Positions 1-64,000 of a DNA stretch of 64,000 nucleotides are shown piece by piece. Origin of the DNA: Myxococcus eversor (GTDB lineage Bacteria > Myxococcota > Myxococcia > Myxococcales > Myxococcaceae); assembly GCF_010894455.1 (NCBI RefSeq), contig NZ_JAAIXY010000004.1:124001-188000 (forward strand), read 5' to 3'. Positions within the stretch are counted from its first letter, which is position 1, and every line of letters starts with the position of its first letter. The translations under genes were made by a program, and so were the position numbers. Under the pieces are notes generated by a model. That model was not told the origin of the DNA and ran no database searches. It saw nothing but the letters and a program-made list of their open reading frames with translations.

Positions 1-1398
1 GACCTGTCGTACCTGGACCACCCCCCGATGTGCGCCTGGTGGATGGCTTTGTCCTCCCGCCTGCTGGGGGAGTCCGAGCTCGCCTTGCGCCTGCCCGCCC
101 TCCTTTCATCCGCCGGGTTGACCTGCGTCTTGTATTCACTCGGCGCCCGCTTGTACTCGCCGATGGTAGGCCTGCTGACGGCCCTCGCCGCGAACGCCAC
201 GGTCCTCTTCGGGCTGGGCGCGGTGGTGATGACACCGGACGTTCCGCTGGTCCTGTTCTGGGCCGCGGCGCTGCGCGTGCTTTGCGAACTGGTGCTGCCC
301 GACGGCCGTGGCCCTGGCCGCTTCGCCTGGCGCTGGTACCTGCTCGGTGCGTTCTGCGGGCTGGCCCTGCTGTCGAAGTACACCGCCGGCTTGTTGCCGC
401 TCCAGGTCCTGGCGACGGCGCTGGTGACGAAGCGGGGCCGAGCGGCCCTGGGCACGCCCCATCCCTATCTCGCGTGCCTGCTCGCGGTGGTCGTGTTCTC
501 GCCGGTGCTCATCTGGAACCAGTCACACGACTGGGCGTCGTTCGCCTTCCAGACCACCGGCCGCGCCCGGACGGTGGATGGCTTTCGGGGCTATCTGGTC
601 GGCCGCTACGTGGGCCTGCAGGCGGTGGCGGTGGGACCACTGCTCTACCTGGCGCTGTTGCTGACGGCGGGCGTCCTCGTGCGGCAGGCCTGGCGAGGGG
701 ACGCGCGGGCGCGGCTGCTGGCGATCTCCAGCGTTCCAGGCCTCCTGGTGTTCACGCTGGTGAGCCCCCTGCACTGGGTGAAGATGAACTGGGTGGCCCC
801 CACCTACCTCGGGCTCATGGTGGCGGCGGCCGCGGGAGCGTGGGCACTCCGCGAGCGCCGCTTCGTGCGAGGCTACGCGGCGGTGAGCATGGCCCTGGGC
901 GCCGTGTTGATGGTGGGCATGTATCTGATGCCCCTGTGCCCCTGGATTCCCTTTCGCGAGCGCGACAACCTGGTGAGCGGCTGGCGCGAACTGGCGGATG
1001 CAGTGCAACAGCACCGGATGGCCGCGGGCACCTCCGCCCCCATGGTGGTGGGGTGGGGTTACAAGACGGCGAGTGAGCTGGCGTACTACCTCCCGGACCA
1101 TCCGGAGACACAGTCCGACTCCGCCCTGGGCGGAGAGGGATTGGCCTATGACTTCTGGATGGACAGGGTGCATCCCGGCGTGGATGCCATCATCGTCGTG
1201 GACGCGCGCCAGCCCTTGAAGGACTCCGCCACTCGCCTGGACAAACATTGCGAGTCGGTGCGCGAGCTGCCTCCCGTGACGGTGCATCGCGGCTCGCGGA
1301 CAGTGACGAGCTTCAAGCTGTGGTACTGCCATCGCTGGCAGGGGCGGCCGCTGGTGGCGGTCCGGACGCCTGTCCCTGGCTCGGAAGGCGGAAGATGA
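1..1398 (+). CDS. ArnT/PMT-like glycosyltransferase family 39 protein, 5' end outside window
   Basis: Integral-membrane glycosyltransferase of the GT39/ArnT superfamily, which moves a sugar from a polyprenyl-phosphate donor to a lipid or protein at the outer face of the inner membrane. The reading frame is open at base 1 and begins with DLSYLDHPP, the conserved motif of the first periplasmic loop, so the first membrane helix and catalytic acidic residue lie upstream of the window. About 465 residues are visible, with many hydrophobic segments followed by a soluble C-terminal periplasmic domain of roughly 130 residues. The last 86 bases overlap the 3' end of the convergent histidine kinase gene. 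Family is confident; acceptor and donor are unknown. Confidence 0.85.
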   Translation, partial: DLSYLDHPPMCAWWMALSSRLLGESELALRLPALLSSAGLTCVLYSLGARLYSPMVGLLTALAANATVLFGLGAVVMTPDVPLVLFWAAALRVLCELVLPDGRGPGRFAWRWYLLGAFCGLALLSKYTAGLLPLQVLATALVTKRGRAALGTPHPYLACLLAVVVFSPVLIWNQSHDWASFAFQTTGRARTVDGFRGYLVGRYVGLQAVAVGPLLYLALLLTAGVLVRQAWRGDARARLLAISSVPGLLVFTLVSPLHWVKMNWVAPTYLGLMVAAAAGAWALRERRFVRGYAAVSMALGAVLMVGMYLMPLCPWIPFRERDNLVSGWRELADAVQQHRMAAGTSAPMVVGWGYKTASELAYYLPDHPETQSDSALGGEGLAYDFWMDRVHPGVDAIIVVDARQPLKDSATRLDKHCESVRELPPVTVHRGSRTVTSFKLWYCHRWQGRPLVAVRTPVPGSEGGR

Positions 1399-2464
1399 AG
1401 CGGCTCTCATCGTCGCTTCGCTCGTAGCCCAGCGTGCCGCCGTGTGCCTCGGCGATGGTGCGCGACAGCGCGAGCCCCAGTCCTGTCCCCTTGCTGGTGC
1501 GGGACGCGTCCGCGCGGGCGAAGCGCTGGAAGAGGCGGGACTGGAAGGCCGAGTCCACACCCGCGCCGTCGTCGACCACGGTGAGCTGGACACCAGTGCC
1601 CGTGGCGTGGACCTCCACCCGGATGTGCTGCCGGGCGTGGCGGCGCGCGTTGGAGAGCAGGTTGTCCAGCACGTGGGTCAGCAGGATGGGGCTGCCCTGG
1701 GTGGGCGCGGGGCCCCCGAGCAACTCCAGCGTCAGGCCCTGGGACTGGACCGCCAGGTATTGCCTCGTGCGCTGGAGCGCGCTGTCCGCCAGGACGTACA
1801 GGTCCACGGGCTCCACCGTCATGACCCGTGCGCCGGCATCGGCGCGCGCCAGTTGCAACAGCTCGTCGACGAGGTGCGCGAGCCGCTGGGTCTCATCGAG
1901 CACGATGGCCAGCACCCGGCGGTACTCGTCCGGAGTCCTGTCCCGTCGCAGGGTGACCTCCGTCTCGCCCATGATGACGGTGAGCGGGGTGCGCAGCTCG
2001 TGGGCCGCGTCGGACGTGAAGGCGCGGATGCGCTCGAGCGAGGCACGGGCGTCCGCGAGCAGCTCGTTCAACGTCGACGCCAGCTCGTCCCACTCATCCG
2101 CGGTCCCCTTGACGGGGAGCCGCAAGTCCAGCTCCGACGCGCGCGCCGCCCGGACCTGGTCCTTGGCTTCGCGCAGCGGAGACAGCGCGCGACGGGCCAG
2201 GGCTCGCCCGAGCGCGGTGGCTCCCAGCACGGTGAGCGGCATCGTGGCGAGCATGGCGTACACGACCTGCAACGCCTCATCGAAGAGCCCCTCTTTTTCC
2301 GAGCAGGCCTTGGTGGACCCGGCTTCGCGGAACTCGCGGTGTTCACGCCACTCGCCGAAGGCGAGGATGGCGGTCATCAGGCATCCGTAGACCAGGAGGG
2401 TGCCCAGGACGGAGGCGGTGAAGAAGAAGGTGAGCTGGTCTCGGACCGAGCGCGGGCGCTTCAT
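1313..2464 (-). CDS. Sensor histidine kinase (second two-component system of the operon)
   Basis: Inner-membrane sensor kinase of 383 residues. Two membrane segments (about residues 10-32 and 65-85) enclose a short periplasmic loop of about 40 residues with a single Cys. A HAMP-like linker follows, then a HisKA domain with the phospho-acceptor in DAAHELRTPL and a HATPase domain with DDGAGVD and GTGLGLAL motifs. The start codon overlaps the stop of the upstream response regulator by 4 bases, so translation is coupled. The gene is last in a four-gene operon of two regulator-kinase pairs divergent from an RND efflux operon, which suggests metal or envelope stress sensing (inference). The C-terminal Ala/Pro tail overlaps the neighbouring glycosyltransferase gene. 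Confidence 0.93.
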   Translation of the reverse strand: MKRPRSVRDQLTFFFTASVLGTLLVYGCLMTAILAFGEWREHREFREAGSTKACSEKEGLFDEALQVVYAMLATMPLTVLGATALGRALARRALSPLREAKDQVRAARASELDLRLPVKGTADEWDELASTLNELLADARASLERIRAFTSDAAHELRTPLTVIMGETEVTLRRDRTPDEYRRVLAIVLDETQRLAHLVDELLQLARADAGARVMTVEPVDLYVLADSALQRTRQYLAVQSQGLTLELLGGPAPTQGSPILLTHVLDNLLSNARRHARQHIRVEVHATGTGVQLTVVDDGAGVDSAFQSRLFQRFARADASRTSKGTGLGLALSRTIAEAHGGTLGYERSDDESRFIFRLPSQGQASGPPPAAAPASDGSTTA

Positions 2465-3138
2465 GTCCGGCTTCTCAGGACATAGCCAACGCCTCTCACG
2501 GTGTGGATGAGCTTGCCACCCTTGAAGGGTGCATCCACCTTGTTGCGGAGGTAGCGGATGTACACCTCCACGACGTTGGAGAACGTCTCGAAGTCATGGT
2601 CCCAGACGGCCTGGACGATGCGCGTGCGTGAGAGGACTTCACCCGCGTGCTCCAGCATGAAGAGCAGCAGGGCGTACTCGCGAGCCGTCAGGTGGATCTC
2701 CACGCCCGCCCGGAGCACCCTTCGTGTCGTGGGGTCCACGGTCAGGTCCCCGTGTCGCAAGAGCGGGCCCCCGCGATGGTCGACGCGGCGGAGGATGGCT
2801 CGAATGCGCGCCAGCATCTCCTCGAACGCGAAGGGTTTGATGAGGTAGTCGTCCGCGCCGGCATTGAGGGCGCTGATGCGGTCGGCGACCGCGTCCCGAG
2901 CGGTGAGCATGAGGACGGGGGTGATGTCCTGTCTGGCGCGCATCGCTCGGAGCAGCTCCAGCCCGGAGAGGCTCGGCAGCATCCAATCCAGGATGACGAG
3001 GTCGAAGCGCTCGTGGTTCAGGAGGACCTGCGCGAGGAGCCCATCGACGCTCTCCTGGACGTGGAAGCCCTCTTCCGTGAGGCCTCGCGCGATGAAGGCC
3101 CTGACTCTCAGTTCATCTTCGACGATGAGGATGGACAC
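2461..3138 (-). CDS. OmpR-family response regulator (second pair)
   Basis: Cytoplasmic transcription regulator of 225 residues. The N-terminal receiver has the acidic pair in VEDE, the phospho-acceptor Asp in LVILDWMLPSLSG, the conserved Thr in MLTARD and Lys in DYLIKPF. A C-terminal winged-helix DNA-binding domain of about 95 residues ends in VRGVGYVLR, the usual OmpR/PhoB terminus. It lies 13 bases after the first kinase gene and overlaps its own kinase by 4 bases, so the four genes probably form one transcript. It resembles regulators of the CusR/CopR/QseB type; the signal is not determined by sequence alone. Confidence 0.95.
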   Translation of the reverse strand: MSILIVEDELRVRAFIARGLTEEGFHVQESVDGLLAQVLLNHERFDLVILDWMLPSLSGLELLRAMRARQDITPVLMLTARDAVADRISALNAGADDYLIKPFAFEEMLARIRAILRRVDHRGGPLLRHGDLTVDPTTRRVLRAGVEIHLTAREYALLLFMLEHAGEVLSRTRIVQAVWDHDFETFSNVVEVYIRYLRNKVDAPFKGGKLIHTVRGVGYVLRSRT

Positions 3139-3151
3139 GATTTGATTTCTA

Positions 3152-4501
3152 TCACTGATGTCGTGGTTGAACGCCGGGGAAGGTCAATCGCAGATGCGCC
3201 CCCCGCTCGGATGGGAGGACCGCCACGCTCGCGCGGTGCGCGCGCGCGACGAGGGCCACCAGGGACAGGCCGATTCCATGGCCCGGCTTCCCCGCGCGAG
3301 CGGTGGGGGAGCGGTAGAACGGCTCGAAGACCCGCCTCGAGTCCGCCTCGCTGATGCCAGGTCCCTCGTCCCGGATGTCGAGCCGCGTCTGCTCCGGCGT
3401 CTCTTGAAGGGACACCCGGACGCGTCCTCCATCGGAGAACTTGAGCGCGTTCTCCACGACGTTGTCGACGAGCTGTCGCAGCAGGTGGCTGTCCCCCGAA
3501 ACGAGCCCGAGGGGACCGGCCTCGAACTCGACGCGGCGCAGCTCGCTCGGAGGCAGCGCGCGGAGGACCTCTTCGACGACCTGGGCCAGGCTCACCGACT
3601 CGACGAGCTCCAGCGAGCCCTGGGTGTCATCGGCGAGCACCAACAGTCGCTCCACGAGCACCCCCAGCGACTTCACCGTCCGGTGCATCCGCTCCAGGGC
3701 CAGGGTCGTGTCGGGCGGCTGGAGCATCTCCGCTTGCAACTCCAGCTCTGCTTGAAGCGTGGCCAGGGGCGTGCGCAGCTCGTGTGCCGCGTTCGCGGCG
3801 AAGCGGCGCGACTGCTCCAGTGCCTCCTGGAGTCGCGTGAGCAGCGCCACCAACGCGGTGCGGACCGCGTTCACCTCGCTGTAGCGGGCCTGGGCCGTGA
3901 GGGGGGCGGGGAGGGGACTTCCCGGCTCGATGCGGGCCAGGGACGCGCTCAGCTCGGTGAGAGGGCGGGCCGCCCAACTGGCCACGCGGCGGCTCATCAG
4001 CAGGCTGATGAGGGCCGCACAGGTCGCCGCGACCACCGCGGCCAGCGGCAGGGAGACCCGAAGCCGGGGAATGCTCTCGATGTTCTCCTGCGCGACCGAC
4101 AGGCGCCCATGGGCGGTTTCGCCGCATCGCCTCACGCCCGCTTCTCCCGGGAGCTGGGACCACGCGCAGCCGGACTGCGTCGGAATGTCCGGGTCTCCTC
4201 CCAGTTGGCCTTCGCTGGAGAACAGGGCGATGCGGATGCCGAAGGCCATCAGCTCCCGCTGCTCCGCGTCGGCCTCGAGCCGGGCGCGCGCATCATCCAG
4301 TCCACGGACCTCCTCGACCAGGTCCACCGCTGCGTCACGCAGGCGCCGGTCCTCTCCCGCCAGCAACATGCGGTAGGCGAGCAGCCCCGTGGCGCCCGCG
4401 GTGAGCGCGCTGCTCGTCAGGGCGACGGCCACCATGGTGCGCGACAGCCTGCGCACCATCGAGTCCCGGGGGCGCCCGGTGTCAGCTGGTTCCAAGGCCA
4501 T
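3152..4501 (-). CDS. Sensor histidine kinase (first two-component system of the operon)
   Basis: Inner-membrane sensor kinase of about 449 residues. A membrane helix near residues 18-38 precedes a periplasmic domain of about 100 residues with two cysteines. Then come a second helix (LPLAAVVAATCAALISLLMS), a HAMP-like region, HisKA with AANAAHELRTPL, and a HATPase domain with DEGPGI and GHGIGLSLV motifs. The start chosen is the ATG that overlaps the regulator gene by 20 bases; an ATG 42 bases further in (at 4459) is also possible, and a longer reading upstream would lie wholly inside the regulator gene. It pairs with the adjacent response regulator. The periplasmic domain is the likely ligand sensor; the ligand is unknown. 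Confidence 0.9.
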   Translation of the reverse strand: MALEPADTGRPRDSMVRRLSRTMVAVALTSSALTAGATGLLAYRMLLAGEDRRLRDAAVDLVEEVRGLDDARARLEADAEQRELMAFGIRIALFSSEGQLGGDPDIPTQSGCAWSQLPGEAGVRRCGETAHGRLSVAQENIESIPRLRVSLPLAAVVAATCAALISLLMSRRVASWAARPLTELSASLARIEPGSPLPAPLTAQARYSEVNAVRTALVALLTRLQEALEQSRRFAANAAHELRTPLATLQAELELQAEMLQPPDTTLALERMHRTVKSLGVLVERLLVLADDTQGSLELVESVSLAQVVEEVLRALPPSELRRVEFEAGPLGLVSGDSHLLRQLVDNVVENALKFSDGGRVRVSLQETPEQTRLDIRDEGPGISEADSRRVFEPFYRSPTARAGKPGHGIGLSLVALVARAHRASVAVLPSERGAHLRLTFPGVQPRHQ

Positions 4502-5138
4502 ACCCCGCGCCTCGCAGCGTGCGCACCACGTCCTCACCCAGCTTGCGGCGAATCCTTCCGACCAGGACCTCCAGGCTGCTGGCGGCGCCGGCGCTGACAT
4601 CACCCCAGACGGACTCCAGCAAGGCATCGCGGCTCACGAGGCGCGCTCCATGAGACGCCAGCGTCTCCAGGATGGCCCACTCGCGCGCGGTGACGGACAC
4701 GGCGGTGCCGGCCCGCAGGGCTTCGCGTCGGCCGAAGTCGAGCACCACGTCTCCCAACTGGACGCGCACGGTGCCCGCCTTGTCCTTGCGGCGTCCGAGC
4801 GCGCGCACCCGCGCCCGCAGCTCGGCGATGGCGAAGGGCTTGCCCAGGAAGTCGTCCGCGCCCGCATCCAGTCCGTCGACTCGCTCGGACACGCGGTTGT
4901 GGGCGGTGAGGATGAGGATGGGCGTCTGGATTCCGTCCGCGCGCAGCTCACGGCAGAGCGACAGCCCGGAGCCGTCCGGAAGGCCCACGTCGAGCACGAT
5001 GACGTCCGTCTCGTCGACGAGCGACCGCCGCGCCTGCTCCACGTCTCCGGCCTGGCGGACGACGTGGCCGTCGCGCTCCAGGGCCTGGGTGACGAGGGCG
5101 CGGAGTTCCTGATGGTCATCGACGACGAGGACTCGCAT
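4482..5138 (-). CDS. OmpR-family response regulator (first pair)
   Basis: Response regulator of 218 residues beginning MRVLVVDDHQE. The receiver domain carries the Asp in VIVLDVGLPDGSG, then LTAHN and GADDFLGKPF; a winged-helix effector domain ends in LRGAGYGLG. The start was set at the ATG preceded by GTGGAG at good spacing; the 13 extra residues of a longer reading are not receiver-like. It is the first gene of the tetracistronic regulator/kinase operon and faces the efflux operon across a gap of about 100 bases. That gap holds an 11-bp-spaced direct repeat of the kind OmpR-family regulators bind, so local control of the efflux pump is likely (inference). Confidence 0.94.
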   Translation of the reverse strand: MRVLVVDDHQELRALVTQALERDGHVVRQAGDVEQARRSLVDETDVIVLDVGLPDGSGLSLCRELRADGIQTPILILTAHNRVSERVDGLDAGADDFLGKPFAIAELRARVRALGRRKDKAGTVRVQLGDVVLDFGRREALRAGTAVSVTAREWAILETLASHGARLVSRDALLESVWGDVSAGAASSLEVLVGRIRRKLGEDVVRTLRGAGYGLGTS

Positions 5139-5201
5139 GGCGGGGCTCCACACGGAGCTATACCACCGGCGAGTCACCGCGAAACGGGGCCGCCGGGCCG
5201 A

Positions 5202-5218
5202 CGTTCAGCCACCGTTCA
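5202..5218 (+). promoter_or_regulatory. CGTTCA direct repeat, candidate OmpR-family regulator box
   Basis: Two exact copies of CGTTCA start at 5202 and 5213, 11 bp apart, so they face the same side of the helix. This is the geometry of tandem half-sites bound by OmpR/PhoB-family dimers. The pair lies 24-40 bases upstream of the efflux operon start used here and within the divergent promoter region shared with the regulator operon. Function is inferred from position and spacing. Confidence 0.5.
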
Positions 5219-5241
5219 ACCTCGGCTGGCAGGGTCCGCGC

Positions 5242-6597
5242 ATGCCTTCCCGGTGCAGGCCTCGACAGCTCAAAGCTCGCATGCTGGCCCTCGCGTGCAT
5301 GGTCACCGCGGGGTGTGCCAGCTCGCCCTATGACCGTGCCTGGGTGTCCTCGGAGCTGTCGACACTCGCCGCCCCGGTGGGGCCGGGCGTCGCGGAGGAG
5401 GCCTCGCTGCCCCCTGGCGTCGTGGACTCCGCGCCCCTGGATGAGCGGACCGCGGTCGCGGTGGCCCTCTGGAACAGCGCCGCGCTCCAGGCTGACATGG
5501 CACAGCTCGGCGTCTCGAGAGCCGACCTGGCGGAGGCGGGTGCGCTCCCCAATCCGACCTTCTCGCTGCTGATGCCCGTGGGGCCCAGGACGCTGGAGAC
5601 CTCGCTGCTGCTGCCCCTGTTCTCGCTCTGGCAGCGGCCCGCGCGGGTCGCCGCCGCGAAGGTCCAGGTGGAGCAGGTCGCGCGAGGGCTCGTCCAGAAC
5701 GGGCTGGATGTCGCGCGCGACGTGCGCCTGGCCCACTCCGACTGGGTTCGCGCGGAGGGGCGGCGCGTGGCGCTGGAGGAGCTGGCGGCCTTGTGGGCGC
5801 ACACCCGCGAGCTCGTCGAGGCGCGTCAGGCCGCGGGCGATGCCAGCCTGGTCGAGGTGGCCTCACTGCGCGCGGAGGCCTGGTTGGCGAAGGACGCCTC
5901 GCGACGCTCGCGCACGGACGTGACGCTGGCCCGGGAGCGGCTGCGGCTGATGATGGGCGTGGCGCGAAGTCCGCTGTTCCAGACGGCCCTTCCGCTGGCC
6001 TCTCCCCGCGACGCACGGGCGCTGCGGCCACTGCCGGACCTGGTGCGGCTCGCCCTCGCCGCGCGGCCCGATGTTCGCGCGACGGAGCTGGGCATCGACC
6101 TGGCGGGAGGTCGGCTGGGTTGGGAGAAGACGCGCATCCTCCAGTTGATGGCGAAGCTGGACACCAAGCCCTCGACGACGGCGAGCGGTGAGCCCAAGGC
6201 GCTGTGGGTGCCCGGCGTGCAGCTCGACGTGCCCCTCTTCAACTGGAATCCCGGAGGCATCGGGCGCTCCGAGGCCGAGCTGATGCGCGCCTCCGCCCGC
6301 TATGTCCTGCTGCGACAGCAAGTCACCAACGAGGTCCTCACCGCGCGCGAGCTGACGCTCCAGGCCTCCCAGTCACTGGAGGCCGTCGAGTCGAACATCC
6401 TCCCGGCGCTGACCGCCGCGGGGGATGGCGCGCGCAAGGCCTTCGACGCCGGTGATGTGCCCTACCTCCAGGTGCTGGACGCGCTCCGCCGTCTGGCCGA
6501 CGCACGCCTTCGCGCCCTCGACCTCGAAGCGGATCTCCGCCGCGGACTCGCCCAGTTGGATCGTGGTCTGGGCAAACAGGGAGTTGCCCATGAGTAG
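5242..6597 (+). CDS. Outer-membrane efflux lipoprotein, TolC/CusC type
   Basis: Outer-membrane channel component of a tripartite RND efflux system, about 451 residues. The N-terminus has a lipoprotein signal with the lipobox TAGC at about residue 25, and two OEP-type repeats follow (about residues 70-240 and 260-445) with the long amphipathic alpha-helices of the channel barrel. The start at 5242 was chosen because it places a signal peptide directly at the N-terminus and is preceded by a purine-rich site; an upstream ATG at 5137 would overlap the divergent regulator start and the direct-repeat box. The next gene starts inside the last codons, an 8-base overlap, which supports a single operon. 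Confidence 0.9.
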   Translation: MPSRCRPRQLKARMLALACMVTAGCASSPYDRAWVSSELSTLAAPVGPGVAEEASLPPGVVDSAPLDERTAVAVALWNSAALQADMAQLGVSRADLAEAGALPNPTFSLLMPVGPRTLETSLLLPLFSLWQRPARVAAAKVQVEQVARGLVQNGLDVARDVRLAHSDWVRAEGRRVALEELAALWAHTRELVEARQAAGDASLVEVASLRAEAWLAKDASRRSRTDVTLARERLRLMMGVARSPLFQTALPLASPRDARALRPLPDLVRLALAARPDVRATELGIDLAGGRLGWEKTRILQLMAKLDTKPSTTASGEPKALWVPGVQLDVPLFNWNPGGIGRSEAELMRASARYVLLRQQVTNEVLTARELTLQASQSLEAVESNILPALTAAGDGARKAFDAGDVPYLQVLDALRRLADARLRALDLEADLRRGLAQLDRGLGKQGVAHE

Positions 6598-7768
6598 ATA
6601 TCCCCGACTCACGCTCATCGCGAGCCTCGTCACCCTGTCGCTCGCGTGCCGCGCCGACAAGCCCGCGCCGATTCCGCCCGCCGCGAAGGTGAGCGCCCAC
6701 GTGGCCGAGTCCGCGCTGGCGACTGTGACGCTCGAGCCCCAGGCCGAGGAGCGACTGGCGTTGCGAGTCCAGCCCGTGGAGAAGCGCAAGGCGGCGCGCA
6801 AGCAGGTGCTGGGAGGCGAAGTCGTGGTGCCCTCTGGCAGCGCGCTCGTGGTGACGGCGCCGGTGGCGGGTGGCGTCGTCGCGGAAGGAGCGGCGTCAGC
6901 GCTGCGCCCTGGCGCGGCCGTCAAGCGGGGTGACGTGTTGCTGAGACTGGTGCCGCTCGCCACGGTGGACCGGGACCTCCATGCCCAGGCCCAGCGGACG
7001 GTGGAGAGCGCCAAGGCCCGTGACGAAGCGGCGGCGTCCCGGCTCGCCCGCGCGGAGCGATTGCTGAAGGATGGCGCGGGAACCGAGCGAGCCGTGGAAG
7101 AGGCGCGTGCGGACCGGGCCGTCGCCCAGTCGGAGCTCCAGGCGGCGAACACGCGACTGGAGTTGGTGGGGCGCTCACCGCTCGAATCGGACGTCAGTCT
7201 GCGCATCCGCGCGCCGCGGGATGGCGTCTTGCGACAGGTGTCGTTCGCTCCGGGGCAGTCCGTCACGGCGGGGGCTCCGCTGTTCGAGGTGGTGGGTGTC
7301 ACCGCGAACTGGGTGCGGGTGGCGCTCTTCGTCGACGAGGCCTGGCGCGTGAAGGCGGACGTCCCCGTGCGCGTGCACGCGCTCCTCACGGGCCAGGATG
7401 TTGGAGTGGAGGCGCTGCCGGTGCCAGGCCCTCCCAGCGCGGACCCCATCGCCGCCACGGTGGACCGCTTCTACGAGCTGCCCGCGTCCGTGAGTCTGGC
7501 GCCGGGGCAGCGCGTCGGTGTGTCGCTCCAATTGGGGGACGACGCGGAGGTCCTCTCCGTCCCGTCGTCGGCCATCGTCTACGACGCATTGGGAGGCGCC
7601 TGGGTGTACGTGAAGCAGCAGGAGCACGTGTACGCGCGCAGCCGCGTCGACGTCATGCGCCAGGAAGGGTCGGATTCGTTGCTCTCGCGGGGGCCGCCGG
7701 CGGGCACCTTGGTCGTGGCCGTGGGAGCGGCGGAGTTGTTTGGGACGGAGTTCGGTGCTGGCCACTGA
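6590..7768 (+). CDS. RND efflux periplasmic adaptor (membrane fusion) lipoprotein
   Basis: Periplasmic adaptor of 392 residues linking the RND pump to the outer-membrane channel. It starts MSRYPRLT with a signal ending in the lipobox SLAC, so it is anchored by lipid to the periplasmic face of the inner membrane. A barrel-sandwich (lipoyl-like) half is followed by a helical hairpin (about residues 120-190) and the second half with APRDGVLRQV, then beta-barrel and membrane-proximal domains. The order and lengths match CusB/CzcB-type adaptors. No His-rich or Met-rich metal-binding extension is evident, so the substrate cannot be read from this subunit. Confidence 0.92.
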   Translation: MSRYPRLTLIASLVTLSLACRADKPAPIPPAAKVSAHVAESALATVTLEPQAEERLALRVQPVEKRKAARKQVLGGEVVVPSGSALVVTAPVAGGVVAEGAASALRPGAAVKRGDVLLRLVPLATVDRDLHAQAQRTVESAKARDEAAASRLARAERLLKDGAGTERAVEEARADRAVAQSELQAANTRLELVGRSPLESDVSLRIRAPRDGVLRQVSFAPGQSVTAGAPLFEVVGVTANWVRVALFVDEAWRVKADVPVRVHALLTGQDVGVEALPVPGPPSADPIAATVDRFYELPASVSLAPGQRVGVSLQLGDDAEVLSVPSSAIVYDALGGAWVYVKQQEHVYARSRVDVMRQEGSDSLLSRGPPAGTLVVAVGAAELFGTEFGAGH

Positions 7769-7786
7769 TGGAGACCTGACCTCGAC

Positions 7787-10700
7787 ATGCGCTCGCTCAT
7801 CGCCGCCTGCCTGAATTATCGCCTCGTTCCCATCGCCGCCGCGGTGCTGCTGCTCGTGATGGGCTACGCGAGCCTGCGCGACATGCCGCTCGATGTGTTT
7901 CCCGAGTTCGCGCCGCCCCTGGTCGAAATCCAGACAGAGGTCCCCGGGCTCTCCAGCCTGGAGGTGGAGAAGCTCATCACCACGCCCTTGGAGAATGGCC
8001 TCGCGGGAGTGCCGGCGCTCAAGACGATGCGCTCCAAGTCCGTGCTCGGCCTCTCGTCGGTGGTGCTCATCTTCGAGCGGGGCTCGGACCTGTTCCGCGC
8101 GAGGCAGATGGTGCAGGAGCGGCTGGCCCGGCTCGCGTCCACGCTGCCCGCGGTGTCCCGCCCGCCGGTGATGCTCTCACCGGTGTCGGCGACGAGCCGG
8201 GTCCTCAAGGTGGGGCTCGTCTCCGACACGCTGGACCGGATGGCGTTGTCGGAGGTCGCCCGGTGGACGCTTCGTCCGCGCTTGATGAGCATCCCTGGCG
8301 TGGCGAACGTCGCCATCTGGGGCCAGCGGGACAGGCAGTTCCAGGTGAAGGTCGACCCCGAGCGGCTGCGCGCGGCGAATGTCCGCCTCGAAGACGTCCT
8401 CCGGGTCGCGCGGGAGGCGAGCCTGCCGTCCTCGGGCGGCTTCGTGGACACGCCCAACCAGCGACTCGCCGTCAGCCTGTCGGCGGACACCACGCTGGAG
8501 GCCTTGCGGGAGGTCCCCGTGGCCTTCCGCAACGGCGCCTCCATCCGGCTGGCGGACGTGGCCACGGTGCAAGAGGGGCATCCACCGCCTATCGGCGAGG
8601 GCATCGTCGATGGCGCGCCGGGCATCCTCCTCATCGTCGAGAAGCAGCCCTGGGGCAACACCCTGGAGGTCACCGCGCAGGTGGAGGCGGCGCTGGAGCA
8701 GATGCGTCCCGCGCTCCAGGGCGTCACGGTGGTGCCGGGCATCTTCCGTCCCGCGACGTTCATCGAGAAGGCGGTGGGGAATCTCCGGCACGCGGTGCTG
8801 CTCGGCTGCCTCATGGTCATCATCGTCCTGTTCGCCTTCCTCCAGGACGTCCGGACCGCGGCCATCAGCATCGTTGCGATTCCGCTCTCCCTGGTGGGCG
8901 CGGTGGTCGCCTTGCGCCTGGTGGGGGCGACCATCGACACCATGGTGCTCGCGGGGCTCGTGCTCGCGCTGGGCGAGGTGGTGGACGACGCCATCATCGA
9001 CGTGGAGAACGTGCAGCGACGGCTGGCGGAGAACCGGCGACTGGGCAGTCCTCGCTCCGTCTTCGACGTGGTCCTCGAGGGCTCCATGGAGGTCCGCAGC
9101 GCCGTCGTCTACGCGACGGTGATTGTCGTCCTCGTCTTCCTTCCCGTCTTCCTGCTGGAGGGCGTCAGTGGCGCGTTCTTCCGGCCGCTCGCGGTGGCGT
9201 ACGTCCTGGCGGTGGGCGCGTCGATGGTGGTCGCGCTCACGGTGACGCCGGTGCTGTGCCTGCTGTTCCTGAAGAACCACGAGGAGAAGCCGCCCCGACT
9301 CGCGGGCTGGCTGCGCTCACGCATCGGCCCCGTCGTCGCCTGGGTGATGGACCGCCCCCGACTGGCGGTGCGCAGCGTGCTCGCCGTGCTGGCGATGGGC
9401 GGGGTGCTGGCGGCGCTGTTGGGCGAGGGCTTCCTGCCTCACTTCCAGGAGTCGGACTTCCTCATGCACTGGGTGGCGAAGCCTGGGACGTCCGGTGACG
9501 CCGTCCTGCGCACGGCCCTGCGCGCCAGCACGGAGCTGCGCGCCATCCCCGGCGTTCGTCACTTCGGCGCGCACATCGGTCGCGCGGAGGTGGCCGACGA
9601 GGTGGTGGGCCCCAACTTCGCGGAGCTGTGGATCAGCCTGGACGAGGTCGACGACTACACGGCGACGGTGCGGCGCATCAACGAGGTGGTGGAGGGCTAT
9701 CCCGGCCTCTACCGCGACGTGCAGACGTACCTCCAGGAGCGCATCAAGGAGGTGCTCAGCGGCGCGGGTGGCTCCATCGTCGTGCGCTCGTTCGGGCCCG
9801 ACCTGGACACGCTGCGCGCCAAGGCCCGCCTCATGGAAGCGAAGCTCCGGACGATTCCGGGCGTGGTGAACCTCAAGGTGGAGCCCCAGGTGCTGGTGCC
9901 GCGAATCCAGGTCCGGCTCGAACCGGAGGCGGGGCGACGGCTGGGCCTGACTCCGGGAGACGTGCAGCGCGCGGTGGCCACGCTGCTGCAAGGCACCAAG
10001 GTGGGCGAGGTGTACCGGGAGGAGCGCACCCTGGACGTCGTCGTGTGGGGAGAGGACTCCCTGCGCCAGGACGTCGCCGCCGTGAAGGCGCTGCGCCTGG
10101 TGGCGCCCGCCTCGGGCATGCCGTACCAGTTGGGCGACGTGGCGAGGGTGGAGCTTGTCTCCGTGCCCAACATCGTCCAGCACGAGGGCGCCTCCCGCCG
10201 GCTGGATGTCACCTGTGACGCCCAGGGCCGCGCGTTGGGCGCGGTGGTCGGCGACATCCAGGCCGCCATCGCTGACCTCGACTGGCCCACGGGCCACCAT
10301 GCCGAGGTGCTGGGTGAGTACGCCGAGCGGCAGGGCGCGCAGACGCGCCTCCTGGCCTTCTCCCTCCTCGCGGTGCTGGGCATCGCCCTGGTGCTCTACC
10401 TGGACTTCCAGTCACTCCGGCTGGTGGCCTTCACGCTGGGGACGTTGCCCTTCGCGCTCGTGGGCGGCGTCGTGGGCGTGCTGCTCACCGGCGGCGTCAT
10501 CTCCCTGGGCTCGCTGGTGGGGTTCGTCACGGTGCTCGGCGTCGCGGCTCGCAACGGCATCCTCCTGGTGAGCCACTACCGACACCTCGAGTCCAGCGAG
10601 GGAGTCCCGTTCGGTCGCGAGCTGGTCCTCCGGGGCACGCTGGAGCGACTTCAGCCCATGGCGATGACGACGTTGACGACGGCCCTGGCGCTGGTGCCGC

Positions 10701-10861
10701 TCGTGGCTGGAGGTCTGAAGCCGGGTCAGGAGATTGAACACCCGATGGCGGTCGTCATCCTCGGCGGGCTGTTCTCCTCCGCCGTGCTGAACATCCTGCT
10801 GGTGCCCTCGCTGTACCTGCGCTTCGCTCGGGGGACGCGCACGGTGCGAGGGGAGGCCTGA
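7787..10861 (+). CDS. RND efflux pump, CusA/CzcA-like
   Basis: Proton-driven inner-membrane pump of 1024 residues, full length for the RND family. The usual two-fold layout is present: TM1, a large periplasmic loop, TM2-6, TM7, a second loop, TM8-12. The N-terminus has [17 protein letters not shown] and the TM4 region reads [13 protein letters not shown], matching the heavy-metal-efflux (HME) branch with paired Asp residues for proton relay. It follows the adaptor gene by 18 bases. HME members usually export Cu, Ag, Zn, Co or Cd, but some similar proteins move organic compounds; the ion is not assignable here. The linked two-component systems probably control expression. Confidence 0.92.
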
Positions 10862-10879
10862 ACCCGACCAGGCCTCCCC
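10850..10879. terminator. Hairpin between convergent efflux and receptor genes
   Basis: GGGGAGGCCT at 10850-10859 is exactly inverted at 10870-10879, a 10-bp stem with a 10-base loop that includes the pump stop codon. It lies between two convergent genes and could end transcription in both directions. There is no T-tract, as is common in GC-rich genomes. Confidence 0.6.
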
Positions 10880-10892
10880 GTGGCGAGGCAGC

Positions 10893-13271
10893 TCAGAGCT
10901 GGAACTTCACGCCGCCGATGAGGGTGCGAGGCGCGTTGGGGCGGGCGCCGTAGGGACGGCGGCCGACGATGACGGCCTCGTCCAGGAGGTTGCGGCCGCT
11001 CACGTACACCTGCCCCCAGCGGGTGATGTTCCAGTTGGCGTTCACGTCGAACGTCAGCAGCTCCCCCGTCTTCAGGCCCGGGGGGATTTCGCCCTGGCCC
11101 GCCTGCTCACGCATGCTGCCCAGGTAGGTGGCGCTGACGAAGGCGCCCCAGCGCGCGCCCTCGATTCCGACGGAGGCGTAGAGCTGGTGGTGGGGCACGT
11201 ACGGCAGCTCGTCACCCGCGACGACGTTGCCGAACTGGGGGTCCGACGAGCGGAAGTCATTGAGCAGCTCCGTCCGCGTGAAGGTGTAGGCCACCGTCAC
11301 CGGGAAGGTGATGCCGCCGCCCGGGCGGAAGGTCTTCTCCGCGAGCGCCTCCAGGCCGTAGATGTTCGCCGCGCCCGCGTCCACCTGCCGGTCCAGGTTG
11401 TCGTTGAGACAGCCGTTGGAGAAGGTGCAGACGTCGGTGAGGTTGGAGTAGTCGTTGAAGAAGCCCACCACCTCGAAGCGCTCACCGCGCCGCGTCCACC
11501 GCGCTCCAGCCTCGTAGTTGATGCTCTTCTCGGGGCCCACGGCCTGGGGCTGGCCGGGCGCGGGAGGAGAGAAGCCCCGGTACGCGCCCGCGAAGACGCC
11601 GAGCGCGGGGAGGACGGTGCCGTGGATGCCCACGCCCGGCATCAGCGCCTCCAGCGAGCCGTGGTCCTCGGTGCTCGCGAGCCTGTCCAGGGACTTGGAG
11701 CGGATGACCTCCAGCCGCACGCCGGGCGTCACCACCAGCGGTCCCCAGGAGATGGCGTCCGTCGCGTGCAGGGCGAGCGCGTGCGTGGAGTCCTTGTTGT
11801 CGGCGGTGACCTCCGTGGTGCCGCCCTCGGCGACCAGCTCGCCGCTCACCATGCGGAAGCCGTCCTGCGTGTGGCGTCGGTCGATGCTGTCGTAGTGGTA
11901 GCGCACGCCGAACTCCGCGTTGTGCGCCACCGGGCCCGTCTTCGCCGTCCAGCGGGCGATGCTCTGGATGCCCTGGTTGACGAAGACGCGGTGGTTGGGC
12001 CCGATGAGGATGGTCTCCCCGGGGCTGGACGAGTCCAGCTCGCCCGTGAGCACGCCGTAGTAGATGGCGTTGCGCGCGCTCGTGGGGTCCGCGAGCACGT
12101 CCGAGATGGAGATGCCCCGGAAGCTGTTCACCTTGCGCCAGCTCCGGTCCAAATCATGCCGGTACAGCGACGTCGTCACGGCGATGTCGTTCCCCTCCAG
12201 CACGTGGCTGAGCACCGCCTGGGTGCGGTGCCACTGCATGTGGTCGAACTGGCTCGCCTTGTAGCGGCGCAGCGGGTTCTCCGCGAAGTCCGCGTCGGAC
12301 AGGCCCAGGTACGTCTCGTTGGAGCCTTCGTCGGAGTAGCCCAGCTTGAGCTGGAGCGACTGGCGCAGCTCGCCGTCGGGGACCAGCCGGTAGCGCGCCT
12401 TGGCCATCCACTCGTTGCGGTGGAAGCCCGTGGTCTCGTCGGTGTTGTCGATCTCCTTGAAGCCGTTGCTGCGCAGGTGGATGCCCTCGATGAGGAAGCC
12501 CATGCGCTCGGTGCTCGCGCCGATGTAGCCGTGCGCCTTGCCATAGAGGTACTGCCCGCCCGCGAGGTCCATGCCGAAGGACTCCTGCGTGGGGACGTCC
12601 CGGGTGATGAGGTCCACCGAGCCGCCCACCGTCTGCGGGCCCTGCTGGATGGAGGAGGGACCCTTGAGCACGCGCACCGACTGCATGCGCGTCATCAGCG
12701 GGAAGTAGTACGCGGCGGGCGCGGAGTAGGGCGCCGGCCCGAAGAGGATGCCGTCCTCCAGCAGGGTGACCTTCTTGCTCCGGTCCGGGTTGACGCCGCG
12801 CAGGCCCAGGTTGGGGCGCAGGCCGAAGCCGTCCTCACCGCGCCCGTACACGCCGGGCACCGACTGGAGGATGGCCTGTGGGTCGTCCAGCTCGTAGCGC
12901 TGGAGCTTCTCCGGCTTGAGGATGTGGATGGAGCCGCTCGTCTTCGCCTCGGACGTGCCCACCACCACGCTCTCGAACTTGCGGCCGTCGGCGGGCGGCG
13001 CCTCGACACCAAGGGGCTCCGACGCGACGGGCTCGGCCTGGACGGGTTGCTCGAGGGGGCCCGGGACGGAGGGCGCCTCGGCGGCGGGCCGCGCGGGCTC
13101 CGGCTCCAGCGATGGCGGAGCGAGGGGCGCATCGGCCGCGGCGGGGGGCGTCGTCGCGGGGACCTCCGTGGGGGGCGGAGGGGACTGCTCGGGCGTCGGG
13201 GGCGTCTGGGCCACGGTCGACGAGGAGACGATGAAGGAGACCACTGCGACAGCGAAGGTCGGTGCACCCAT
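10893..13271 (-). CDS. TonB-dependent outer-membrane receptor, FecA-like
   Basis: Outer-membrane gated porin of 792 residues for uptake of a ferric chelate or similar ligand. A signal peptide is followed by a Pro/Glu/Ala-rich stretch to about residue 95, then a TonB-box-like ESVVVG, a plug domain (LQSVPGVYGRGEDGFG, LRGVNPDRSKKVTLLEDG) and a 22-strand-type barrel ending in GGVKFQL. The plug resembles ferric dicitrate receptors (FecA); no STN signalling domain is seen, so it probably does not signal to an anti-sigma factor. The delta-60 lipoprotein gene lies 112 bases upstream on the same strand, and both sit behind a Fur-box-like element. Iron as cargo is inferred from the neighbours. Confidence 0.88.
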   Translation of the reverse strand: MGAPTFAVAVVSFIVSSSTVAQTPPTPEQSPPPPTEVPATTPPAAADAPLAPPSLEPEPARPAAEAPSVPGPLEQPVQAEPVASEPLGVEAPPADGRKFESVVVGTSEAKTSGSIHILKPEKLQRYELDDPQAILQSVPGVYGRGEDGFGLRPNLGLRGVNPDRSKKVTLLEDGILFGPAPYSAPAAYYFPLMTRMQSVRVLKGPSSIQQGPQTVGGSVDLITRDVPTQESFGMDLAGGQYLYGKAHGYIGASTERMGFLIEGIHLRSNGFKEIDNTDETTGFHRNEWMAKARYRLVPDGELRQSLQLKLGYSDEGSNETYLGLSDADFAENPLRRYKASQFDHMQWHRTQAVLSHVLEGNDIAVTTSLYRHDLDRSWRKVNSFRGISISDVLADPTSARNAIYYGVLTGELDSSSPGETILIGPNHRVFVNQGIQSIARWTAKTGPVAHNAEFGVRYHYDSIDRRHTQDGFRMVSGELVAEGGTTEVTADNKDSTHALALHATDAISWGPLVVTPGVRLEVIRSKSLDRLASTEDHGSLEALMPGVGIHGTVLPALGVFAGAYRGFSPPAPGQPQAVGPEKSINYEAGARWTRRGERFEVVGFFNDYSNLTDVCTFSNGCLNDNLDRQVDAGAANIYGLEALAEKTFRPGGGITFPVTVAYTFTRTELLNDFRSSDPQFGNVVAGDELPYVPHHQLYASVGIEGARWGAFVSATYLGSMREQAGQGEIPPGLKTGELLTFDVNANWNITRWGQVYVSGRNLLDEAVIVGRRPYGARPNAPRTLIGGVKFQL

Positions 13272-13383
13272 GACGACGAAGACTCCCGGTGGAACGTGCT
13301 GAAGTGCGCGGCGAGCGACCGGGCCGGCGGGGAGCGCTCTTCCCCCACCGGCCCAGGCCGACCGCTGTCAACCGCGTGGATGC

Positions 13384-14907
13384 CTACTGCGATTCGGCCG
13401 CACCCGCGATGACGATCTTGCCGTCGGACTGCACCGCGAGGCCACGCGCCGCCTCATCCAGCTTGCCGGCGATGATGTTCACCGTGACGATGCCACCGGT
13501 GCCGAAGGTGGTGTCGCGCGTGCCATCCAGGTTGAAGCGAGCGACGGCGAAGCGGTTGTCGCCGCCCTCGGTGACGAAGCCCGTCGCGTACACCTTGCCC
13601 TCGGGGCTGAACGCCACGCCCCAGGCGCGGTCATTCTCCGTCTCGGAGAAGGGCACCGGCGCGGCGAACTCCGCGCCCGTGGTGATGTTGCGGATGAGCA
13701 GGATGGCGTCGTCGTCCTGTCCGCCACCCGCGCGGTAGCCCGAGGCCGCCACGTATTCCTCGGTGCCGACGTCGGCCCGAGCCACGTTGAAGAAGGCCTC
13801 GTCCGGACGGTCGAAGGAGTAGAGCTTCACGCCCTCGTTGAAGCCGTCCGCCGCCGCCGGCTGGCCGTCCGCGGTCAGCAGCACCGCCATGGCGTCGATG
13901 TTGCTCGTCGTCGGAGTCCCACTGCCCACCATGAACGTGCGGTCGTCCTTCAGCGCCACCGCGTCACGGCCGCGGTCATTGTCGCCAGCCAGGTCCAGGA
14001 TGAACGAGCCGTTCGTGCCGTACGTCGGGTCCAGCACGCCCGCCGCGCTGTAGCGGAAGGAGATGAGGTCCACCGTGTTGCCGGACACGCCCGCCGCGCG
14101 GCCATAGCCGGTGGTGACGTAGGAACCCGTGGACTGGCGCACGGCGGCGTAGGCCTCCGAGATGCCCCACTCGCGGGTCGCGTCGTTCGTGGCGAAGGGC
14201 GCCGAGTTCAGCACGCCCTTGGAGCCGAAGGTGCTGTCCACCGTGCCCGCCTCATCCAGGCGCAGCATCACGATGCGGTTGGCGGACTGCGCGCCAACGC
14301 CCGAGGGCTGAGACAGGTAGCCCGCGGAGACGATCTTCCCGTCCGCCTGCACCATGCCGTGGCGCGCGGAGTCACCCAACCCGCCGATATCCAGCCCGTA
14401 GAAGCCCTTGCGCGAGTTGGCGCCGGGGTTGGCGTTGAACGTCTCGTCCAGCGCGCCGTTGGCGGTGAGGCGGACGATGGCGCGGTCGGAGTCCGTGCGC
14501 GTGCCTTCCGCCTTCTTGGTCGCGAACACCACCAGGCGGTCCTGCGCGTCGCGGGTGATGCTCCACATGGAGTCACGCACCGAGCCGTTGGCCGTGCTCA
14601 GGTTCAACCGGGAGATGCCGTTGCCGCTCGCGCCGAAGGTGTTGTCCACCGTCCCGTTGGCGTTGAGCCGCACGAACGCCAGGTCCGTGTCGGGCGTGAC
14701 GGTGCCAGCGTCCGTCGGCGTCCCGGAGTCAGGAGTGGTGCCCGCGTCGGTGCCCGCGTCCGTCTGGGTGCCCGCGTCGGGGATGGGCGTCGGGGTGGGC
14801 TCCTCGTCGTCGTCGCCGCAGCCCCCCATCCAGGTCGCCGTCAGGCCCATGACCAGCAGGGTAGGTAGAAGCTTCTTGAAGCGGGGGGTTCTCGTCTGGT
14901 TCGACAT
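13384..14907 (-). CDS. Delta-60 repeat lipoprotein
   Basis: Predicted surface or periplasmic lipoprotein of 507 residues. The lipobox MGGC near residue 27 is followed by an Asp/Glu stretch and a Pro/Thr/Asp/Gly-rich linker (about residues 30-75). The rest is a beta-propeller-like array of delta-60 units, recognisable from recurring pieces such as VRLNANGTVDNTFG, LRLDEAGTVDSTFG and ARFNLDGTRDTTFG. The start ATG was chosen because it gives a direct signal peptide; upstream in-frame sequence runs through the regulatory palindrome. It is transcribed from the divergent promoter with the Fur-box-like site and precedes the TonB receptor gene. A role as partner of the receptor is inference; the family has no established biochemical function. 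Confidence 0.85.
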   Translation of the reverse strand: MSNQTRTPRFKKLLPTLLVMGLTATWMGGCGDDDEEPTPTPIPDAGTQTDAGTDAGTTPDSGTPTDAGTVTPDTDLAFVRLNANGTVDNTFGASGNGISRLNLSTANGSVRDSMWSITRDAQDRLVVFATKKAEGTRTDSDRAIVRLTANGALDETFNANPGANSRKGFYGLDIGGLGDSARHGMVQADGKIVSAGYLSQPSGVGAQSANRIVMLRLDEAGTVDSTFGSKGVLNSAPFATNDATREWGISEAYAAVRQSTGSYVTTGYGRAAGVSGNTVDLISFRYSAAGVLDPTYGTNGSFILDLAGDNDRGRDAVALKDDRTFMVGSGTPTTSNIDAMAVLLTADGQPAAADGFNEGVKLYSFDRPDEAFFNVARADVGTEEYVAASGYRAGGGQDDDAILLIRNITTGAEFAAPVPFSETENDRAWGVAFSPEGKVYATGFVTEGGDNRFAVARFNLDGTRDTTFGTGGIVTVNIIAGKLDEAARGLAVQSDGKIVIAGAAESQ

Positions 14908-14930
14908 GTTCAATCCCGGTCGGTCCAATT

Positions 14931-14955
14931 GAATATGAGAGTTATTCTCATATTC
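14931..14955. promoter_or_regulatory. Perfect inverted repeat resembling a Fur box
   Basis: GAATATGAGA and TCTCATATTC form a perfect 10-bp inverted repeat around GTTAT. The core TGAGAGTTATTCTCA agrees with the Fur 7-1-7 consensus (TGATAATnATTATCA) at 12 of 14 defined positions. It lies 24 bases upstream of the delta-60 lipoprotein start. AT-rich sequence is rare in this window, which makes the element stand out. Iron-dependent repression is inferred. Confidence 0.75.
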
Positions 14956-15009
14956 GGCGGAGGAAGGCGGCCATTCCCTAGGCCGTGCGTTTCTCCAAGT
15001 CAAGATATC

Positions 15010-15028
15010 GAGAATGATTGTCAGTCTC
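15010..15028. promoter_or_regulatory. Second Fur-box-like site, imelysin side
   Basis: GAGAATGATTGTCAGTCTC matches the 19-bp Fur consensus GATAATGATAATCATTATC at 14 of 19 positions and is itself partly palindromic. It ends 25 bases before the imelysin-family ATG, a position where binding would block transcription. With the site at 14931-14955 it gives each side of the divergent promoter its own element. Confidence 0.65.
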
Positions 15029-15053
15029 AAAAGTGATTGGTAATGCGGGAGGC

Positions 15054-16277
15054 ATGAACATCTCCCGGACCCGACTCGATGTGCCCTCCTGGTTGGGAGC
15101 GAGGGCCTTGGCATTCACCGTGTTGCTGTGTGTGTCGTGCAGCGACAGCAAGCCCAAGCCGGCGGATCCTCCGCCCGTGGATGGCACGGATGTGCGCGCG
15201 CAGCTGTTGAGCGCCACGGGCGAGTGCATCCTGGGGGAGGCGCGGGAGTTCCAGCCCAAGGCCGCGGCGCTTCAGGCGGCGACCGCGACGTTGCGGGACA
15301 CCCCGGACGCGACGACGCTGGCCGCGGCGCGCACGGCGTTCCATGAGGCGATGGACGTCTGGCAGGTGCTGGAGCCGATGCAGGTGGGGCCGGCGGCGCC
15401 GCGCATCAGCCCGGGGGGCGGGGAGATTCGCGACAACATCTACTCATTCCCCCTGTACAGCCGCTGCTCCATCGAAGAGCAGCTCGTCTCCAAGAGCTAC
15501 GAGTCCCCCAGCTTCTCCACCAGCCTGGTGACGCGGCGCGGGTTCCTCGCGCTGGAGTACCTGCTGTTCTACGAGGGGGCGGAGACGGCGTGCGGAGCGA
15601 ACTCGGCCATCGTGGCGCAGGGGACGTGGGCCGCGCTGTCGGCGGATGAGCGCGCGGCGCGCAAGCGGGCCTACGCGGCGGTCGTCGGGGCGGACGTGAG
15701 CACGCGCGCGCAGGCGCTGGTGGATGCGTGGGCGGCGGAGGGTGGCAACTTCCTGAAGACGCTGGCGACGGCGGGCGCGGGCAACACGGTGTACCCGACG
15801 ACCCAGGTGGCGCTCAACGCGATGAGTGACGCTCTCTTCTACGTGGAGCGCGAGGGCAAGGATCAGAAGCTGGCGCGTCCGCTGGGGCTGCGCGACTGCT
15901 CTTCCGACACGTGTCCGGAGCTGTTGGAGTCGCAGTTCGCGGGCCGCTCGAAGAAGAACCTCCACCTGAACCTGGTGGGCTTCCGGCGCATCGTGGACGG
16001 CTGCGGCCCCGACTTCTCCGGGACGGGCTTCGACGACGTGTTGGTGAAGGTGGGCGCGGAGGGCGTGGCCACGCGGATGCGGCAGGAAGTGGTAAAGGCC
16101 GAGGCCTCGCTGGCCGCCGTGGAGGAGGAGGACCTGCGGCAGGCGCTGGCCCAGGACAAGGCCTCCGTGCAGGCGGTCTACAACGCCTTCAAGGGCGTCA
16201 CGGACGTGCTGAAGACAGACTTCATCTCCACGCTGGACCTGGAGCCGCCCGCGGGCCTCGAGGGAGACAATGACTGA
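15054..16277 (+). CDS. Imelysin-family (peptidase M75-like) lipoprotein
   Basis: Periplasmic imelysin-family protein of 407 residues; the family includes iron-regulated proteins such as IrpA and EfeO-like factors. A signal sequence ends near Cys29 (VSCSD), probably lipidated. The helical-bundle domain contains PRISPGGG, DNIYSFPLYSRC and RGFLALEYLLFYEG. The last piece aligns with the family GxHxxE motif but has Leu in place of His. The ATG at 15054 was chosen because it follows a strong GGGAGG site; a TTG at 15018 lies inside the Fur-box-like element. The stop overlaps the start of the HTTM gene by 8 bases, so the pair is translationally coupled. The family often sits beside TonB receptors, as here. 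Confidence 0.87.
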   Translation: MNISRTRLDVPSWLGARALAFTVLLCVSCSDSKPKPADPPPVDGTDVRAQLLSATGECILGEAREFQPKAAALQAATATLRDTPDATTLAAARTAFHEAMDVWQVLEPMQVGPAAPRISPGGGEIRDNIYSFPLYSRCSIEEQLVSKSYESPSFSTSLVTRRGFLALEYLLFYEGAETACGANSAIVAQGTWAALSADERAARKRAYAAVVGADVSTRAQALVDAWAAEGGNFLKTLATAGAGNTVYPTTQVALNAMSDALFYVEREGKDQKLARPLGLRDCSSDTCPELLESQFAGRSKKNLHLNLVGFRRIVDGCGPDFSGTGFDDVLVKVGAEGVATRMRQEVVKAEASLAAVEEEDLRQALAQDKASVQAVYNAFKGVTDVLKTDFISTLDLEPPAGLEGDND

Positions 16278-17715
16278 CGTGGCCGCTGGCGACGTGACGT
16301 CCGCGCACCCGAGGATGGCACGGGTCTGGGCGTGGCTCCTGGCGCCTCGGGACATCGCCGCGCTGGCGGTGTTCCGGGTGGCGCTGGGGCTGCTCATCAC
16401 CGTGTCGTCGGTGCGCTTCCTGGCCTATGGCTGGGTGGGCGTCCTGTTCGCGCAGCCCCGGGTCCGCTTCACCTATTGGGGATTCGGTTGGGTACCGGTC
16501 CTCCCCAGTGAGTGGATGCCCGCGCTCTTCGTGGCGCTGGGCGTGCTGGGGATGTTGTTGATGGTGGGGTTGTTCTACCGGGTGACGGTGGTGCTGCTGT
16601 TCGGGGTGTTCGCCTACGTGCAACTGCTCGACGTGACGAACTACCTCAACCACTACTACCTGGTGAGCCTGCTGCTGGCGCTGATGAGCTTCGTGCCCGC
16701 GCATCGGGCGTTCTCCGTGGACGCGTGGCGCCGGCCGGAGCTTCGCCAGGACTGGCTGCCGGCGTGGTGCACGGTGCTGCTGCGCTTCCAGGTGTCCATC
16801 GTCTACGTGTACGCGGGGCTGGCCAAGGTCACCACCGACTGGCTGGTGCACGCGCAGCCGCTCAACATCTGGCTGTCCGCCCGGACAGGGCTGCCGTGGG
16901 TGGGCCCGCTCCTGGACGAGCGCTGGGTGGCGTATGCGGCGGCGTGGGGCGGGATGTTGTTCGACAGCACCATCGTGTTGTTCCTGATGTGGCGCCGCAC
17001 GCGGCCGTTCGCGTACGTCGTGGTGGTGGGGTTCCACGCCGCGACGTCGGCGCTGTTCCCCATCGGGATGTTCCCCTTCATCATGGTGACCGCGGCGCTG
17101 GTGTTCTTCGACCCGTCGTGGCCGCGCACGCTCCTCGCCAGGGTGCGGCGGAATCCTGTCTCCGTGAGTGTGCTCGCGGCCGAGGAGGGCCGGGCACCGG
17201 GTTGGAAGGGCCGCGTGGCGCTCGGCGTGGCGGTCGTCTACGCGTGCCTCCAGGTGGTGCTCCCGCTGAGGACCCACGCGTACGGGGGCAACGTGCTCTG
17301 GCACGAGCAGGGGATGCGCTTCTCGTGGCGGGTGATGACGCGGGAGAAGAATGGGAGCGCGACGTTCATGGTGCGCGACAGCGTCACCGGACGTGAGTGG
17401 CATGTGTCGCCCAGCCAGTACCTCACGCGGCTCCAGGAGCGGGAGATGGCGGTGCAGCCGGACCTCATCCTGCAACTGGCCCACCGCATCGCCCGGGACT
17501 TCGAGGCGACCACCCAGCATCCGGTGGAGGTCCGCGCGGATGTCCGCGTGTCCTTGAACGGTCGGATGTCGGAGCCGTTGGTGGACCCGGCGGTGGACCT
17601 GTCGAAGGAGGAGGATGGCCTGGGCCCCAAGGCGTGGATTCTTCCCGCCCCCGAGGGGCCGCCGGTGCATCTGCGCCCCGCGAGGTCCTCGCACGCGCGT
17701 GTGCCGGGGGCCTGA
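16270..17715 (+). CDS. HTTM-domain (vitamin K-dependent gamma-carboxylase-like) membrane protein
   Basis: Integral membrane protein of 481 residues with an HTTM domain (horizontally transferred transmembrane domain), the region shared with vitamin K-dependent gamma-carboxylases. Several hydrophobic helices fill about residues 30-275, including FRVALGLLITVSSVRF, YLNHYYLVSLLLALMSF and VSIVYVYAGLAKV. The last 150 residues or so are more hydrophilic. It overlaps the imelysin-like gene by 8 bases, a pairing found in other bacterial iron loci. Bacterial HTTM proteins next to imelysins have no assigned reaction; a carboxylase or quinone-linked activity is possible but unproven. Regulation is presumably by the upstream Fur-box-like site. 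Confidence 0.85.
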   Translation: MTDVAAGDVTSAHPRMARVWAWLLAPRDIAALAVFRVALGLLITVSSVRFLAYGWVGVLFAQPRVRFTYWGFGWVPVLPSEWMPALFVALGVLGMLLMVGLFYRVTVVLLFGVFAYVQLLDVTNYLNHYYLVSLLLALMSFVPAHRAFSVDAWRRPELRQDWLPAWCTVLLRFQVSIVYVYAGLAKVTTDWLVHAQPLNIWLSARTGLPWVGPLLDERWVAYAAAWGGMLFDSTIVLFLMWRRTRPFAYVVVVGFHAATSALFPIGMFPFIMVTAALVFFDPSWPRTLLARVRRNPVSVSVLAAEEGRAPGWKGRVALGVAVVYACLQVVLPLRTHAYGGNVLWHEQGMRFSWRVMTREKNGSATFMVRDSVTGREWHVSPSQYLTRLQEREMAVQPDLILQLAHRIARDFEATTQHPVEVRADVRVSLNGRMSEPLVDPAVDLSKEEDGLGPKAWILPAPEGPPVHLRPARSSHARVPGA

Positions 17716-17732
17716 TTCCACTTCCCTGAACG

Positions 17733-18452
17733 CTAGGAATGGAGATGTGAATCCGTGTCCGCCGCTCCTGGCGACGTGAGTCCGCAGGCGCGGTTGGCGG
17801 GAACGGCCACGTCGAGCTTCTTCGGCTTGGGAAGGTCGAGGTGCTCCATGATGTGGATGAACTCGTCGCGACTCTTCCCGGCCACGCGGGGGTTGTGCCG
17901 CTTCTCCTCGGCGATGCTCGTCACGGTGCGGCCCTTGTAGTCATGAGCGGGGTAGACGAGCGTTGAATCCGGGAGTCCGAAGAGGACTCGCGTGAGGCTG
18001 TCATAGAGCTGGCTGGGGTCCCCGTTCTGGAAATCGGTGCGGCCGTTGCCGCGTATCAGCAGGGCATCTCCGGTGAAGACGCGGTCTCCCAGCAGGTAGC
18101 TGACGCTGTCGTCCGTGTGGCCCGGAGTCGCGAGCACCTGGAAGTCGAGCTGGCCGATGCGCACGTGGTCCCCGTGGCGGACCTGGACGTCGGCGCACGT
18201 GGCGCCTTGCTCGCCACCCACCACCTTGCAACGCGTCTGCTCCCGCAGATGGCCGGACGCGGTGACGTGGTCGGCATGCACGTGGGTGTCGAAGACGTGG
18301 GTCAGCGTGAGGCCCAGCTCGCGCACCAGTTGCAGGTCCCGGTCGACCTGCTCCAGCACGGCGTCGATGAGGACCGCCTGACCGGTCGACTCGTCTCCCA
18401 GGAGATAGGTGTAGGTCGAGGACTCGGAATCGAAGAGCTGGCGGAAGATCAT
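17733..18452 (-). CDS. Persulfide dioxygenase, ETHE1-like metallo-beta-lactamase fold hydrolase
   Basis: Cytoplasmic mononuclear-iron enzyme of 239 residues that oxidises glutathione persulfide to sulfite in hydrogen sulfide detoxification. The metallo-beta-lactamase metal site is present: THVHADHVTASG, the His in LATPGHTDDS, Asp in VFTGDALLIRGNGRTDF, and VYPAHDYKG. The RGNGRTDFQ segment is typical of the ETHE1/persulfide dioxygenase branch rather than glyoxalase II. A rhodanese-domain lipoprotein lies across a divergent 291-base gap, which fits sulfane-sulfur handling. Its stop codon is 17 bases from the convergent HTTM gene, and no obvious hairpin separates them. Confidence 0.9.
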   Translation of the reverse strand: MIFRQLFDSESSTYTYLLGDESTGQAVLIDAVLEQVDRDLQLVRELGLTLTHVFDTHVHADHVTASGHLREQTRCKVVGGEQGATCADVQVRHGDHVRIGQLDFQVLATPGHTDDSVSYLLGDRVFTGDALLIRGNGRTDFQNGDPSQLYDSLTRVLFGLPDSTLVYPAHDYKGRTVTSIAEEKRHNPRVAGKSRDEFIHIMEHLDLPKPKKLDVAVPANRACGLTSPGAADTDSHLHS

Positions 18453-18743
18453 GTCGAAGCCTCCTGTCCCTGCGAGTCGTGAAGGGGCACTGAGGATTCA
18501 CGCTCGCCCCGTTTCAGGATGCGACCTGCTCGGGCACGACACGGCAGCCGAGGAGGCAAGGGGTACGCTCCCTGCTCCTGGGGCATTTCAGACGAGCCAC
18601 ATGTCCGCCCGCTCTGTGTGGAATCAAGCAGGCACGCTCGCGGGACGATTCGTGGGAGAAGGGGCTCGCGCGAAGGTCCTGAATCGTTCGTGCGCCCTCG
18701 TGGCTTTCACTTCACTGAAACCCCATTCCTCGGAGATTCGTCC

Positions 18744-19088
18744 ATGAAGTCCACGCTCGTTGTCGCGGCCGTCCTCGCGGGTGTCCTCCTGGGGGCTTGT
18801 GCGAGCCAGCAGCGGCCGGTTCGTGACGAAGCCCACCGTTGGGTCGACGACGGAGCCACGCTGGTGGATGTCCGCACGCCCGAGGAGTTCGCCGCCGGTC
18901 ACCTTCCGGGGGCGGTGAACATCCCCGTGGATGACTTGTCCCAGCGACTCGAGGAGCTGGGCGCTCCGGCGAAGCCCGTGGTCATCTACTGTCGCAGCGG
19001 AGGCCGCAGTGCCCGCGCCGAGAAGCTGCTGAAGGAGCGTGGCTTCGAGCAGGTCCTCAACCTGGGCCCCATGTCGGCGTGGGAGTGA
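18744..19088 (+). CDS. Rhodanese-domain lipoprotein
   Basis: Small lipoprotein of 114 residues: signal peptide with lipobox LGAC at about residue 19, then a single rhodanese domain of about 85 residues. Recognisable parts are LVDVRTPEEFAAGHLPGAVN and the active-site loop IYCRSGGRS with the catalytic Cys. Rhodaneses carry sulfane sulfur as a Cys persulfide; here it would act outside the cytoplasm. The start ATG gives an immediate signal peptide. It is divergent from the persulfide dioxygenase gene, consistent with a common role in sulfur oxidation or detoxification. The 291 bases between the two genes hold no further gene that I can see. Confidence 0.9.
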   Translation: MKSTLVVAAVLAGVLLGACASQQRPVRDEAHRWVDDGATLVDVRTPEEFAAGHLPGAVNIPVDDLSQRLEELGAPAKPVVIYCRSGGRSARAEKLLKERGFEQVLNLGPMSAWE

Positions 19089-19194
19089 TGCGCGGAGCCC
19101 GCGCCTCTGGAGACATCCGGGACGACCGCTCGTCCCACCCAGCGCATGGCGTCGGCGGCGGTCGTTGATTCAATCCGCCTGGCTTCGAGTCTCT

Positions 19195-19773
19195 TCAGTC
19201 GTCGTCATCATCCCCGTCGCCGCCACCGCCCCAGATGCCTTCGGCGGCTTCTGGCGTCGGCGCGTCGAAGGTGCAGGTCAGCTCGTCGCCATTCTCATAG
19301 TGGTAGACGAAGCGCCCGGCGGCGTGCTCGTCGTCCACCACGTCAATCGTCACGGAGCCCCTCGCCGGCACTCCAGTCTCCGCGTGGAAACCCTTCCCGG
19401 ACTCCGACGCGGTGTCCCGGGTGCCCTCCCAGTTGACCACCAGCGGGTTGTCCTCCGGTTCAAGGCGGAGCTCCCTGTTGATGAGCGCCACCGTTCGCGA
19501 GGTGCTGCTCTCTCCATCGAGCAGGTTGATCTCCGCGCCAAAGGTCTTCAGGCCCGCATGACCGCGCGGGAGGTAGGTCAAGAACACCGTGTCGCCGATG
19601 TTGAGGTCCACGAAAACGGAGGCCTCGCCATCGATGGGCCAGTTCACGGACACGCCCAGGTGTTTGCCTCGACATTCTCCCGTGGCGTCCCTGCCTCCAC
19701 ACGCGGTGAGGAGCAGGGCGGCGGCCATCCATGACAGTGCTGCGCGAAGACCCAGACAGTTCATGCCTGCCAT
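19195..19773 (-). CDS. Lipoprotein of unknown function with Asp-rich C-terminus
   Basis: Predicted lipoprotein of 192 residues. The signal peptide ends in LLTAC at about residue 25; an alternative ATG three codons in is equally good. The mature part is beta-rich and lacks a recognised domain. It ends in the low-complexity tail GGGGDGDDDDD, an unusual acidic C-terminus that could bind divalent cations (inference). It is the last gene of a minus-strand run, 42 bases after the DUF3396 immunity-type gene, so it may be co-transcribed with the toxin/immunity pair. Whether it belongs functionally to that pair is unknown. Confidence 0.75.
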   Translation of the reverse strand: MAGMNCLGLRAALSWMAAALLLTACGGRDATGECRGKHLGVSVNWPIDGEASVFVDLNIGDTVFLTYLPRGHAGLKTFGAEINLLDGESSTSRTVALINRELRLEPEDNPLVVNWEGTRDTASESGKGFHAETGVPARGSVTIDVVDDEHAAGRFVYHYENGDELTCTFDAPTPEAAEGIWGGGGDGDDDDD

Positions 19774-19815
19774 TCTAATACGATTTGGTTGCCCGCCGGC
19801 ATGGGACCAGTTGTC

Positions 19816-20736
19816 TCATGGGCAGAGGCGACGGAGCCACCGATTCATCTGGTCCTTGTCCAAGGAGAACCCACCGGAGCGTTCCTCATAGAGGAAGGGC
19901 TTCAGCAGATATGCCAGCGCGGGGTACTGCGGAGGGATGCCCTCTGCTTTCGTGTCGAGGGCATCCGGCCATTCCCCCAGGGAAATCAACAGCCGCTCCT
20001 CGGGGAGGGGCAACAGGGACACCCCCGGGAATGCCAACTCTCTCCGCAGTCGCTCAATGCCGCCGAGCTGCCCGAGCAACGGCTGCCCCAGGAAGGTGAG
20101 CCAGTAGGCCCCTCTCGCCTGCGCCCCGATGACAGTGCTGGTTTCCCCGACATGGTAGAGGTCCAGGCCCATATATCGCGTGAGGAGATCGAGGAGCTCC
20201 GCCCGGGCCGCATACCAGGCGCCATGTGGCGAGACGAACGCGAGGCTCGCGTAGCCGAAGCTGAAGGGCAACTCCCGGGCGATTTCGAGCGCCAGGGCAC
20301 GCAGATGTTCGGGGCCATGGGCCCGCAGGTATTCTGTGGGGAACGTAAAGGCCACGCTCGTGGCTGGATTCTGGGGGGTAGGCCAGGAGGGCTCATCAAT
20401 GCGTCTCCCGTGATAGTCGAACTGGTAGCCACCGGCCTCGCTTGCATTCTCGAACAGCTCGACGACCCAAGCCGTTCCCCACGAACGTTCAAGCAGTTGT
20501 TTGCGATTGTGCTCCCACCCTTGATCGTCCAGTGGAACCATGTCTCCGTCATCAGACGAATACCAGTTCAGGGAGTTGGGAGGGATGGCTCGAACGTAGG
20601 TCCGCAGGGCGCGCCAGATGGCGGGGGCTACGTCCTCATGATTGCGATGGATGAAGAAGGAGAGAACCACTCCGTCGCGAGCCACCAGCACTCCACTCTT
20701 TGTCCGGAGACGGATGACTGGGATGTTCTCGCTCAT
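19816..20736 (-). CDS. DUF3396/TsiV-like immunity-type protein
   Basis: Cytoplasmic protein of 306 residues with no signal peptide. Overall features (PVIRLRTKSGVLVARDGVV near the start, FSFGYASLAFVSPHGAWYA, VIGAQARGAYWLTFLGQPLL, LISLGEWPDA) match the DUF3396 family, annotated as type VI immunity proteins. Its ATG overlaps the stop of the preceding lipoprotein-nuclease gene by 4 bases, the tight toxin-then-immunity order that keeps protection coupled to toxin synthesis. I infer that it neutralises that lipoprotein. In other bacteria the family protects against T6SS effectors; in myxobacteria it may serve lipoprotein toxins instead. Sequence composition is visibly less GC-rich than in the flanking metabolic genes. 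Confidence 0.8.
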   Translation of the reverse strand: MSENIPVIRLRTKSGVLVARDGVVLSFFIHRNHEDVAPAIWRALRTYVRAIPPNSLNWYSSDDGDMVPLDDQGWEHNRKQLLERSWGTAWVVELFENASEAGGYQFDYHGRRIDEPSWPTPQNPATSVAFTFPTEYLRAHGPEHLRALALEIARELPFSFGYASLAFVSPHGAWYAARAELLDLLTRYMGLDLYHVGETSTVIGAQARGAYWLTFLGQPLLGQLGGIERLRRELAFPGVSLLPLPEERLLISLGEWPDALDTKAEGIPPQYPALAYLLKPFLYEERSGGFSLDKDQMNRWLRRLCP

Positions 20737-21530
20737 CGAAGCACCACGCCCACGCGCGGGGAGACAATCACGGCCTCTCCGCCCAGGGCTGCTTCATAGA
20801 CTTCGCCCTGACCCTTTCCGGCATAGGCGCTGTTGGCGCCATAGCGCGTCCACTGTGGAAGATTCGTGTCCGGGCAGGGGAACTTGAAGTCAAGGGTGAC
20901 TGCGGACCGCAGCAGGTCGCGATTCGCGTGCAGAACGATATCTGGCTTGATGGTGCGCCAGAGTTCATGACCGCAGCCCTGGGCAAGAAGGCGTGCCGCC
21001 TCCTCCCGGCCTACGGTCTCAAGGAGCAGGGCATGGGGATAATAGCGATAGCGCTGCTCGATGCTGAACGGCTCGGGCCACAGTGAGGCGAGTACCTCGC
21101 GAGCACATTCGAGGGCGAGCGCGTGCTTTTGTTGTCCCAGGCGCATGGCGCGGGTGACGGGCTTTCCACACGTGTCTACATCTACTACTTCGAGACATTC
21201 GTTCCGTGTCGGTGGGCGGTCACCGAAGAAGTGGGCATTTATCTGGCGCTCCGCCTGGATGGCGCATTCCACGAGCTGCTCCTCGAGTTCACCGACTGCA
21301 TTGTCCTGCTTCAGCAAGACAAGCATGACCGGGGCGAGCCGGGCGAGTTGCGAGGCCACTTCCTGGGTAGCGGCGGAGCCTGTCGCGCTCCTCGTCATCG
21401 CAGCGGCGTGGCGAAGACGCGCGGCGGTGTCCGTGTCTAGACGCAGGTCTCCACGGCCGGAGCGGCTCGGGCTGCTGGCACAGGCCGTCAGCAGGACAAG
21501 TGAAAGACACAATGGAAGGGAGCAATTCAT
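20733..21530 (-). CDS. Lipoprotein with PD-(D/E)XK nuclease signature, candidate SitA-type toxin
   Basis: Predicted lipoprotein of 265 residues: signal peptide with lipobox LLTAC (Cys17), a helical middle (residues 35-185), and a C-terminal domain resembling a restriction-endonuclease-fold nuclease. The latter has KPDIVL (Pro196-Asp197), LDFKF (Asp214 and Lys216) and QGEVY (Gln241, Tyr245), that is PD...DxK...QxxxY as in RecB-like enzymes. It is followed with a 4-base overlap by a DUF3396 immunity-type gene. A lipoprotein nuclease with an adjacent immunity gene is the layout of SitA/SitI toxins, which pass between myxobacterial cells by TraA/B outer-membrane exchange. Toxic activity is inferred; a T6SS effector is less likely because of the export signal. 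Confidence 0.72.
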   Translation of the reverse strand: MNCSLPLCLSLVLLTACASSPSRSGRGDLRLDTDTAARLRHAAAMTRSATGSAATQEVASQLARLAPVMLVLLKQDNAVGELEEQLVECAIQAERQINAHFFGDRPPTRNECLEVVDVDTCGKPVTRAMRLGQQKHALALECAREVLASLWPEPFSIEQRYRYYPHALLLETVGREEAARLLAQGCGHELWRTIKPDIVLHANRDLLRSAVTLDFKFPCPDTNLPQWTRYGANSAYAGKGQGEVYEAALGGEAVIVSPRVGVVLR

Positions 21531-22292
21531 TCAAGTGTGTCCGAGTATAGCGGGGAGGATCTTCTCGGCGTGCCCGAGGACCTCGACGTCGAAGTCAGGA
21601 TGGCGAGGCTCCATGGGCGTGAGGTTGATGAGGAGCGTCCAGGCTCCCGCGTACTTCGCGCCCCGGACGAAGTTGGCCGCCGGTGCGACGCTCCCAGACG
21701 TTCCGATGGCGAGGAAGAGGTCACAGTCGCGCAGCGCCTTCTTGGCCGTCCACTCCGCGTCGACGGGGAGAGGTTCTCCAAAAAGCGTGACGTCGGGGCG
21801 GAGAGGGTGACCGCACACGGAACACGGCGGGGCCTCGTCGGGCTGTGACATGTCCTCGAAGGGGCTCTGCGTGCACGTCGGTTGGGAACAGCAGGTGCGC
21901 AAGAGCGAGCCGTGCAGTTCCACCACCTCCTGACTGCCCGCGCGAGTGTGGAGCCCGTCCACGTTCTGCGTCAGGAGCGTGAAGCGCTGGTCCTCCGAGA
22001 GCCCGCGTGCCCAGTCCGCGAGCGCGAGGTGCGCCGCGTTCGGCTGAGCGTCTCGCACGAGTCCCCGCAGCGAACCAAAGAGCTTCCAGATGCGCGAAGG
22101 CGCTCTCGCGAACAGCTCCGCGTCCGGAACCTCTTCCATTCCAGGCCGTGTCCACAGGCCACCAGGTCCCCGGTACGTGGGCAGGCCCGAGGCCACGGAG
22201 ATACCCGCGCCGGTGAGCACCACGATGTGGCGCCAGGCGCCCGCTTGGAGCCGCTCGCGAAGTCGCTGCAACGTCGTCTCATCGGTGCGCAT
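21531..22292 (-). CDS. NAD-dependent protein deacylase, Sir2 family
   Basis: Cytoplasmic sirtuin of 253 residues that removes acyl groups from lysine using NAD. Motifs in order: VVLTGAGISVASGLPTYRG for NAD binding, TQNVDGLH, the catalytic His in VVELHGSL, a zinc-ribbon with Cys pairs (CCSQPTC and CSVC), then AIGTSGSVAPAA and LINLTP. No Ala-Tyr-Arg desuccinylase pattern was verified. The start was chosen at MRTDETT; longer readings enter the upstream LysR gene. The stop codon directly abuts the ATG of the lipoprotein toxin gene with no bases between, so the two are probably translated from one message. It follows the LysR gene by 11 bases. Confidence 0.9.
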   Translation of the reverse strand: MRTDETTLQRLRERLQAGAWRHIVVLTGAGISVASGLPTYRGPGGLWTRPGMEEVPDAELFARAPSRIWKLFGSLRGLVRDAQPNAAHLALADWARGLSEDQRFTLLTQNVDGLHTRAGSQEVVELHGSLLRTCCSQPTCTQSPFEDMSQPDEAPPCSVCGHPLRPDVTLFGEPLPVDAEWTAKKALRDCDLFLAIGTSGSVAPAANFVRGAKYAGAWTLLINLTPMEPRHPDFDVEVLGHAEKILPAILGHT

Positions 22293-22303
22293 GTCGAGCC
22301 AGT

Positions 22304-23191
22304 CTAGCGACTGCCGGCGAAGAGGTGCTTCGCCATGAAGTCCACGAAGACTCGCAGCTTGGGAGACAGGTAGCGACTGGACGGCCACAGCATCCGGAAC
22401 GTTCCCTGGTGCTGGCTGTGCTGCTCCAGCACCGTCACGAGCGAGCCGTCCGCGAGCTGCCGGCGGATGGCGAAGTCCGGGAGGCAGGTGATGCCAAGTC
22501 CCTGCTCGGCCATGAAGATGAGCGGTTCGATGGTGTTCACGACCGCCGTCGTCGGCAGCTCCAGCTCCTTGCGCCCTCGTCGCAGGGGCCAGCGCTCCAG
22601 CTTGCCGTTGCTCGCGAAGCGGTGGTGCAGGCACGCGTGGGACTTCAGGTCCTCGGGCTTTCGCGGCGTTCCCTTCCGCGCCAGGTAGTCCGGCGAGCCG
22701 ACGAGCGTGAGCCGGAAGGTGCCCAGCACACGCGCCATCAGCCGGGAGTCGCTCACCTCGCCCGCGCGGACCACGCCGTCGAAGCCCTCGTCAATCACGT
22801 CGACGAGCCGATCCGAGAAGTCGAGGTCCAATTCGATATCGGGATACGCGCGCATGAAGGCGCTCAGCGTGGGCATCATCAGCATTCCGACGATGGGCAT
22901 GCTCACGCGCAGCCTGCCTCGCGGCGCGCCCTGGGTCTGCGCCAGCTCCAGCTCCGCGGCCTCGATTTCACAGAAGATGCGGCGGCAGCGCTCCAGGAAC
23001 AGCGAGCCCTCCGGCGTCAGGGTGATGGTGCGCGTGGAACGGTGGAAGAGGCGCACGCCCAGCCGCTCCTCCAGTCGCGCGATGGCCTTGCCAATCGCCG
23101 ATGAAGACACCCCCAACTGCCGCCCCGCGAGCGTGAAGCTGCGCGCGTCAGCGGCCTGCACGAAGGCATTGAGCGAACCCAGGCTGTCCAT
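22304..23191 (-). CDS. LysR-family transcriptional regulator
   Basis: Regulator of 295 residues: N-terminal winged helix (LNAFVQAADARSFTLAGRQ, AIARLEERLGVRLFHRSTR) and a C-terminal effector-binding domain in two periplasmic-binding-protein-like lobes. It belongs to the CrgA/AaeR-like group in which the helix-turn-helix is followed by RTITLTPEG. It is divergent from an MFS efflux gene, the classic arrangement for a regulator and its target, with a perfect inverted repeat in the shared promoter. The sirtuin and toxin genes lie directly downstream and may share its transcript. Inducer unknown. Confidence 0.92.
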   Translation of the reverse strand: MDSLGSLNAFVQAADARSFTLAGRQLGVSSSAIGKAIARLEERLGVRLFHRSTRTITLTPEGSLFLERCRRIFCEIEAAELELAQTQGAPRGRLRVSMPIVGMLMMPTLSAFMRAYPDIELDLDFSDRLVDVIDEGFDGVVRAGEVSDSRLMARVLGTFRLTLVGSPDYLARKGTPRKPEDLKSHACLHHRFASNGKLERWPLRRGRKELELPTTAVVNTIEPLIFMAEQGLGITCLPDFAIRRQLADGSLVTVLEQHSQHQGTFRMLWPSSRYLSPKLRVFVDFMAKHLFAGSR

Positions 23192-23208
23192 GCGTCACAC
23201 CTCGATTG

Positions 23209-23224
23209 CGGACAGTTCTGTCCG
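23209..23224. promoter_or_regulatory. Inverted repeat, likely LysR operator
   Basis: CGGACAG-TT-CTGTCCG is a perfect 7-bp inverted repeat 17 bases upstream of the LysR start codon, inside the divergent promoter shared with the MFS gene. LysR proteins commonly bind such dyads to repress themselves and activate the opposite gene. Assignment is by position and symmetry. Confidence 0.55.
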
Positions 23225-23358
23225 ATGTGCTCGGAACTGTAGCCCGATGGTCGTGAGTGGCCACCGAATCTATTGTCTCCGCCATCGACGTCGACGGGCG
23301 TCGCCTCGCCCGAGGGCGCAGGTCACCCGTCCTTCCCCTTCGCTGACTGGCGGCCTTC

Positions 23359-24591
23359 ATGACTTCCACGACCCCGACCCGCGCCCAGGCGGCGCCCGCG
23401 CTCCATTCCACTGACGACACGCCCGAGAAGTCCGAGCGGTTGCCCATCGCCGGGCTGCTCGCCCTGGCCATGGCGGCCTTCATCACCGTGCTCACGGAGG
23501 CGCTGCCCGCGGGCCTGTTGCCGAGGATGAGCGCGGACCTTCAAGTCTCGGAGGCGCTGGTCGGCCAGCTCGTCACGCTCTACGCACTGGGCACGCTGCT
23601 GACAGCGATACCGCTGACGGCCGCGACGCAGGGCTTGAGACGGCGGCCAGTGTTGCTCCTCGCCATCCTGGGCTTCGCCGTCGTCAACACCGTGACGGCG
23701 GTGTCGACGAACTTCGTGCTGACGCTTGGCGCGCGGTTCTTCGCCGGCATGTTCGCGGGACTCTTGTGGGCGCTCGTCGCGGGCTACGCGGCGCGGATGG
23801 TGCCGGAGCACCAGCAGGGCAGGGCGATGGCGGTCGCCATGGTGGGGATTCCGCTGGCGCTCTCGCTCGGAATCCCGGCGGGGACCTTCCTGGGCGCCGC
23901 CGTCGGGTGGCGCGTCACCTTCGGCATCATGAGCGTCCTGTCCCTCCTGCTCGTGGGCTGGGTGTTCGCCCGGCTCCCGGACTTCCCAGGCCAGCGAGGG
24001 GAGCGTCACCTGTCGATTTCGAAGGTCTTCATGCTGCCGGGCATCCGGTCCGTGTTGTTCGCCACGCTCGCCTTCGTGCTCGCGCACAACGTCCTCTATA
24101 CCTATATCGCGCCCTTCCTCGCACCGGCGGGCATGACGAAGGACATCGACGTCGTCCTGCTTGTCTTTGGCGTGTTCGCGCTCGTCGCCATCTGGGTCAT
24201 CGGTGTGTTGATTGACCGGTGGCTGCGCGAGCTGGTGCTCGTCAGCACCGCGCTGCTCCTGGGAGTGTCGTTCGCGCTCGGCTTGTGGGGGAGCACTCCC
24301 GCCGTGGTCTACGTGGGGGTGGCAATCTGGGGGCTGGCCTATGGCGGAGCCGCCACGCTCTTCCAGACCGCCTCCGCGAAGTCGGCGGGGGAGGCCGCGG
24401 ACGTCGCCCAGTCGATGATCGTCACCGCCTGGAACATCGCCATCGCGGGCGGTGGCATCGCCGGAGGCGTCCTTCTGGAGACGCTGGGCGCCACCGCGTT
24501 CCCCTGGCTGCTGGTCATCCTGCTGGTGCCCACGCTGCTCGTCGTCTGGCTGGCGAAGCACCACGGCTTCCCACCCGCACCTCGGCGCTGA
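23359..24591 (+). CDS. MFS transporter, DHA1-type drug or sugar efflux
   Basis: Inner-membrane proton antiporter of 410 residues with about 12 membrane helices. The helix 1 region has ITVLTEALPAGLLPRMSADL, loop 2-3 LRRRPVLLLAI, and helix 5 PAGTFLGAAVGWRVTF (motif C-like), all typical of the AraJ/NepI/YdhP branch of the DHA1 family. About 35 hydrophilic residues precede helix 1. It is divergent from the LysR regulator gene and is its probable target. Substrate could be a drug, nucleoside or sugar; sequence alone does not say. Confidence 0.9.
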   Translation: MTSTTPTRAQAAPALHSTDDTPEKSERLPIAGLLALAMAAFITVLTEALPAGLLPRMSADLQVSEALVGQLVTLYALGTLLTAIPLTAATQGLRRRPVLLLAILGFAVVNTVTAVSTNFVLTLGARFFAGMFAGLLWALVAGYAARMVPEHQQGRAMAVAMVGIPLALSLGIPAGTFLGAAVGWRVTFGIMSVLSLLLVGWVFARLPDFPGQRGERHLSISKVFMLPGIRSVLFATLAFVLAHNVLYTYIAPFLAPAGMTKDIDVVLLVFGVFALVAIWVIGVLIDRWLRELVLVSTALLLGVSFALGLWGSTPAVVYVGVAIWGLAYGGAATLFQTASAKSAGEAADVAQSMIVTAWNIAIAGGGIAGGVLLETLGATAFPWLLVILLVPTLLVVWLAKHHGFPPAPRR

Positions 24592-24669
24592 GCCGCGACA
24601 GCCCGAGGGGCTATGCTTCAGACCCGTGCGTGCCCGCTCCCGGGCGCGCTGAGAGGCCGAGGGCGGACC

Positions 24670-25035
24670 ATGAAGCAGCGGAGTGCCGTGTCGTGGCCAG
24701 GTCTGGTGGGTTTCGCCCTCCTGGTGCTTCCAGGTCGTGTGGTGGCGGACCACTCGCTCTACACGCTCGACTGGGAGGACAAATCCCAGGTGTTGGAGTA
24801 CCGCTCATGTGGCTGCGCGGATTCGTGCTGGGTCGCGGAGCTGCGCGCGAAGAAGGGACGCAAGCTGCTCGCCGGGCTGCGCTGTGACTGCACGAGACTC
24901 TGGGTCATCCCGAGCCCTGGCGCGAAGGAGGTCGAGCACCGCCCCACCTGCGAGGGCTTCGACGAGGTGGGCAAGTTCGAACGCATCACCGAGGAGCTGC
25001 GGAAGGTGGTGAAGGCTCACAAGCCCGCGAAGTAG
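24670..25035 (+). CDS. Small secreted Cys-rich protein, unknown
   Basis: Exported protein of 121 residues with a signal peptide cleaved near residue 26 (VVADHS). The mature part holds six cysteines in the clusters SCGCADSC, CDC and TCEGF, suggesting disulfides or metal binding, and ends in a basic Lys-rich helix. No lipobox and no recognised family. It follows the MFS gene by 78 bases on the same strand and its stop is 2 bases from the end of the convergent NmrA-like gene. The start was set at the ATG that begins directly with the signal peptide. Confidence 0.75.
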   Translation: MKQRSAVSWPGLVGFALLVLPGRVVADHSLYTLDWEDKSQVLEYRSCGCADSCWVAELRAKKGRKLLAGLRCDCTRLWVIPSPGAKEVEHRPTCEGFDEVGKFERITEELRKVVKAHKPAK

Positions 25036-25037
25036 CC

Positions 25038-25877
25038 CTACGTCACAGGCAGGTCCTCCAGTCGCGTGGGCGCATGTCCCGCGAGCCGCTCCACGTCGGT
25101 CGTCACCTCCGACAGCTCGCCCGCCGCGATGGCCGTGTACGTGCTCACCCACGCGTCCACCTGCCACGGCTCCGCGCCGTAGCGGGCACGAGAGCGATAG
25201 GCCTCTTCGATGCTCTCCGCGTGGTAGCGGATGGGGCGCCCCAGCTTGCGACTGAGCACGGCGGCGACCTCTTCGAGCGTCAGTGATTGAGGGCCGGTCA
25301 GCGAGTACGTGCGGCCCCGGTGCTCCCGCGCATTCAGCAGCACGGCCGTGGCGACGTCGGCGATGTCCTCCTGCGCCACGGCGGCGACGCGGCCATTGCC
25401 CGCGGGGCCTCGAATCACCCCGTCATCCCCGGCCATCATCGGGAGGAAGTCCAGGTAGAGGTTGTCGCGCAGCATCACCGAGGAGAAGCGCTGCTCGCGC
25501 AGGCGCTGTTCGGTGGCCCAGTGGTCCCTGGCGAACGTGAAGGTCGCGTTCGGGGCCGCCCCGTAGAACGACGTGTAGACGAGCGTCTCCACGCCCACCG
25601 CCGCCGCTGTCTCGATGAACGCGAAGTGCTCCTCCAGCCGCGTCGGAGCCTCCTTCGCGGACACGAAGAGCGCCGTCTGGACGCCCTCCAGCGCGCGGGA
25701 GAGCGCGTCCCGGTCCCGATACGTCGCGACGTGGACCTCGGCCCCGGGAAGGGAAGGGGCCCGCTTCGCGTCGCGGACGATGAGTCGTTGAGCGACTCCC
25801 TGGTCCGCGAGCCGACGGGCGATGCGTCCCCCGAGCCGGCCCGTGCAGCCGGTGACGGCAATCGGTGTGTCCGCCAT
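25038..25877 (-). CDS. NmrA/QorB-like NAD(P)-binding oxidoreductase
   Basis: Atypical short-chain dehydrogenase of 279 residues. The N-terminal Rossmann motif VTGCTGRLGGRIARRL binds NAD(P); VRDAKRAPSLP follows beta-strand 2. The layout and C-terminus (ALTHEEVAAVLSRKLG-like segment SLTLEEVAAVLSRKLG, then LAGHAPTRLEDL) match NAD(P)H:quinone oxidoreductase 2 and NmrA-like proteins. The catalytic Tyr-x3-Lys of classical SDRs is not evident, usual for this branch. It may reduce quinones or act as a redox sensor. A very similar fold is encoded again near the end of the window next to a TetR gene. Confidence 0.85.
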   Translation of the reverse strand: MADTPIAVTGCTGRLGGRIARRLADQGVAQRLIVRDAKRAPSLPGAEVHVATYRDRDALSRALEGVQTALFVSAKEAPTRLEEHFAFIETAAAVGVETLVYTSFYGAAPNATFTFARDHWATEQRLREQRFSSVMLRDNLYLDFLPMMAGDDGVIRGPAGNGRVAAVAQEDIADVATAVLLNAREHRGRTYSLTGPQSLTLEEVAAVLSRKLGRPIRYHAESIEEAYRSRARYGAEPWQVDAWVSTYTAIAAGELSEVTTDVERLAGHAPTRLEDLPVT

Positions 25878-25910
25878 GACGTCTCCTCCGTGGAATGTGA
25901 CGCGAGGGAC

Positions 25911-26015
25911 TCAGCCAGGCCGCGTCGTCCCGATGATGGGCTCGAGCGTATCGCCCTTCTCCGAGTCCCTGGTCGCCTGGTTGATGGCCGCCCTGGCTTG
26001 GCCTTGCTCACGCAT
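25911..26015 (-). CDS. Possible 34-residue peptide gene
   Basis: A short frame beginning MREQGQARAAINQATRD and ending in TTRPG is preceded by GGGGAG at a workable distance from the ATG. The product would be hydrophilic with no signal peptide. It lies in the 292-base gap between the NmrA-like gene and the dihaem lipoprotein gene; nothing else is visible there. It has no recognised homologue in my memory and may be chance. Confidence 0.3.
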   Translation of the reverse strand: MREQGQARAAINQATRDSEKGDTLEPIIGTTRPG

Positions 26016-26169
26016 TGGCTTGCTCTCCCCTCGGTGCCAGTTCTGGCTAGGGTACGGATGCCCCCGTGGAGAGAGGAGCCTTGCCCGGCGCTTTCGGCGG
26101 GGAAGCAGGGAGGCTCGGCCCACGCCCGTTGCCTGGCGAGACCCGAGCCTCCCACGTTCCGAAGGGTGA

Positions 26170-28509
26170 CTACCCGCCGCGCACGCTGATGCGGTAGGCG
26201 GTGCTGCTGGTGCACTTGCCGACCTGTTGGACCACCGTGAGGATGTCCGTGGCCACCAGGTTCCGGCTCAGCAGGATGACGTTGCCGCTGCCGTCGCCAA
26301 TCTCCTTGTTGCTGCTGTCGTAGACGCGGATGCGCGCGCCGGGGATGGCTTGCAACACGATGACGAAGTTGGTGCCCGCGAGCGGCTGGAGGATGCGCGG
26401 CGCTTGCAGCTCCTTGCAGCTCCCCGCCGGAGGCGTCTGGTTCGGCGGGCCCGCCTGGCAGAGCTTCTGCTGCGCGACCAGGACCTCGCCGGAGTTCAGG
26501 GCCCGGCCCAGGGGCGTGGCGAAGTCGTAGTTCGGGAACCAGGAGATGGGCGTGGAGAAGCCGCCCGCGGAGCCCACGCCCAGCACGTCGATGCTCGTCC
26601 GTGCGCCGTTGGTCAGCGAGCCCAGGCTCACCAACTGCTGGCCGGCGAAGGTCTGCGGCGGGTCGAAGGAGGGCGCGGGGATGCTCGCGGGCGCCTTCAC
26701 GGCCTTCTGGGGCGCGGACTCCGGGCTCTTGTCGCCGCACAGGCCGATGACCGCCTTGTACTCGTCGCCCACGACGAAGGGCGTCTTGCCCGGGCGGATG
26801 GCTGTCCAGTCGGTGCTGGTCGACGACGAGACGGCCGAGCCGCCGTTCACCGTGACGGTGAGCTTCGCGCCCGGGACGTGGCGCACGGAGATGACCTCCG
26901 CGCACTCGTAGATGAGCGTCGGGTCGATGACGGGCGCGGGCAGGCCCGCGGGGTAGTCGACCTTGTGGTCGCGGACCTTGATCTCCGGTGAAGGGCCGGA
27001 GACCGCCGCGCCGCTCTCCTGCCGGGCCGTGACTTTGTCGCCGACGACCAGCGCGGGAACGTTGAACACCTCGTGGTCGGGATTTCGCGCGATGAGCGAG
27101 CCCACGTCGGTGCCGTTGATGGTCAGCGTCACCTTCGCGTCGAGCACCGCGCCGCGCACCGCGACCTGCGTCGCACAGGCATACAGCGGGTCGATGACCA
27201 CGGGCGGCGAGAGATAGCCCGTGTCATCCGGGATGTTGCCCGGCACCGTCGCGCCTGTCGGCTTCGGCGCCTTGCAGGCCTTGCGCAGCGCATCCACGTG
27301 CGCGGTGTACTGAGAGCGGTCCGCGCCGTACGGCGGCATCGTCCCGGGCAGCGGAGGGCTCACCGCCGTCTCGAGGACGACAGCGCAGTAGCCGGGCAGC
27401 TCCTTGGAGAGCGCGGGGAAGCGGCGACCGGAGCCGCCCGCGCGGTGGCAGGTGTCGCAGCGGCCCTCGGAGGACACCGCCTCCAGCAGATAAGAAGGGC
27501 CCGGGTTCTGCGGCCAGTTCGGATGGACGATGGGCTCGTACCAGCCCGTCCCGAACAGGTCCAAGCCGATGAAGGGAGGCTTCTCGGGGTGGACGATGAA
27601 GGGATTCTCGCCCGCGTGGCAGTCCGAGCAGGTGCCCTGGCCGTTGGCTTCGAGGGCATAGCCTCCGACGAAGTCCTTGATGTCCACCTGCACGCCCCGG
27701 ATGAAGGTCTTGCTCGCGGGGTTGTCCCAGAAGCACGCCTTGTTGCTGAGCGTGCCGAGGCAGATGACGCCGAGCAGGTCGATGGACTTGTCGTCGCGCA
27801 GATAGCGGGGCAGCGCGAGACAGACACCCGGCGGCTTGGTGCTGGTGTAGTGCATCAGCTCCGCCTTCTCGGAGGTGCTGATGAACTCGTCGTCGATGAC
27901 GCCTCGGTTGACCCAGCCCGCGGAGAACATGGGCGGAGGAATGGGGACGCCCGCGGCGGCACACTCGCGGATGTAGGCGTCACCGCTGTTCTCGGTGATG
28001 GAGAAGGTCTTGATGCCCTGCGCCTCCAGCTTCCGCGCGACGTCGGCGCCCACGCCCTTCGTCTCGTGCTGCTCGGCTCGCTCCACCTTCGACGTGCTCA
28101 GATGCTTGAGGTAGTGCGTGCGCAGGGCCCCGTTGAGGGCGCGGATGCGCGTGAAGTCCTCGGTGCGCAGGGTGTCGTTCAGCCAGTCGATGTACAGCGC
28201 GTTGGCGAGGACCTCGTCGTCCACCTGGCTGGTGATGACCTTGCGCGGACCGTCGAGGTCGAGGCCGCCTTTCTCCAGGGCCTGTCGCCGCAGCATCTCC
28301 AGGAACTCCTGCTGGGTGCGCCGCACCAGTCCAAGGTCGGCCGTCAGGACCTTTCCGCCCTCGCCGAGGAAGGCACCGTGGCCGTAGGTGACGACGCGCT
28401 CCTCCGCCGAGGGCTCCTGACTCACGGGGGGCTCGGCGCTCTGGCAGCCGAAGAGGCTCGCCGCCATGACGACGGAGAGGACAAGGGTCAACCGCGTGTT
28501 TCCAAGCAT
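26170..28509 (-). CDS. Dihaem c-type cytochrome lipoprotein with C-terminal Ig-like repeats
   Basis: Large exported lipoprotein of 779 residues. The lipobox LFGC near residue 22 follows a signal peptide when the ATG at 28509 is used; an upstream GTG adds 14 residues without SD support. Two c-type haem motifs, CSDCH (Cys294-His298) and CDTCH (Cys351-His355), lie in a region also carrying GYALEANGQGTCSD and FPALSKELPGYC. From about residue 420 to the end there are at least three repeats of a beta-sandwich type, each with an 'ECAxxIxVR..PGAKLTV' or similar pattern. This suggests an outer-membrane electron-transfer or oxidase-like protein. No partner redox gene is adjacent. Confidence 0.78.
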   Translation of the reverse strand: MLGNTRLTLVLSVVMAASLFGCQSAEPPVSQEPSAEERVVTYGHGAFLGEGGKVLTADLGLVRRTQQEFLEMLRRQALEKGGLDLDGPRKVITSQVDDEVLANALYIDWLNDTLRTEDFTRIRALNGALRTHYLKHLSTSKVERAEQHETKGVGADVARKLEAQGIKTFSITENSGDAYIRECAAAGVPIPPPMFSAGWVNRGVIDDEFISTSEKAELMHYTSTKPPGVCLALPRYLRDDKSIDLLGVICLGTLSNKACFWDNPASKTFIRGVQVDIKDFVGGYALEANGQGTCSDCHAGENPFIVHPEKPPFIGLDLFGTGWYEPIVHPNWPQNPGPSYLLEAVSSEGRCDTCHRAGGSGRRFPALSKELPGYCAVVLETAVSPPLPGTMPPYGADRSQYTAHVDALRKACKAPKPTGATVPGNIPDDTGYLSPPVVIDPLYACATQVAVRGAVLDAKVTLTINGTDVGSLIARNPDHEVFNVPALVVGDKVTARQESGAAVSGPSPEIKVRDHKVDYPAGLPAPVIDPTLIYECAEVISVRHVPGAKLTVTVNGGSAVSSSTSTDWTAIRPGKTPFVVGDEYKAVIGLCGDKSPESAPQKAVKAPASIPAPSFDPPQTFAGQQLVSLGSLTNGARTSIDVLGVGSAGGFSTPISWFPNYDFATPLGRALNSGEVLVAQQKLCQAGPPNQTPPAGSCKELQAPRILQPLAGTNFVIVLQAIPGARIRVYDSSNKEIGDGSGNVILLSRNLVATDILTVVQQVGKCTSSTAYRISVRGG

Positions 28510-28758
28510 GGGTCGTCCAGGGGAAGGAGGTGCGAAAGCGACAGACGGCACTCCCGAGCGGCGGAGCCGGGCCGCGAAATCCGAGGCCTGCCTTCGCTGA
28601 ACGGCATGGCCCCGTTTTCTTCCCTCACCGCGTCTTCGTCACGGTGTCCTGGTCGTCGCTCCGCCCACCCACCAGGCGTGCGGAAAGCGTGGAGCCTCGT
28701 CGGGGACTTGTGGCCCCGCGCCCTGGCGCACAGCGTGTCCTCCAGAGGAGGTGTGCCC

Positions 28759-29874
28759 ATGGCTCAGCGTGGCTCACGGCGGATTCGTTATGCGGTGGTG
28801 GGCGCGGGGAATCTCGCGCAGGTGGCCATCCTCCCGGCATTCCAGAACGCGGGAGAGAATTCCGAGCTGGTGGCCATCTTCTCGTCGGACCGAACGAAGC
28901 GTGAGGCGCTGCGTGAGCAGTACGGTGTTGAACACCGCGCGGGCTACGAGGACTTCGAGCAGGTCTGCCGGGATGCGGAGGTCGACGCTGTCTACATCGT
29001 GCTGCCCAACACGATGCACCGCGAGTTCACCGAGCGCTCCGCCCGGGCGGGGTTGCATGTGTTGTGCGAGAAGCCGATGGCCACGACGGTGGAGGACTGC
29101 GAGGCGATGATTCGCGTCGCGGACGAGCACGACGTCCGGTTGATGGTCGCCTACCGGCTCCACTTCGAGGAGGCGAACCTGCGAGCCATCGAGCTGTTGC
29201 GCTCGGGCAAGCTGGGCGAGGCTCGGATGTTCTCCGCGGTGATGACGCAGCAGGCGCGCTCGGGTGACATCCGCACGCGTGCCGACGTGGGAGGCGGGGC
29301 CTTGCTCGACGAGGGGCCGTATCCCATCAACGCCGCGCGCTACCTCTTCGGGGCCGAGCCCACGGAGGTGGTGTGCTTCACGCAAGAAGACCCGGACGCA
29401 CGCTTCAAGGGCGTCGACGGCACGGCGTTCGCGCTGCTGCGCTTCTCCGAGGGGCGGATGGGCCAGTTCGCCATCAGCCATGCGGCGTCGGCGGTCTCCA
29501 GCTACCGCGTCATCTGCGAGAAGGGTGACCTGCGCGCGGACCCGGGGTTCGGGTACGACTCCGAGCGCAAGCACTTCATCACCGTCGATGGGAAGACGGA
29601 GGAGCGGACGTTCGAGAAGCAGGACCAGTTCGCGCCGGAGCTGCTCTACTTCTCGAAGTGCATACTGGAGAACCGCGAGCCGGAGCCGTCGGGTTGGGAG
29701 GGGCTGGCGGATGTCCGGGTGATTGTCGCGCTCCAGGAGTCCGCGCGCACGGGGCGGGCCGTGAAGCTCGCGCCCTTCGAGCGGCGCCAGCGGCCGTCCA
29801 TCGACCAGCTCATCGTCCGCCCGGCCATCGAGCCGCCGGAGCCCGTGAACGCGCCGTCGCCCACGGTGGAGTGA
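28759..29874 (+). CDS. Gfo/Idh/MocA-family oxidoreductase
   Basis: NAD(P)-dependent sugar or polyol oxidoreductase of 371 residues. The N-terminal Rossmann fold has YAVVGAGNLAQVAILPAF; the family motif appears as LCEKPMA with the catalytic Lys; the C-terminal alpha/beta domain has VGGGALLDEGPYPINAARYLFG, close to glucose-fructose oxidoreductases. No Tat or Sec signal precedes it, so it is cytoplasmic. The ATG is preceded by AGAGGAGGTG, a strong ribosome-binding site, which settles the start. About 30 Pro-rich residues at the C-terminus are extra. Substrate unknown. Confidence 0.92.
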   Translation: MAQRGSRRIRYAVVGAGNLAQVAILPAFQNAGENSELVAIFSSDRTKREALREQYGVEHRAGYEDFEQVCRDAEVDAVYIVLPNTMHREFTERSARAGLHVLCEKPMATTVEDCEAMIRVADEHDVRLMVAYRLHFEEANLRAIELLRSGKLGEARMFSAVMTQQARSGDIRTRADVGGGALLDEGPYPINAARYLFGAEPTEVVCFTQEDPDARFKGVDGTAFALLRFSEGRMGQFAISHAASAVSSYRVICEKGDLRADPGFGYDSERKHFITVDGKTEERTFEKQDQFAPELLYFSKCILENREPEPSGWEGLADVRVIVALQESARTGRAVKLAPFERRQRPSIDQLIVRPAIEPPEPVNAPSPTVE

Positions 29875-29889
29875 ATTCAGGGGAGCGCG

Positions 29890-30474
29890 CTACTCGTAGT
29901 CCTGCTGGAAGGTCGATTCGATCCACGCCTGGATCTCCTGAGGACTGGCGGACGACCCCGGGCTGAGCGGGTGGCCGAGGCGTTGGTCCCGGGTGTGGGC
30001 CATCGCCTTGGAGTGGTCCCGCGCACTCGTCAGGTGTCCCTCCTCGAACGTCAGCTCGTGGACCTCACGCAACTTCCAGGCGGGCGCGAAGCCCATGTGG
30101 ACCGCCAGCTCGCGGATGAAGTCGGTGCCGATCAACAGGCTCCCCGTGAAGGGGACTCGTGCACGCGTCGGCTCGTACACGGCGCACTCGTCGTTCGTCG
30201 GGTCATACCGGGGCGCATCGCCGAACAAGGGCGCACCTTGCCCGTCCCGGACCGTCTGCGTGTCGTCCGGGTGTACTCCGACATGGAGCCTCTCGAGGAA
30301 CAGTCCTTCCTCGGTGACGCGGTATCCGCAGAAGAAGCCGCGCAAGCACGCGGTCGACTGCGCCACCGGCTTGAGGCCATGTCGCCCCGGGATGAAGAGC
30401 TCGGTGCCTTTCACCCCGGTGAGGCTGAAGGTCTGCTCACGATAGAGGACCGTGTCGGTGATCTGGGCGGTCAA
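29890..30474 (-). CDS. Conserved protein of unknown function, 194 residues
   Basis: Soluble protein without a signal peptide. The opening ITDTVLYREQTFSLTGVKG, then ELFIPGRHGL and STACLRGFFCGYRV, resembles a family of uncharacterised proteins found also in actinobacteria, but I recall no domain name or function for it. The C-terminal third is hydrophilic and includes SPGSSASPQEIQAW. It is convergent with the Gfo/Idh/MocA gene, 15 bases away, and separated from the next upstream gene by a hairpin that probably isolates it transcriptionally. Confidence 0.7.
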   Translation of the reverse strand: MTAQITDTVLYREQTFSLTGVKGTELFIPGRHGLKPVAQSTACLRGFFCGYRVTEEGLFLERLHVGVHPDDTQTVRDGQGAPLFGDAPRYDPTNDECAVYEPTRARVPFTGSLLIGTDFIRELAVHMGFAPAWKLREVHELTFEEGHLTSARDHSKAMAHTRDQRLGHPLSPGSSASPQEIQAWIESTFQQDYE

Positions 30475-30499
30475 GGGCTTTGCTCCTGAGACGGCGCCA

Positions 30500-30531
30500 G
30501 GGGAGTCTGGCGTGTTGGCTCCCGACTCCCC
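30500..30531 (-). terminator. Hairpin downstream of the anchored protein gene at 30562-31098
   Basis: GGGGAGTC at 30500-30507 and GACTCCCC at 30524-30531 form a perfect 8-bp stem with a 16-base loop. It lies 30 bases after the stop codon of the minus-strand gene ending at 30562. There is no clear T-tract. Confidence 0.5.
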
Positions 30532-30561
30532 CAGCGTAGCGCGCCTGACTCCCAGCGGTCG

Positions 30562-31098
30562 TCACCCGCTCATGCAGTCGAGCAGCACCTGCGTGCGGTA
30601 GGGCTTGTCCCGCTGGGGGGGCTCCGGCAGCAGGACCGTGCGAGCACATGGCACCACGAAGCGGTGGTGCAGCAGGGCCGTTGCTGTCTCCGTGGCCCGC
30701 TCGTAGTTGGACCACTCCAGCGTCATGACACAGGTGCGTGTCCTGCAATCGACGCCCAGCACGGAGAACGGGCGGCGCGTGCGCAATGTGTCCAGGTCGG
30801 CGCGGAGGCCCGTCGCGGTGGGGACGGCCCAGCCGGGTTGGATGGGCTCCAGCTCGTGTCGCTGGAGCTCACCCGCGTATTCGGCGAGCACCCGCCGCTG
30901 CTCCTCGGCGGGGTCCTTCGGGGCCGGCGGAGAAGGTCGCACGGTGGCTTCCTCACGGACCGCGGGCGGTGCCGCGTCGGAGAGACTCACCGCGGAAGTG
31001 GAGCGGAGGGTGAGCGTGGCTCCCGCCGCGCCGACGGCACATGCCGCCAGCGCGAGGAGCACGCGTCCGGAAAGGAAGGGGACGGTGCGATTCTTCAT
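30562..31098 (-). CDS. Membrane-anchored periplasmic protein, unknown
   Basis: Protein of 178 residues with one N-terminal hydrophobic segment (VLLALAACAVGAAGATLTL) that could be a signal anchor or an inefficient lipobox. A Pro/Glu/Ala-rich linker (about residues 40-75) precedes a compact domain with LGVDCRTRTCVMTLEW, LHHRFVVPCARTVLLP and a terminal LLDCMSG. Its four Cys could form two disulfides. The pattern 'VDCRTRTCVM' recurs in myxobacterial exported proteins of unknown role. It follows the secreted protein gene at 31114 by 15 bases on the same strand, so the two are probably co-transcribed. Confidence 0.7.
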   Translation of the reverse strand: MKNRTVPFLSGRVLLALAACAVGAAGATLTLRSTSAVSLSDAAPPAVREEATVRPSPPAPKDPAEEQRRVLAEYAGELQRHELEPIQPGWAVPTATGLRADLDTLRTRRPFSVLGVDCRTRTCVMTLEWSNYERATETATALLHHRFVVPCARTVLLPEPPQRDKPYRTQVLLDCMSG

Positions 31099-31113
31099 GG
31101 CCTGGCCCTCAGC

Positions 31114-31650
31114 TCACGGCGTGTAGAGGGTGTAGCCCACCGACGAGGTGAACCCGACGTCGCCACGGCCCGGGAGCTGGATGAGGACGTAGGGATAGTC
31201 CCACGGCGCCGTCCGCCAGTAGTACAGCGCGTCCACGCCCGAGCCGCTCGTCATGGTCACGTTGTAGTAGCCCGTTGCCGCGCTGCGCACGGAGTTGCCG
31301 CAGCGGCCTCCCGTGGCCCACTTCCAGGAAGTGCAGGCCATCGCATAGACGTCGTGGCTGCTGTGGCCGTCGAACCCCTGGACGTTGACCTGATAGATGT
31401 TGTTCATCGCGAACGTCGCGTCCGTCACGACGGGGCAGCGCAGGTCGATCCACTGCCAGTTGATGCCCTCCGACCGGTTGCGCACGCCATGCGACGTCCC
31501 GTCGAAGTCCGCCTCGGGCCGGTCCTCGGTGCTCTGGAAGCAGGCGAAGGTGGAGGTCATGCGCTCGGCGGCGACGGCCGAGGCAAAGGGGGCCAGCAGG
31601 AGCGCGGGCAGCAGCGCGGAGAACAACGCGCGAAGTGAAGTCTTCTTCAT
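31114..31650 (-). CDS. Secreted protein of unknown function
   Basis: Exported protein of 178 residues. The signal peptide ends near residue 28 (SAVAAERM). The mature domain has four cysteines (in FACFQST, LRCPVV, AMACTSW and GGRCGNS) and is rich in aromatic residues and beta-strand patterns, ending in VGYTLYTP. Such a small, stable-looking domain may be secreted to the medium. No catalytic motif is visible. The start gives an immediate signal peptide (MKKTSLRALF). It is the first gene of a pair with the anchored protein downstream. A strong palindromic element lies 133-163 bases upstream. Confidence 0.72.
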   Translation of the reverse strand: MKKTSLRALFSALLPALLLAPFASAVAAERMTSTFACFQSTEDRPEADFDGTSHGVRNRSEGINWQWIDLRCPVVTDATFAMNNIYQVNVQGFDGHSSHDVYAMACTSWKWATGGRCGNSVRSAATGYYNVTMTSGSGVDALYYWRTAPWDYPYVLIQLPGRGDVGFTSSVGYTLYTP

Positions 31651-31782
31651 GTTCAGCGGGTCCTTTTTCACGAGAAGCACCGTCTTGGTGCCCAGGACCG
31701 CAGGTGCAACGCGAATGCCGCGCATTCCCCCAGGCCGCTCAAAGGCAAACACCTGAAAGGACTGAGACACACGGGCTTCGGT

Positions 31783-31813
31783 GCCTGGCACACGTGTGCC
31801 AGCTGTGCCAGGC
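31783..31813. repeat. Nested palindrome of GGCACA/TGTGCC units
   Basis: CTGGCACACGTGTGCCAG at 31785-31802 is a perfect 18-bp palindrome. The same region also supports a longer hairpin, GCCTGGCACA at 31783-31792 pairing with TGTGCCAGGC at 31804-31813. The two structures compete for the same bases. It lies between two divergent genes and could be a regulator site; no specific protein is suggested. Confidence 0.55.
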
Positions 31814-31928
31814 GATGTGCCCGCCAGGGCTGACGAACGGAGGGGTGGCCGCGCGCCCGGCTGCTCCAGGTCACATTCCGGCGGAGAGGACTCCTGCCAC
31901 TTGGAGACCAGACCTCGGGAGGGCCGAC

Positions 31929-32315
31929 ATGAGCGCCATTCAAATCATCCTCATTGGAATGCTGGGCAGCGCGCTGCAAGAGCTGCTGCACTGGTACGGA
32001 CTGCGGGAACACCTGGGCACGGGGCGCTACAAGGCGCTCATGAAGTCCGCCCCCTATTGGGTCATCACCGCCTTGATGATTGTCGGCTCGGGCGTCGCGG
32101 TGTGGGCCTGGTTCGCGGGGGACGGAGAGATTCCCATGCGGCAGTACCTGGTGCTCGGTGCCGCGCTGCCCCTCATCTTCAAGAAGGCCGTGGAGGTCGT
32201 CACCGGCCCCAAGCCCGCCGTGGCCATGAGCAGTCCCAGCGCGTCGCCGGAGAGCGGCAAGCTCGCCGACTACTTCAAGGGCGCTGGAGGCTCCCGTCAG
32301 CAAGGACTGGCGTGA
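31929..32315 (+). CDS. Small inner-membrane protein, unknown
   Basis: Protein of 128 residues with three probable membrane segments: IQIILIGMLGSALQELLHW, YWVITALMIVGSGVAVWAWF and QYLVLGAALPLIFKKAV. A short polar C-terminal tail follows. The ATG is preceded by GGGAGG. No homologous family is recognised by eye. It stands alone, with about 200 bases to the WD40 gene downstream. A membrane component without a visible partner; function cannot be stated. Confidence 0.65.
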   Translation: MSAIQIILIGMLGSALQELLHWYGLREHLGTGRYKALMKSAPYWVITALMIVGSGVAVWAWFAGDGEIPMRQYLVLGAALPLIFKKAVEVVTGPKPAVAMSSPSASPESGKLADYFKGAGGSRQQGLA

Positions 32316-32514
32316 GTCGGGCCCCCACATGACCACGCAATGACAGCCTCGTCGCGGTGCTCGTGGGAAACTTCTCGTGAGGCTGCCAGCCAATGGTTTC
32401 CCGGAGAGGACTTCTCCGGGGCGGGCGGCAGTCAGGCTTTGACACCGCGTGAGTGGAAGATTAGGGAAGGTCCTCACGCGCATCTGGGGGGCCGGGACGC
32501 GCGGGAGAATGCCC

Positions 32515-35004
32515 ATGACTTCGCGTCTCGTTTCCCTGCGCGTCGCCCGCTTCGCCTCCCTCGTCCTGACCTGTGTCCTGGGTGCGTGTACCTCCGACGA
32601 CAAGCCGCCGGGCCCCTCGTCGCGTGCTCCCGGAGTGGCCCTGCTCCAGATAGAGAACGCGCAGGTGGCGCCCGGGGTGCCGGTGCGCTTGCGCTGCACG
32701 GCGGACGACCCGGATGGAGACCGGCTCGTCTATGTCTTCGATTGGGGGCAGGGTGGAACGCTGCCCCAGTCTCCAGAGGTCGACAGCGGGGCGACGTCCG
32801 GCGTGGACGTGCCCATCTCCCGGGAGGGCACCTATCAGGCACGGTGCCGCGCGGTGGACACGGCCACCACGGTGGGCGCGTGGTCTCCCCAGCTCTCCTT
32901 CATCGTCGGAGAGCCGCCACCCGATGGGAACCGGAGGCTCCAGGTGGAGGTCGTGGGGCAGGGGCGCGTGACGAGCACGCCCTCGGGTGTGGACTGCCCT
33001 GGCACCTGCTCCGTCCGGCACTCCGCCGGGACGAGGCTCACGCTGGAGGCCGTGCCCGCTTCGGGCTGGCAACTGCTGGGCACCTCCGCGTGTACGGGGA
33101 CGGGCCGGAGCTGTGAGCTGCTGCTCGACGCCGACAAGGTCGTCACGGTGCGCTTCGCGCCAGCCCTCGACACGGCGTTGTCCTGGCAGCGCACGGGGGC
33201 GCAGTTGCCGACGTCGCCGGAGTGGAGTCCAGATGGCACGTTGCTCGCCGCCGTGGATGGGAGTGTGTCGACGCCGGGCATGCTGCGCGTCTGGGATGCG
33301 ACGCAGGGCCGCGTCAAGCGCCAGACGGCGGCGGTGGCGCCCGCGCGCTTCTCCTCGGTGGCGTGGAAGCCCGGGAGCGGAGCAGTCGTGGCCGTGGGGC
33401 TGTCGACGGGCAGCGTGGCCGTGCTGGATGCGGTGACGGGCGTCACGCTTCATGAGTGGACCGTGCAGGCCGGCAACGTGCGGGCGCTGGCGTGGAGTCC
33501 CGACGGCACACGGCTGGCCACGGCGACGGATGCGAGCAAGGAGGTCCACTTCTGGAATCCCACCACCGGAGCGCGCGCGGGCCAGACGCTGACGGCGGTG
33601 GACAAGGTGCGTCGGCTGGCGTGGAGCCCTGACGGCGTCCGCATCGCGATGCAGGTGGGCATCCTCTCGCGGTGGGTGGAGTTCCATGTCGTGGGCACGC
33701 AAGGGCCGGAGGAGCTGCTGCCGGACGCGGCGGGCTTCGCCTGGAGCCCGGATGGCACTCGCTTCGCGGCGGGCTTCCAAGGCGAGGTGAAGGTGTACTC
33801 GACCGCGGGCTATCGCGTGGAGGCCACCCATGCGGGAGCCTGGGGACTGGCGACCCAGGTGGACTGGAGCGCGGATGGACGCTGGCTCGGCGTGGCGGGG
33901 TCCGCGGCGCGCAGTTTGTTCGTGCTCGATGCGGGCACGGGCGCAGTGGTGGTGGACGCCAGCCAGGTGACCACGGACCCCAACGCGCAAGGCTATGACG
34001 CGTTTCGCTTCCATCCGACGAAGCTCCAGTTCGTCGTGGTGGATGACCTGCCGGAGACGCTGGACGTCTTCACGGTGGACTCGGGTGAGGCGTCCTACAG
34101 CCGGCGCGAGGTCCTGTCGCACCGCTACACGGTCCGGGCGGCGGCGTGGCGCTCCTCGGGTGAGGTGCTGGCCTCCAGCGGTGACGAGGGCCGGGTGCGG
34201 CTCTGGAATCGCGCGGGTGATTCGCTCAGGACCCTCGATGGCCATGGCGGGCAGGCGGTGCGCGCGCTGGCGTGGAACACCGCCGGCACGCGGCTGTTCA
34301 CCGGGGGCGACGACGGGGTCATCAACGCCTGGAACGCGGACGACGGGACGCTCGCGCAGCTCCCCATCCGGCGGGAAACGACTCCGGCCCTCGAGGTCTA
34401 CCAGGTCGCGCCGAGTCCCGATGGCGTCCGCGTGGCGAGCGCCATGGGTGTCACCACCGTCGCCTCCCATCGCGGTGTCATCCGGGTCCACCACGTGCAG
34501 AGCGGCGCGGAGCTGTTCCGCTTTCCGGACGGCTCGCGGCAGGTGTTGTCAGTCGCGTGGACTCCGGAAGGAAGGCTCGTGGTCGCCTACTTCGACAAGA
34601 GCTGGGACGTGTGGGATCCGGTGACGCAGGTCCTCACGTCGGTCGCTTCCGTCGCGGACATGACGTCGCTGGCCGTGGCCTTGAGCCCGGATGGAACGAA
34701 GCTCGCTTTCGGTGGGCGTCCAGGCTTGTCCCTGTGGGAGGTCTCCACGGGGAGGCAGCTCGCGCAGACGCCGTTCGCGTTCTCGCCGGAGACACTCGCC
34801 TGGAGCGAGGACGGGCGCCGCGTCGCGGGAGGTGGGTCAGGCGGGCAGGTCTTCGTGTGGGACACGAGCGTGCCGTCGCTGCCGGCCACCGTCATCGGCT
34901 TCCATGACAACACCGTCTCGGCCGTGTCCTGGGGGCCCGGGGGGAACCTCGTGGCCACGGGCGGACGGGATGGCGCGCTGCGGGTCTGGCGCTTCACGCC
35001 ATGA
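32515..35004 (+). CDS. WD40-repeat lipoprotein with PKD-like and InlB-type repeat domains
   Basis: Exported lipoprotein of 829 residues. The lipobox LGAC near residue 25 follows a signal peptide. An N-terminal beta-sandwich resembling a PKD or Ig-like domain (VPVRLRCTADDPDGD, about residues 45-130) is followed by a bacterial repeat domain with VDCPGTCSVRHSAGT and VTVRFAP (about residues 140-200). The rest consists of WD40 blades, recognisable from repeats such as LAWSPDGTRLATATD and VSWGPGGNLVATGG, enough for two propellers. The ATG chosen lies 8 bases after GGGAGA; a second ATG two codons earlier sits too close. It probably acts as a protein-binding scaffold outside the cytoplasm; partner unknown. 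Confidence 0.85.
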   Translation: MTSRLVSLRVARFASLVLTCVLGACTSDDKPPGPSSRAPGVALLQIENAQVAPGVPVRLRCTADDPDGDRLVYVFDWGQGGTLPQSPEVDSGATSGVDVPISREGTYQARCRAVDTATTVGAWSPQLSFIVGEPPPDGNRRLQVEVVGQGRVTSTPSGVDCPGTCSVRHSAGTRLTLEAVPASGWQLLGTSACTGTGRSCELLLDADKVVTVRFAPALDTALSWQRTGAQLPTSPEWSPDGTLLAAVDGSVSTPGMLRVWDATQGRVKRQTAAVAPARFSSVAWKPGSGAVVAVGLSTGSVAVLDAVTGVTLHEWTVQAGNVRALAWSPDGTRLATATDASKEVHFWNPTTGARAGQTLTAVDKVRRLAWSPDGVRIAMQVGILSRWVEFHVVGTQGPEELLPDAAGFAWSPDGTRFAAGFQGEVKVYSTAGYRVEATHAGAWGLATQVDWSADGRWLGVAGSAARSLFVLDAGTGAVVVDASQVTTDPNAQGYDAFRFHPTKLQFVVVDDLPETLDVFTVDSGEASYSRREVLSHRYTVRAAAWRSSGEVLASSGDEGRVRLWNRAGDSLRTLDGHGGQAVRALAWNTAGTRLFTGGDDGVINAWNADDGTLAQLPIRRETTPALEVYQVAPSPDGVRVASAMGVTTVASHRGVIRVHHVQSGAELFRFPDGSRQVLSVAWTPEGRLVVAYFDKSWDVWDPVTQVLTSVASVADMTSLAVALSPDGTKLAFGGRPGLSLWEVSTGRQLAQTPFAFSPETLAWSEDGRRVAGGGSGGQVFVWDTSVPSLPATVIGFHDNTVSAVSWGPGGNLVATGGRDGALRVWRFTP

Positions 35005-35033
35005 GGGCTGGGCTCCGCTTCGGCTCAGGTGGA

Positions 35034-35786
35034 CTACGAGGGGGCGAGGGGCGTGAAGCGCGCGGCTCCTTCGTGCATGTCCACGCGGATGACCTCGCGG
35101 AGGTCGAAGGACTCCGCCAGTGACTCCGAAGGCGTGCAGAGCACGACCTGGGACAGGCGCGCGGCGGTATGCGCGGCCTGGACCTGTTCCCAGATGGCGT
35201 TCGGAGGCGGGTCCCTGGAGGGCTCCACGCGGAAGTGCAGGGTCGGCGCGTCCAGGCGCGGGCCGTCGTCGAACTGGATGTCGCGCAGGAAGCACCGCAT
35301 CCACCACAGCCAGTTCGCCACCAGGTAGCCCACGTACCAGCCTTCCTGCTCATACGAACCGAGCCCGTCGGGGTGCTTGGGGGAGGGCTCTCGCGGCGCG
35401 AACTCGGGCAAGGAGGCCTCCGCCCGGGGCGCGTTGCGGTCCGGGTCGACGAGGAGGACCGACACGCCGGCGTTGAGCTCCACCGACTCCCACGTCACCT
35501 GCCAGGCGCCGTCCGTCCGCCTTTGCAGCTCCACGCCATACTGGTTGTCGACGAAGTCCAGCTCCACGCGCAGGGGTTGTGTCGACTGGAGGCCGTCGAG
35601 CACACCGGACGCGCGCAGGTGCTGTTGAAGTCTTCCTTCCGAGATCGCCTGTATCAGCGTGAGCAGCGCGGCGATGTCCCGCGTCGCCGTCTCCTCGGTG
35701 TCCACCAGCACACACAAGCTGGGCGGGCGCAGGTCGACGTCTCGGAGCGAGTGGAAGCCGGAGACACGCAGCTGGGTGAGTTTCAT
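35034..35786 (-). CDS. Degenerate AAA/RecF-like protein without Walker A
   Basis: Protein of 250 residues. The N-terminus, MKLTQLRVSGFHSLRDVDL, is the beginning of RecF/SMC-type AAA ATPases in which 'NFRSLRDVDL' introduces the P-loop. Where GxNGxGKS should follow, the sequence reads PSLCVLVDTEETATRD, so nucleotide binding is probably lost. The C-terminal part (LSQVVLCTPSESLAESFDL) keeps the look of the Walker B to switch region of such ATPases. It is much shorter than typical members. It may be a regulatory or decayed paralogue. Longer in-frame readings upstream are antisense to the hybrid kinase and were discarded. It is divergent from that kinase. Confidence 0.65.
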   Translation of the reverse strand: MKLTQLRVSGFHSLRDVDLRPPSLCVLVDTEETATRDIAALLTLIQAISEGRLQQHLRASGVLDGLQSTQPLRVELDFVDNQYGVELQRRTDGAWQVTWESVELNAGVSVLLVDPDRNAPRAEASLPEFAPREPSPKHPDGLGSYEQEGWYVGYLVANWLWWMRCFLRDIQFDDGPRLDAPTLHFRVEPSRDPPPNAIWEQVQAAHTAARLSQVVLCTPSESLAESFDLREVIRVDMHEGAARFTPLAPS

Positions 35787-35990
35787 CGGCCCGCAGCCTA
35801 TGCCAGTCCCAAGGCGTCCAGAGAAACGACCGCGGGGACGCCCGGCTGCACGGGGTGCGACAGCGGCAAACACCCGGAGTCGATGCGGACCGGGCCCGTG
35901 TGCCCGGTGGTGTCGCACAACGTAAACAAACCGACATCGCGTGCGCAGGCGCATCCGGGTGAACACGAAGTGGCTGGGAGGCCATGGTAG

Positions 35991-38900
35991 GTGAGCGGCG
36001 TTGCGTCTCGCCCCCCAGCCCTGGACGCGCTCTTCATGACAGGTGTTCTCCAGACTCAGCCCCCCGTCGAGGCCAGGCCCACGCGCGCCTCGCGCTTCGG
36101 ACCGCCGCTTCCGCCCGGGACGTTCGCGGGCTTCATCGTCGCCGCGCTCGCCATCTTCGCCATCGCCGTCCTGTCCTACCGCTCGCTCGAGTCGCACTCG
36201 GGCGCCGCGGAGCTCGTCCGTCACACGATGGAGGTCAGCGAGCGGATGAAGACGCTGCTGTCCACGCTGAAGGACGCGGAGACGGGGCAGCGAGGCTTCC
36301 TGCTGACGGGCGAGCGCACCTACCTGGAGCCGTACGCCAGCGCCAGTCGCGCGCTCCCCGCGCAGCTCGAGCGCATCCGGGAGCTCGTGTCCGACAACGA
36401 CTCCCAGCTCCAGCGCCTGGAAGCCCTGAAGCCACTCGTCGAGGCGAAGCTCGCCGAGCTCCAGGCGACCATCGACTTCAAGACGGCGGGTCAGTCCGAG
36501 GCCGCGCTCACGCGGGTGCGCACCAACGAAGGCATCGAGCTGATGAACCGGATGCGCCTGCTCGTCGAGCAGATGGAGAACGAGGAGCGGCGGCTGCTGG
36601 CGGACCGCAGCGGCGCCTTCCAGAGCACAGCGACGATGTCGCTCGTCGTCACCTGGCTGGGCTCCGCCTTGCTGCTGGTGCTGGTGGGCATCTCCGCGTT
36701 CATGACGTCGCGGGACTTCCGGGCGCGCTCCATCCAGGCCTGGATGCAGGAAGGCCAGACGCTGCTGGCCACGCGCATTCAAGGTGGCCCCCGGTTGGAG
36801 CAGCTCGGGGACCAGGTCCTCCAGTTCCTCGCCCGGTACCTGGATGCCCAGGTGGGAGCCATCTACCTGGCGGACAGCGTGGAGCACTTCCACCGCTTCG
36901 GGGGCTATGCGCTGCCGCCCTCGTTCCTGGACCCGAGCGCGCAGGCGCGGCCCGGTGACGGACTGGTGGGGCAGGCCATCAAGGAGAACCGCGTCTTCCA
37001 CCTGCGCGATGTCCCGGAGGGCTACCTGCCCATCAACTCCAGCCTGGGGCAAGGCAAGCCCAAGCACCTGCTGGTGGTGCCCACGGTGGTGGACGGCAGG
37101 GTGAACGCGGTGGTGGAGCTGGGCTTCCTCCACCCGGTGCATGCATCGGACCTGGAGCTGCTCCAACGGGTGTCGGAGTCCGTCGGCATGGCGGTGCGCT
37201 CGGCTAATGACCGCACGCGCCTGGAGCAGTTGTTGGAGGAGACGCGCCGCCAGTCCGAGGAGCTGCAGGCCCAGCAGGAGGAGCTGCGCGCCTCCAACGA
37301 GGAGATTGAAGAGCAGAGCCGCGTGCTGCGCGACTCGCAGGGCCGCCTGGAGCAGCAGCAGGCGGAGCTGGAGCAGACCAACGCGCAATTGGAGACGCAG
37401 ACGCAGTTGCTGGAGCGGCAGCGCGACTCGCTCACCATGGCGCAGACGGAGCTGACGGAGAAGGCGACGGAGCTGGAGCGCACCAGCCGCTACAAGTCGG
37501 AGTTCCTGGCCAACATGAGCCATGAGCTGCGCACGCCGCTCAACAGCTCGCTCATCCTCGCGAAGCTGCTGGCCGACAACAAGACGGGCAACCTCACCGA
37601 GGAGCAGGTGAAGTTCGCTCAGACGATTACGTCGGCGGGCAACGATCTGCTCGCGCTCATCAACGACATCCTGGACCTGTCCCGCATCGAGGCGGGCAAG
37701 GTGGAGATAGAGCCCGAGGTCGTCAGCGTCGCGCGCTTCGTGGAGAACGTGTCGCGCTCCTTCCACGTGCTGGCGCGCGAGAAGCAGATTGGCTTCTCCA
37801 CGAAGGTGGACCCGGCCAGCGCGGAGTCGCTGGAGACGGACCCCCAGCGGCTGGGCCAGGTCATCAGGAACCTGCTCGCCAACGCGCTGAAGTTCACGGA
37901 GAAGGGCGAGGTGTCGCTGCACGTCTCGCCCGCGGGCCCGGGGCTGCTCTCCTTCTCCGTGCGGGACACGGGTATCGGCATCCCCGCGCACCTGCAGGGC
38001 CTCATCTTCGAGGCCTTCCGTCAGGCGGATGGCAGCACCCATCGCAAGTACGGCGGCTCTGGACTGGGCCTGTCGATCTCCCGCGACCTGGCGCGCCTCT
38101 TGGGCGGCGACGTGTCGGTGATGAGCGAGCCGGGGCAGGGCAGCACCTTCACCGTGACGGTGCCGGTGGCGCTCTCCGCCGCCTCCTCCGCGCCCATGCC
38201 CGCGTCCCCCAAGCGCGAGCTCGTCGCCCCCACGCCGACGGAGCGGGCCGCCCAGGCCGTGGCGAAGCTGCCGGCACCGGACTTCGTGGACGCGCCGATG
38301 AGGACGCTCCACTCGCCCATCGAGGATGACCGGGAGCGGCTCGTCCCAGGGGCGAGGCTCATCCTCGTGGTGGAGGACGACGCGCGCTTCGCGGAGATTC
38401 TGCGGGACCTGGCGCGGGAGCTGGGCTTCCTCTGCGTCGCGACGGACCGGGGCGGCGTGGCGTATGAGGCCGCCGTCGCCTACCAGCCGAGCGCCATCCT
38501 GCTGGACATGAACCTGCCGGACCAGTCCGGGTTGATGGTGTTGGATCAGCTCAAGCGAGACCCGAGGACGCGGCACATCCCCGTGCACGTCATCTCCGTG
38601 ACGGACGCCTCGCGCGAGGCGCTGGAGCGCGGCGCGGTGGGCTACGCGGTGAAGCCGGTGAAGCGCGAGCAGCTCATGGAGGCCGTGCGGAAGCTGGAGA
38701 CGCGGATGACTCCGGGAGTGCAGCGCGTGCTCGTCGTGGAGGACGACACCCGGCAGCGCGAGAGCATCGAGAAGCTGCTCGAGAGCGAGGACGTGCGCAT
38801 CGACGGGGTGGCCACGGCGACCGAGGCGCTGGATCTGCTCAAGCAGAACACCTTCGGCTGCATGGTGATGGACCTCAACCTGCCGGACCTCAGCGGCTAC

Positions 38901-39542
38901 GAGTTGCTGGAGCAGATGGCGGAGCTGGAGACGGTCTCCTTCCCGCCCGTCATCGTCTACACGGGGCGCTCGCTCACGCGCGAGGAGGAGCAGCGACTGC
39001 GGCGCTACTCCAAGTCCATCATCATCAAGGGCGCGCGCTCGCCCGAGCGGCTCCTGGACGAAGTCTCGCTCTTCCTGCACCAGGTGGAGTCCAAGCTGCC
39101 TCCGGAACGGCAGCGCATGTTGCAGGTGGCGAGAGATCGCGAAGCGGCGCTGGATGGCCGGCGCATCCTCGTGGTGGAGGACGACGTGCGGAACATCTTC
39201 GCCCTCTCCAGCGTGCTGGAGCCCCGGGGCGCGAAGGTGGAGATCGCCCGCAACGGCAGGGAGGCCCTGGAGCGGCTGGCGAACAGCATGGCCCAGGTGT
39301 CGCAAGGCGTGGACCTGGTCCTGATGGACATCATGATGCCGGAGATGGATGGACTCACCGCCATGCGGGAGATTCGCAAGCGGAGCGAGTGGCAGAAGCT
39401 GCCCATCATCGCGCTGACGGCGAAGGCCATGCGTGACGACCAGGAGAAGTGTCTGGCCGCGGGGGCGAACGACTACATCGCCAAGCCGCTGGACGTGGAG
39501 AAGCTCCTCTCGCTCATCCGCGTCTGGATGCCCAAGGCGTAG
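35991..39542 (+). CDS. Hybrid sensor histidine kinase: CHASE3-GAF-HisKA-HATPase-REC-REC-REC
   Basis: Membrane-bound hybrid kinase of 1183 residues. A first helix (about 46-66), a CHASE3 periplasmic domain with KDAETGQRGFLLTGE, a second helix (about 215-240), a GAF domain (about 265-405) and a long coiled coil (about 408-500) lead to HisKA with the phospho-acceptor His511 in ANMSHELRTPLN. A HATPase domain follows (about 610-735). Three receiver domains carry Asp839, Asp961 and Asp1113 in LDMNLP, MDLNLP and MDIMMP contexts. The start is a GTG after GGGAGG. It forms an apparent operon with CheR and REC-kinase genes 15 and 5 bases apart, suggesting one multi-step phosphorelay. Confidence 0.93.
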   Translation: MSGVASRPPALDALFMTGVLQTQPPVEARPTRASRFGPPLPPGTFAGFIVAALAIFAIAVLSYRSLESHSGAAELVRHTMEVSERMKTLLSTLKDAETGQRGFLLTGERTYLEPYASASRALPAQLERIRELVSDNDSQLQRLEALKPLVEAKLAELQATIDFKTAGQSEAALTRVRTNEGIELMNRMRLLVEQMENEERRLLADRSGAFQSTATMSLVVTWLGSALLLVLVGISAFMTSRDFRARSIQAWMQEGQTLLATRIQGGPRLEQLGDQVLQFLARYLDAQVGAIYLADSVEHFHRFGGYALPPSFLDPSAQARPGDGLVGQAIKENRVFHLRDVPEGYLPINSSLGQGKPKHLLVVPTVVDGRVNAVVELGFLHPVHASDLELLQRVSESVGMAVRSANDRTRLEQLLEETRRQSEELQAQQEELRASNEEIEEQSRVLRDSQGRLEQQQAELEQTNAQLETQTQLLERQRDSLTMAQTELTEKATELERTSRYKSEFLANMSHELRTPLNSSLILAKLLADNKTGNLTEEQVKFAQTITSAGNDLLALINDILDLSRIEAGKVEIEPEVVSVARFVENVSRSFHVLAREKQIGFSTKVDPASAESLETDPQRLGQVIRNLLANALKFTEKGEVSLHVSPAGPGLLSFSVRDTGIGIPAHLQGLIFEAFRQADGSTHRKYGGSGLGLSISRDLARLLGGDVSVMSEPGQGSTFTVTVPVALSAASSAPMPASPKRELVAPTPTERAAQAVAKLPAPDFVDAPMRTLHSPIEDDRERLVPGARLILVVEDDARFAEILRDLARELGFLCVATDRGGVAYEAAVAYQPSAILLDMNLPDQSGLMVLDQLKRDPRTRHIPVHVISVTDASREALERGAVGYAVKPVKREQLMEAVRKLETRMTPGVQRVLVVEDDTRQRESIEKLLESEDVRIDGVATATEALDLLKQNTFGCMVMDLNLPDLSGYELLEQMAELETVSFPPVIVYTGRSLTREEEQRLRRYSKSIIIKGARSPERLLDEVSLFLHQVESKLPPERQRMLQVARDREAALDGRRILVVEDDVRNIFALSSVLEPRGAKVEIARNGREALERLANSMAQVSQGVDLVLMDIMMPEMDGLTAMREIRKRSEWQKLPIIALTAKAMRDDQEKCLAAGANDYIAKPLDVEKLLSLIRVWMPKA

Positions 39543-39557
39543 GTCATCGCTTCACAC

Positions 39558-40376
39558 ATGGACTCCCAAGCCCAGGACATCGAGCTGAAGCTCCTGCTCG
39601 ACGCCATCTACCTGAAGTACCACTACGACTTCCGGCAGTACGCGACGGTGTCGATGCAGCGGCGCCTGCAACTGGCGGCGGAGAACTTCGGCTGTCGGAC
39701 GCTGTCGCAGCTCCAGGACCGGCTGCTGCACGAGCCGCTCATCTTCCCGTCCCTGCTCGACTACCTCACGGTGCAGGTGAGCGAGATGTTCAGGGACCCG
39801 ACGTACTTCCGCACGCTGCGCGAGTCCGTCGTGCCGCTCTTGAGCACGTACCCGTCCCTCAAGCTCTGGGTGGCGGGGTGCAGCACCGGCGAGGAGGTGT
39901 ACTCGCTGGCCATCCTCCTGCGGGAGGAAGGGTTGCTGGAGCGCACGCTCATCTACGCGACGGACATCAACCCGGGCGCGCTCCAGAAGGCGGAGGCGGG
40001 GGTGTATCCGGTGGAGCGCATCGCCACCTTCACGCAGAACCACATCGCCTCCGGGGCTCGTGGGTCGCTGTCGGACTACTACACGGCGGCGTATGGCAAT
40101 GCCGTGTTCGACAGGTCCCTCAAGAAGCACGTGGTGTTCTCGGACCACAGCCTGGCCACCGACAGCGTGTTCGCCGAGGTCCAGTTTCTCTCCTGTCGCA
40201 ACGTGCTCATCTACTTCGACCGGGAGCTTCAGGAGCGGGTGTTGGGTTTGTTCAAGGATTCTCTGTGTCGCAAGGGGTTCCTGGGCCTGGGCGCCCGCGA
40301 GTCCCTGCGCTTTTCCCAGCATGAAGCGGCGTTCTCGGTGGTTTCCCGGGACGACCGCATCTTCCAGAAGGGGTAG
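39558..40376 (+). CDS. CheR-type protein-glutamate O-methyltransferase
   Basis: Cytoplasmic SAM-dependent methyltransferase of 272 residues. The N-terminal helical domain (about 1-75) precedes the SAM-binding domain with LKLWVAGCSTGEEVYSLAIL, ATDINPGAL, and the typical LSCRNVLIYFD segment near the C-terminus. It usually methylates receptor glutamates in chemotaxis-like pathways. Here it is sandwiched between a hybrid kinase and a REC-kinase, a common 'CheR plus kinase' module. No CheB or receptor gene is present nearby, so the substrate may be a domain of the kinase or an unlinked receptor (inference). Confidence 0.92.
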   Translation: MDSQAQDIELKLLLDAIYLKYHYDFRQYATVSMQRRLQLAAENFGCRTLSQLQDRLLHEPLIFPSLLDYLTVQVSEMFRDPTYFRTLRESVVPLLSTYPSLKLWVAGCSTGEEVYSLAILLREEGLLERTLIYATDINPGALQKAEAGVYPVERIATFTQNHIASGARGSLSDYYTAAYGNAVFDRSLKKHVVFSDHSLATDSVFAEVQFLSCRNVLIYFDRELQERVLGLFKDSLCRKGFLGLGARESLRFSQHEAAFSVVSRDDRIFQKG

Positions 40377-40381
40377 CCGTC

Positions 40382-41530
40382 TTGAACGCTCCCGGGAAGG
40401 AAACAGTGGATGCGGCGCCGCGGGTGAAGTGCCTGCTCGTGGATGACCTGGAGGAGAACCTCATCGCGCTCGCGGCGCTCTTGCGGAGCGACGACGTGGA
40501 GTTGCTCCAGGCGCGCTCGGGTGGCGCCGCGCTCGAGTTGCTGCTCGAGCACGACGACGTCGCGCTGGCGTTCCTCGACGTGCAGATGCCGGACATGGAC
40601 GGCTTCGAACTGGCGGAGTTGATGCGGGGCATGGAGCGCACCCGGCACATCCCCATCATCTTCGTGACGGCGGGCTCCAGCGACAAGCGGCGGCTCTTCA
40701 AGGGCTACGACATGGGCGCCGTCGACTTCCTCTACAAGCCGCTGGAGCCGCTCGTCCTGCGCAACAAGGCGGAGGTCTTCTTCCAGCTCCACCGGCAGAA
40801 GCAGCAGCTCGCGCGTCAGCTCGATGAGCTGTCGGAGACGCTGCGGCTCAACGAGATGTTCACCGCGGTGCTGGGGCATGACCTGCGCAATCCCCTGAGC
40901 GCCATCCTCACGGCGGCCGACCTGCTCCAGCGGCGCTCCGAGGACGAGGCCGTGAAGAAGACGGCGGGACGCATGCTGGCGAGCGGCAAGCGCATGGGTC
41001 GGATGATCGAGGACGTGCTGGACCTGGCGCGCGCCCGGCTCGCGGGCGGCATCCCCTTGCGGCGCGGGGAGACGGACTTCGGTGCGTTGGTCCAGCGCAT
41101 GGTGCAGGAGCACCAGTCCGCGTCACCCAAGCCCTCCATCGAGGTCCTCCTGGAGGGAGACCTGGTGGGAGACTGGGACTCGGACCGGCTGGCGCAGGTG
41201 GCCTCCAACCTCATCGGCAACGCGATTCAGCACGGGGACACGAGCGCGCCCGTGCAGCTCCGGTTGGATGGGACGCACTCGGACGCGGTGAGCTTCACGG
41301 TGAAGAACCTGGGCGTGATTCCGCCGGCCATCCAGGCCCACCTCTTCGACCCGTTCCGGGGCGGGGCCCAGCGGCGAGGCCGCACGGGCGGCCTGGGACT
41401 GGGGCTCTACATCGTCCATCAAATCATCCAGGCCCATCACGGACAGGTGGAGGTGGAGTCGGGCTCAAGCCCCTACACCGAGTTCCGGGTGAGCCTGCCG
41501 CGCCGGGGGACCGAGGTCATCAAGCTGTAG
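40382..41530 (+). CDS. Response regulator-histidine kinase fusion (REC-HisKA-HATPase)
   Basis: Soluble protein of 382 residues. The receiver domain is first: LLVDDLEENLIAL, phospho-acceptor in AFLDVQMPDMDG, and DFLYKPLEP. A short coiled coil leads to HisKA with GHDLRNPLSAIL and a HATPase domain with GLGLGLYIVHQI. The first start in frame is TTG 5 bases after the cheR stop. A GTG eight codons later is preceded by GGAAGGAA and may be the true start. It could relay phosphoryl groups from the upstream hybrid kinase. Confidence 0.88.
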   Translation: MNAPGKETVDAAPRVKCLLVDDLEENLIALAALLRSDDVELLQARSGGAALELLLEHDDVALAFLDVQMPDMDGFELAELMRGMERTRHIPIIFVTAGSSDKRRLFKGYDMGAVDFLYKPLEPLVLRNKAEVFFQLHRQKQQLARQLDELSETLRLNEMFTAVLGHDLRNPLSAILTAADLLQRRSEDEAVKKTAGRMLASGKRMGRMIEDVLDLARARLAGGIPLRRGETDFGALVQRMVQEHQSASPKPSIEVLLEGDLVGDWDSDRLAQVASNLIGNAIQHGDTSAPVQLRLDGTHSDAVSFTVKNLGVIPPAIQAHLFDPFRGGAQRRGRTGGLGLGLYIVHQIIQAHHGQVEVESGSSPYTEFRVSLPRRGTEVIKL

Positions 41531-41557
41531 CCCGCGGTCCCTCCAGGGTGCGGGCTA
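41528..41557. terminator. Bidirectional hairpin between convergent genes
   Basis: TAGCCCGC at 41528-41535 is exactly inverted as GCGGGCTA at 41550-41557. The arms contain the stop codons of both convergent genes. The 8-bp GC-rich stem with a 14-base loop would serve both strands. Confidence 0.6.
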
Positions 41558-42535
41558 CTTGTACAGCACGTCGTTGACGCTGATGCCGCGTCCGCGCGGG
41601 AGGACCTTCTCGAGCGCGGCGAGGTCCTCGGTGGTGGGCGTCCAGGTGCCGGCCTTGGCGTTCGTCTTCACCTGCTCGGCGGAGGTGGCGCCCGCGATGA
41701 CGGAGCCCACGGTGGGGCGCGCGGCGAGCCCGCCGATGGCCACGTCGATGAGGGAGATGGAGCGTTCGCGAGCGAAGGCCTCCAGGCGCTCGACGGCGTC
41801 GAACGTGGCGTCGGTGAGCAGCCCGCCCATGTTCCAGTGCTTCACGCGGGTGTTCTCCCCAGCCGCCGCGCCGCGCTTGTACTTGCCGGTGAGCAGCCCG
41901 CTGGCGAGCGGGAAGTAGGGGAGCAGGCCGATGCCGTGGTGCTGCAGCGCGGGCACCAGGTCCTGCTCGACGCCCCTCCCAATCAGGCTGTACTCGTTCT
42001 GGGCGCTGATGAAGCGCTCCAGGCCGCGCGTGCGGGAGGTCCACTCCGCGTCCGTCACCTGCCAGCCCTGGAGGTTCGACGAGCCGAGGTAGCGGACCTT
42101 GCCCTCGCGGACCAGCTCGGTGAGCGCGCTCAGCGTCTCTTCAATCGGCGTGGCGGGGTCGGGCCAGTGGAGCTGGTAGAGGTCAATCCAGTCCGTGCGC
42201 AGGCGCCGCAGGGAGCGTTCGATGGCGCTCCGGATGTAGCGCCGCGAGCCGCGCGCGCCCCAGTCCGTGCCGTTCTCGCCCTTCACGTCGCTGCCGAACT
42301 TGGTGGCCAGGATGATGTCCCGGCGGCGGGTGCCCAGGGCTTCTCCGAGCAGCTCCTCCGAGGTGCCATACGAGTCGGAGGTATCGAACAGGGTGATGCC
42401 CGCGTCGATGGCGGCATCGACGACGGCGCGCGTCTGCTTCGCATCGATGCGCATGCCGAAGTTGTTGCAGCCCAATCCCACGGCGGAGACGGTGAGGCCG
42501 GAGCGGCCAAGGCGACGGTAGGTCATCTGCGTCAT
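41555..42535 (-). CDS. Aldo/keto reductase
   Basis: NADPH-dependent oxidoreductase of 326 residues with the TIM-barrel pattern of the AKR superfamily. Features in order: MTYRRLGRSGLTVSAVGLGC, FDTSDSYGTSEELLGEALG with catalytic Asp and Tyr, ATKFG with Lys, IDLYQLHWPD with His, and YSLIGRG. It resembles AKR11/12 and YghZ-like general stress reductases. The start was set at the ATG with AGGAGCC at 7 bases; another ATG three codons later is possible. It is divergent from a decayed amidohydrolase. Substrate unknown, probably small aldehydes. Confidence 0.9.
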   Translation of the reverse strand: MTQMTYRRLGRSGLTVSAVGLGCNNFGMRIDAKQTRAVVDAAIDAGITLFDTSDSYGTSEELLGEALGTRRRDIILATKFGSDVKGENGTDWGARGSRRYIRSAIERSLRRLRTDWIDLYQLHWPDPATPIEETLSALTELVREGKVRYLGSSNLQGWQVTDAEWTSRTRGLERFISAQNEYSLIGRGVEQDLVPALQHHGIGLLPYFPLASGLLTGKYKRGAAAGENTRVKHWNMGGLLTDATFDAVERLEAFARERSISLIDVAIGGLAARPTVGSVIAGATSAEQVKTNAKAGTWTPTTEDLAALEKVLPRGRGISVNDVLYK

Positions 42536-42598
42536 GTGTTGGCTCCTGTCTGCTGGAACGGCGAAGGTAGCGGGGCGTGCTCGGGGGCGCAGGGGAGA

Positions 42599-43060
42599 AT
42601 GCAAGGCACCTGGGCCTTTGCGCCGCGAGGCGCGGACCTCCTGGGCGCGGACCGGGGGCTCGGTGTGCCAGCGGCGGCACCGCCGGTGAGCGTGGGCGAG
42701 GACCAGCTCTACCGGCCCCGCACGGTCGAGGAGGCGAGGACAGCGGTGCGGGAGTCCGCCTCGCGCAATCCCGCGCTGCTGAAATCTGGGTGGACGGCTT
42801 CCACGGCAGCCTGCCCACGAAGATGTCGCCGGACATCTACGCCGCCATCATCGACGAGGCACACCAGCGGAAGCTCCGTGTGGCGGCGCATGTCTAGCTC
42901 CAGGACCGGGGCACGCTCGCTGTCGGAAAGCGCGCGGACTTCATCCTCGTGGAGGGAAACCCGGCCGAAAACATCCAGGACATCCACCGCATCATGGGCG
43001 TGTGGCACCGGGGACAACGCGTGTCGGGAGGCGTGGAGGAGTTCACGCCCTGCGCCGGCG
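42599..43060 (+). pseudogene. Decayed amidohydrolase remnant
   Basis: Three pieces of an imidazolonepropionase-like amidohydrolase are recognisable on the plus strand. The first (from 42599) includes PPVSVGEDQLYRPRTVEEAR and NPALLK. A one-base loss near 42783 shifts the frame, after which IWVDGFHGSLP, DIYAAIIDEAHQRKLRVAAHV continue in family order (shown here in two parts). A TAG stop at 42895 interrupts it, and right after come GTLAVGKRADFILVEGNP and IMGVWHRGQRV, the family's C-terminus. About 150 residues including most metal ligands are missing between the last two pieces, and the N-terminus is absent. No product is expected. Confidence 0.82.
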
Positions 43061-43105
43061 GCCCCGGGAATCGTGTGCCCGGGGCCCGCCGTCACGGTGC
43101 ATCCG

Positions 43106-44368
43106 TCAGAGCGCGCCGCCCTCGACATACAGGCGCTTGTGGTCGCGAATCTCCGCGAGCCGGAACGTCCCCGGTGCGGGCGTCTTCGCCTCGGGAGCGT
43201 CCGAGGGCAGCTTCATCAGCCGCTCGTACTCCTCGATGGAGACGCGCTCTCGCCGGGCCAGCACTCCGTCCAGGTCCGCGCGTGCCATCCGCTCCGCCGC
43301 CTTCTCCCCGACGACGCCGGAGAAGAACTCCGCCATGCAGCCGCTGCCGTAGGACAGCAGGCCGATGCGCTGGGACGCGAGCTGCGCGCCCTCGCGATGC
43401 AGCAGCCCCGCCACCGCCAGGTACAGCGACGCCGTGTACACGTTGCCGATGCGCGCGTTGAGCCCCAGCGACGAGGCCACCTGCGCGTCGTAGCTGGCCG
43501 CGGACTTCGCCACCTCCTCGCGAGCCTCCGGCGTGCCGGGCCCAGGACCCACCGCGTCCTCCAAGTCACAGAGGCGAAGCTGGGTGTGCGCCTTGCGAGC
43601 CATCTTGCAGAAGGGCACGTGGTAGGCGATTCGCGCGAGCTGCTCGCCGGGCAGGGCGCCCGACCAGCGCACCAGCCCGTGCTCCAGTGCCTTCTCGCGC
43701 CAGCCCCGGTACGCACCCGACAGGGCTTCCAGATAGCAGTTGATGGAATAGTGCCCGTCCACCAGCGCCTCCCGTCGGCCGATGGGCCGCCAGAAGTCGT
43801 AGACATCCATGGTGCACGTGCCGTTGAGGCCCAGGTCCAGCGCGAGGAGGTCCGGCTGCTCGGAGACGAGCAGCGCCACAGCGCCGCCGCCCTGGGTCGG
43901 CTCGCCCGCCGTGTTCAGGCCGTAGCGCGCGATGTCCGAGCACACGACGATGGCCACCTTGCCCGCGCCCGCGCCGGAGGCAATCCACTCCGTCGCGGCC
44001 ATCAGCCCCGCGGTGCCGCCGTAGCAGGCGTGCTGCGTGTCATACGTGCGCATGGTGCGCGGCAGCTTCAGCAGGCCCTGGACGTGCGAGGCCACCGGCT
44101 TCGAGTGGTCGATGCCTGTCTCCGTGCCCACCACCAGCATGCCGATGCGGGACGTGTCCACGCCCTGCTGCTGGATGAGCCGCGCCGCCGCCGTCGCGGC
44201 CAGGGACACCGTGTCCTCGCCGGGGTCCGTGACGGCCATCTCCTTCGCGCCCAGGCCCGCGGTGAACTTGGCGGGGTCCACTCCGCGCGCGCGCGCCAGG
44301 TCCTCGATGTCGACGTATCGGGACGGCACGGCCACCGCCAGCGCTTCGATTCCAACCCGTTTCTTCAT
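43106..44368 (-). CDS. mvaS: Hydroxymethylglutaryl-CoA synthase (MvaS) of the AIB operon
   Basis: Thiolase-fold enzyme of 420 residues that condenses acetoacetyl-CoA and acetyl-CoA to 3-hydroxy-3-methylglutaryl-CoA. The catalytic Cys is in THACYGGT-type context (TQHACYGGTAGL), with FCKMARKAH-type His motif (YHVPFCKMARKAH) and LLSYGSGCMAEFF near the end. The start ATG follows GAGGAG. In myxobacteria mvaS in the aib operon supplies HMG-CoA both for isoprenoids and, after dehydration, for the alternative isovaleryl-CoA route when leucine breakdown is insufficient. It is the last gene of the operon, 56 bases after aibC. Confidence 0.93.
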   Translation of the reverse strand: MKKRVGIEALAVAVPSRYVDIEDLARARGVDPAKFTAGLGAKEMAVTDPGEDTVSLAATAAARLIQQQGVDTSRIGMLVVGTETGIDHSKPVASHVQGLLKLPRTMRTYDTQHACYGGTAGLMAATEWIASGAGAGKVAIVVCSDIARYGLNTAGEPTQGGGAVALLVSEQPDLLALDLGLNGTCTMDVYDFWRPIGRREALVDGHYSINCYLEALSGAYRGWREKALEHGLVRWSGALPGEQLARIAYHVPFCKMARKAHTQLRLCDLEDAVGPGPGTPEAREEVAKSAASYDAQVASSLGLNARIGNVYTASLYLAVAGLLHREGAQLASQRIGLLSYGSGCMAEFFSGVVGEKAAERMARADLDGVLARRERVSIEEYERLMKLPSDAPEAKTPAPGTFRLAEIRDHKRLYVEGGAL

Positions 44369-44424
44369 GAGACTCCTCGCTTCCAATTCGTGCCTCAAAC
44401 CCCGGTTGCTGTCTCGACGGCTGC

Positions 44425-45462
44425 TCAGGCTTCGGGGGGGACCAGCACCAGCCGGCCCGCCACTTCTCGGTTTTCCAGCCGGAAATGGGCCCGGGCCGCT
44501 TCAGCCAGCGGCACCGTGTCCGTGACGAACTGTCGCACTCCACCGGTGGCGGTCAGCCGGAGCGCCTCATCCAGCTCCGCCTGGTTCGTGGCGTACGCGC
44601 CGATGATCTCCAGCTCTTTGACAATGACAAGCCCGGGATTGATTTGCACGAGTCCCGATTCGAGGTTGCCCACCACGACGAGCCGGCCGCCGGGTGCGAT
44701 GCATTTCAATGATTGGTCAAAGGTGGCGCTGCCCACGATTTCAACCACCAGGTCCACGCCCGCACCGCTGGTTCGCTTGCGCACCTCCGCCGCGAAATCC
44801 AATCCTTTCGAGAGGATGACCTCATCCGCACCCGCATCCCGCAGCGGCTTCACCTTGGCTTCGCCGGACGTCACCGCGATGACGCGCGCGCCATCCAGCC
44901 TGGCGAGCTGCACGGCGGACATGCCCACGCCACCACTGGCGCCGGTGATGAGCACTGTTTCACCCGCCCGCACCTTGCCCCGCGTGCGCAGCGTGTGAAC
45001 CGCCGTGCCCGTGGTGCAACAGACCGTGGCCGCCTCGGCCCAGGGCAGCGAGGCGGGCACCCGGCCCAGGCCCGCGACGGGCGCCACCATGAACTGCGAG
45101 TAGCCGCCGGGCAGTTCCTCGCCGAAGAAGCGATTGTCCCCCTTGCACAAGCTGTTTCGCCCGCTGCGACACAGCCCGCACTCGCCACATGACAGCCTTT
45201 GCAGCGTCGCCGCGCGGTCGCCTGTCTTCCAGCCTGGCGTATCAGGACCCACCGCCACGACTTCGCCAGCGGCCTCGTGGCCGAGAATCGCGGGGACGCT
45301 GGTGCGGGGCAGGTTGCCTCGGCGGTTGATGACGTCGTGATAGCAGACGCCACATGCGTGCACCTTGAGCAGCACCTCGCCCCGGCCCGGAGTGGGTACC
45401 GGGACGTTCTCCATCTTCAAATTCCCGGCTTCACCGAAACTGCGCAGAACAACAGCCTTCAT
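44425..45462 (-). CDS. aibC: AibC, medium-chain dehydrogenase reducing dimethylacrylyl-CoA
   Basis: NAD(P)H-dependent enoyl reductase of 345 residues, MDR superfamily. The N-terminal GroES-like domain has HACGVCYHDVINRRG, GHEAAGEV and a structural zinc site CGECGLCRSGRNSLC; the Rossmann domain has VLITGASGGVGMSAVQL. In M. xanthus AibC reduces 3,3-dimethylacrylyl-CoA to isovaleryl-CoA, the last step of the AIB route. Assignment rests on family plus operon position after aibB. The ATG at 45462 was chosen because GGAGGT lies 6 bases before it; an ATG two codons earlier abuts that site. Confidence 0.9.
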   Translation of the reverse strand: MKAVVLRSFGEAGNLKMENVPVPTPGRGEVLLKVHACGVCYHDVINRRGNLPRTSVPAILGHEAAGEVVAVGPDTPGWKTGDRAATLQRLSCGECGLCRSGRNSLCKGDNRFFGEELPGGYSQFMVAPVAGLGRVPASLPWAEAATVCCTTGTAVHTLRTRGKVRAGETVLITGASGGVGMSAVQLARLDGARVIAVTSGEAKVKPLRDAGADEVILSKGLDFAAEVRKRTSGAGVDLVVEIVGSATFDQSLKCIAPGGRLVVVGNLESGLVQINPGLVIVKELEIIGAYATNQAELDEALRLTATGGVRQFVTDTVPLAEAARAHFRLENREVAGRLVLVPPEA

Positions 45463-45507
45463 CTCCATACCTCCGAGAGCAATTCCAGACACGAGTGGTG
45501 TCGAGGG

Positions 45508-46248
45508 TCAGCGACCGACGAGCTGTTCGCGGTATCCGCGAGGGTCCAACGCACGGATGGCTGTGATTGTGCGGGCATCCGGCAGCGACGTGACGGGCAG
45601 GGCCTCGTCCACGGTGAACTCGAAGCCGGTGCGCTCGGCGATGTCCTCCGCCGTGGCCCACGGGTGGCGAGCCGTCAACCGAGCACCGGAGGCGCCCAGC
45701 TCGAAGACACCCAGGTCCGAGATGAGGCGCACCGTGCGGCGCGGGTCCTGCGTCGTCGCCACCTGGACTTCCGGCACCAGGTTGCGGCGCGACTGGCGAG
45801 GCACCAGCAGCACGGGCCGATGCACCCACTGCCGCAGCGTCGCCGCGCCCGCGACGCCCGGGAACTTCGTGCGGGGTCGCGCGAGGCTTCCGCTGGCCGT
45901 CATGTTGGTGCGGCCGATGGCATCCACCTCGGCCGCGCCGAAGAAGACGGTGTCCACCCGACCGCGCCGCGCATGGTCGAACAAGTCGGGGATGGTGATT
46001 TCCGCCGAGCGGCCCTCCAGGTAGCCCAGGTCCTCGGAGGAGGGCAGCAGCGTGGAGATGTCCGGGTCCAACGAGCCCACGCAGGCCAGGTACGTCAGGT
46101 CTGGCGCATGGGTGGCCCGGGCCACGGCGATGGCGAGGATGGCGAGCGGCGAGGCGACGCCCGTGGCCACCACGGCGCCGTCTTCAATCTGGAGCGCGAG
46201 CAGGGCAACCACGGTCTCCGCGGGAGTGGGGTCGAACGTGGCGCTCAT
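45508..46248 (-). CDS. aibB: AibB, subunit of 3-methylglutaconyl-CoA decarboxylase
   Basis: Subunit of 246 residues of the AibA/AibB heterotetramer, derived from CoA-transferase family I (glutaconate CoA-transferase-like) but acting as a decarboxylase that turns 3-methylglutaconyl-CoA into 3,3-dimethylacrylyl-CoA. Typical transferases use a Glu in this subunit; here the aligned stretch reads LTYLACVGSLDPD with Cys56, in line with the Cys reported (as I recall) for the M. xanthus enzyme. Further features are FFGAAEVDAIGRTNMT and a C-terminal TARHPWATAEDI. The start overlaps aibA by 4 bases. Confidence 0.92.
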   Translation of the reverse strand: MSATFDPTPAETVVALLALQIEDGAVVATGVASPLAILAIAVARATHAPDLTYLACVGSLDPDISTLLPSSEDLGYLEGRSAEITIPDLFDHARRGRVDTVFFGAAEVDAIGRTNMTASGSLARPRTKFPGVAGAATLRQWVHRPVLLVPRQSRRNLVPEVQVATTQDPRRTVRLISDLGVFELGASGARLTARHPWATAEDIAERTGFEFTVDEALPVTSLPDARTITAIRALDPRGYREQLVGR

Positions 46249-47042
46249 GCCGCCCTCCGCGTCTTCACCGAGGCGAGGAACTCCGCCTCACGGCCGGTCT
46301 CCGCGAGCGCCAGGTAGCGCGACAGCATTTCGTCGTCGTGCGGATACAGTCCGGTGCAGCCGGTGGGCAGTGCGCCGCCCGGTGCGAGGACGATGCGGTC
46401 CACCTGGAAGCCGGGAATCGTCGCGCGAGGCAGGCGCTTCACGCGCTCCTCCACCGTGGCAATCACCCGCCGCGCGGCGCCCGCGACGAGCAGGTCCGTG
46501 GTGGGGTCCTCGATGAAGAGGTTGCCGCGCTCATCCGCCGCTCGCGCGTGGACCAGCGCGACATCCGGGAAGTACGCGGGCTCCACCGGGACGCTCTCAC
46601 CGGTGAATGGGTCCACCACGGTGCGCGGCGGCTCCGCGCTCGCGAGGCCCGACACATCCGCGTCCGGCGCGGGGATGAAGGGCAGCCCCATGGAGGCCGC
46701 GCGCAGCCGCTGGACGACGCGATACCCGTCGTGCTCGCGCCAGGAGAGGGTGTTCTGCTCAATCGCCCGCTTGATGCAGGGCATGGGGCGCACGCGGCCC
46801 TCCAGGCTCAGCGCGCCGAAGGCGATGTCCAGGTGCGCCAGACATCCGCCCGCGACGAGGAGCTCGGCGGGCAGCGGGTTGGGCAGGGAGATGAGGCGCA
46901 GCCCGCGACGCTCCTGGGCAATCAGCTCCATCACCAGCGCCATGGGGGCGCGGCCGAGCATGAAGCCGCCCGTGGCCAGCGAAGCGCCGTCGGGAATCGA
47001 CGCGACGGCTTCCTCCAGGGAACACCAGCGCGCGGTCTTCAC
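46245..47042 (-). CDS. aibA: AibA, subunit of 3-methylglutaconyl-CoA decarboxylase
   Basis: Partner subunit of 265 residues in the AibA/AibB enzyme, CoA-transferase family I alpha type. Features: LEEAVASIPDGASLATGGFM near the N-terminus (oxyanion-type loop), PMPCIKRAIEQ, ALVHARAADERGN and a C-terminal YLALAETGREAEFLA. The start is a GTG that overlaps the aibR stop by 4 bases (GTGA) and follows GGAGG; an ATG start further upstream would run deep into aibR. It binds the CoA moiety together with AibB. Operon order aibR-aibA-aibB-aibC-mvaS matches M. xanthus. Confidence 0.92.
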   Translation of the reverse strand: MKTARWCSLEEAVASIPDGASLATGGFMLGRAPMALVMELIAQERRGLRLISLPNPLPAELLVAGGCLAHLDIAFGALSLEGRVRPMPCIKRAIEQNTLSWREHDGYRVVQRLRAASMGLPFIPAPDADVSGLASAEPPRTVVDPFTGESVPVEPAYFPDVALVHARAADERGNLFIEDPTTDLLVAGAARRVIATVEERVKRLPRATIPGFQVDRIVLAPGGALPTGCTGLYPHDDEMLSRYLALAETGREAEFLASVKTRRAA

Positions 47043-47722
47043 GGCTCCTCCGTTCCGGAGCCGGAGCCTGAGGCGGCGCGGGGGACCACTCGCAGCGAGG
47101 AGACACCGGGCTGCCCGTCGACCGCGGCGGCGACGATGGGCGGGAAGAGGAGGTCCACCATGCCGTCGGCGATCTGCTCGTCCGACAGGCGCCCGTCGGG
47201 CTTGAACCACTTGTAGACCCACAGCACCATGCCCAGGAACGAGAACGCGCCGATGGTCGGGTCCACCGGACGGATGCGTCCCTGCTGCGCGGCCTGCGAG
47301 AAGGCCTCTTCCAGGAAGTCGACGTAGCGCTTCTTGCGGTTGTCGATGAACGCGCGCGCCTCACCGGTGAGCGTGGCGTGCTCGTGGAGGATGATGATGA
47401 CCTCCTTGCTCCACCCGCGCGTCACCAGAAGGATGTTGTGGCGCATGCACGCGCGCAGCCGGTCCACCGGGTCCGCGATGTCCTGAACGTGCGAGAGCAC
47501 CTGCTCCTCGAACAGGTCCATCCCGTAGTTCATGATGGCGAAGAGCAGCTGCTCCTTGTTCTGGATGTGGTGGTAGAGCCCCGCCTTCGTCATCCGGCAC
47601 GCGGCGGCGATCTCCTGCATCGAGGTGCCTTCGTAGCCGCGCTCGCAGATGAGCCGCGCCGCCGTCTCCAGGATGGCCTTGTAGCGCTCGCCCTCATCCG
47701 GCTTCCGTCCGCTCGTCGTCAC
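47039..47722 (-). CDS. aibR: AibR, TetR-family regulator of the AIB operon
   Basis: Repressor of about 227 residues. The helix-turn-helix is EGTSMQEIAAACRMTKAGLYHH with flanking LICERGY (shown in part); the C-terminal ligand domain contains YVDFLEEAFSQ and LWVYKWFKPDG, like other CoA-responsive TetR proteins (LiuR/AcuR group). M. xanthus AibR responds to isovaleryl-CoA and controls the aib operon. The GTG at 47722, preceded by GAGGGA, is preferred; a GTG at 47764 would place the start codon right against the operator palindrome. It heads the operon and overlaps aibA by 4 bases. Confidence 0.92.
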   Translation of the reverse strand: MTTSGRKPDEGERYKAILETAARLICERGYEGTSMQEIAAACRMTKAGLYHHIQNKEQLLFAIMNYGMDLFEEQVLSHVQDIADPVDRLRACMRHNILLVTRGWSKEVIIILHEHATLTGEARAFIDNRKKRYVDFLEEAFSQAAQQGRIRPVDPTIGAFSFLGMVLWVYKWFKPDGRLSDEQIADGMVDLLFPPIVAAAVDGQPGVSSLRVVPRAASGSGSGTEEP

Positions 47723-47765
47723 ATGTCCCTCGTCTTGATGGACTGTAAGTTTTTCCGAATCCACG

Positions 47766-47783
47766 ACCTACCGACCGGTAGGT
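47766..47783. promoter_or_regulatory. Palindromic operator for AibR
   Basis: ACCTACCG-AC-CGGTAGGT is an 8-bp perfect inverted repeat around 2 bases, 44 bases upstream of the preferred aibR start. Its CTACCG...CGGTAG core is of the type bound by TetR regulators of branched-chain acyl-CoA metabolism. Binding here would block operon transcription. Site assignment is by symmetry and position. Confidence 0.75.
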
Positions 47784-47976
47784 AGCACGCGAAAACGCAG
47801 TGTGTCAACGCGCGTGGCGGCGTGTAGGGCGGAGGCCGAGCGGAGAAGCGTCAGGAGTTTCAGGAGGTTGCGGGTGAGCTGGAGCTTCGAGGAAGGAGCG
47901 ACCTGCTCGTTGCGACGGTTGTCGGGCAGGCGCCCTAACGTCGCGGACCTTCTCGTCACACCCCCTGGAGGTCCCG

Positions 47977-48819
47977 ATGCGTCTCTCCCTGCTGTGGGCT
48001 GGAGCCGTCCCTTTGATGTTCGCCACGTCGGCCGAAGCTCAGCGAATCACTCCGATTGAGGGCAGCCGTTCGGTGTCCGCGAGCATCTCCGCGGTGGATG
48101 CGGTGACGCACGTGGTGGACTCGGATTCGCGCAACACGACGGCCTTCGCGCCCTTCAACGAGAACATCTCTCTCGATGCGAACACCCAGTACGAGGGCTC
48201 GCCGAGTCGTGTGAATGCGAAGGGCAGTGGCGCCCAGTCCTCGCGCATCACCGACCGGCAGATTGAAGCGTCGGTCTCCGCCAGCGCCGAGGGCCTGGCG
48301 AACGACTCCTCCGCGCGCGGGCAGGGCGTGGGCAACGCGGACATGTACCTGACGTTCGAGCTGAACCGCCGCGCGCGCTACGTAGTGACCGCCCGTGCGA
48401 CGGCGACGTCGACGGCGTCGACCTCGGGGCAGCCCTTCGGCGGTGTTTCGAGCCTGCTCTACATCGCGAACATGGAGAGCGGGACGCCGGTGCTGTCGAT
48501 TGACATCAGCGGGGGTGAAACGGAGTCGGTGTCGCAGACGGGCTGGATGCCGGCGGGGCCGTACACGTTCCAGGGCGACGTCTCCGCCCTGGTGGATGCC
48601 CGGCAGGGACATGGCACGGTGTCAGGCTCGTGGGCGGTGAACCTGCGGCTGTTCTGCGCCTCGGATTTCAATGCGAATGGCGTGGTGGACGGCGTGGACC
48701 GCGCGGCGTTCCTGAGCGCCTGGAACGCGGGCAACGCGACGGCGGACATCGACGGCAATGGCGTGGTGAACCGCGCGGACCACGACGTGTTCATGCTGGC
48801 CCACGGTCGCGGCTGCTGA
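47977..48819 (+). CDS. Secreted protein with C-terminal dockerin-like calcium-binding repeats
   Basis: Exported protein of 280 residues. The signal peptide ends near residue 21 (AEAQRI). A beta-rich domain of unknown family fills about residues 25-225, with a Ser/Thr/Ala-rich stretch. The last 55 residues contain two dockerin/EF-hand-like repeats: DFNANGVVDGVDRAAFLSAW and DIDGNGVVNRADHDVFMLAH, each with the calcium-binding DxNxDG-type loop. Outside cellulosomes such repeats are found in surface and secreted proteins of planctomycetes and myxobacteria, with no proven cohesin partner. The ATG follows GGAGGT. A terminator hairpin follows the gene. Confidence 0.8.
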   Translation: MRLSLLWAGAVPLMFATSAEAQRITPIEGSRSVSASISAVDAVTHVVDSDSRNTTAFAPFNENISLDANTQYEGSPSRVNAKGSGAQSSRITDRQIEASVSASAEGLANDSSARGQGVGNADMYLTFELNRRARYVVTARATATSTASTSGQPFGGVSSLLYIANMESGTPVLSIDISGGETESVSQTGWMPAGPYTFQGDVSALVDARQGHGTVSGSWAVNLRLFCASDFNANGVVDGVDRAAFLSAWNAGNATADIDGNGVVNRADHDVFMLAHGRGC

Positions 48820-48843
48820 GCACGCTGTACTGGTGCTGACTTC

Positions 48844-48882
48844 GAGGCGGGCTCCGGATTGGTGGGGCCCGCCTCTCTTGTT
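48844..48882 (+). terminator. Intrinsic terminator after the dockerin-like gene
   Basis: GAGGCGGGC at 48844-48852 pairs with GCCCGCCTC at 48867-48875 (9-bp stem, 14-base loop) and is followed by a T-rich run TCTTGTTT. This is the most complete rho-independent signal in the window and separates the dockerin-like gene from the lanthipeptide cluster. Confidence 0.75.
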
Positions 48883-49141
48883 TCAAGTCAATGATTGGCC
48901 TGTCTGGAAAGGCCGGCTCGTTGCGGTGTTTTGATTTGTGCCGGGCTGGCTGTGCTGGGGTGATCGGCCATTGAAAGTCCATACGTGGATCCCGCATGGG
49001 TCGCCTTGGACTGTGGTGTTCCTGTTGACCTGGCTGGGTTTGTGTTTGACCCTGGGCTGCGTGGCGCTCGTTGAGGGTGAGGTGGAAAGAGTCTTGGGTG
49101 TCTTGTGTGTTAAATCTGTGGTGAGGTAGGGTGTTTTCCCG
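48883..49141 (+). promoter_or_regulatory. AT-richer leader region upstream of the lanthipeptide cluster
   Basis: No gene is convincing in these 259 bases. The stretch is visibly richer in T than the flanking genes (for example GTTGAC, TTGTGTTTGACC, GTGTTAAATCTG) and lies just upstream of lanC, so it probably holds the cluster promoter. Exact -35/-10 boxes cannot be fixed by eye. Confidence 0.4.
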
Positions 49142-50488
49142 ATGGCCACCCAATTCCTTGATTCCGCACCTGTGTTGGGAGACTCGTTCGAGCGCTCGGA
49201 TTCCATGTGTTCGAATCATGATGCAGGGCGCCATGAGCGTCGGAAGGACTGGCATCCCATCCTGAGTGGTGCGCATCAGGCCGAAGCGTTGGAAGTGGTT
49301 GAAGCGACCGCGAGGGATGTCGCTGCAATGAAGAGGGGCGGCGAGCCTGGCCGGCTCGCGGATGGGCATGCTGGTTATGCTCTCTTCTTTTCTGCCGCCG
49401 CGAACTTTGCCGCACAGGATGTTACGCAAGAGATTGCTCGCAGCCTGCAACTCGCGACGGCTCGCTTCGCATATGACAAACGGCCGCCTCTAGGGCTGCA
49501 CTGGGGTTTTGCCGGACTGGGATGGGTCGCCGCACACCTCGCGGCTCGCAATCCAGGTCTTGATGTCCAGGAACTCTGCACCACCATTGATGCGCGACTT
49601 CTGTCCGCGCTCCAGGTGCGACCCTGGCCTCATCCCTGTGATATCCGGGATGGGCTGGCTGGTATCGGGCTCTATGCCCTTCAGCGACTCCATCTTACCG
49701 CGGGGAGGCGCCTGCTCGCGCGCGTCGTAGAAGTGCTGGATGATACGGCGCAGGTCTCCCCAGAGGGGGTCACCTGGCCGATGCCTCGGGACTATTGGTC
49801 CATCTATGGAGAAGGGGTCGGGTTTCCTCAGGGCCTCTACGTGTTGGGTGTGGCTCATGGCGTTCCGGGGGCCCTGGCCATTCTTGCCGCGGCGCATGCC
49901 AACGGCATCGAGCGCGAAAGGGCAGACAGGCTCCTTCGGGGCGGGTTTCGCTGGGTCACCCTGCAGGCACGGGAGCAGCAGGGGCATCCCTATTTCCCAC
50001 ACTTCCTGAAGGGCGCGACTCCGGTGGAGGATGAGCGCTTCAGTTGGTGCGTGGGAAACCCGGGAGTCGTCTCGGTTTTGTGGTGGGCCGCGAGGTTGTG
50101 GGGAGACGTGGAATGGCAAGCGCGCACCTCGGGTTGGGCATTGCGCGTGGCCCGTGAAGGCTTGGACCGGCGTCCGGGCCGCAATGCGAATCTGTGTTGT
50201 GGAACATCGGGTACGGCGTTGATCTTCATGCGGCTGTACCATGCAACAGGGCAGCCCTTGTTCCAGGAGGTTGCGATTCGCTGGCTCCAGCACACCCTTG
50301 CCCTGCGGACCCCCGGTGTGGGACCGGGTGGCTTTTGCTTCGAAATGAACCCGGACCAGCCCTCCGCCAACCTTCATTTTGGTGCAACCGGCATCGCACT
50401 GACCCTCTTGGCCGCGGCCTCGGACATCGAGCCTGATTGGGATCAGGGTTTTCTATTCTCGCTCAAGTCGAACCCGAACGCTTTCTAG
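49142..50488 (+). CDS. lanC: LanC-type lanthipeptide cyclase
   Basis: Cyclase of 448 residues that adds Cys thiols to dehydrated Ser/Thr of the precursor to form (methyl)lanthionine rings. The alpha-toroid repeats include HWGFAGLGWVAAHLA, DIRDGLAGIGLYALQ, GVAHGVPGALAIL and LHFGATGIALTLL. The zinc site is WCVGNPG (Cys303) and LCCGTSG (Cys352-Cys353); most LanC proteins have Cys-His there. The first ATG is used, with GAGGTAGGG rather far upstream; a start at 49205 would shorten a non-conserved N-terminus. It is the first gene of the cluster, 143 bases before the precursor gene, an unusual order. Catalysis should depend on the paired LanB. Confidence 0.92.
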   Translation: MATQFLDSAPVLGDSFERSDSMCSNHDAGRHERRKDWHPILSGAHQAEALEVVEATARDVAAMKRGGEPGRLADGHAGYALFFSAAANFAAQDVTQEIARSLQLATARFAYDKRPPLGLHWGFAGLGWVAAHLAARNPGLDVQELCTTIDARLLSALQVRPWPHPCDIRDGLAGIGLYALQRLHLTAGRRLLARVVEVLDDTAQVSPEGVTWPMPRDYWSIYGEGVGFPQGLYVLGVAHGVPGALAILAAAHANGIERERADRLLRGGFRWVTLQAREQQGHPYFPHFLKGATPVEDERFSWCVGNPGVVSVLWWAARLWGDVEWQARTSGWALRVAREGLDRRPGRNANLCCGTSGTALIFMRLYHATGQPLFQEVAIRWLQHTLALRTPGVGPGGFCFEMNPDQPSANLHFGATGIALTLLAAASDIEPDWDQGFLFSLKSNPNAF

Positions 50489-50631
50489 TGGTCCAGCCGT
50501 TTGCATGCCCTTTCCTTGAGTCTGCTTTTGACGGTCTCGCGCACGCATCTGGCGAAGAGCCTTTTCGAGGGCTGGGCGCATCCCCTGTCGTGCCCGGGCA
50601 AATTCCTGCCCACAACCAGAGGAGGTAGATC

Positions 50632-50808
50632 ATGGAGAAGACGCTGACCTTGAAGCTGTCGCTGGACAAGGAGACGCTGCGTGAGATCAAGGAGACCGAG
50701 CTCCTTGATGAAGTCCTGGGTGGTATCACCGACTGTAACTGCACCTGCAACTCGCAGACGGGCATCACCCACGCCAGCATCAAGGATCTGGACACTCAGG
50801 TCCCTTAG
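50632..50808 (+). CDS. lanA: Class I lanthipeptide precursor
   Basis: Precursor of 58 residues. The leader MEKTLTLKLSLDKETLREIK contains an 'LSLDKETL' stretch like the FNLD-type recognition motif of class I leaders, and ends in ELLDEVLGG, a double-glycine site for the C39 peptidase of the exporter downstream. The predicted core is 27 residues: ITDCNCTCNSQTG and then ITHASIKDLDTQVP, with Cys35, Cys37, Cys39 and seven Ser/Thr. Most Ser/Thr lie after the Cys cluster. The ATG has a perfect AGAGGAGG site. It sits between lanC and lanB. No second precursor was found nearby. Confidence 0.9.
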   Translation: MEKTLTLKLSLDKETLREIKETELLDEVLGGITDCNCTCNSQTGITHASIKDLDTQVP

Positions 50809-50927
50809 TTTGATGGGGAGGTCTTTAGTGCCTCCAGGCTGTCCCGCGTCATGGTGTTTGGCTACCAGGCGACCCTATGGGGCCGCTTGGTAGCTGTCCC
50901 GTTGTGCCTCCTCGCCTGGGAGACTTC

Positions 50928-53900
50928 ATGTCATTGCCCCTGGCTCGGGTCGAGATGCCCCTGCCGTATGTGTCTTCCGGCTTCTTTGCCTTCAGGACCC
51001 CGCTGCTGCCATTCGATGCCTTGTTGGAGTGGGGGCGAGGCCTCGGGGCTTCAGGGCAGCCGGCGGAGCGCCGCGAGGATGCACTCGCGGAGGATCGGCG
51101 ACTGCTGCGCGCTCGCTTGCGTGACTGGTGTGCCGACCCCGTCGTGAGAGAGGCCCTCTTCATTGCCTCCCCTGTGCTCTGCGAAAGCCTGTCCTCCTGG
51201 GAGTCCGCTCCAGAGTCCGAGACCGCCAGGAAGGTCGAGAAGACCTTGGTGCGCTATTTCGGGAGGATGGCGGGTCGTGCAACGCCATTTGGTCTGTTCG
51301 CCGGACATTCGGTGGGCCTCATCAAGGAGTCCGCGCGACTTCAGGTGAGTGGCCGGGACCGGATTCGCAGGCATACGCGATTGGACATGGACTATGTCTG
51401 TGCGCTGACCGAGCGTGTGCGGCAGGACCCTTCCGTCGTCCGTGTGCTTCGATATCTTCCCAACTCCAGTCTCTACCGAGCCGGGAGCCACTGGCGGTAT
51501 CTGGAGATGCGGTCCCGGGGGCGCGATCGCTCTTACGGTCTGGTCGCGGTGGTAGGCACCTCTTATCTCGAAGCCACGTTGGAGCGAGCACGTGGCGGCT
51601 GCACCCTGGATGAGCTCGTGCAGACCTTGGTGGTGAGCCACGAGGGGGTATCTCGAGAGGATGCAGGTGCATACGTCGAGGCCCTCATCCAGTCGCACCT
51701 CCTGGTACCTACCTGGGCACCGCCGCTCACCGGCAGTGAGCCCGTACCCTCTCTTCTCGACGCTGCGCACGGTATTCCCGCGCTCTCGCAGGTCCGGGAG
51801 CAACTGACGGTGGTGCAGTCGAGGCTCGCCGCTCTCGACAGGACGAAGGGAGGACATGCGGAGGCGCCTTATCGCGATATAGCCCGGCTGCTGGAGCTTC
51901 TTCCCGTCCCGGTCGCGCTTCCTCGCCTCTTCCAGGTGGACATGTTCCGTCCTCCGGATGAGGCGACACTCTCCCCCTCCGTCGTCCGGGCGTTCCTGAA
52001 CGGCGTCAAGGTGTTGCAGCGCATCTGTCCCCGCGCGGTCGATACTCCGCTGGATCGATTCAAGCAGAAGTTCCTGGAGCAGTATGACGGCAGGCCCACG
52101 CCATTGTTGGAAGTCCTGGACGAGGAAGATGGCATCGGATTCGCCACGGATGGGCGCGCCAGCCCGGCGGCGGCGCCGCTCCTGGAGGATTTTGTCTTTC
52201 CACCCCGTGGTGTGAAGGAGTGGAGCGAATGGAGCTTCCAGCGGGAGCCTCTGCTTCGTCTCTTGGAGCGTGCCGCCCGGACTGGCGAACAGGAAATCCA
52301 GCTCACCGACGCGGATGTCGACGCGTTGGCGGCGCGACACCCAGGCGTGCTGCCAGAAGCCTTCGCCGCGATGGGGGCCGTGGCCGCGCCGTCTCAAGCG
52401 GCGATGGCACGTGGTGACTTCCGTGTCTTGTTGCTGCACGTCAATGGCCCATCTGGAGCCCGCTTCCTGGGTCGCTTCTGTCATGGCGATGCCGCGCTCG
52501 AAGCCCGGGTTCGCCAGCATCTCCGAGACGAGGAGGCCCTCCATCCAGAGGCTGTCTTCGCGGAGATTGTCCACATGCATCAGGGAAGGGTGGGCAACGT
52601 CACCTGTCGGCCGGCGCTCCGACAGCATGACCTGGTGTTCATGGGACAGTCGGGGGTACCGGAGCAAGATCGCATCGAGCTGTCGGACCTCTGGCTGGGA
52701 GTCGAGGGAGGGCGGCTCGTACTGCGCTCGAAGCGGCTGGGCAAGCAGGTCATCCCGCGTCTGTCGAATGCACACGCCTACTTCGCCTACGGCTTGGGCA
52801 TCTATCGGTTCCTCGGGGCCCTGCAGGACCAACCGTGGCAGGGCTTTCAGTTTCATTGGGGGCCCCTGAACGCGGCCCACTTCCTTCCCCGGGTGAGTCA
52901 CGGACGGGTCGTGCTCTCCCTGGCGCGCTGGAATCTCATGGCGCGTGAACTGAAGGTGCTCGGCGAGGTTCCCGAGGGTCGACGCTTCGATGCCGTGAAG
53001 CGCCTGCGCGCGGAGACCCGGATGCCACGTTGGGTGTGCCTCGTAGAGGGGGACAACCGGCTCATCGTCGACCTCGACAACGTCCTGTGCGTGGACATGC
53101 TCGTCCAGTCCATCAAGGGCCGGACACGGGTCTCGCTGGAGGAGATGTTCCCGGGGCCCGACGAACTCTGCGCTGAAGGGCCGGAGGGCCGGTACGTCCA
53201 TGAGTTGCTGATTCCGTTCGTGAGGGAGTCCGCACTCGAGGAGGTCGCTCCCATCTCCTCCGTGACGGCCCCAATGGACGGCCCCGCGCTCACACGGCGC
53301 TTTCCGCCTGGCTCCGAATGGCTCTACTTCAAGCTGTACTCGGGAGTGGGCACGGCGGACCGGCTGCTGCGGAAACTGCTGCGCGAGGAGTTGCGGCGAC
53401 TGACGAACACAGGGGCCATCCGTCACTGGTTCTTCATGCGGTACAAGGACCCGGAGTTCCATCTGCGGCTCCGGCTACAGGGTGAGCCCGCACGGTTGCT
53501 GACGGAGGTCTGGCCCTCGCTCCTCGCGGTCCTCGAGCCGTGCCTGGCCAACGGGAGCATTCGCCGCCTCCAACTCGACACCTACGAGCGGGAGGTGGAA
53601 CGCTATGGAGGGGCGGCTGGCATGGCGCTGTCCGAGGCGTTCTTCGCCGCCGACAGCGAGGCGGTGATCGACATCTTGAGTGCCTATCCGGGGGACTTGG
53701 GGGCGGACCTCCGCTGGCGCCTGGGCCTCAAGGGATTGGACTGCCTGCTGACCGACCTGGGGCAGACGCTGGGGGCCCGCATCGCCATTCTCCAGCGCCT
53801 GCGTGCTGGCTTTGGGGCCGAATTCCAGGTGAAGAAGAACTTCGAGGAGCAGCTCAGCAAGCGCTTTCGTAAGGAGCGACCGGTCCTGGAGGCTCTGCGC

Positions 53901-54170
53901 CTGGCTGACGCGTCGCAGCAAGGGCCCTGGCAATCAGCGCTTGAGGCATTCTGGCGGCGCAGCGAGCGGCTCCGTCCCGTGGCGGAGGTTCTGCGCCGGG
54001 GAATGCAGGAGGGCGCGTTCGGTGCATTGGGGGCGCAAATGATAGACAGCTTTCTCCACATGCACCTCAATCGGATGCTTCAAGACGAGCACCGGCCGCA
54101 GGAACTCATTCTGTATGACTTTCTGCTCAGGCTGTACCGCTCCGCCCAGGCACGGGAAGGAGGGGTATGA
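50928..54170 (+). CDS. lanB: LanB-type lanthipeptide dehydratase, full length
   Basis: Dehydratase of 1080 residues that activates Ser/Thr of the precursor with glutamate from glutamyl-tRNA and then eliminates it. The N-terminal lantibiotic dehydratase (glutamylation) domain spans about residues 1-770, with SGFFAFRTPLLPFD, GRMAGRATPFGLFAGH and a long middle part. The C-terminal SpaB_C/elimination domain (about 783-1070) has WLYFKLYSGVGTADRLL and HWFFMRYKDPEFHLRLRL. The ATG at 50928 follows GGGAGA at 5 bases; longer starts in frame lack such a site. The fused two-domain form is that of classical class I systems. It overlaps the HlyD-like gene by 4 bases. Confidence 0.94.
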   Translation: MSLPLARVEMPLPYVSSGFFAFRTPLLPFDALLEWGRGLGASGQPAERREDALAEDRRLLRARLRDWCADPVVREALFIASPVLCESLSSWESAPESETARKVEKTLVRYFGRMAGRATPFGLFAGHSVGLIKESARLQVSGRDRIRRHTRLDMDYVCALTERVRQDPSVVRVLRYLPNSSLYRAGSHWRYLEMRSRGRDRSYGLVAVVGTSYLEATLERARGGCTLDELVQTLVVSHEGVSREDAGAYVEALIQSHLLVPTWAPPLTGSEPVPSLLDAAHGIPALSQVREQLTVVQSRLAALDRTKGGHAEAPYRDIARLLELLPVPVALPRLFQVDMFRPPDEATLSPSVVRAFLNGVKVLQRICPRAVDTPLDRFKQKFLEQYDGRPTPLLEVLDEEDGIGFATDGRASPAAAPLLEDFVFPPRGVKEWSEWSFQREPLLRLLERAARTGEQEIQLTDADVDALAARHPGVLPEAFAAMGAVAAPSQAAMARGDFRVLLLHVNGPSGARFLGRFCHGDAALEARVRQHLRDEEALHPEAVFAEIVHMHQGRVGNVTCRPALRQHDLVFMGQSGVPEQDRIELSDLWLGVEGGRLVLRSKRLGKQVIPRLSNAHAYFAYGLGIYRFLGALQDQPWQGFQFHWGPLNAAHFLPRVSHGRVVLSLARWNLMARELKVLGEVPEGRRFDAVKRLRAETRMPRWVCLVEGDNRLIVDLDNVLCVDMLVQSIKGRTRVSLEEMFPGPDELCAEGPEGRYVHELLIPFVRESALEEVAPISSVTAPMDGPALTRRFPPGSEWLYFKLYSGVGTADRLLRKLLREELRRLTNTGAIRHWFFMRYKDPEFHLRLRLQGEPARLLTEVWPSLLAVLEPCLANGSIRRLQLDTYEREVERYGGAAGMALSEAFFAADSEAVIDILSAYPGDLGADLRWRLGLKGLDCLLTDLGQTLGARIAILQRLRAGFGAEFQVKKNFEEQLSKRFRKERPVLEALRLADASQQGPWQSALEAFWRRSERLRPVAEVLRRGMQEGAFGALGAQMIDSFLHMHLNRMLQDEHRPQELILYDFLLRLYRSAQAREGGV

Positions 54171-55114
54171 GTGACTCGCCTCGCCAGATCTTTCGTCAGG
54201 AGGCCCTGGACCACTACAATCGCAGTGAGATTCAGGGAAGCGTGCTGCGACTCACTCCAGGATGGGTGAGGGCGACCTTTTGGGCCATCATGGTGCAAGC
54301 GTTGGTATTCGCCATCGTGCTCGGTGTCGTCGCCGTCCACGACCATGCGCGGGGACCGCTGCTCCTCCGCATCAAGGGGCAGGAGGACGTCACCACCACG
54401 ATGCCGGGCCGGGTGAGTCGGATTTTGGTGAGTCGAGGCGAGTGGGTGTCGCCCGGTCAAAGCCTGGTGGAGTTCTATTCGGGAGACGAGGAGGCTCAGC
54501 GTGAGCAGACGCTCCAGGAGTTCCGGTCGCGACTTGCCGCCCAACTGCTCAATCCTCAGAGCCCCTCGGCTCAAGAGTCCGTCGCGGGCTTGCGTGCTCA
54601 GTTGGACTTCAATGAGGCGCGTCTATCGGAGCGCTCCCTCAAGTCGCCCATTCGCGGACGGGTCCAGGATGTCCGCATCCGTGAAGGCCAGTACCTTGGC
54701 GCGGGAGAAGTGGTGGTCTCCGTGGTGAGCGATGGACCCGTGGAGGTCTGGGCCCTGTCGCTCGTTCCAGGACGGTACAGACCTCAGCTTCGGACGGGGC
54801 AGCCGTTCCGCATTGAGTTGGAGGGCTTTGCCTATCAGTACACGGATCTGACGGTCGATGCCGTCAGTGATGAGTTGGTGGGACCCGCCGAGGTTCGCCG
54901 CTATCTGGGACCCTCGCTCGCGGACGTGGTCACCCTGGAAGGATCCGTGGTGGTGGTCGAGTCGCGCTTGCCGTCCGACAGCTTCGAGGTGGATGGACAT
55001 ACCTATCACTACTACACGGGCATGCCGGGCACGGCGTGGGTGCGATTGAGGGCGCGGAGCGCCTGGTTGACCCTGTTCCCCATCCTGGAGTTGCTCTGGA
55101 GAGACCTTGGCTGA
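54167..55114 (+). CDS. HlyD-type periplasmic adaptor of the lanthipeptide exporter
   Basis: Adaptor of 315 residues with one N-terminal membrane helix (FWAIMVQALVFAIVLGVVAV, about residues 38-60). Lipoyl-like halves GRVSRILVSRGEWVSPGQ and IRGRVQDVRIREGQYLGAGE surround a short helical hairpin (about 105-155). The hairpin is shorter than in haemolysin-type adaptors. A beta-barrel domain and a final hydrophobic stretch follow. It would connect the ABC exporter to an outer-membrane channel, needed for export through a Gram-negative envelope; no channel gene is in the cluster. Overlaps lanB by 4 bases and the exporter gene by 8. Confidence 0.88.
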   Translation: MSDSPRQIFRQEALDHYNRSEIQGSVLRLTPGWVRATFWAIMVQALVFAIVLGVVAVHDHARGPLLLRIKGQEDVTTTMPGRVSRILVSRGEWVSPGQSLVEFYSGDEEAQREQTLQEFRSRLAAQLLNPQSPSAQESVAGLRAQLDFNEARLSERSLKSPIRGRVQDVRIREGQYLGAGEVVVSVVSDGPVEVWALSLVPGRYRPQLRTGQPFRIELEGFAYQYTDLTVDAVSDELVGPAEVRRYLGPSLADVVTLEGSVVVVESRLPSDSFEVDGHTYHYYTGMPGTAWVRLRARSAWLTLFPILELLWRDLG

Positions 55115-57320
55115 TCCGGTTTCCGAGTCGGCGGTGCGGTTCCCCGCGCTGCAAAGACTGGGGGAGCGGCTGCGTGGGCGGCGCATCCCCTTCGTCGCCC
55201 AGTTCACCGCCGTGGATTGCGGTGCGGCTTGTCTGGCCATGGTGCTGGGGTACTGGGGGCGTCCCACTCGGATGGACGACATCCAGGGGGTCGCAGGGCT
55301 GAGTCCCCATGGCATCAGCGCGCGGGCTTTACTGGAGGTCGGCCGGCGCTTCGGCTTGAGGGGGCGTGCGGTCCAGGTCGACATTCAACAGATGCACCTC
55401 TTGGACTCGGGGGCCATTCTTCATTGGGAGTTCCGGCATTTCGTCGTCTTCGAGCGGATGACCCGGACTGGCGTGGAGTTGCTCGACCCGGGGCTTGGTC
55501 GCCGCTACCTCTCCCTGGAGCAGTTCCGCAAGGCCTTCACGGGAGTGGCGCTGCTCTTCGAGCCCTCGGAGACCTTCGAAACGGGCAAGGCCGCGAGGGG
55601 GCCACACCGCTATTTCCAAACACTTAAGGCGGCGAGGCCGCTTCTGTTGCGTGTGGGCGCACTCTCCCTGCTCCTCCAGTTTCTGGCCCTGGCCTTGCCG
55701 TCGTTGACGGGTGTGGTGGTGGACAGGCTCGTCCCCAGCGGGGACATGTCATTGCTGGCGGTGCTGGCGGTGGGCATGTCAGGCATCGTCGTGTTCCAGT
55801 TGGTGTCGTCGCTGATCCGCTCCCATCTGCTGCTGCACCTGCGGACCAACCTTGATGCCCGTTTGACAGTGGGCTTCCTGGACCACCTGGTGCACCTGCC
55901 GTTCCCGTTCTTCCAGTTGCGGTCGGTCGGCGACCTGATGGGGCGCATCAACAGCAACACCACGGTTCGCGAGGTGCTGACGTCCGGTGCCCTGTCCGCG
56001 TTGATCGATGGCGGGCTTGTCTTCCTGTACCTGGGGCTCCTCCTCCTTGGGAGCTGGAAGCTGGGGCTGCTGGCGTTGGGCATGGCCTTCCTGAATCTCG
56101 TCGTCTTCCTCCTGGTGCGTGCGCGACGGCGGGAGCTCATGACCCAGAGCCTGGAGGTGGGGGCCACGGCCCAGAACTATGAGGTCGAGATGCTCGCGGG
56201 CATGCAGACCATCAAGGCCATGGGGCTGGAGCTTCGCGCCGTCCAGAACTGGTCGAGCCTCTATGTGGACACGCTCAACGTCACGTTGGACCGCGGGCGT
56301 CTGGAGGCGGTCTTCGATGCGGTGACGGCTGCGTTGCGGATGGCCTCGCCCCTCATCTTGATGATGTTGGGCGCATATCAGGTGATGAACCGGCAGCTCA
56401 GCTTGGGGGAGATGCTTGCGCTCAACGCGCTGGCCGCGGGTTTCCTTGGGCCGGTGTCCGGTCTCCTGGGCACGGCCTCCCAGTTCCAGTTGGTCGGCAG
56501 CTACCTGGATCGCGTGGACGACGTGCTGGAGGCTCCGTTGGAGCAGCCGGCGGGCAGCCTGCGCAACAGCATCCAACTGCGTGGCGGCATTCAGGTGAAG
56601 AACGTCTTCTTCCGCTATGGTCCGATGACGCCCTGGGTGGTCCAGGACGTCTCCTTGGAGATCGAGCCAGGACAGTTCGTGGCGATCGTCGGGCGGTCGG
56701 GTGCTGGAAAATCCAGCCTGGCCCAGCTCCTGTTGGGGCTCTACGTTCCGAGCGAGGGCAGCATCCGCTATGACGGCGTGGCGCTGAACGAACTGGACCT
56801 GCACGAGCTTCGGCGTCAGGTGGGCGTCGTGCTGCAGAACCCCATGCTCTTTCGGGGAGACATCCGGCGGAACATTGCCTACGCGGATCCTGAGCTGTCA
56901 CTGGACAAAGTGATGGAGGCTGCGAGCCGCGCGCAGGTGCATGACGACATTCAGCGCATGCCCATGGGGTACAGCACCTTGTTGAGCGACATGGGGGCAT
57001 CCGTGTCGGGAGGGCAGCGCCAGCGTCTGGCCCTGGCGCGAGCGCTCGCCAGAGACCCGTCCATTCTGCTGCTGGACGAAGCCACGAATGCGCTGGACGT
57101 CAAGACCGAGAAGGCGGTGCAGAGCGCGCTGTCCTCGCTGCGGTGCACGCGAATCGTGATTGCCCACCGCCTCAGTACCATCCGTGAAGCGGACGTCATC
57201 CTCGTGATGCATGAGGGACGTCTGGTGGAGCGGGGCACGCACCAGGAACTGCTCGCTCTTCGCGGGCACTACCATGGGCTCGTGTCGACCCAGGACCTCT
57301 CCATAGAGCACGCCGCTTAG
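55107..57320 (+). CDS. Peptidase-containing ABC exporter (C39-TMD-NBD)
   Basis: Bifunctional exporter (PCAT) of 737 residues that cuts the leader after Gly-Gly and exports the core. The C39 peptidase domain (about 25-150) has Gln32 and Cys38 in QFTAVDCGAACL, His111 in FRHFVVFE and Asp127 in LLDPGLG, so the catalytic triad is complete. Six membrane helices (about 175-455) precede the ATPase with Walker A GRSGAGKSS, signature VSGGQRQRLALARAL and Walker B ILLLDEATN, then the H-loop IAHRLST. The start is a TTG after GGAGAG, overlapping the adaptor gene by 8 bases. It matches the double-glycine leader of the precursor. Confidence 0.94.
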   Translation: MADPVSESAVRFPALQRLGERLRGRRIPFVAQFTAVDCGAACLAMVLGYWGRPTRMDDIQGVAGLSPHGISARALLEVGRRFGLRGRAVQVDIQQMHLLDSGAILHWEFRHFVVFERMTRTGVELLDPGLGRRYLSLEQFRKAFTGVALLFEPSETFETGKAARGPHRYFQTLKAARPLLLRVGALSLLLQFLALALPSLTGVVVDRLVPSGDMSLLAVLAVGMSGIVVFQLVSSLIRSHLLLHLRTNLDARLTVGFLDHLVHLPFPFFQLRSVGDLMGRINSNTTVREVLTSGALSALIDGGLVFLYLGLLLLGSWKLGLLALGMAFLNLVVFLLVRARRRELMTQSLEVGATAQNYEVEMLAGMQTIKAMGLELRAVQNWSSLYVDTLNVTLDRGRLEAVFDAVTAALRMASPLILMMLGAYQVMNRQLSLGEMLALNALAAGFLGPVSGLLGTASQFQLVGSYLDRVDDVLEAPLEQPAGSLRNSIQLRGGIQVKNVFFRYGPMTPWVVQDVSLEIEPGQFVAIVGRSGAGKSSLAQLLLGLYVPSEGSIRYDGVALNELDLHELRRQVGVVLQNPMLFRGDIRRNIAYADPELSLDKVMEAASRAQVHDDIQRMPMGYSTLLSDMGASVSGGQRQRLALARALARDPSILLLDEATNALDVKTEKAVQSALSSLRCTRIVIAHRLSTIREADVILVMHEGRLVERGTHQELLALRGHYHGLVSTQDLSIEHAA

Positions 57321-57340
57321 TCCTTCAGTCCGGGAGGACT
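57319..57340 (+). terminator. Weak hairpin at the end of the lanthipeptide operon
   Basis: AGTCCT at 57319-57324 and AGGACT at 57335-57340 form a 6-bp stem with a 10-base loop overlapping the exporter stop codon. No T-tract follows. The remaining 258 bases up to 57598 show no gene that I can support. Confidence 0.35.
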
Positions 57341-57598
57341 TGCCCCCAAGAGCCCTTGGCTTGCCGAGGCGAAGAAACCCCATGCGCGCGTTTCTCGCCC
57401 GGCGCGGCCTCCATGGGCAGTCCTCGTCCGCTACTCCGTCCAGGCGGTGCGCGGACTCCTGCTCGCTCTCCTCCAGCGCACCGTGGCTCGGCTCGCATGC
57501 GTCCTGACATGGAGTCGTTGGCGACGCCACCACCGAGCCGTTGCCATGCAGTGCCACTCCCGCGCCCGAGGGGCTCAGCTCAAACTGCGACTGTAGGC

Positions 57599-58474
57599 TC
57601 AGGGCGGAGGGGTCAGCGTCTGTCCCGCGTTGTCAGGGAGGGCTCCTGGTTCGACCCGGACGACCTGGCCGACTCGGACGCGCTTGCGCAGCACCTCCGG
57701 AATCAGCAGGCGCGCCTCCAGCTTTTGCTGGCGCGAGTTCGCGTCGATTTCGGGCGAGAGGCGATCCACAACGCCGACAAGTGGCGTGTCGGTTCCGTCG
57801 ATCCAGACCCGGACCTTCCCCCCTTCTTGGAGGACGTCAGCGATTCCCGATGGCGCGAAGAATCGCAAGCGAAGCTCGTCACTGACGAGCCGCAGGATGG
57901 GCGTTGCCCGGGACACAAGCATCCCTGGCTGGAGGTACTGGTCCGAGACACTCCCCGAAAAGGGGGCACGAATCGACGCATCCTCAAGGCCTTGCTGGGC
58001 AAGTGCGAGCTGTGCGCGCGCCTCCGCGACACGAGACCTGGCCAGCTCCAGGTCCGCGAGTGCCAGCTCGACCTGGGTCTCCGCTGTCTCCATCGCCTCG
58101 GCGGCACTGAAGGCACGGATTCGTGATTCGCGCTCCAGCTTCTGGCGCGCCTGGGTCAATAGGACCGCGTACCGGGACTGCTCTGCGGTCGCCGCGTTGA
58201 GGGTGGCCTGTCGTATCGCGACTTCGAGCTGGCGCGTCTTCGTGTCCAGTACGGCCACGACCTGGCCGGCTTCGACCCGTTCCCCCAGTTGCTGTTTGAG
58301 TTGCAATAGCCTCCCATCTTTATCCACGACCACATCCAATGTTTGTCGAGCGAAGATGACCCCGACCAGGGATTCGGACTTGCGCGTCGACGTCGGGGGA
58401 TTGGCCGACGCGGAAAAGGATGCAAGAAGCACGAGCAGCGAGGGCAGACGGCAGAAGGGACGTGCTGGGGGCAT
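57599..58474 (-). CDS. Orphan RND-type efflux adaptor (HlyD/AcrA family) facing the cluster
   Basis: Periplasmic adaptor of 291 residues with a cleavable signal peptide (LLVLLASFSASANPP). The lipoyl-like domain has KDGRLLQLKQQLGERVEAGQ, the hairpin about residues 75-150, and the second half DASIRAPFSGSVSDQYLQPG; a beta-barrel segment LRFFAPSGIADVL follows. It is short and lacks the membrane-proximal domain common in CusB/AcrA. It is on the opposite strand to the lanthipeptide operon and has no pump or channel gene beside it. It may serve an unlinked pump or help self-protection (inference). Confidence 0.82.
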   Translation of the reverse strand: MPPARPFCRLPSLLVLLASFSASANPPTSTRKSESLVGVIFARQTLDVVVDKDGRLLQLKQQLGERVEAGQVVAVLDTKTRQLEVAIRQATLNAATAEQSRYAVLLTQARQKLERESRIRAFSAAEAMETAETQVELALADLELARSRVAEARAQLALAQQGLEDASIRAPFSGSVSDQYLQPGMLVSRATPILRLVSDELRLRFFAPSGIADVLQEGGKVRVWIDGTDTPLVGVVDRLSPEIDANSRQQKLEARLLIPEVLRKRVRVGQVVRVEPGALPDNAGQTLTPPP

Positions 58475-58726
58475 CGTGCAGGAACCTCGAGGAACACATC
58501 ATCCTGTACCTGGGGAGCGGAGAGGCGCATGCCAGCCATCTTGTGCCCGCCCCGTTCAATCGGGCCTGCCAAGTATTAGAATTCACTAGGGGGCAGGTCC
58601 CTGTCAATTGACGGCGAGGTACGGACCGGGGCTGGTTTCGTCCCTAACTTGAAGTGATTTCCGCTCCTGTGTGTCTGGGATGAGGCGGGTCACCGGACGG
58701 CGGGGCAGAGGAGGGGGACGACAGTC

Positions 58727-59692
58727 ATGGCTCCACGTCGACAGGCCGACATCCTCGTGGTCGGTGGAATCAACACGGACTTTCTCGTCCAGGGGCCTCG
58801 GCTCCCGCGCGTCGGAGAGAACGTGGAGGGGCATCTCTTCCTGGAGAGCCTGGGCGGAAAGGGCGCCAACGCCGCCGTGGCCGCGTCCCGACTGGGGGCT
58901 CGCTCCACGCTGTTGGGCCGCGTGGGCATGGATGCCCGGGGGCTCGCGCTGCTGGAGCAGTTGGGTGGGGAAGGGGTGGAGACCGGCGCCGTGGCCAGGG
59001 ACCCGGGCTTCTCCACGGGCGTCGTCATGGAGATGGTGGATGAGGGCGGACGGAGGCAGAGCCTCTCCGCCGAGGGCGCCAACCGGCGTCTCACCGTCGC
59101 CGATGTGATGGCCGCCGAGGACCGCATCTCCAGCGCGGATGTGCTGCTGGCTCAACTGGAGGTTCCGCTGGACGCGGTCATCGCGGCGGTCCACGTCGCT
59201 CGCGCCGCCGGCACGCATGTCGTCCTGGACCCCGCGCCGCCCAGCACCCTGCCGGAGGAGCTGCTGGAGGCGGTTCACGTCATCCGCCTCAACGACGCGG
59301 AGGCGGAGGTGCTGACGGGGGTCGAAGTCGTGGACCGCGACTCCGCGCGCAGGGCAGCGGAGAACCTGTTGCGCCGAGGCGTGGGCACGGCCGTGGTGGC
59401 GGCGCCCCAGGGGACGCTGCTCCTGGGGACCCGGAGCGAGCTGTGGCTGCCGAACCTGCCCGTGGACTGGGTGGACACCACGGGCGCGGGGGATGCGTTC
59501 TCCGCGGCCCTCTGTGTCGCCCTCGGCGAACGGCGCTCGCTCACCGACGCGGCGCGCTTCGCTCACGCGACGGCGGCCCTGGCCACCATGCGGCTGGGGG
59601 CCATGTCTGGGTTCCCCAACCGCGATCAGGTGGTGTCGTTCATGGCGCGCATCGACTCCCTGGCGCTGTCTCCGGAGCCCGTCTCCTGGTGA
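58727..59692 (+). CDS. rbsK: Ribokinase (PfkB family)
   Basis: Cytoplasmic sugar kinase of 321 residues phosphorylating ribose or a related sugar. PfkB signatures: GGINTDFLVQGPRLPRVGE, GGKGANAAVAASRLGA near the N-terminus, and the C-terminal DTTGAGDAFSAAL with catalytic Asp and anion hole. The sequence LDPAPPSTLPEELL is typical of ribokinases. The C-terminus ends DSLALSPEPVSW; the last 40 bases or so recur in imperfect form about 1.4 kb downstream. No ribose transporter genes are adjacent. Substrate specificity is likely but not proven from sequence. Confidence 0.88.
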   Translation: MAPRRQADILVVGGINTDFLVQGPRLPRVGENVEGHLFLESLGGKGANAAVAASRLGARSTLLGRVGMDARGLALLEQLGGEGVETGAVARDPGFSTGVVMEMVDEGGRRQSLSAEGANRRLTVADVMAAEDRISSADVLLAQLEVPLDAVIAAVHVARAAGTHVVLDPAPPSTLPEELLEAVHVIRLNDAEAEVLTGVEVVDRDSARRAAENLLRRGVGTAVVAAPQGTLLLGTRSELWLPNLPVDWVDTTGAGDAFSAALCVALGERRSLTDAARFAHATAALATMRLGAMSGFPNRDQVVSFMARIDSLALSPEPVSW

Positions 59693-59694
59693 GG
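59652..59694 (+). repeat. 43-bp direct repeat, copy 1 (end of rbsK)
   Basis: The last 41 bases of rbsK plus two bases after its stop recur at 61077-61119, with 38 of 43 positions identical. The two copies flank the DUF3103 gene. Shared core: GCTGTCTCCGGAG and GTCTCCTGGTGAGG. Confidence 0.75.
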
Positions 59695-59740
59695 AGGGGG
59701 CTCCGCCAGCGCCAGCGCGCCTCTCGTTGCCTACGCCCTG

Positions 59741-60880
59741 CTACTGGCCCGCGATCTCATACGGCCTGAGAGACACCACCGCGTTGCCGCGTGCTCCACC
59801 ATGGTTGGTGTAGAAGTGGTTCTTCTCCAGGGTGTAGTACGAATCAACGTAGTCATCGTCGTTGCTGAACCATTCACCGGGCATGCGATTCACCAGTTCG
59901 CTGCCCAGGGCCACCAGGGCGGCGATTTCCGGATGGCCCACGGCCGTCAGGATTTGGCTCGCGATGGTGAACAGATAGCTCACCAGCTCTTGATAGTTGG
60001 TGTTGTCGTCGTGCTCCATGAGGATCACGTTCGCCGCCGCCCAGCGGTAGCGGTCCCAGAAGATCAGGACCTGGTTTGGCGAATAGGTCCTCCCGTCTGT
60101 CTCCAGATAGGGCATGTCGACGATATCCAATTGCGGCTCGTCGCGGCTGGGGTCGACACCGTTGACGATGGCATAGACCTCCGCGTCGCCGGAGATCCAC
60201 GGCTCCTCGTCGTCGTTCAGGTAGATGCGGTCGAGCATCGTCACCGGCGTGCTGGTCGCCGACGCGCTGGCGGTCTGGAGTGACGGCATGGGACGCTGGC
60301 CGAGGGCCACGAGGCGCTCGCGCATCAACTTGACTCCGGCGGCCAGGTCCTTGCGCGAGTCGATGTCCACCACCAGCACCGGCCGGTCGGGCATGCGGTG
60401 CACGTCAAGGCGATGCACGGCGCCACGGCGGTCGAAGGCCTCGATGTATTGCCACTGGGCGTCATTCCCATCCGGCTCGTACGCATAGAGGGGTTCAACG
60501 CCTTGCTTCAGCGCCGCCAGCATGGACGCACTGGCGAGACGAAGTTGGAGCAGGCTGTCCAGCTCGCGCTCCAGGCCCTTGCGCTGGCGAATGGTCAGGT
60601 CCGCTCGCCCCACCACCGCCGAGACAGAGGTCGGAGCAGACACCGTGCTCAGCCACTGCTTCAAATCCACCGCGAGGTTCTCATCACTCAGGCGAGAGGC
60701 GAGGTCCCGTCGCAGCACCGCGTCCTGTTTCGCCAGAGTCAGCGCCAGCTCGCGTTTGTCGGCGGCCAACGACACGCTGATGCGTTCGCGCAACGCCGCG
60801 GAATTCAAGGCAGCGGCTTGAGCCTGGTTGGCTTCGCTGAGGCAAAGGAGCAGCGCGACGACCATCCCTATCCGTTTCAT
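59741..60880 (-). CDS. DUF3103-family exported protein
   Basis: Exported protein of 379 residues with a signal peptide (MVVALLLCLSEANQAQAAAL, cleaved near residue 22). The central and C-terminal parts hold the DUF3103-like stretches DEEPWISGDAEVYAIVNGV, QLDIVDMPYLETDGRTY, PNQVLIFWDRYRWAAANV and DDDYVDSYYTLEKNHFY. The acidic, aromatic-rich pattern hints at calcium or polysaccharide binding, but the family has no known function. The start was chosen at MKRIGMVV, which begins the signal peptide. It lies opposite to rbsK and between two copies of a 43-bp repeat derived from the rbsK 3' end, a sign of insertion. Confidence 0.78.
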   Translation of the reverse strand: MKRIGMVVALLLCLSEANQAQAAALNSAALRERISVSLAADKRELALTLAKQDAVLRRDLASRLSDENLAVDLKQWLSTVSAPTSVSAVVGRADLTIRQRKGLERELDSLLQLRLASASMLAALKQGVEPLYAYEPDGNDAQWQYIEAFDRRGAVHRLDVHRMPDRPVLVVDIDSRKDLAAGVKLMRERLVALGQRPMPSLQTASASATSTPVTMLDRIYLNDDEEPWISGDAEVYAIVNGVDPSRDEPQLDIVDMPYLETDGRTYSPNQVLIFWDRYRWAAANVILMEHDDNTNYQELVSYLFTIASQILTAVGHPEIAALVALGSELVNRMPGEWFSNDDDYVDSYYTLEKNHFYTNHGGARGNAVVSLRPYEIAGQ

Positions 60881-61076
60881 TGGATTTTTCCGGTGGTGAG
60901 GGGGGTGATGGGCCAGCAGCCGTATGCGCACGGCGAGTCTGTCCCAGACACAATTGAGCACGGCCCGCACTCCGAAGTCGAACGTCCTCCTCACCTGCAT
61001 GCCCAAAAGGGAGGGGTGTGTGTTCTGGAGTTGCCCCCGTCCAAATCGGACACGGTCAGCGGAATGACTCTGTGCG

Positions 61077-61119
61077 TCGACTCGCCGGTGCTGTCTCCGG
61101 AGTCTGTCTCCTGGTGAGG
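61077..61119 (+). repeat. 43-bp direct repeat, copy 2 (rbsK 3'-end remnant)
   Basis: Second copy of the repeat at 59652-59694, differing at five positions. Translated in the rbsK frame it reads DSPVLSPESVSW and a stop, against DSLALSPEPVSW in rbsK. Weaker similarity to the rbsK product may extend upstream to about 61018 (SKSDTVSGM against NRDQVVSFM). It looks like a diverged piece of a ribokinase 3' end, not a gene. Confidence 0.7.
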
Positions 61120-61156
61120 CGTGGATGCTCCTCGATGGACGGGAGCCAGCAGGGCG

Positions 61157-62005
61157 TCAGCGGAATGCGCTGGCGTGGTCCGCGAGGAAGGCGTCGAGCG
61201 TCCTCGGCTCGGCGCCTGTCAGGTCCTTGACCCCCGAGGAGAGCTGCGATGCCGCGCCTTGTGCGAAGGATTCGAACATTCCTCGGAAGGAGCCCAGCAG
61301 GGCTTCTGGGAGCCCCTGCTTGCGCATGTTCTCGATGACTTCCTCCACTGGCCGGTTGACGTAGGCCACGGGCCGGCCGAGTCGCGCGGAGAGTTTCGCG
61401 GCGACTTCGTCGAACGTGAGCGCCTCCGGCCCCGTGAGGACGTGCACTCCGCTTCGTGGGGATGCGTGCGTGAGCTGCGCGACGGCGCCGCGCGCGATGT
61501 CGCCACTGTCGATGAAGCCGACACGCCCCGTGCCGAAGGCGCCGAAGAAGCGCCCTCCGCTTCGGATGCTCTCCGCGTTCCGGAGAAGGTTCTGCATGAA
61601 GTAGGTGGGCCGCAGCACCGTCCAGCCCAGCCCGCTGGACTGGAGAGAGTCGTCGGCTTGTCCATGCCAGTGGCCGAAGAGGTGGTCCGTCGTCGCGCTC
61701 GCCCCTCGCGTCGAGATGCGCACGACATGTAAGACTCCCGCCTCCTTCGCCGCGTCAATCACCGCGCGGTGCTGTCGCACCAGCCCTTCGTGCGGCGTGC
61801 CATTCAGCAGGACGCGGTCCACTCCCTGGAGCGCGGCCTTGAGCGACTGGGGAGCGTCGAAGTCGCCCACCACGAACTCAACTCCCAACGACTCGCCCTT
61901 GCTCCTGTCCCGCACGAACGCCCGAAACGAGGCGTCGCGCGCACGCAATTGCTGAACGACCTGGCTGCCAATGGAGCCCGTGGCCCCCGTGACGAGGATT
62001 TTCAT
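61157..62005 (-). CDS. NmrA-like NAD(P)-binding oxidoreductase
   Basis: Atypical SDR of 282 residues: MKILVTGATGSIGSQVVQQL for dinucleotide binding, VRDRSKGESLGVEFVVGDF, then VLRPTYFMQNLL, and a C-terminal region with LTGPEALTFDEVAAKLSARLG. It is of the same family as the gene at 25038-25877 but clearly different in sequence. The start ATG follows GGAAGGA. It is divergent from a TetR gene, with a perfect palindrome between them, so it is probably the target of that repressor. Such pairs often respond to electrophiles or quinones (inference). Confidence 0.88.
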   Translation of the reverse strand: MKILVTGATGSIGSQVVQQLRARDASFRAFVRDRSKGESLGVEFVVGDFDAPQSLKAALQGVDRVLLNGTPHEGLVRQHRAVIDAAKEAGVLHVVRISTRGASATTDHLFGHWHGQADDSLQSSGLGWTVLRPTYFMQNLLRNAESIRSGGRFFGAFGTGRVGFIDSGDIARGAVAQLTHASPRSGVHVLTGPEALTFDEVAAKLSARLGRPVAYVNRPVEEVIENMRKQGLPEALLGSFRGMFESFAQGAASQLSSGVKDLTGAEPRTLDAFLADHASAFR

Positions 62006-62042
62006 GCGGTCCTTCCGGCTGGAGTGCGCATGATATCTAGTG

Positions 62043-62058
62043 ACAGAAATATTTCTGT
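62043..62058. promoter_or_regulatory. Perfect 16-bp palindrome, TetR operator candidate
   Basis: ACAGAAATATTTCTGT is a perfect inverted repeat in an AT-rich island between the divergent NmrA-like and TetR genes, 38 bases upstream of the oxidoreductase start and 62 bases upstream of the TetR start. Its size and symmetry suit a TetR dimer controlling both genes. Confidence 0.7.
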
Positions 62059-62120
62059 AAATGTAAGTTTGTTCCACGTTCGTTGCAGGGGATGGAGGCT
62101 GGCGGTAGGGTCCCCCGAGG

Positions 62121-62750
62121 ATGTCGAGCGAGCTGGGGTTGCGAGAGCGCAAGAAGCTGGAGACGCGGCGGCTGCTCGCGGAGGTGGCCACGCGGCTGTT
62201 CGCGGAGCAGGGCTTCGACGCGGTGACAGTGGCGGACATCGCCGCGGCGGCCAACGTGTCGGACAAGACGGTCTTCAACTATTTCCCGACGAAGGAGGAC
62301 CTGGTCCTCAACGGCCGGGAGGAGCAGGAGTCGGAGTTGCTCCGTGCGGTGCGGGAGCGCTCCGCGGCGGAGCCGGTGCTCGCGGTGGTTCGTCGCCACA
62401 CGCTGGCCATCGCCGAGCGTCTGAACGCGCTTCCCGCCGAGCGGCGCGCCGCGTTCCGCAAGGTCATCCAGAGCACCCCGAGCGTGCATACCCGCATCCG
62501 CCAGATGTCGCTCCAATCCGAGGAGCAGCTCGCGCAGATTCTCGCGGAGCAGACGGGCGCCTCGGCCGGAGACCCGACTCCGCGCGTCGTGGCGAGCATC
62601 ATCGGCGTGCTGACTCGACTCGCCTACGGAGTCGGCGGAGGCCCGGCCGGCAAGCGCAGGAGCCACGCCGAGACGGTCGAGAGCATCGTCAATGCGTTCG
62701 AGCTGTGCGAGCAGGGGCTGGCCGCGTATGGCGTCCGCACGCGGCCCTGA
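62121..62750 (+). CDS. TetR-family transcriptional regulator
   Basis: Repressor of 209 residues. The helix-turn-helix runs from TRRLLAEVATRLFAEQGFD through VTVADIAAAANVSDKTVFNYF; the C-terminal ligand domain is helical with no recognised subfamily motif. It is divergent from the NmrA-like oxidoreductase gene with a perfect palindrome between them. The gene downstream is convergent and 12 bases away. Ligand unknown. Confidence 0.92.
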   Translation: MSSELGLRERKKLETRRLLAEVATRLFAEQGFDAVTVADIAAAANVSDKTVFNYFPTKEDLVLNGREEQESELLRAVRERSAAEPVLAVVRRHTLAIAERLNALPAERRAAFRKVIQSTPSVHTRIRQMSLQSEEQLAQILAEQTGASAGDPTPRVVASIIGVLTRLAYGVGGGPAGKRRSHAETVESIVNAFELCEQGLAAYGVRTRP

Positions 62751-62762
62751 GTCCGGGTCGGA

Positions 62763-63773
62763 TCAGCAGTGCTCGGCGGTGTCGCGCAGGCGCTCGGCTT
62801 CGAGCGAGTCGTAGACCTCGCGAATCCAGCGTTCGGCCATGGTGCGGGAGGTGTCGGAGACAGTCCGCGCCTTGTCCTGGGTGTCATCCTCGAACTGCAC
62901 CACGGGGTTCTTCGCATCGCGCGCGGCGGCGGCTGCCAGCAATTCCCGCTCGGAGGCCGTCGGCTCCAGCTTGAAGAGGTCCACGAGCTGGGACACGGCG
63001 CTGTCCTGGAGCTGGCGGTAGTTCAGCAGCCGTGCGGGACCCTGGCGTTCTCGGTATGCCCGCAGCCCCGCTTCGCACAGTCGTGCGAGCATCCGGGCAC
63101 CATACTCCTCCAGCGACAGCTCCGAGAGCGGCCTCGTGTCCAGGCCGACGCGCGCTGACTCCAGCACTCCGGGCAGCATGTGCGCGCCCCGGTGCTTCTG
63201 ATGCGAGGCCATGACCTCCACCGGGTCTCGATACAGGAACAGCCACGGCACTCCGGGAAACGCCTGCTGGAGCAGCGGCAGCTCCAGTACGTGCCATGCA
63301 TCCAGCTTGAGGAAGACGCCCTCTTCCTCGGGGTTCCGCCGTTGCCCGAGCGCCGAGACGACCGCGCGCAGCCACTCGATTCGCTGCGCGTCGGTGACGT
63401 GTCGAAGCCGCAGGTGCATGCGCAGGACGACATCCACGGGGCTCGCTTCAGACAGAACGATGTGGCGAGGCAGTGCGGCGAGGAGCTGCGCGAGCAACGT
63501 CGACCCACAGCGAGACATGTGGAACACGAGGCCCCTGACGGGCAACCCTGGCCGCACGGCCTGACGCGCCACCAGCGTCTCCATCGACGTCTGGTGTCGG
63601 AAGAGCAGGGCGAACGGGTTGCGGAGCCTGCGCTCCAGCGTCTCGTCGAAGAACGGGTCCGTGAAGCGCTTGTCGCCCAGGTGGCACCAGTCGACGCGAG
63701 GCACCTCCCCATCGACGTGGATGCGCGCGGGAATCCAGCCCTCCAGTCGCGCATCATCCGGCGCGAGGCTCAT
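62763..63773 (-). CDS. Sulfotransferase-family protein
   Basis: Protein of 336 residues with the P-loop-like 5'-phosphosulfate binding motif FHMSRCGSTLLAQLLAAL and the 3'-phosphate motif PWLFLYRDPVEVMASH. The family transfers sulfate from PAPS to small molecules, sugars or peptides. The N-terminal 90 residues or so are additional and include PFALLFRHQTSMETL. The ATG overlaps the stop of the upstream Nif11-like gene by 4 bases (ATGA); a TTG two codons earlier is less likely. The coupling suggests that the sulfotransferase acts with the Nif11-type protein. Acceptor unknown. Confidence 0.85.
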   Translation of the reverse strand: MSLAPDDARLEGWIPARIHVDGEVPRVDWCHLGDKRFTDPFFDETLERRLRNPFALLFRHQTSMETLVARQAVRPGLPVRGLVFHMSRCGSTLLAQLLAALPRHIVLSEASPVDVVLRMHLRLRHVTDAQRIEWLRAVVSALGQRRNPEEEGVFLKLDAWHVLELPLLQQAFPGVPWLFLYRDPVEVMASHQKHRGAHMLPGVLESARVGLDTRPLSELSLEEYGARMLARLCEAGLRAYRERQGPARLLNYRQLQDSAVSQLVDLFKLEPTASERELLAAAAARDAKNPVVQFEDDTQDKARTVSDTSRTMAERWIREVYDSLEAERLRDTAEHC

Positions 63774-64000
63774 ACCCAATCTCCGAGCCAGCTCCGACGC
63801 GCGTCCCGGATGAGGTCCTTCAACTCCTCCGCACTGAAGTGACAGCCATGCTCCGCGCCCAGGCGGGTCGCCAGCGCGAGGAAGGCCGACACCTCCATCG
63901 GGGCTCGCAGCGCCTCCTGGAGCGTCAGGTCCTCCAGGACGCGTTGGCGGAAGCGCTCGAAGTCCTCACGCGACACGGGCGCCGCCAGGAGCCATGGCCC
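63770..64000 (-). CDS. Nif11-like domain protein, start uncertain, may extend beyond window
   Basis: Small protein of which at least 68 residues are visible from a GTG at 63976: SREDFERFRQRVLEDLTLQE and FLALATRLGAEHGCHFSAEEL agree with the Nif11/NHLP leader-type domain (short helices, 'FxxxVxxDxxLQ' and 'GxxFSxEEL'). The frame stays open to the window edge without a stop (GPWLLAAPV precedes), so the gene may start further upstream. The C-terminus DARRSWLGDWV has no GG site or Cys-rich core, so it is unlikely to be a lanthipeptide precursor. It is translationally coupled to the sulfotransferase. Confidence 0.65.
   Translation of the reverse strand, partial: GPWLLAAPVSREDFERFRQRVLEDLTLQEALRAPMEVSAFLALATRLGAEHGCHFSAEELKDLIRDARRSWLGDWV

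What the first reader, a model, noticed from the sequence alone, without database searches (positions are those of the whole stretch)
50632..50808. Lanthipeptide core with an N-terminal Cys cluster and most Ser/Thr downstream
Seen: after Gly30-Gly31 the core has Cys35, Cys37 and Cys39, one Thr before them, one Thr between, and Ser41, Thr43, Thr46, Ser49 and Thr55 after them. Known: in most class I lanthipeptides rings form between an upstream dehydrated residue and a downstream Cys. Inference: this core must use mainly reversed-direction rings (Cys upstream of the acceptor), or only few rings, or leave dehydro residues open. Such a topology would make it a structurally unusual class I product.
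Basis: partly seen in the sequence, partly recalled or inferred. Interest (0 to 1): 0.72.

Follow-up and report, generated by a model that had tools for sequence, protein, structure and literature searches.

The report
Class I lanthipeptide with three-cysteine cyclase
A myxobacterium encodes a small antibiotic-like peptide whose cysteines sit before most of the residues they should bond to, and its ring-forming enzyme carries the three-cysteine metal site so far characterised only in an unrelated enzyme class known to close rings in both directions, so this may be a new natural way to make backwards rings.

Summary
ORF 50632-50808 (58 aa) has Gly30-Gly31, Cys35/37/39, Thr33 and Thr38 as the only upstream Ser/Thr, and five Ser/Thr downstream. 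It lies in a complete class I cluster: lanC, precursor, lanB, HlyD and C39-peptidase ABC exporter. By shuffling, the residue order alone is unremarkable (P about 0.1). What raises its value is the cyclase beside it: LanC has Cys-Cys-Cys (CCG) instead of Cys-Cys-His (CHG) at the zinc triad, the ligand set of the ProcM clade, published as forming rings in both directions. In 195 Myxococcota genomes I found six such LanCs, forming one clade. Their precursors fall into four core families; three cannot pair every Cys with an upstream Ser/Thr, against 1 of 13 families next to CHG LanCs. Related LanB clusters without LanC have almost Cys-free precursors. In the one ortholog (M. qinghaiensis) residues 1-46 are identical while the tail 47-58 has diverged, so Ser49 and Thr55 are not conserved acceptors. 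Best reading: a class I variant (LanB plus three-Cys LanC) making at least one Cys-first ring. This is inferred; no product chemistry was available. A published survey tabulated only two such pairings among 977 peptides.

The parts
50632..50724 (+). leader peptide, residues 1-31, ending in the double-Gly site LLDEVLGG
   Evidence: Translation. Weak matches to NF038153 class I lanthipeptide leader (15.3 bits, cut-off 22) and TIGR04149 (15.1, cut-off 25). Identical in the ortholog; precursor codons 1-46 differ at 1 of 22 four-fold sites, against 0.24-0.30 in neighbouring genes.
50725..50769 (+). conserved core, residues 32-46: ITDCNCTCNSQTGIT (Cys35/37/39; Thr33, Thr38, Ser41, Thr43, Thr46)
   Evidence: No amino-acid change against the M. 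qinghaiensis ortholog.
50770..50808 (+). unconserved C-terminal tail, residues 47-58, and stop codon
   Evidence: 8 of 12 residues differ in the ortholog: HASIKDLDTQVP against RANSKGEADQAP.
49142..50488 (+). LanC-like cyclase with a three-Cys zinc triad
   Evidence: PF05147, E 4.8e-28; CCG instead of CHG; best solved relatives by sequence and fold are class I cyclase MadC 8byk, then LanCL and NisC.
50048..50053 (+). Cys303-Val304 of LanC: first zinc Cys, and Val where NisC has Tyr285
   Evidence: Motif FSWCVGNPG, invariant WCVG in the five aligned three-Cys LanCs; NisC Tyr285 / LanCL1 His277 position described in PMC9934072.
50195..50200 (+). Cys352-Cys353 of LanC: second and third zinc ligands; His is canonical at the third
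   Evidence: Motif ANLCCGTSG; CHG in every other LanC of the family that has a recognisable triad.
50877..54170 (+). full-length LanB dehydratase (glutamylation and elimination domains); the true start may be a later ATG
   Evidence: PF04738 E 1.9e-166 and PF14028 E 1e-66; Y..R...R.TPFG pattern and HMHLNR present, the latter aligned to NisB His961.
54167..55114 (+). HlyD-type membrane-fusion protein
   Evidence: PF13437 E 3.5e-12, PF16576 E 1.5e-11.
55107..57320 (+). ABC exporter with N-terminal C39 double-Gly peptidase
   Evidence: PF03412 E 1.7e-31, PF00664, PF00005; NHLP-type exporter TIGR03796 590 bits, below its cut-off of 853.

Best explanation
A class I-type lanthipeptide cluster. LanB dehydrates Ser/Thr of the core ITDCNCTCNSQTGIT. 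A stand-alone LanC, whose zinc is predicted to be held by Cys303, Cys352 and Cys353, then adds the Cys thiols to dehydro residues in both directions, including at least one ring in which the Cys precedes its partner (candidates: Cys35/37/39 onto residues 41, 43 or 46, or Cys37 onto adjacent Thr38 as in mersacidin ring A). The C39-ABC/HlyD exporter cuts after Gly31 and secretes the product. Shown: gene content, motifs, conservation, the clade, and the association of cyclase type with core type. Inferred: zinc binding, which Ser/Thr are dehydrated, ring direction and topology, cleavage site and product activity.
For: Complete cluster with intact dehydratase motifs and exporter. At most two Ser/Thr lie upstream of any Cys and one is adjacent to its Cys, so three forward rings are impossible. 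LanC has CCG where family LanCs have CHG and belongs to a six-member clade with support 100. Cores beside this clade: three of four families lack full forward pairing, against 1 of 13 beside CHG LanCs; all four have Ser/Thr after the last Cys, against 3 of 13 (Fisher 0.022 and 0.015). Most extreme is NKKGRCQCLFTRGGGCNTTG in G093, with no Ser/Thr before its first two Cys. Published: ProcM-clade enzymes, defined by three Cys ligands, close rings in both directions, while class I LanC usually does not (PMC13060382). Cys content follows LanC: six related LanB loci have no LanC beside lanB, and the precursors found in five of them are Cys-free but for two with one Cys.
Against: No product or mass data. 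The three-Cys clade has one origin, so the core association is not a set of independent events and the Fisher values overstate it. Two of its members (TIVWLSNNCCDYT...) can be fully paired forward. The only ortholog is too similar to test covariation. Three Cys ligands were shown to matter in fused LanM enzymes, not in stand-alone LanC. [quoted passage not shown] The position after the first zinc Cys is Val, so the active site also differs from ProcM (reported to have His there, PMC9934072).
Confidence: 0.6

Rival explanations
1. Few rings: LanC closes one or two forward rings (Thr33 to Cys37 or Cys39, possibly Thr38 to Cys39), and the remaining Cys stay free or form a disulfide after export.
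For: Thr33 is conserved and upstream of all three Cys. Class I LanC usually works in this direction (PMC13060382). Export by a C39-ABC system would expose free thiols to oxidation.
Against: Leaves conserved Ser41, Thr43 and Thr46 without a role in rings. Does not explain the three-Cys triad or the Cys-first cores of L046 and L107. An acidic residue (Asp34) flanks Thr33, which from general knowledge of NisB is unfavourable for dehydration.
Confidence: 0.22
2. Mainly a dehydropeptide: LanB leaves several Dha/Dhb open and thioether rings are secondary, as may hold for the related LanB clusters without LanC.
For: Sister LanB clusters lack LanC and encode Thr-rich, mostly Cys-free precursors. The window core has more conserved Ser/Thr (5) than Cys (3).
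Against: The window cluster has retained a LanC with conserved motifs, 91% identical to its ortholog, and has three conserved Cys. Open Dha/Dhb and reversed rings can coexist.
Confidence: 0.12
3. The CxCxC cluster is not a lanthionine substrate but a metal or redox motif of the secreted peptide; LanC acts elsewhere or is idle.
For: CNCTCN resembles short metal-binding CxC clusters (sequence only).
Against: lanC and lanB flank the precursor. Cys-bearing cores go with LanC and Cys-poor cores with its absence in the same LanB clade. The CxCxC spacing is not kept across the clade, as a metal site would need.
Confidence: 0.06

Closest known systems
Class I lanthipeptide systems (NisB/NisC; MadC; pinensins)
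   Same: Separate full-length LanB and stand-alone LanC, leader ending before the core, dedicated ABC export. MadC is the best match by sequence and fold.
   Different: Zinc triad is Cys-Cys-Cys, not Cys-Cys-His. Val replaces the Tyr after the first zinc Cys. Cys precede most conserved Ser/Thr. Gram-negative C39-ABC/HlyD exporter.
ProcM clade (class IIa, 'D-CCC': ProcM, SyncM, NpuM)
   Same: Three-Cys zinc triad. Cys-first rings are documented there (PMC13060382 for NpuM, PMC9872173 for SyncM), which is how the window's core would have to react.
   Different: LanB dehydratase instead of a fused DUF4135 dehydratase; one precursor in the own genome by search; no Nif11-type leader match; stand-alone cyclase that is not close to LanM (46 bits against 92 for the class IV model).
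'B-CCC' pairing in the survey of 977 predicted lanthipeptides (PMC11251773)
   Same: Same combination, LanB with a three-Cys cyclase. Two peptides are tabulated as nearest to such a synthetase, and the combination is counted among those not previously described in the literature.
   Different: Their two cases are not discussed individually in the main text; whether they are myxobacterial could not be checked because supplements were not readable.
Mersacidin ring A
   Same: A Cys immediately followed by Thr (here Cys37-Thr38) can close in the reverse direction (PMC9486960).
   Different: Class II enzyme, depends on a specific leader sequence; the match here is only the two-residue motif.

Membership tests
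Class I lanthipeptide system (B-CCH) | LanB with glutamylation and elimination domains and their catalytic residues | tested here: met
   PF04738 and PF14028; Y..R...R.TPFG read in the sequence, and HMH aligned to NisB His961; NisB Y80 and H961 are essential per PMC4341554.
Class I lanthipeptide system (B-CCH) | Stand-alone LanC of the LanC fold | tested here: met
   PF05147; predicted model (pLDDT 65.8, pTM 0.74) closest to MadC, LanCL2 and NisC.
Class I lanthipeptide system (B-CCH) | Cys-Cys-His zinc triad | tested here: not met
   WCVG...LCCG: third ligand is Cys353. Hence filed as a variant, not a plain member.
Class I lanthipeptide system (B-CCH) | Recognised class I leader | tested here: inconclusive
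   NF038153 15.3 bits against a cut-off of 22.
Class I lanthipeptide system (B-CCH) | (Methyl)lanthionine in the product | not testable with these tools
   Needs expression and mass spectrometry.
ProcM clade (class IIa) | Three Cys as zinc ligands | tested here: met
   By motif only; metal binding itself not tested.
ProcM clade (class IIa) | Cyclase fused to a LanM (DUF4135) dehydratase | tested here: not met
   LanC ORF is 448 aa with PF05147 only; the dehydratase is a separate LanB.
ProcM clade (class IIa) | Many unrelated precursors per enzyme | tested here: not met
   Only one match to the precursor in the own genome and one such ORF in the window. NpuM also has one substrate, so this is not strictly defining.

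The most novel reading that the evidence does not exclude
A LanB-dependent (class I) pathway has acquired, within myxobacteria, a three-Cys zinc cyclase that makes predominantly reversed thioether rings (all three Cys onto Ser41, Thr43 and Thr46). This would be the first class I lanthipeptide with Cys-first topology, as far as I found, and an independent natural test that the third Cys ligand, not the LanM context, permits reverse cyclisation.
Probability: 0.35. Interest if true: 0.8.

Novelty: new variant of a known kind. Interest (0 to 1): 0.6.

Why it matters
Ring direction in lanthipeptides is attributed partly to the substrate and partly to the cyclase's zinc ligands, but three-Cys cyclases have been characterised only as domains of class II LanM enzymes. 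A stand-alone three-Cys LanC with a short, conserved, Cys-first core lets the question be tested cleanly: change one ligand, keep the dehydratase, and read the ring direction. It would also widen the ring shapes reachable with class I enzymes.

Tried and rejected
Shuffling test of the core alone: not significant (P about 0.1), so the claim does not rest on it. Precursor search over 61 relatives: one ortholog (G004) and one weak, non-Cys-first hit. Genome-collection scan with the three-Cys LanC alignment: three loci, all from genomes already seen. Plasmid search with LanC: 13 records, all under 60% identity and not followed up. Structure model of LanC: only moderate confidence, with pLDDT under 50 at 347-351 and 278-300 beside the ligands, so it supports the fold but not the metal geometry. 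A paper on the myxobacterial melittapeptins was not held. Considered and rejected: ORF as artefact (RBS, conserved ortholog and syntenic cluster argue against); LanC as degenerate (motifs invariant in the clade).

Full report
The sequence. The ORF at 50632-50808 is real and reads as stated. It follows a strong ribosome-binding site (AGAGGAGG), lies 143 bases after lanC and 68 before lanB, and the five genes lanC, precursor, lanB, HlyD and C39-ABC run in one direction. The window lies in an 11.4 Mb genome; the closest related genome with the cluster matches contigs of Myxococcus qinghaiensis, so the source is a myxobacterium of the same genus by kinship.

Is the arrangement more than chance? 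With 3 Cys and 7 Ser/Thr in 27 residues, a random order pairs as badly (one forward pair at spacing of 2 or more) in 10.5% of shuffles. The order alone is therefore not surprising. What can be said firmly is structural: only Thr33 and Thr38 precede any Cys and Thr38 is adjacent to Cys39, so three forward rings are impossible and two would need an adjacent-residue ring.

Conservation. The single ortholog (L034) has identical residues 1-46; its tail differs at 8 of 12 residues. Four-fold sites in codons 1-46 differ at 1 of 22, against 0.24-0.30 for LanC, LanB, HlyD and ABC, so leader and core are unusually constrained or recently exchanged. The functional core is thus probably ITDCNCTCNSQTGIT, with acceptors Thr33, Thr38, Ser41, Thr43 and Thr46. 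Ser49 and Thr55 should be dropped from the argument.

The cyclase. LanC carries WCVG and LCCG where every other LanC of the family with a recognisable triad carries WC(Y/H)G and CHG. The third zinc ligand is therefore predicted to be Cys353. A published preprint states that ProcM-clade enzymes are distinguished by three Cys zinc ligands and cyclise in both directions, and that class I LanC has two Cys and one His and usually attacks an N-terminal Dha/Dhb; in NpuM three of four rings are Cys-first (PMC13060382). SyncM also makes rings in both directions (PMC9872173). A survey of 977 peptides lists LanB with a three-Cys cyclase for only two peptides and counts it among combinations not previously described (PMC11251773).

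Relatives. Among 195 Myxococcota genomes, six LanCs score in the three-Cys group: window, M. qinghaiensis, two Corallococcus-type genomes (one is C. interemptor), Archangium violaceum, and G093. They form one clade with support 100, on a long branch. Their cores: ITDCNCTCNSQTGIT...; TIVWLSNNCCDYT(H/Q)EQAN; VEAPAEPCNTTRCFTSCGTGSCTGGATKLE (three copies, two of them with ADP for AEP and GSGS for GTGS); NKKGRCQCLFTRGGGCNTTGHDNDND. Three of these four families cannot pair each Cys with an upstream Ser/Thr, against 1 of 13 families beside CHG LanCs, and all four have Ser/Thr after the last Cys against 3 of 13. The Fisher values (0.022, 0.015) treat families as independent, which the single origin of the clade does not allow; they are descriptive. 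The 13 families are my own grouping by eye, and core starts in precursors without GG were set by judgement.

A natural contrast. In the LanB tree, a 15-member clade (support 100) holds LanBs beside three-Cys LanC (5), beside CHG LanC (4) and with no LanC beside them (6). Precursors found at five of the six LanC-less loci are Cys-free except two with a single Cys. Cys content and cyclase therefore go together around one dehydratase/export type, which argues that the window's Cys are cyclase substrates. The LanC-less statement is about the loci: these genomes do hold other LanC-domain proteins, mostly over 900 aa and so probably fused synthetases.

Enzyme competence. LanB keeps the Y..R...R.TPFG pattern matching NisB Y80/R83/R87/T89 (read from the sequence) and the His aligned with NisB His961; NisB Y80 and H961 are essential (PMC4341554). 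The LanC model is moderate (pTM 0.74) but its nearest folds are MadC, LanCL2 and NisC. Val304 replaces the Tyr/His that follows the first zinc Cys in NisC/LanCL1, a second departure that none of the explanations accounts for.

Verdict. The decisive clue lay outside the coordinates, in lanC. I rate Cys-first ring formation at about 0.6 and a predominantly reversed topology at about 0.35. No chemistry has been measured.

Noticed in passing
L041, L042, L043, L044 and L039 (related LanB loci, Myxococcus and relatives): LanB/HlyD/C39-ABC type clusters without a LanC beside lanB, with double-Gly precursors (several in L041 and L042) that are Thr-rich and almost Cys-free, e.g. L044 core TITVTIKVSAE and L041 core TTPFTIIPVTIGYTIGRTLIDASDK. 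Possible LanB-only dehydropeptides (L039 lacks HlyD/ABC in the fetched stretch and its precursor lacks GG).
   Followed up: partly
L107:8785-14648: In G093 the three-Cys lanC, precursor, HlyD and C39-ABC lie without a lanB, which is found elsewhere in that genome, and with a luciferase-like flavin enzyme gene (PF00296) between lanC and precursor; the latter may reduce dehydro residues.
   Followed up: partly
50632-50769: Leader and core codons are conserved at synonymous sites well beyond the neighbouring genes (1 of 22 four-fold sites differ). This could be RNA-level constraint or recent gene conversion.
   Followed up: no
50770-50808: The tail of the precursor diverges like non-coding DNA while the core is frozen; it may be a removed follower or an unconstrained C-terminus.
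   Followed up: no
43106-47764: Minus-strand genes for an HMG-CoA-synthase-like protein, an alcohol dehydrogenase, two CoA-transferase-like subunits and a TetR-type regulator; from memory this resembles the myxobacterial isovaleryl-CoA (aib) operon.
   Followed up: no
47977-48819: Secreted-looking protein with a weak dockerin type I match (E 0.0066, below the Pfam cut-off) at its C-terminus, next to the lanthipeptide cluster.
   Followed up: no
L046:6326-7450: Three tandem, nearly identical precursor genes in Archangium violaceum beside a three-Cys LanC.
   Followed up: no
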